A stretch of 10,348 nucleotides of DNA, taken from positions 1-10,348 of the forward strand of contig NVRZ01000095.1 of assembly GCA_002401055.1 (NCBI GenBank), in the 5' to 3' direction. Position 1 is the first letter of the stretch, and every line of letters begins with the position of its first letter. The position numbers were made by a program, and so were the translations under genes. The notes beneath the pieces are model-generated. The model had not been told where the DNA came from. It was given only the letters and a program-made list of their open reading frames with translations, and did not search any database. This DNA is from Bacteroidota bacterium. Its GTDB lineage: Bacteria; Bacteroidota; Bacteroidia; NORP154. Positions 1-10,348 of this stretch are shown in pieces.

Positions 1-298
1 CAGGTTCAATCAAAACCGCATTTCCATTATCGTCAGGCACACCCAAAGTTAATACCTCAGACATGACAGGGCCAATTTGCCTGGAGGGGAAATTAACAAC
101 ACCTAATACCAACCTATTGATCAGCTCTTCCTTTGAATAATTTGCCACAAGTTGAACACATGACTTTTTAACGCCCGTTTCAGTTCCAAAGTCGATTTTT
201 AACTTATAAGATGGATTTCTGGCTTCTGGGAAATTAGATACCTCTATAATTCTTCCAACTCGTATATCAAGTTTTTGGAATTCGTCAAAGGTCGCCAT
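1..298 (-). CDS. csaA: CsaA-type tRNA-binding domain/chaperone protein, C-terminus beyond the window
   Basis: The first 99 codons read from ATG at 298-296 on the minus strand (MATFDEFQKLDIRVGRIIEV). Landmarks of the CsaA/EMAP-type tRNA-binding OB fold are clear: DIRVGRI at 11-17, FPEARNPSYKLKIDFG at 23-38, VVNFPSRQIGPVMSEVL at 67-83, then LGVPDDNG. CsaA proteins are about 110 residues, so only about ten are missing past the left edge. CsaA is a cytoplasmic protein reported to bind tRNA and to have export-related chaperone activity in Bacillus. Nothing links it to peptide synthesis; it is likely the housekeeping neighbour that bounds the NRPS cluster. It lies 71 bases after the diiron-type gene on the same strand, so read-through from the operon or its own promoter are both possible. 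No Shine-Dalgarno sequence precedes the start. Confidence 0.93.
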   Translation of the reverse strand, partial: MATFDEFQKLDIRVGRIIEVSNFPEARNPSYKLKIDFGTETGVKKSCVQLVANYSKEELINRLVLGVVNFPSRQIGPVMSEVLTLGVPDDNGNAVLIEP

Positions 299-311
299 AC
301 AATCAGATTAA

Positions 312-342
312 TTAAAATAATTGGCCATTTCCGTCATGCAAA
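312..342 (-). promoter_or_regulatory. Weak candidate Bacteroidota-type promoter for csaA
   Basis: On the minus strand TTTG (342-339) is followed after exactly 19 bases by TATTTTAA (319-312). The Bacteroidota primary-sigma consensus is TTTG-N19-TAnnTTTG. The -33 part and spacing fit, but the -7 box misses its last two bases. A start near 305 would leave a leader of only several bases before the ATG. The region is AT-rich, so a chance match is quite possible. Confidence 0.25.
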
Positions 343-358
343 CAGAGTTGAATTTTGC

Positions 359-384
359 GTTCCTTACGTTTATACGTGAGGAAC
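359..384. repeat. Inverted repeat (11-bp arms, 4-base loop) over the stop codon of the diiron-type gene
   Basis: Arms 359-369 and 374-384 pair at 10 of 11 positions; the odd pair is 365/378. The loop 370-373 contains the TAA stop of the 251-residue gene. In the minus-strand transcript it forms a strong short hairpin, but GCAAAATTC follows instead of a U-run, so it is not a standard intrinsic terminator. It may act as a 3'-end or processing hairpin, a weak terminator, or a protein-binding palindrome. Confidence 0.6.
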
Positions 385-1125
385 ATAACTTGCATCTTCA
401 CTAGACTTGACTTTTTGAATTGTACTATATATCCCTTCCCAGAAATTTGCAATTAAATTGAGATGATCATTAAATCCGTCAATGATCTCTTTAGTACTTT
501 GTTCACTCACCAAATACTGCTTTACGGCATTGAGCGATTCCACCTTGTGCTCTTTTTCCGCTGCACCCAAATGAGCATAAAAATATTCGCAAGATTCATA
601 GAAGCCATCAGGGTCCTTCCACAAACCCTTATAATTCTGAGCCCCTTCATAGAGCTTTCTTAACATAGAATAAGCCTGCCATTCTAAAGCCAATTGTGCT
701 CCAACCGCAATTTCTCTACTGCCTCCATACAGTTCTCTTTCGCCTTCGATCAACTCAGTTGTAAATTTTATAATAGACACTTCCTTTTCCAATCGTTCTC
801 TGTTCAACCTTTCCGGTTCACCTAACTGATTGGCTAAATCCGCCCAGAATTGATCCAATAATTTCCAATGCACTTTATCCGGTTGCCCGTAGCCCATTTC
901 TGAATACAAGGTGTTCACATATTCTATTTTAGCTATTGGATCTTCAATTGTGGTAAAAAGGATGGCCAAGGAATCAGGGAATGCTTTGACCCAAGCACCA
1001 TAATTCCTGGCAAAAATTTCCAATTCTCTAAAGCTCAGTTTTCTGTCAAGCCACAGGTCATAAAATGAATTATTAAGAGCACTATGTTCGGCTATCTCTT
1101 CCAATAACAGTTGTAATTTTTTCAT
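370..1125 (-). CDS. Haem-oxygenase-like diiron oxidase family protein (CADD/TenA-like), putative tailoring enzyme
   Basis: A soluble, all-helical 251-residue protein with no signal peptide or membrane segment. The layout matches the CADD-like 'iron-containing redox enzyme' group. It has an N-terminal FARNYGAWVKAFP segment, then NTLYSEMG with E76 ten residues before H86 (KVHWKLL), E148 in ALEWQAY, and YFYAH...EKEH with H185, E190 and H193. These six match by position the metal ligands of CADD/SznF-type enzymes. One departure is that the last motif reads H-x4-E-x2-H, where H-x3-D/E-x2-H is usual, so H185 is displaced by one residue. It lacks recognisable TenA or PqqC catalytic signatures. It sits 22 bases after the NRPS, so it probably tailors the peptide or a precursor amino acid by O2-dependent chemistry. 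The substrate and reaction are unknown. Upstream of ATG the DNA is A/T-rich without Shine-Dalgarno. Some databases label this family 'TenA family regulator', which would be misleading here. Confidence 0.75.
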   Translation of the reverse strand: MKKLQLLLEEIAEHSALNNSFYDLWLDRKLSFRELEIFARNYGAWVKAFPDSLAILFTTIEDPIAKIEYVNTLYSEMGYGQPDKVHWKLLDQFWADLANQLGEPERLNRERLEKEVSIIKFTTELIEGERELYGGSREIAVGAQLALEWQAYSMLRKLYEGAQNYKGLWKDPDGFYESCEYFYAHLGAAEKEHKVESLNAVKQYLVSEQSTKEIIDGFNDHLNLIANFWEGIYSTIQKVKSSEDASYVPHV

Positions 1126-1147
1126 ATATGTAATTTTTAATGATTAT

Positions 1148-4100
1148 TTAGAAATTAAATTCTTCTTCCGTTAATTCCAGGGAGCTGACAACTTGTAAAG
1201 AACCATCCAAACGAATGTCGTTAATTTGAATTTTATCGTCTTGCGTAACTTGTCGCAATATAGTAATTAGATCCTCACACAAAATTTTTATGCTACCTCT
1301 GTTAAATAAATCTGTGTTGTATTCAAGAACTCCAAAAACCTGCTCTCCATTTTCACCGAAATTCAAGTTAATATCTAATTTACTTATTACGTAATCAATC
1401 GGGAACCCTTTAACCCCTAACTTCCTCATGGTTTCAACCTCTTCTCGCTCTCCGCGGGTATTATTCAGTACGACCATTACATTAAACAGCGGGTTGCGGC
1501 TCAAATCCTTGTCCAAATCCAATTCATTGACCAAAAGGTCAAATGGATATTCTTGATGCTCATAAGCATTTAGTGTAGTCTCCTTTACCTTGCTGAGTAA
1601 TTGGGCAAACGTGTCATCAGGTCTAAACCTTGTTCGCAATATTATTGTATTCAAATAGCACCCTATTTGATTTTCGGTGTCACTGTGTGTCCTAATTGCT
1701 GATGGGGATCCTATAATAATATCTGCTTGTCCGGAATACCTGTACAAGAGTGTTTTCACCACCGAAAGCAGCACCATAAACAGTGTTACATCGTGTCGTT
1801 TACAAAGCTTCTGCAAATCCAGGGATATGCTTTTTTCAACTGAAAACTGTATCCAGTTACCGTTAAAGGTCTGAATCGCTGGACGCGGTTTGTCAGTAGG
1901 CAATTCCAAAACCGGCAGTTTCCCATTCAAATGATCGATCCAATATTGTCTATGTTTATTCATCGATACTGCTTTCAACTCTTGGTTTTGCCAAGCAGAA
2001 TAATCTTTGTACTGTATGCTTAACTTCTGAAGCGGATTTTCCTTATGCTGCAAGTAAGCAGCATAAAGGGTCATAACATCCTTGATAAAAACTCCTAATG
2101 ACGATCCATCACTGATGATATGATGCATATTAAATATAAACACATATTTTTCGTCCGTCAGCTGGATGAGTTTAGCCCTCAATAAGGGGCCGTCAGCCAG
2201 ATTAAACGGGGTTGATGCCTCCAAATTTGCGATGTCACGGGCTTTCTTTTCGTTTTTTGGCTCCCTCCTCAAATCTATACTTTCAAGTTTAAACCCAGCT
2301 TTATCAGCAGGCAATATTTTCTGTCTTGGCTCTCCTTTTATGGTCACAAATAAAGTGCGAAGGCTTTCGTGTCTGTTTACCAAAGTATCCAGGGCCTTAC
2401 CAAATAACTTTTTGTTTATCTTTTTTTCAAGCAAGCAAGCATTTATCATATTATATGCCTCAGGGCTTTGAGCAAGCTGATCCAATATCCAGAAGCGCTT
2501 CTGCACGTGGGATAGAGGATAACTATCCTGCTGTTTCACAGGCATTATGCTGTCTTGTGCCGACTTTTCCTCGAGTGCTATTGTCTTAACAAGTTCTTGT
2601 ATAGTAGGATGAATAAAAATCGTCTTCAGCTCAATCTTAACTTCCAGTACTTTATGTATCTTAGAAACTACTTGAGTAGCCATAAGTGAATGTCCTCCCA
2701 TATCAAAGAAATTGTCGGTGATACCTATCTTTTCAATGTCCAATACTTCCTTCCAAATCTTAACTAATTTTTTTTCCATTGGATTTTGCGGCGGCATATA
2801 TTTGACCTTGCCTGTTAGTTGCAGGCTTTTCAGGTCTGGCAGGGATTTGCTATCAATTTTTCCTGCAGACGTCAGCGGCAGTTTCTTCAGTGAGACGAAG
2901 AAGGAAGGTATCATATATTGAGGTAAATTTTCAGACAAGTAATTTTTTAGCTCATTTCTTTGAAACTCTTGGCTGGCAACTACATATGCACACAGATATT
3001 TTTGTTTATCCTTATCATCTTCCCTAGCCAATACCACGGCTGCCCGAATGGCACTATGCTTAAGTAAATGATTTTCTATCTCCGCCAATTCAATCCGGTG
3101 CCCCCTTATCTTCACTTGATCGTCTAATCTTCCCAAAAATTCCATATTTCCATCGCGAAGCCACCTTGCGCAGTCCCCTGTTTTGTACATTTTCTCCATT
3201 GAATCAAAGGGACTCTTCACGAATTTCTCGGCGGTCAGCTTACGTTTACCTATATACCCCCTCGCAATCGCTTTACCTGAAATACATAGTTCGCCTGGTA
3301 AGCCAATAGGAACTAGATTGTTACTACTATCCAGAATATATATCTTGTAATTATTCATTACGGGACCAATTGAGATATTGGGCCCAGAATTCTTATCGCA
3401 TCTAAAATGGGAAGCCCCTATCGTTGCTTCCGCAGGCCCATAACCATTATAGACCTTTGCATATTTCAACAAAGAAGAGATATGTTCGCGCTTTAGCACA
3501 TCTCCGCCGTTAATAAAAGTGTGAACACTTGGCGATCGGGGTAGTTTATTTAATCCATCCAACAAGAGAGGAGGGCAGCTTACTATGGTAACACCGCACC
3601 TATTGATCAGTTTGTGGAGTTTTTCCATGTCCTCCACTTCTTCTTCAAATGGAACGACCAGTTTTCCACCTTTCAACAAAATCGAGAACACTTGCTCTGC
3701 CAGTAAATCGAAGGAAACAGAAGTTAATTGTAGTGTAATGTCAGTTGACTTTACATGAAAAATATCGTCGAATGCAGACAAGTAAACATTCAAATTTCTA
3801 TGCTCTATCATCACACCTTTCGGCTTTCCACTGGTTCCGGAGGTATAAACCAGATAAACCAAGCTTTGTGCTGTACTCACCGGCTCTAAATTTTGAGCAT
3901 TGCCTGAATAAAGCTTTTCATCATCAACCAGCAGAATCTCATTCTTCAAAGAATCATTGTTTTGCTCTTTAAGTGTTTCCACAAATAGCTTTTGAGTGAG
4001 GATCACTTTAGCCTTGCTGTCTTTCAACATATACGTCTTCCTATGCTCAGGATACTGCGGATCGATTAATAAATAGGCTGCAGCCGCTTTTAAAGTTCCG

Positions 4101-7100
4101 AGCATCGCAATTACCATTTCAGGAGATCGTTCCATAACTAAGGCTACTATCGTATCCGCAACAACATCTTTTTGTCTTAATATTCTAGCGAGTTGGTTGG
4201 CCCTTTCATTTAGTTCCCTATATGTAAGAAACTTGTTTTTATAAATTATTGCTGTGAAATCGGGTGTTTGGGCGGCTTGCTTTTCGAACAGTTCGTAAAT
4301 CGTTTTATTATGAGGGTACGGAGCTTTGGTTTTGTTGAATTCAAAAAGAATCTGGCGCTTTTCCTCCTCCGGAATTATTTCTATCCGCCCTAATTTATTA
4401 TTCGGATTCTCCGTTATATTGGTGACAATCGCCTTGAAATATTTGGTAAACCGTTTGATAGTGTCCTTTTTAAAGAGTTTGGCTACATATTCAAAAGAAA
4501 GTGACAATTGCTCTTTCTCCACTATCACATCCAGGCTGAGATCGAACTTGGATACCTGGCTTGCGCTTTTATAAAGGCTTAATTTTAACGCAGATGTTTC
4601 TTTGAAGTCAGGTTCAGCCTCTTTTAAAGTAAACATTACGTTAAACAGAGGGTTTTGGCTAATGTCGCTGCCCACCACTACCTTTTTAACCAGTTCTTCA
4701 AATTGGTAATCCTGATTCTCTAGGGCTTTTAATGTGCTCGTTTTTACTTCATTCAAAAAAGAGATGAATGTCATCTCTTTTAGCGGATGGTTTCTCATTA
4801 CCAGTGTATTAACAAACATTCCAATCAAACATTGGAGCTCCAACTGTCTCCTGCCTTCCACCGGTGTTCCCACCAAAATATCTTCCTGAGCACTGATTTT
4901 AGACAAGAATATGTAATAAACGGAAAGCAATACCATAAATGATGTGGCCTTCTGTTTTGCTGCAATATCTTCCAGTATCTTCGTTTCCCTCCTACTTAAG
5001 GTAAAGGTAACCGCATCACCATCGAAATTCTGTATGGCAGGTTTCGTATAGTCCGTCGGTAATTGTAGAATAGGAACCTCCCTGTCAAATTGTTTTAGCC
5101 AATAAGTTTCTTGCTCATTTCTCCTTTTTATTTGCTCTTCACTATTCATCCATTCCGAATAATCTCTGTACTGAATCTTCAATGGACGTAATTTTTCTCC
5201 CTCATAAATTTCCATGAATTCATTAAGCAGGACCTTGTCCGATAGTCCATCAGAGATAATATGGTGTAAATCTGTAATTAACAGGTGCCGATTAGCACCG
5301 ATATTTATCAACCCTATTCTCAAAACGGGGACTTTGGAAAGGTCAAATGGTTTTACGAAGCTTTTTATCACACTTTCAACTTCCTTTTCGGTGGATTTAA
5401 AATGGACTACTTCTACAACCGCATCCTTTTGTATTTTTTGAAATGGCCGACCGTTTAATAGCACAAAGGAGGTTCTAAGACTTTCATGTCTATGTATCAA
5501 CTTGTTAAATGTGGCCTCAAGTATTTTCTTATCCAATTTCCCTTCCAGTAAAACCGTTGATGGCAAATTGTAGGCAGTAGTTTTCAAATCCATTTGCTGC
5601 AACAAAAACAATCGCCTTTGGGCCGGCGACAGTTCATAATATTCCCTTTTTTCTGCCGACTGAATAAATACATATTTGTCCTTCTTGGACTTTCGGATAA
5701 CTGTCGATAAGCCACTGATAGTAGGTGCGGAGAACACTTCTTCAAAATCAATTTTAGCACTGAATTCCTGTTGTATTTTGGATATCAATAAAGATGTTCT
5801 CAATGAATGTCCCCCTATCTCAAAAAAGTTGGTGTCAATGCCAATCTTACTTCGTGCAACATTCAATATTTCAGACCATAATCCCACAAGTTTTACTTCC
5901 AGTTCATCTCTGGGTTGTAAGTGTTTTGCTACAATATCAGTCCCTGTTTCTTTAGGCTCAGGTAGGCCTTGTATATGTATCTTTCCATTGGGTGTTAATG
6001 GCAATTTTTCTATTTGAACCAAATAAGCCGGAATCATATAATCGGGAAGCACTTTTCTGAGTTGATTGTTTAGTTTCTTTGGTTCGATCACTTGATCCGA
6101 AACTATATAGGCTACAATTTCCATATTGGCACCATTACCTCCTCTGACAGTCACCACGGCGGCTTTCACTCCGTTTTTCTTCAACAGGGCATGTTCAATC
6201 TCCCCCAGTTCTATCCTATGCCCCCTGATTTTTACTTGTGCATCTTCACGGCCTAGAAATTCGATATTGCCATCCGGAAGCCAACGACCCATGTCTCCCG
6301 TATCATACATCCGTTCAACATCCATGAAATAGTAGCCATTGATAAATTTCTCTTTTGTTAATTCCGGACAGTTAAGATATCCCCTGGCAAGTCCTTTTCC
6401 TGCTGCATATATTTTCCCCTTAGCCCCTAACGGAACTGGTCTCAGGCTTCTATCCAATATATAAACTTGGGAATTGGATATAGGTTTTCCAATGGGTACG
6501 TTATCCACATGCTGCAATTCAATTTTGTAGCATGCTGTAAAAGTTGTGTTTTCAGTCGGCCCGTAACCGTTAATGATCTCCAGTTGAGGATATGCCTTCT
6601 TCAGTTTATTTATATGGAATGGGGAAAGCCTTTCACCCCCTACCAATAGTTTTTTCAGTTTGGCAAACTGTGTTATATCAATTTCAACCAATTGATTAAA
6701 CCAGGAAGCGGTAAGCCATAGGATTGATATTTCCTCATCTATTAGCAACTTCTTAAACATCTCTCTATTTAGCAATTGTTTCTGATCTGCTAAATGCAGA
6801 GATGCCCCGTTTAACAAGCAACCCCATATCTCAAAAGTAGACGCATCAAATGCCAAAGATCCGGTCTGAAGTAACTTATCCTCTTTGTCAATATTTACGT
6901 AATTCATGTTCTTTACCAACCTCACCACGCCTTTATTCTCGATCATAACCCCTTTTGGAGTTCCAGATGATCCCGAAGTGTACATTACATATGCCAGATC
7001 ACTTGATCGATTTGTTATTCGTGGATTATGATCCTTGCTATTGGTTATTTCGTTATTGTCTTTAGTTAATGAAATCGTGGCATAATTTTCCAGATTCGGA

Positions 7101-8248
7101 TATTTAATTGAAGACTTAGAGTCAAGAATCAAACATTTTGGGTGGACATCATTCAGGATAAAGTGTATTCGCTCCTTTGGGTAATCAGCATTAATGGGAA
7201 CATATGCCGCACCTGATTTCAAGATACCCAAGAGGACAATAATCATCTTTTCTGATCTATCCATCAATAAGCCGATTAGGTCATCAGCCTGAGTGGAGTA
7301 TTTTACTTTTAGGTAATGTGCCACTCGATTTGATCTGCTATTCAGTTGCGCATAAGTGAGAGATTGATCTTTGTGAACTACTGCAATTCTTTTCGGTGTT
7401 TTCTTTGCCTGTGCCTCAAACAATTGCACTATCGTCTTATCATTAAGTCGGCCCACCGCCTTTTTATTAAAATCATCAGTTAACAAACTTTTCTCTTTTT
7501 CTGACAATATATTTATATGCAATACCTTCATCTCCACATCCTTGAGAGCCGATATAAGAATAGATTTAAAATGTGCAATTATCCTTTTTATGGTTGGCTT
7601 TTCATAAAGCAGCGAATTGTAATTTACCGTGCCTTCTATGTAGCCAGTTGTTTTTAAAAAAGAAAAGGCCATATTATGCTCGGTATTTTCCAGGTATTTG
7701 GGATCCTGAATGTTTTCAAGTAACACCGATATATCAAATAGTGGGAAATAGGGGTCATGACCTGATAAGCTCAATTGATCAACCAACAATTCAACAGGAT
7801 AACTTTGGTTTTCCATCGCTTCCGTCAATGTTCCCTTGACAATCAACAGCAACTTCCTGAATGTCAAGTCATCTTCTAATTGATGTCTCAGTGGAAGCAC
7901 GGTATTACTAAAATCGCCTTCAACATCCTGTTTGTAGATAGATGTACCCAATGTTAAATCCCTGTTTTGAGTATATTTATTGATCAATACAATAAGTCCC
8001 GAGATAAGAATTATGTGTAAGCGGGTATCAGAGCGATTGCTCAACCGAGTTAAGCTGAGGAAAAGATTACGAGGAAACTTGAATTTTAGGGTGTGTACAA
8101 CCTGCTTTTTTTTAATATTCGCTGCAATGTCATACGGGAAAACCGCTTTGGTGAAGTCTCCCGACAACTTGTTTAACCAATAAGTTTGCCCCCTGGTATT
8201 TTGCCCAGCTGCGATTACTAATTTATGCTTGTTCGCTTTTTTTGTCAT
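1148..8248 (-). CDS. Two-module nonribosomal peptide synthetase: half-C, A1, PCP, C, A2, PCP, terminal C
   Basis: A 2366-residue NRPS. Domains in order: truncated C lobe (about 17-250); A1 (about 275-765; YTSGSSGTPKG at 423-433, NGYGPTE, YDTGD, A10 K756); PCP1 (GGHSL, S815); complete C (about 868-1295; HHIISDG at 995-1001); A2 (about 1315-1805; YTSGTSGKPKG, NGYGPAE, YKTGD, K1797); PCP2 (GGHSL, S1854); complete terminal C (about 1908-2345; HHIISDG at 2042-2048); and an acidic tail ending EEEFNF. Pocket residues read DAFWLGGTFK for A1 (valine-like) and DLESIGGIGK for A2 (closest remembered code is a lysine one). No E, methyltransferase, TE or reductase domain is present. The ATG start is preceded by no Shine-Dalgarno sequence. 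It lies 42 bases after the upstream NRPS and 22 bases before the diiron-type enzyme, so one operon is likely. It should add two residues to the chain; the product is unknown. Confidence 0.97.
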   Translation of the reverse strand: MTKKANKHKLVIAAGQNTRGQTYWLNKLSGDFTKAVFPYDIAANIKKKQVVHTLKFKFPRNLFLSLTRLSNRSDTRLHIILISGLIVLINKYTQNRDLTLGTSIYKQDVEGDFSNTVLPLRHQLEDDLTFRKLLLIVKGTLTEAMENQSYPVELLVDQLSLSGHDPYFPLFDISVLLENIQDPKYLENTEHNMAFSFLKTTGYIEGTVNYNSLLYEKPTIKRIIAHFKSILISALKDVEMKVLHINILSEKEKSLLTDDFNKKAVGRLNDKTIVQLFEAQAKKTPKRIAVVHKDQSLTYAQLNSRSNRVAHYLKVKYSTQADDLIGLLMDRSEKMIIVLLGILKSGAAYVPINADYPKERIHFILNDVHPKCLILDSKSSIKYPNLENYATISLTKDNNEITNSKDHNPRITNRSSDLAYVMYTSGSSGTPKGVMIENKGVVRLVKNMNYVNIDKEDKLLQTGSLAFDASTFEIWGCLLNGASLHLADQKQLLNREMFKKLLIDEEISILWLTASWFNQLVEIDITQFAKLKKLLVGGERLSPFHINKLKKAYPQLEIINGYGPTENTTFTACYKIELQHVDNVPIGKPISNSQVYILDRSLRPVPLGAKGKIYAAGKGLARGYLNCPELTKEKFINGYYFMDVERMYDTGDMGRWLPDGNIEFLGREDAQVKIRGHRIELGEIEHALLKKNGVKAAVVTVRGGNGANMEIVAYIVSDQVIEPKKLNNQLRKVLPDYMIPAYLVQIEKLPLTPNGKIHIQGLPEPKETGTDIVAKHLQPRDELEVKLVGLWSEILNVARSKIGIDTNFFEIGGHSLRTSLLISKIQQEFSAKIDFEEVFSAPTISGLSTVIRKSKKDKYVFIQSAEKREYYELSPAQRRLFLLQQMDLKTTAYNLPSTVLLEGKLDKKILEATFNKLIHRHESLRTSFVLLNGRPFQKIQKDAVVEVVHFKSTEKEVESVIKSFVKPFDLSKVPVLRIGLINIGANRHLLITDLHHIISDGLSDKVLLNEFMEIYEGEKLRPLKIQYRDYSEWMNSEEQIKRRNEQETYWLKQFDREVPILQLPTDYTKPAIQNFDGDAVTFTLSRRETKILEDIAAKQKATSFMVLLSVYYIFLSKISAQEDILVGTPVEGRRQLELQCLIGMFVNTLVMRNHPLKEMTFISFLNEVKTSTLKALENQDYQFEELVKKVVVGSDISQNPLFNVMFTLKEAEPDFKETSALKLSLYKSASQVSKFDLSLDVIVEKEQLSLSFEYVAKLFKKDTIKRFTKYFKAIVTNITENPNNKLGRIEIIPEEEKRQILFEFNKTKAPYPHNKTIYELFEKQAAQTPDFTAIIYKNKFLTYRELNERANQLARILRQKDVVADTIVALVMERSPEMVIAMLGTLKAAAAYLLIDPQYPEHRKTYMLKDSKAKVILTQKLFVETLKEQNNDSLKNEILLVDDEKLYSGNAQNLEPVSTAQSLVYLVYTSGTSGKPKGVMIEHRNLNVYLSAFDDIFHVKSTDITLQLTSVSFDLLAEQVFSILLKGGKLVVPFEEEVEDMEKLHKLINRCGVTIVSCPPLLLDGLNKLPRSPSVHTFINGGDVLKREHISSLLKYAKVYNGYGPAEATIGASHFRCDKNSGPNISIGPVMNNYKIYILDSSNNLVPIGLPGELCISGKAIARGYIGKRKLTAEKFVKSPFDSMEKMYKTGDCARWLRDGNMEFLGRLDDQVKIRGHRIELAEIENHLLKHSAIRAAVVLAREDDKDKQKYLCAYVVASQEFQRNELKNYLSENLPQYMIPSFFVSLKKLPLTSAGKIDSKSLPDLKSLQLTGKVKYMPPQNPMEKKLVKIWKEVLDIEKIGITDNFFDMGGHSLMATQVVSKIHKVLEVKIELKTIFIHPTIQELVKTIALEEKSAQDSIMPVKQQDSYPLSHVQKRFWILDQLAQSPEAYNMINACLLEKKINKKLFGKALDTLVNRHESLRTLFVTIKGEPRQKILPADKAGFKLESIDLRREPKNEKKARDIANLEASTPFNLADGPLLRAKLIQLTDEKYVFIFNMHHIISDGSSLGVFIKDVMTLYAAYLQHKENPLQKLSIQYKDYSAWQNQELKAVSMNKHRQYWIDHLNGKLPVLELPTDKPRPAIQTFNGNWIQFSVEKSISLDLQKLCKRHDVTLFMVLLSVVKTLLYRYSGQADIIIGSPSAIRTHSDTENQIGCYLNTIILRTRFRPDDTFAQLLSKVKETTLNAYEHQEYPFDLLVNELDLDKDLSRNPLFNVMVVLNNTRGEREEVETMRKLGVKGFPIDYVISKLDINLNFGENGEQVFGVLEYNTDLFNRGSIKILCEDLITILRQVTQDDKIQINDIRLDGSLQVVSSLELTEEEFNF
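1151..2536 (-). other. Terminal condensation domain and acidic tail, no following A/PCP/TE
   Basis: Residues about 1905-2345 form a whole C domain: YPLSHVQKRFW, NRHESLRT, HHIISDG at 2042-2048, IQYKDYSAWQ, IGCYLNT, HQEYPFDLLV, RNPLFNVMVVL. The catalytic second His is H2043. About 20 residues follow, ending LTEEEFNF and the TAA stop. With no acceptor module downstream, this domain either releases the peptide onto a free amine or internal nucleophile, or works with an acceptor encoded elsewhere. The acidic end could be a short docking tail; this is speculative. Confidence 0.8.
2834..4306 (-). other. Adenylation domain A2, pocket suggests a basic amino acid
   Basis: By the same alignment the pocket residues are D1514, L1515, E1518, S1557, I1579, G1581, G1602, I1610, G1611 and K1797, giving DLESIGGIGK. 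Glu at position 239 would suit a cationic side chain. The string shares D, E, S, I, G and K with the bacitracin lysine code DAESIGSVCK as I remember it. The A4 segment reads FDLLAEQVF instead of FDxSxxE, so a one-residue shift that puts Ala at 239 is possible. Core motifs are otherwise intact, apart from GPAE for GPTE. Confidence 0.5.
5954..7426 (-). other. Adenylation domain A1, predicted valine-type
   Basis: Aligned by eye to the GrsA phenylalanine domain, the ten pocket residues are D468, A469, F472, W511, L535, G537, G561, T569, F570 and K756. The string DAFWLGGTFK differs by one conservative change (L for I) from the classical valine code DAFWIGGTFK. A valine or similar branched aliphatic substrate is expected. 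One motif oddity is YDTGD in place of the usual Y(R/K)TGD at A7. Confidence 0.75.
7514..8200 (-). other. N-terminal half-C lobe of the NRPS (condensation-domain remnant)
   Basis: Residues about 17-245 begin at the QTYWLNKLSG segment, which normally lies in the middle of a C domain. They continue through the C-terminal-lobe landmarks (TLGTSIY, LPLRHQL, NQSYPVELLVDQL, FPLFDISVLL) to the C-A linker (INILSEKEK). The N-terminal lobe and HHxxxDG are absent, so this lobe cannot catalyse condensation alone. As the upstream protein ends in a complete C domain, the remnant may act as a docking surface; that role is inference. Confidence 0.85.
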
Positions 8249-8290
8249 GATAACTGAAGTATGACCAATACTATTCTTTGGCTCTTTCCT
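8249..8290 (-). other. 42-base in-frame junction between the two NRPS genes
   Basis: Between the TAG stop of the upstream NRPS (8293-8291) and the ATG of the next (8248-8246) lie exactly 14 sense codons in the same reading frame. There is no stop, hairpin, promoter-like box or Shine-Dalgarno sequence. The short gap supports co-transcription, with translation of the second gene probably coupled or started from an unstructured A/U-rich site. Confidence 0.7.
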
Positions 8291-10348
8291 CTACATGTTT
8301 TTCATAATCTCGATCTCTTTCAACCTCACTTCAGGATTTTTTAAAACAGCCTCTAAAACCCTTACAAAATTCTGCTTGAACTCGTGCATCGTTTCCTGTT
8401 TGAATAAATTTGCATTGTATTCAATGTTCAATTTTATACCACTCTTGGTCCACACCGCCTCTATTAAGATATCATTTATTTCTATATTTTTATCGACCTC
8501 CAGCCGGGTTAGTTTCAAGTCTTGCAATTGAATATTTCCAATATCTACATTGAAAAACATGAAAATCGTATTATAAAGCAAATTCATGCTATCCCCTCTT
8601 TTTATCTTTAGCTCTTTTACAAGATCGTCAAATTGGATCAGTTGATTCTCATGTGCTTTGAGCGTTTTTCCTTTTATCTCAGATAAAAACTCTTCAAATG
8701 TTTTGTTGTCCGTAGGGTTACCCTTTAACGCAATGACGTTGATAAACATTCCAATTACATTTTGCAGGTCTGCATGTGGCCTGCCTTCAATAGGATATCC
8801 TACCGTTATCTCATGCTGTCCGGTGTATTTATACAATAAAGTATAATAAGCGGTAAGAAGTATCATGAATAAGGTAGCTTGTCTTTCTCTTGCAACCTCT
8901 TCCAGCTGATGAACAAAATCTTTGTCTAGCCGGATATATGTGCATTTTGCATCGTAAACCTCATTGTCTGCACGAGCAGAATTAAAAGGCAAATTAAGTT
9001 TGGGTACCCCCCCTTTGAATTCGTTGAGCCAATATTGTTTCTGTTTCTTTACCGTTTCGGAGTTCATCAGATCAGCATGCCACATTACGTAGTCTTTGTA
9101 CTGTACATTTAGTTCCGGAAGCGTCTCTCCATTATAAAGACTTGAAAATTCTTTCATCAAGATTTCAATTGATTTACCATCAGCAATTATATGATGCAAG
9201 TCGATCATTAGCAGATGGTCATGTTTTGAGAGTTTTACGAGCCTAACTCTGAGCAACGGAGCTGTTTCCAGAGAAAATGGTCGAATAAAGTCATTGATGA
9301 GTACAGATATTTCATCTTTCGGTACGGCGATGTAGTCCATTTTAAATTCTACCTTTTCATAGACTTTTTGGACAAGTTCCAATCCGTCAATTTCAAACGC
9401 AGTTCTCAAAGATTCATGTCTGTTTACCAGTTGTATAAATAATCCATCAATTTTCTTTCGATTTACGTTTCCTTCTACTCTTAAGATAAGAGGTTGATTG
9501 TTAACCGCAGTCTGATCATCATATTGTTCTATAATAAAAGCTCTTGTTTGAGCCGGTGAGGCAGGGTAATGATCTCTAATTTCCACCCGTTTAATCGACG
9601 GCTTTGTTCTTGTTTCAGATCCCTTTACATATTTAGCGAGTTGCTTCACAACCGGCTTTTGAAAAAATACCAATATGGGCACCTCAACTTCCAACTCCTT
9701 GTGAATTTTGTGTATAATATTGATGGCGAGTAATGAATGTCCACCCAAATCGAAAAAGTTGTGATTTATACCTATGCTCCCATTCAATGCAAATACTTCC
9801 GACCAAATTTTTATGATTGTCCTTTCTATATGATTCCCGGGAGCCTCATACTCTTTAGTCAAGTTTATTTCAATCGGCCACTCTTCCAAAGCGTTTATAT
9901 CAATTTTACCGTTGGGCGTTAAAGGAACCTCCTCGAGATTAATAAAATGAGAGGGTATCATATAATCAGGAACCCTTTTTAGTAAGTGTTTTCTTATTTG
10001 ATCACCGGTTACGGGCTTATGGGAAACGAGAAAAGCACATAAATCGGGATCTTGCTTAGCTGTGCCGCGTCTCACTATTACAACTACTTCCTTTATTTTG
10101 GAGTGTTCTAATATATGATATTGCACCTCTCCAAGCTCAATTCGGAAGCCCCGGATTTTAACCTGGTGATCCCGCCTTCCCAAAAATTCGATATTACCGT
10201 CTGACAGCCATTGAGCTATGTCTCCGGTTCGATACATTCGTTGTCCCGAAGCGAATGGATTGGAAACAAAATTCTCCTTTGTCAATTCGGGTTTATGAAA
10301 ATATCCACGCGCCAGACAATCGCCAGAGAGGTATAATTCACCCGGCAA
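8291..10348 (-). CDS. Nonribosomal peptide synthetase, C-terminal part (A-PCP-C), 5' end beyond the window
   Basis: This is the last 685 codons of an NRPS that enters from the right edge. Residues are counted from the first whole codon, a TTG read here as internal Leu. Residues 1-155 are the end of an adenylation domain: LPGELYLSG, YRTGD at 39-43, GRRDHQVKIRGFRIEL, and the A10 lysine K148 in LTPNGKID. A peptidyl carrier domain follows (about 168-240), with LGGHSL carrying the phosphopantetheine serine S205. Then comes a complete condensation domain (about 258-680) with YPASPAQ and the catalytic HHIIADG at 385-391 (second His H386). The substrate pocket of the A domain is outside the window, so its amino acid cannot be read. 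No epimerase or thioesterase is present. The protein ends in TAG just after the C domain, so that C domain should act in trans with the A1-PCP of the next gene. The domain calls are firm; the partnership is inferred from gene order. Confidence 0.96.
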   Translation of the reverse strand: MPGELYLSGDCLARGYFHKPELTKENFVSNPFASGQRMYRTGDIAQWLSDGNIEFLGRRDHQVKIRGFRIELGEVQYHILEHSKIKEVVVIVRRGTAKQDPDLCAFLVSHKPVTGDQIRKHLLKRVPDYMIPSHFINLEEVPLTPNGKIDINALEEWPIEINLTKEYEAPGNHIERTIIKIWSEVFALNGSIGINHNFFDLGGHSLLAINIIHKIHKELEVEVPILVFFQKPVVKQLAKYVKGSETRTKPSIKRVEIRDHYPASPAQTRAFIIEQYDDQTAVNNQPLILRVEGNVNRKKIDGLFIQLVNRHESLRTAFEIDGLELVQKVYEKVEFKMDYIAVPKDEISVLINDFIRPFSLETAPLLRVRLVKLSKHDHLLMIDLHHIIADGKSIEILMKEFSSLYNGETLPELNVQYKDYVMWHADLMNSETVKKQKQYWLNEFKGGVPKLNLPFNSARADNEVYDAKCTYIRLDKDFVHQLEEVARERQATLFMILLTAYYTLLYKYTGQHEITVGYPIEGRPHADLQNVIGMFINVIALKGNPTDNKTFEEFLSEIKGKTLKAHENQLIQFDDLVKELKIKRGDSMNLLYNTIFMFFNVDIGNIQLQDLKLTRLEVDKNIEINDILIEAVWTKSGIKLNIEYNANLFKQETMHEFKQNFVRVLEAVLKNPEVRLKEIEIMKNM

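Follow-up and report, generated by a model that had tools for sequence, protein, structure and literature searches.

The question raised by this locus is what a putative haem-oxygenase-like diiron oxidase (HDO) might do when its gene is located directly after that of a non-ribosomal peptide synthetase (NRPS). The window, viz. the whole stretch of DNA that was analysed, is one whole contig of 10,348 bases from a 60%-complete genome (G000) of 2.49 Mb, in which no 16S gene was detected. The initial annotation described a 251-residue open reading frame at positions 370 to 1125, named six of its residues (E76, H86, E148, H185, E190, and H193) as candidate metal ligands and gave its distance from the NRPS gene as 22 bases. 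The reading frame is real, all six residues are found at these positions and the distance agrees with the end of the NRPS gene at 1148; the strand, which had not been specified, is minus, and the plus-strand reading in the frame of this gene is full of stops. The features of the window are as follows.

8291..10348, minus strand: NRPS gene, cut by the contig end, with the domains A (cut) - T - C (profile and pattern)
1148..8248, minus strand: NRPS gene of 2366 aa, with the domains half C - A - T - C - A - T - C (profile and pattern)
1126..1147, minus strand: 22-base intergenic gap from the NRPS stop to the start of the HDO gene
370..1125, minus strand: HDO gene, ATG at 1125, end at 370, 251 aa (ORF, PF14518 match, and conserved ligands)
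2..298, minus strand: gene for a CsaA-type tRNA-binding protein (PF01588 profile match), truncated at the contig end and separated from the HDO gene upstream by 71 bases

The earlier assignment of this protein to the haem-oxygenase-like diiron family was upheld by a Pfam profile search, a PDB profile search, a structural model and structure alignment, all of which lead to the HDOs. In the Pfam search, residues 38–223 matched PF14518 with E = 1.5e-11 and a score of 44.8 bits (cut-off 28.9), and the presence of a haem-oxygenase-like helical fold is indicated by a confident model in conjunction with structure alignment. By these same approaches the nearest relatives are BesC and CADD, with BesC closest in both sequence and structure, whereas TenA and PqqC rank lower, so that the best match to TenA or PqqC that had been considered as an alternative did not materialize. 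A metal-free TenA/PqqC identity was discarded because of the structure ranking and because the ligands are intact; orthology with BesC was also rejected (NF042919, 32.6 bits as against an equivalog cut-off of 500), as was membership in CADD, for which the TIGR04305 score is 51.6 bits (cut-off 200) and the amine-donor Lys is missing. Among 647 candidates from a protein collection, 286 were homologues with E <= 1e-3. Our literature searches yielded no characterised member of the clade to which, judging from its sequence, the gene would belong; the family itself is known but mostly unexplored.

Conservation was assessed in two alignments, one of 38 rows (the window protein and 37 others chosen from the best 120 of the 286 homologues) and a wider set of 16 rows, extending down to 22% identity, which comprised the window protein, 12 genome loci, and three plasmid relatives (22–36% identity), the rows for L004, L010, and L012 ending or beginning at the tblastn match. 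The ligand set E-H-E-H-(D/E)-H, which is given as the HDO family motif in the part of PMC11363339 that treats it, is present on three core helices of the window protein. In a profile alignment, each of its six ligands is paired with its counterpart in the BesC set (E-H-E-H-E-H), and they are invariant in 38/38 rows and in 16/16 rows of the wider set. Based upon the alignment with BesC, we infer that they converge on one site, which is predicted to hold two metals, most likely Fe2, bound by three His and three carboxylates. On the third helix, the ligands are spaced H-x4-E-x2-H with Gly187 in all 38 rows and in 14 of the 16 wider-set rows, the two most distant of which differ. In contrast, the third helix of BesC and AetD reads H-x3-E-x2-H, and BesC can be aligned here only with a one-residue gap; as four residues separate its first His from the carboxylate, the window protein lies outside the H-x3-(D/E)-x2-H subset (AetD, BesC, and CADD). 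As variable third-helix spacing across HDO groups is also reported in that part of PMC11363339, this difference does not exclude the protein from the family, but it could alter the metal site. The spacing is a new feature insofar as our literature searches found no account of the ligand spacing of this clade. The mean confidence of the model falls to 71 for residues 181–190 and 80 for residues 191–200, and the model is not helical at 184–188, which fits the looseness of the third ligand helix in the absence of metal that is noted in a portion of the review PMC13108848.

The main rival to the function that we favour below is that this HDO is an N-oxygenase like SznF, HrmI, RohS, and PvfB, in which case oxygen would be added to an amine or other nitrogen of an amino acid and the NRPS product would carry an N-hydroxy, oxime or nitro group. 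The first ligand pair (E76 and H86) is separated by 10 residues as compared with seven in BesC, and the spacing in SznF is similar to that seen here. The first ligand helix is also predicted by the model to be broken between E76 and H86, with one helix at 63–76 and the next long helix at 86–100, and such an interruption has been described for both SznF and CADD (PMC11611611, in part). Additionally, N-oxygenation by an HDO and NRPS pair is known from the pvf cluster, with its diiron N-oxygenase PvfB and NRPS PvfC (PMC10194917, in the portion of the article describing the cluster). However, the presumed position of the fourth carboxylate of SznF and RohS, which was placed by analogy with AetD Phe48 and the BesC/CADD alignments rather than by direct alignment with SznF, is occupied by Phe49 in 38/38 rows and 15/16 rows of the wider set and not by Glu, and a 3H/3C ligand set is therefore predicted. 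SznF and RohS were furthermore only weak matches (E 0.075–0.17), BesC being closest in both sequence and structure. A 3H/3C set does not in itself exclude N-oxygenation, as is indicated for HrmI in the relevant portion of PMC13108848, and we regard this function as unlikely but still deserving serious consideration.

The proximity to CADD calls for a different alternative to be considered, in which the protein, like CADD and PabS, would cut its own tyrosine to form aminobenzoate. CADD gave the best NCBIfam score (below the cut-off), both CADD and PabS rank with the closest relatives of known structure, and CADD Tyr27 aligns with Tyr22, which is invariant in both alignments (38/38 and 16/16). 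The radical-relay tyrosine of CADD, Tyr170, corresponds to Tyr181 (38/38 and 13/16) when it is anchored by counting from the first third-helix His, an anchoring of our own, the printed CADD alignment leaving the third-helix ligands unpaired. Nevertheless, residue 158, which corresponds to the amine donor Lys152 of CADD, is Leu in 35 of the 38 rows (Ile in two and Val in one) and in all 16 rows of the wider set, and the TIGR04305 score is far short of the cut-off. As the amine-donor lysine is missing, a sacrifice of Tyr22 is unlikely even though this tyrosine is invariant, and we consider self-sacrifice to be highly improbable.

An alignment scan of genome contigs identified 12 relatives (L002–L013); a scan of the same contigs with the single protein gave no match. 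Five of them (L002–L006) are acidobacterial and 55–60% identical to the window protein (tblastn). In all five of these loci the gene directly upstream of the HDO gene encodes an NRPS and has the same orientation; the two genes are 54 (L002), 125 (L003), 80 (L005), and 39 bases (L006) apart and about 75 bases apart in L004, where an antisense ORF had been picked over the HDO and the gap was counted from the start of the match. The upstream NRPSs (5/5) stop at a T-domain motif and no thioesterase motif follows, although in L006 the contig carries no more than 138 aa from the end of the upstream gene, including the T-domain motif. The adjacency to an NRPS gene that had been pointed out for the window is thus a recurring one; the csaA gene, a possible partner, had gone unmentioned. 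This arrangement, the 22-base spacing in the window and the T-ending NRPSs would be expected if the HDO oxidised a peptide or amino acid bound to the NRPS carrier domain, which is the next rival after N-oxygenation. However, the seven proteobacterial relatives (L007–L013), which are 45–52% identical and have the same ligands, show no condensation domain near the HDO gene in any of the 7 loci by tblastn. In these loci an adenylation-like match (26%) in L012, a weak adenylation-like match in L008 and short pattern matches to C or T motifs in L008, L010, and L012 were observed. The chemistry of the HDO, therefore, need not depend upon an NRPS. Tailoring on the carrier is also opposed by the PLP chemistry of the same clusters, which requires a free amine, and by the window NRPS, which unlike the T-ending ones ends in a C domain; in our assessment it is rather unlikely.

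The C domain at the end of the 2366-aa NRPS, in which no thioesterase-type motif was found by pattern, suggests that the assembly line continues elsewhere, and the window HDO, unlike those of the acidobacterial loci, may not be placed at its end. No exact end overlap of 19–200 bases was found between the window and three other NRPS-bearing contigs of G000. Some other characteristics of these NRPSs were also observed. A half-C start (profile about 190–456) is present at 7481–8203 of the window and at 5690–6424 of L035 (G000 contig C182), and each of these two proteins comes after a protein ending in a whole C domain. An adenylation motif, NHYGPSE(T/S)HV, recurs in the NRPSs of the HDO-linked clusters L003, L004, and L005 and in part in L002 (1–1101), accompanied by an FD(V/I)SFQE stretch wherever this is not cut off; by code tables this domain of L002–L005 would be proline-like with a changed pocket, a reading on which no conclusion here is based. 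A similar adenylation domain is found on another contig of the window genome (L034, 6622–8040), and by eye the clusters in L003 and L005 appear to start with a fatty-acyl-AMP-ligase-like region.

The proteobacterial loci contain neighbours of another type. A gene of the Asp/Asn-hydroxylase family with a proline-3-hydroxylase C-terminal match is present in L007 (9022–9891) and L008 (10834–11607), this C-terminal match being above the cut-off only in L007, and L011 (10854–11714) has a hydroxylase-type neighbour as judged from a look at its N-terminus. A hydroxylase beside the proteobacterial HDO represents a possible two-oxygenase amino acid pathway. A plasmid search revealed three distant HDO relatives (23–37% identity). 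Clusters in which a distant HDO gene accompanies PLP enzyme and ATP-grasp genes are found on plasmids at L018 (8605–17940), L019 (7006–13054), and L020 (6876–13155), and the latter two have the same gene order: HDO, PLP enzyme, FAD oxidoreductase, TauD-type dioxygenase, ATP-grasp.

In the A1 surveys, the only match within the phylum of the window genome (1/296 genomes, E <= 1e-25) and within its order (1/7 genomes, E <= 1e-60) was G000 itself. At E <= 1e-60, matches were seen in 1/396 genomes for the phylum of G297, 2/119 for the family of G300, 3/162 for the class of G296, and 1/399 for the class of G298, and every match was already among the known relatives; in two of these surveys no more than six candidates were scored for each genome among the matches listed. 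The HDO gene looks rare and patchy, with six NRPS-linked loci including the window. Neither 'heme oxygenase' nor 'diiron' occurs in the main text of the article devoted to Candidatus Angelobacter, to which genus L004 belongs.

A homologue of the PLP enzyme of L003 is found after the HDO gene in four of the five acidobacterial loci (L002, L003, L005, and L006), the copy in L002 being cut by the contig end. These enzymes are nearest to HisC, GntC (a gamma-hydroxyarginine cyclodehydratase), CobD, and beta-methylarginine aminotransferase, all far below the cut-offs, and capreomycidine synthase is a weak match for two of the four. For L004 no homologue was detected in the loci L004 and L022–L024; in this locus (Candidatus Angelobacter) a flavin-dependent halogenase-type gene (10864–12465) is located directly after the HDO gene. 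With the L003 protein as query, none was detected in the 60%-complete window genome, and the window contig ends inside csaA before any PLP gene could show. A type II thioesterase is present in L003, L005, and L006, and the L002 contig is too short to tell.

What was computed here is the fold, the conservation of the ligands, the closeness to BesC and, after it, CADD, and the repeated occurrence next to an NRPS; from there we propose that the HDO is an O2-activating enzyme that would oxidise a free amino acid, which would then be finished by the PLP enzyme and loaded by the NRPS, a function that in our view has about an even chance of being the correct one. A free amino acid is favoured as the substrate because there are relatives without an NRPS, the PLP enzyme needs a free amine, and the substrates of 3H/3C enzymes (AetD, UndA, HrmI, PolF, and MboA) bind to one iron according to the portion of PMC13108848 that deals with them. 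By analogy with AetD, UndA, and PolF, the polar end of the amino acid would coordinate one iron. Reaction with O2 would give a peroxo-diferric species that may abstract hydrogen, leading to desaturation or, in the manner of BesC and PolF, to C-C or C-N chemistry. The PLP enzyme of the related clusters would then complete the building block, much as BesB acts after BesC, and the NRPS adenylation domain would load the finished product. The undescribed tailoring step suggested in the initial annotation is plausible, but in view of the NRPS-less relatives and the PLP enzyme in 4/5 acidobacterial clusters, supply of a building block is favoured over tailoring on the assembly line.

The remaining gene of the window, csaA, also recurs in the acidobacterial loci, where the following copies are located near the HDO gene.

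L003, 10881-11225: csaA, after the HDO gene
L005, 10799-11143: csaA, after the HDO gene
L004, 12475-12819: csaA, on the opposite strand, about 1.8 kb further along

No csaA was found at the L002 and L006 loci (present in 3/5). A genome-wide search of G297, G298, and G299 (the genomes of L003–L005), which like the others searched are metagenome-assembled and possibly incomplete, detected the HDO-neighbouring copy as the only free-standing CsaA in each; the other match in each was a frame of 713–735 aa, the size one would expect for methionyl-tRNA synthetase, and the matches in G296 and G300 were to long frames only (685 and 467 aa). The L003 protein, whose best matches are solved CsaA structures, is 78 and 76% identical to the L004 and L005 copies, respectively, and the three are 47–49% identical to that of the window. 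As the sole csaA lies within about 2 kb of the HDO gene in 3/3 genomes that have one, and each genome has thousands of genes, we infer that this linkage is very unlikely to be due to chance. For the window csaA, the only one found in the 60%-complete G000, a role as a partner and an ordinary housekeeping role are both possible. The CsaA-like protein may represent an accessory of the cluster that perhaps serves to protect the producer's own tRNA or a tRNA synthetase. A bolder suggestion is that the NRPS, HDO, CsaA, and PLP enzyme form one cassette, with the tRNA-binding protein as part of the system: the HDO and PLP enzyme would make an amino acid whose handling, delivery or release takes place in the form of an aminoacyl-tRNA, or the product would target a tRNA synthetase that CsaA protects; we consider this very unlikely. 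No description of csaA in a biosynthetic gene cluster was found in our literature search, as judged by titles and the start of abstracts, and our searches turned up no work that connects oxidation by an HDO with tRNA in the assembly of non-ribosomal peptides. The recurrence of csaA is odd enough to merit a separate test.

Neither the HDO family nor the pairing of an HDO with an NRPS, as in PvfB/PvfC, is new. What is new here is the adjacency to an NRPS gene in 5/5 acidobacterial loci as opposed to the lack of a condensation domain near the gene in 7/7 proteobacterial ones, and the recurring CsaA and PLP partners, for the former of which our searches found no account of a link. Only about a dozen HDOs, which carry out varied reactions, have been functionally validated among >10,000 sequences (PMC13108848, in its portion on this subject). 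With its full ligand set, distinct spacing, hundreds of relatives, and location beside an NRPS gene in distant bacteria, the present clade provides a concrete and expressible target.

Among the known systems, the pvf cluster also has a diiron oxygenase gene beside an NRPS gene, and the portion of PMC10194917 that describes it makes no mention of a CsaA or PLP partner. The 3H/4C N-oxygenases SznF and RohS have the HDO fold in common with the window protein and an interrupted first ligand helix is described for SznF, but they are distant in sequence and possess an extra Glu ligand on auxiliary helix 2 where Phe49 is presumed to lie here. The 4-aminobenzoate synthases CADD and PabS (PDB 1rcw, 8va9, and 9pj4) share the ligand set and the Tyr at the sacrificial position, and CADD also the fold; the amine donor is a Lys in these enzymes, whereas the window clade has Leu (rarely Ile or Val). 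Lastly, BesC (4-chloro-allylglycine synthase, PDB 7twa) is 21% identical to the window HDO, and its partner is an ATP-grasp ligase rather than an NRPS.
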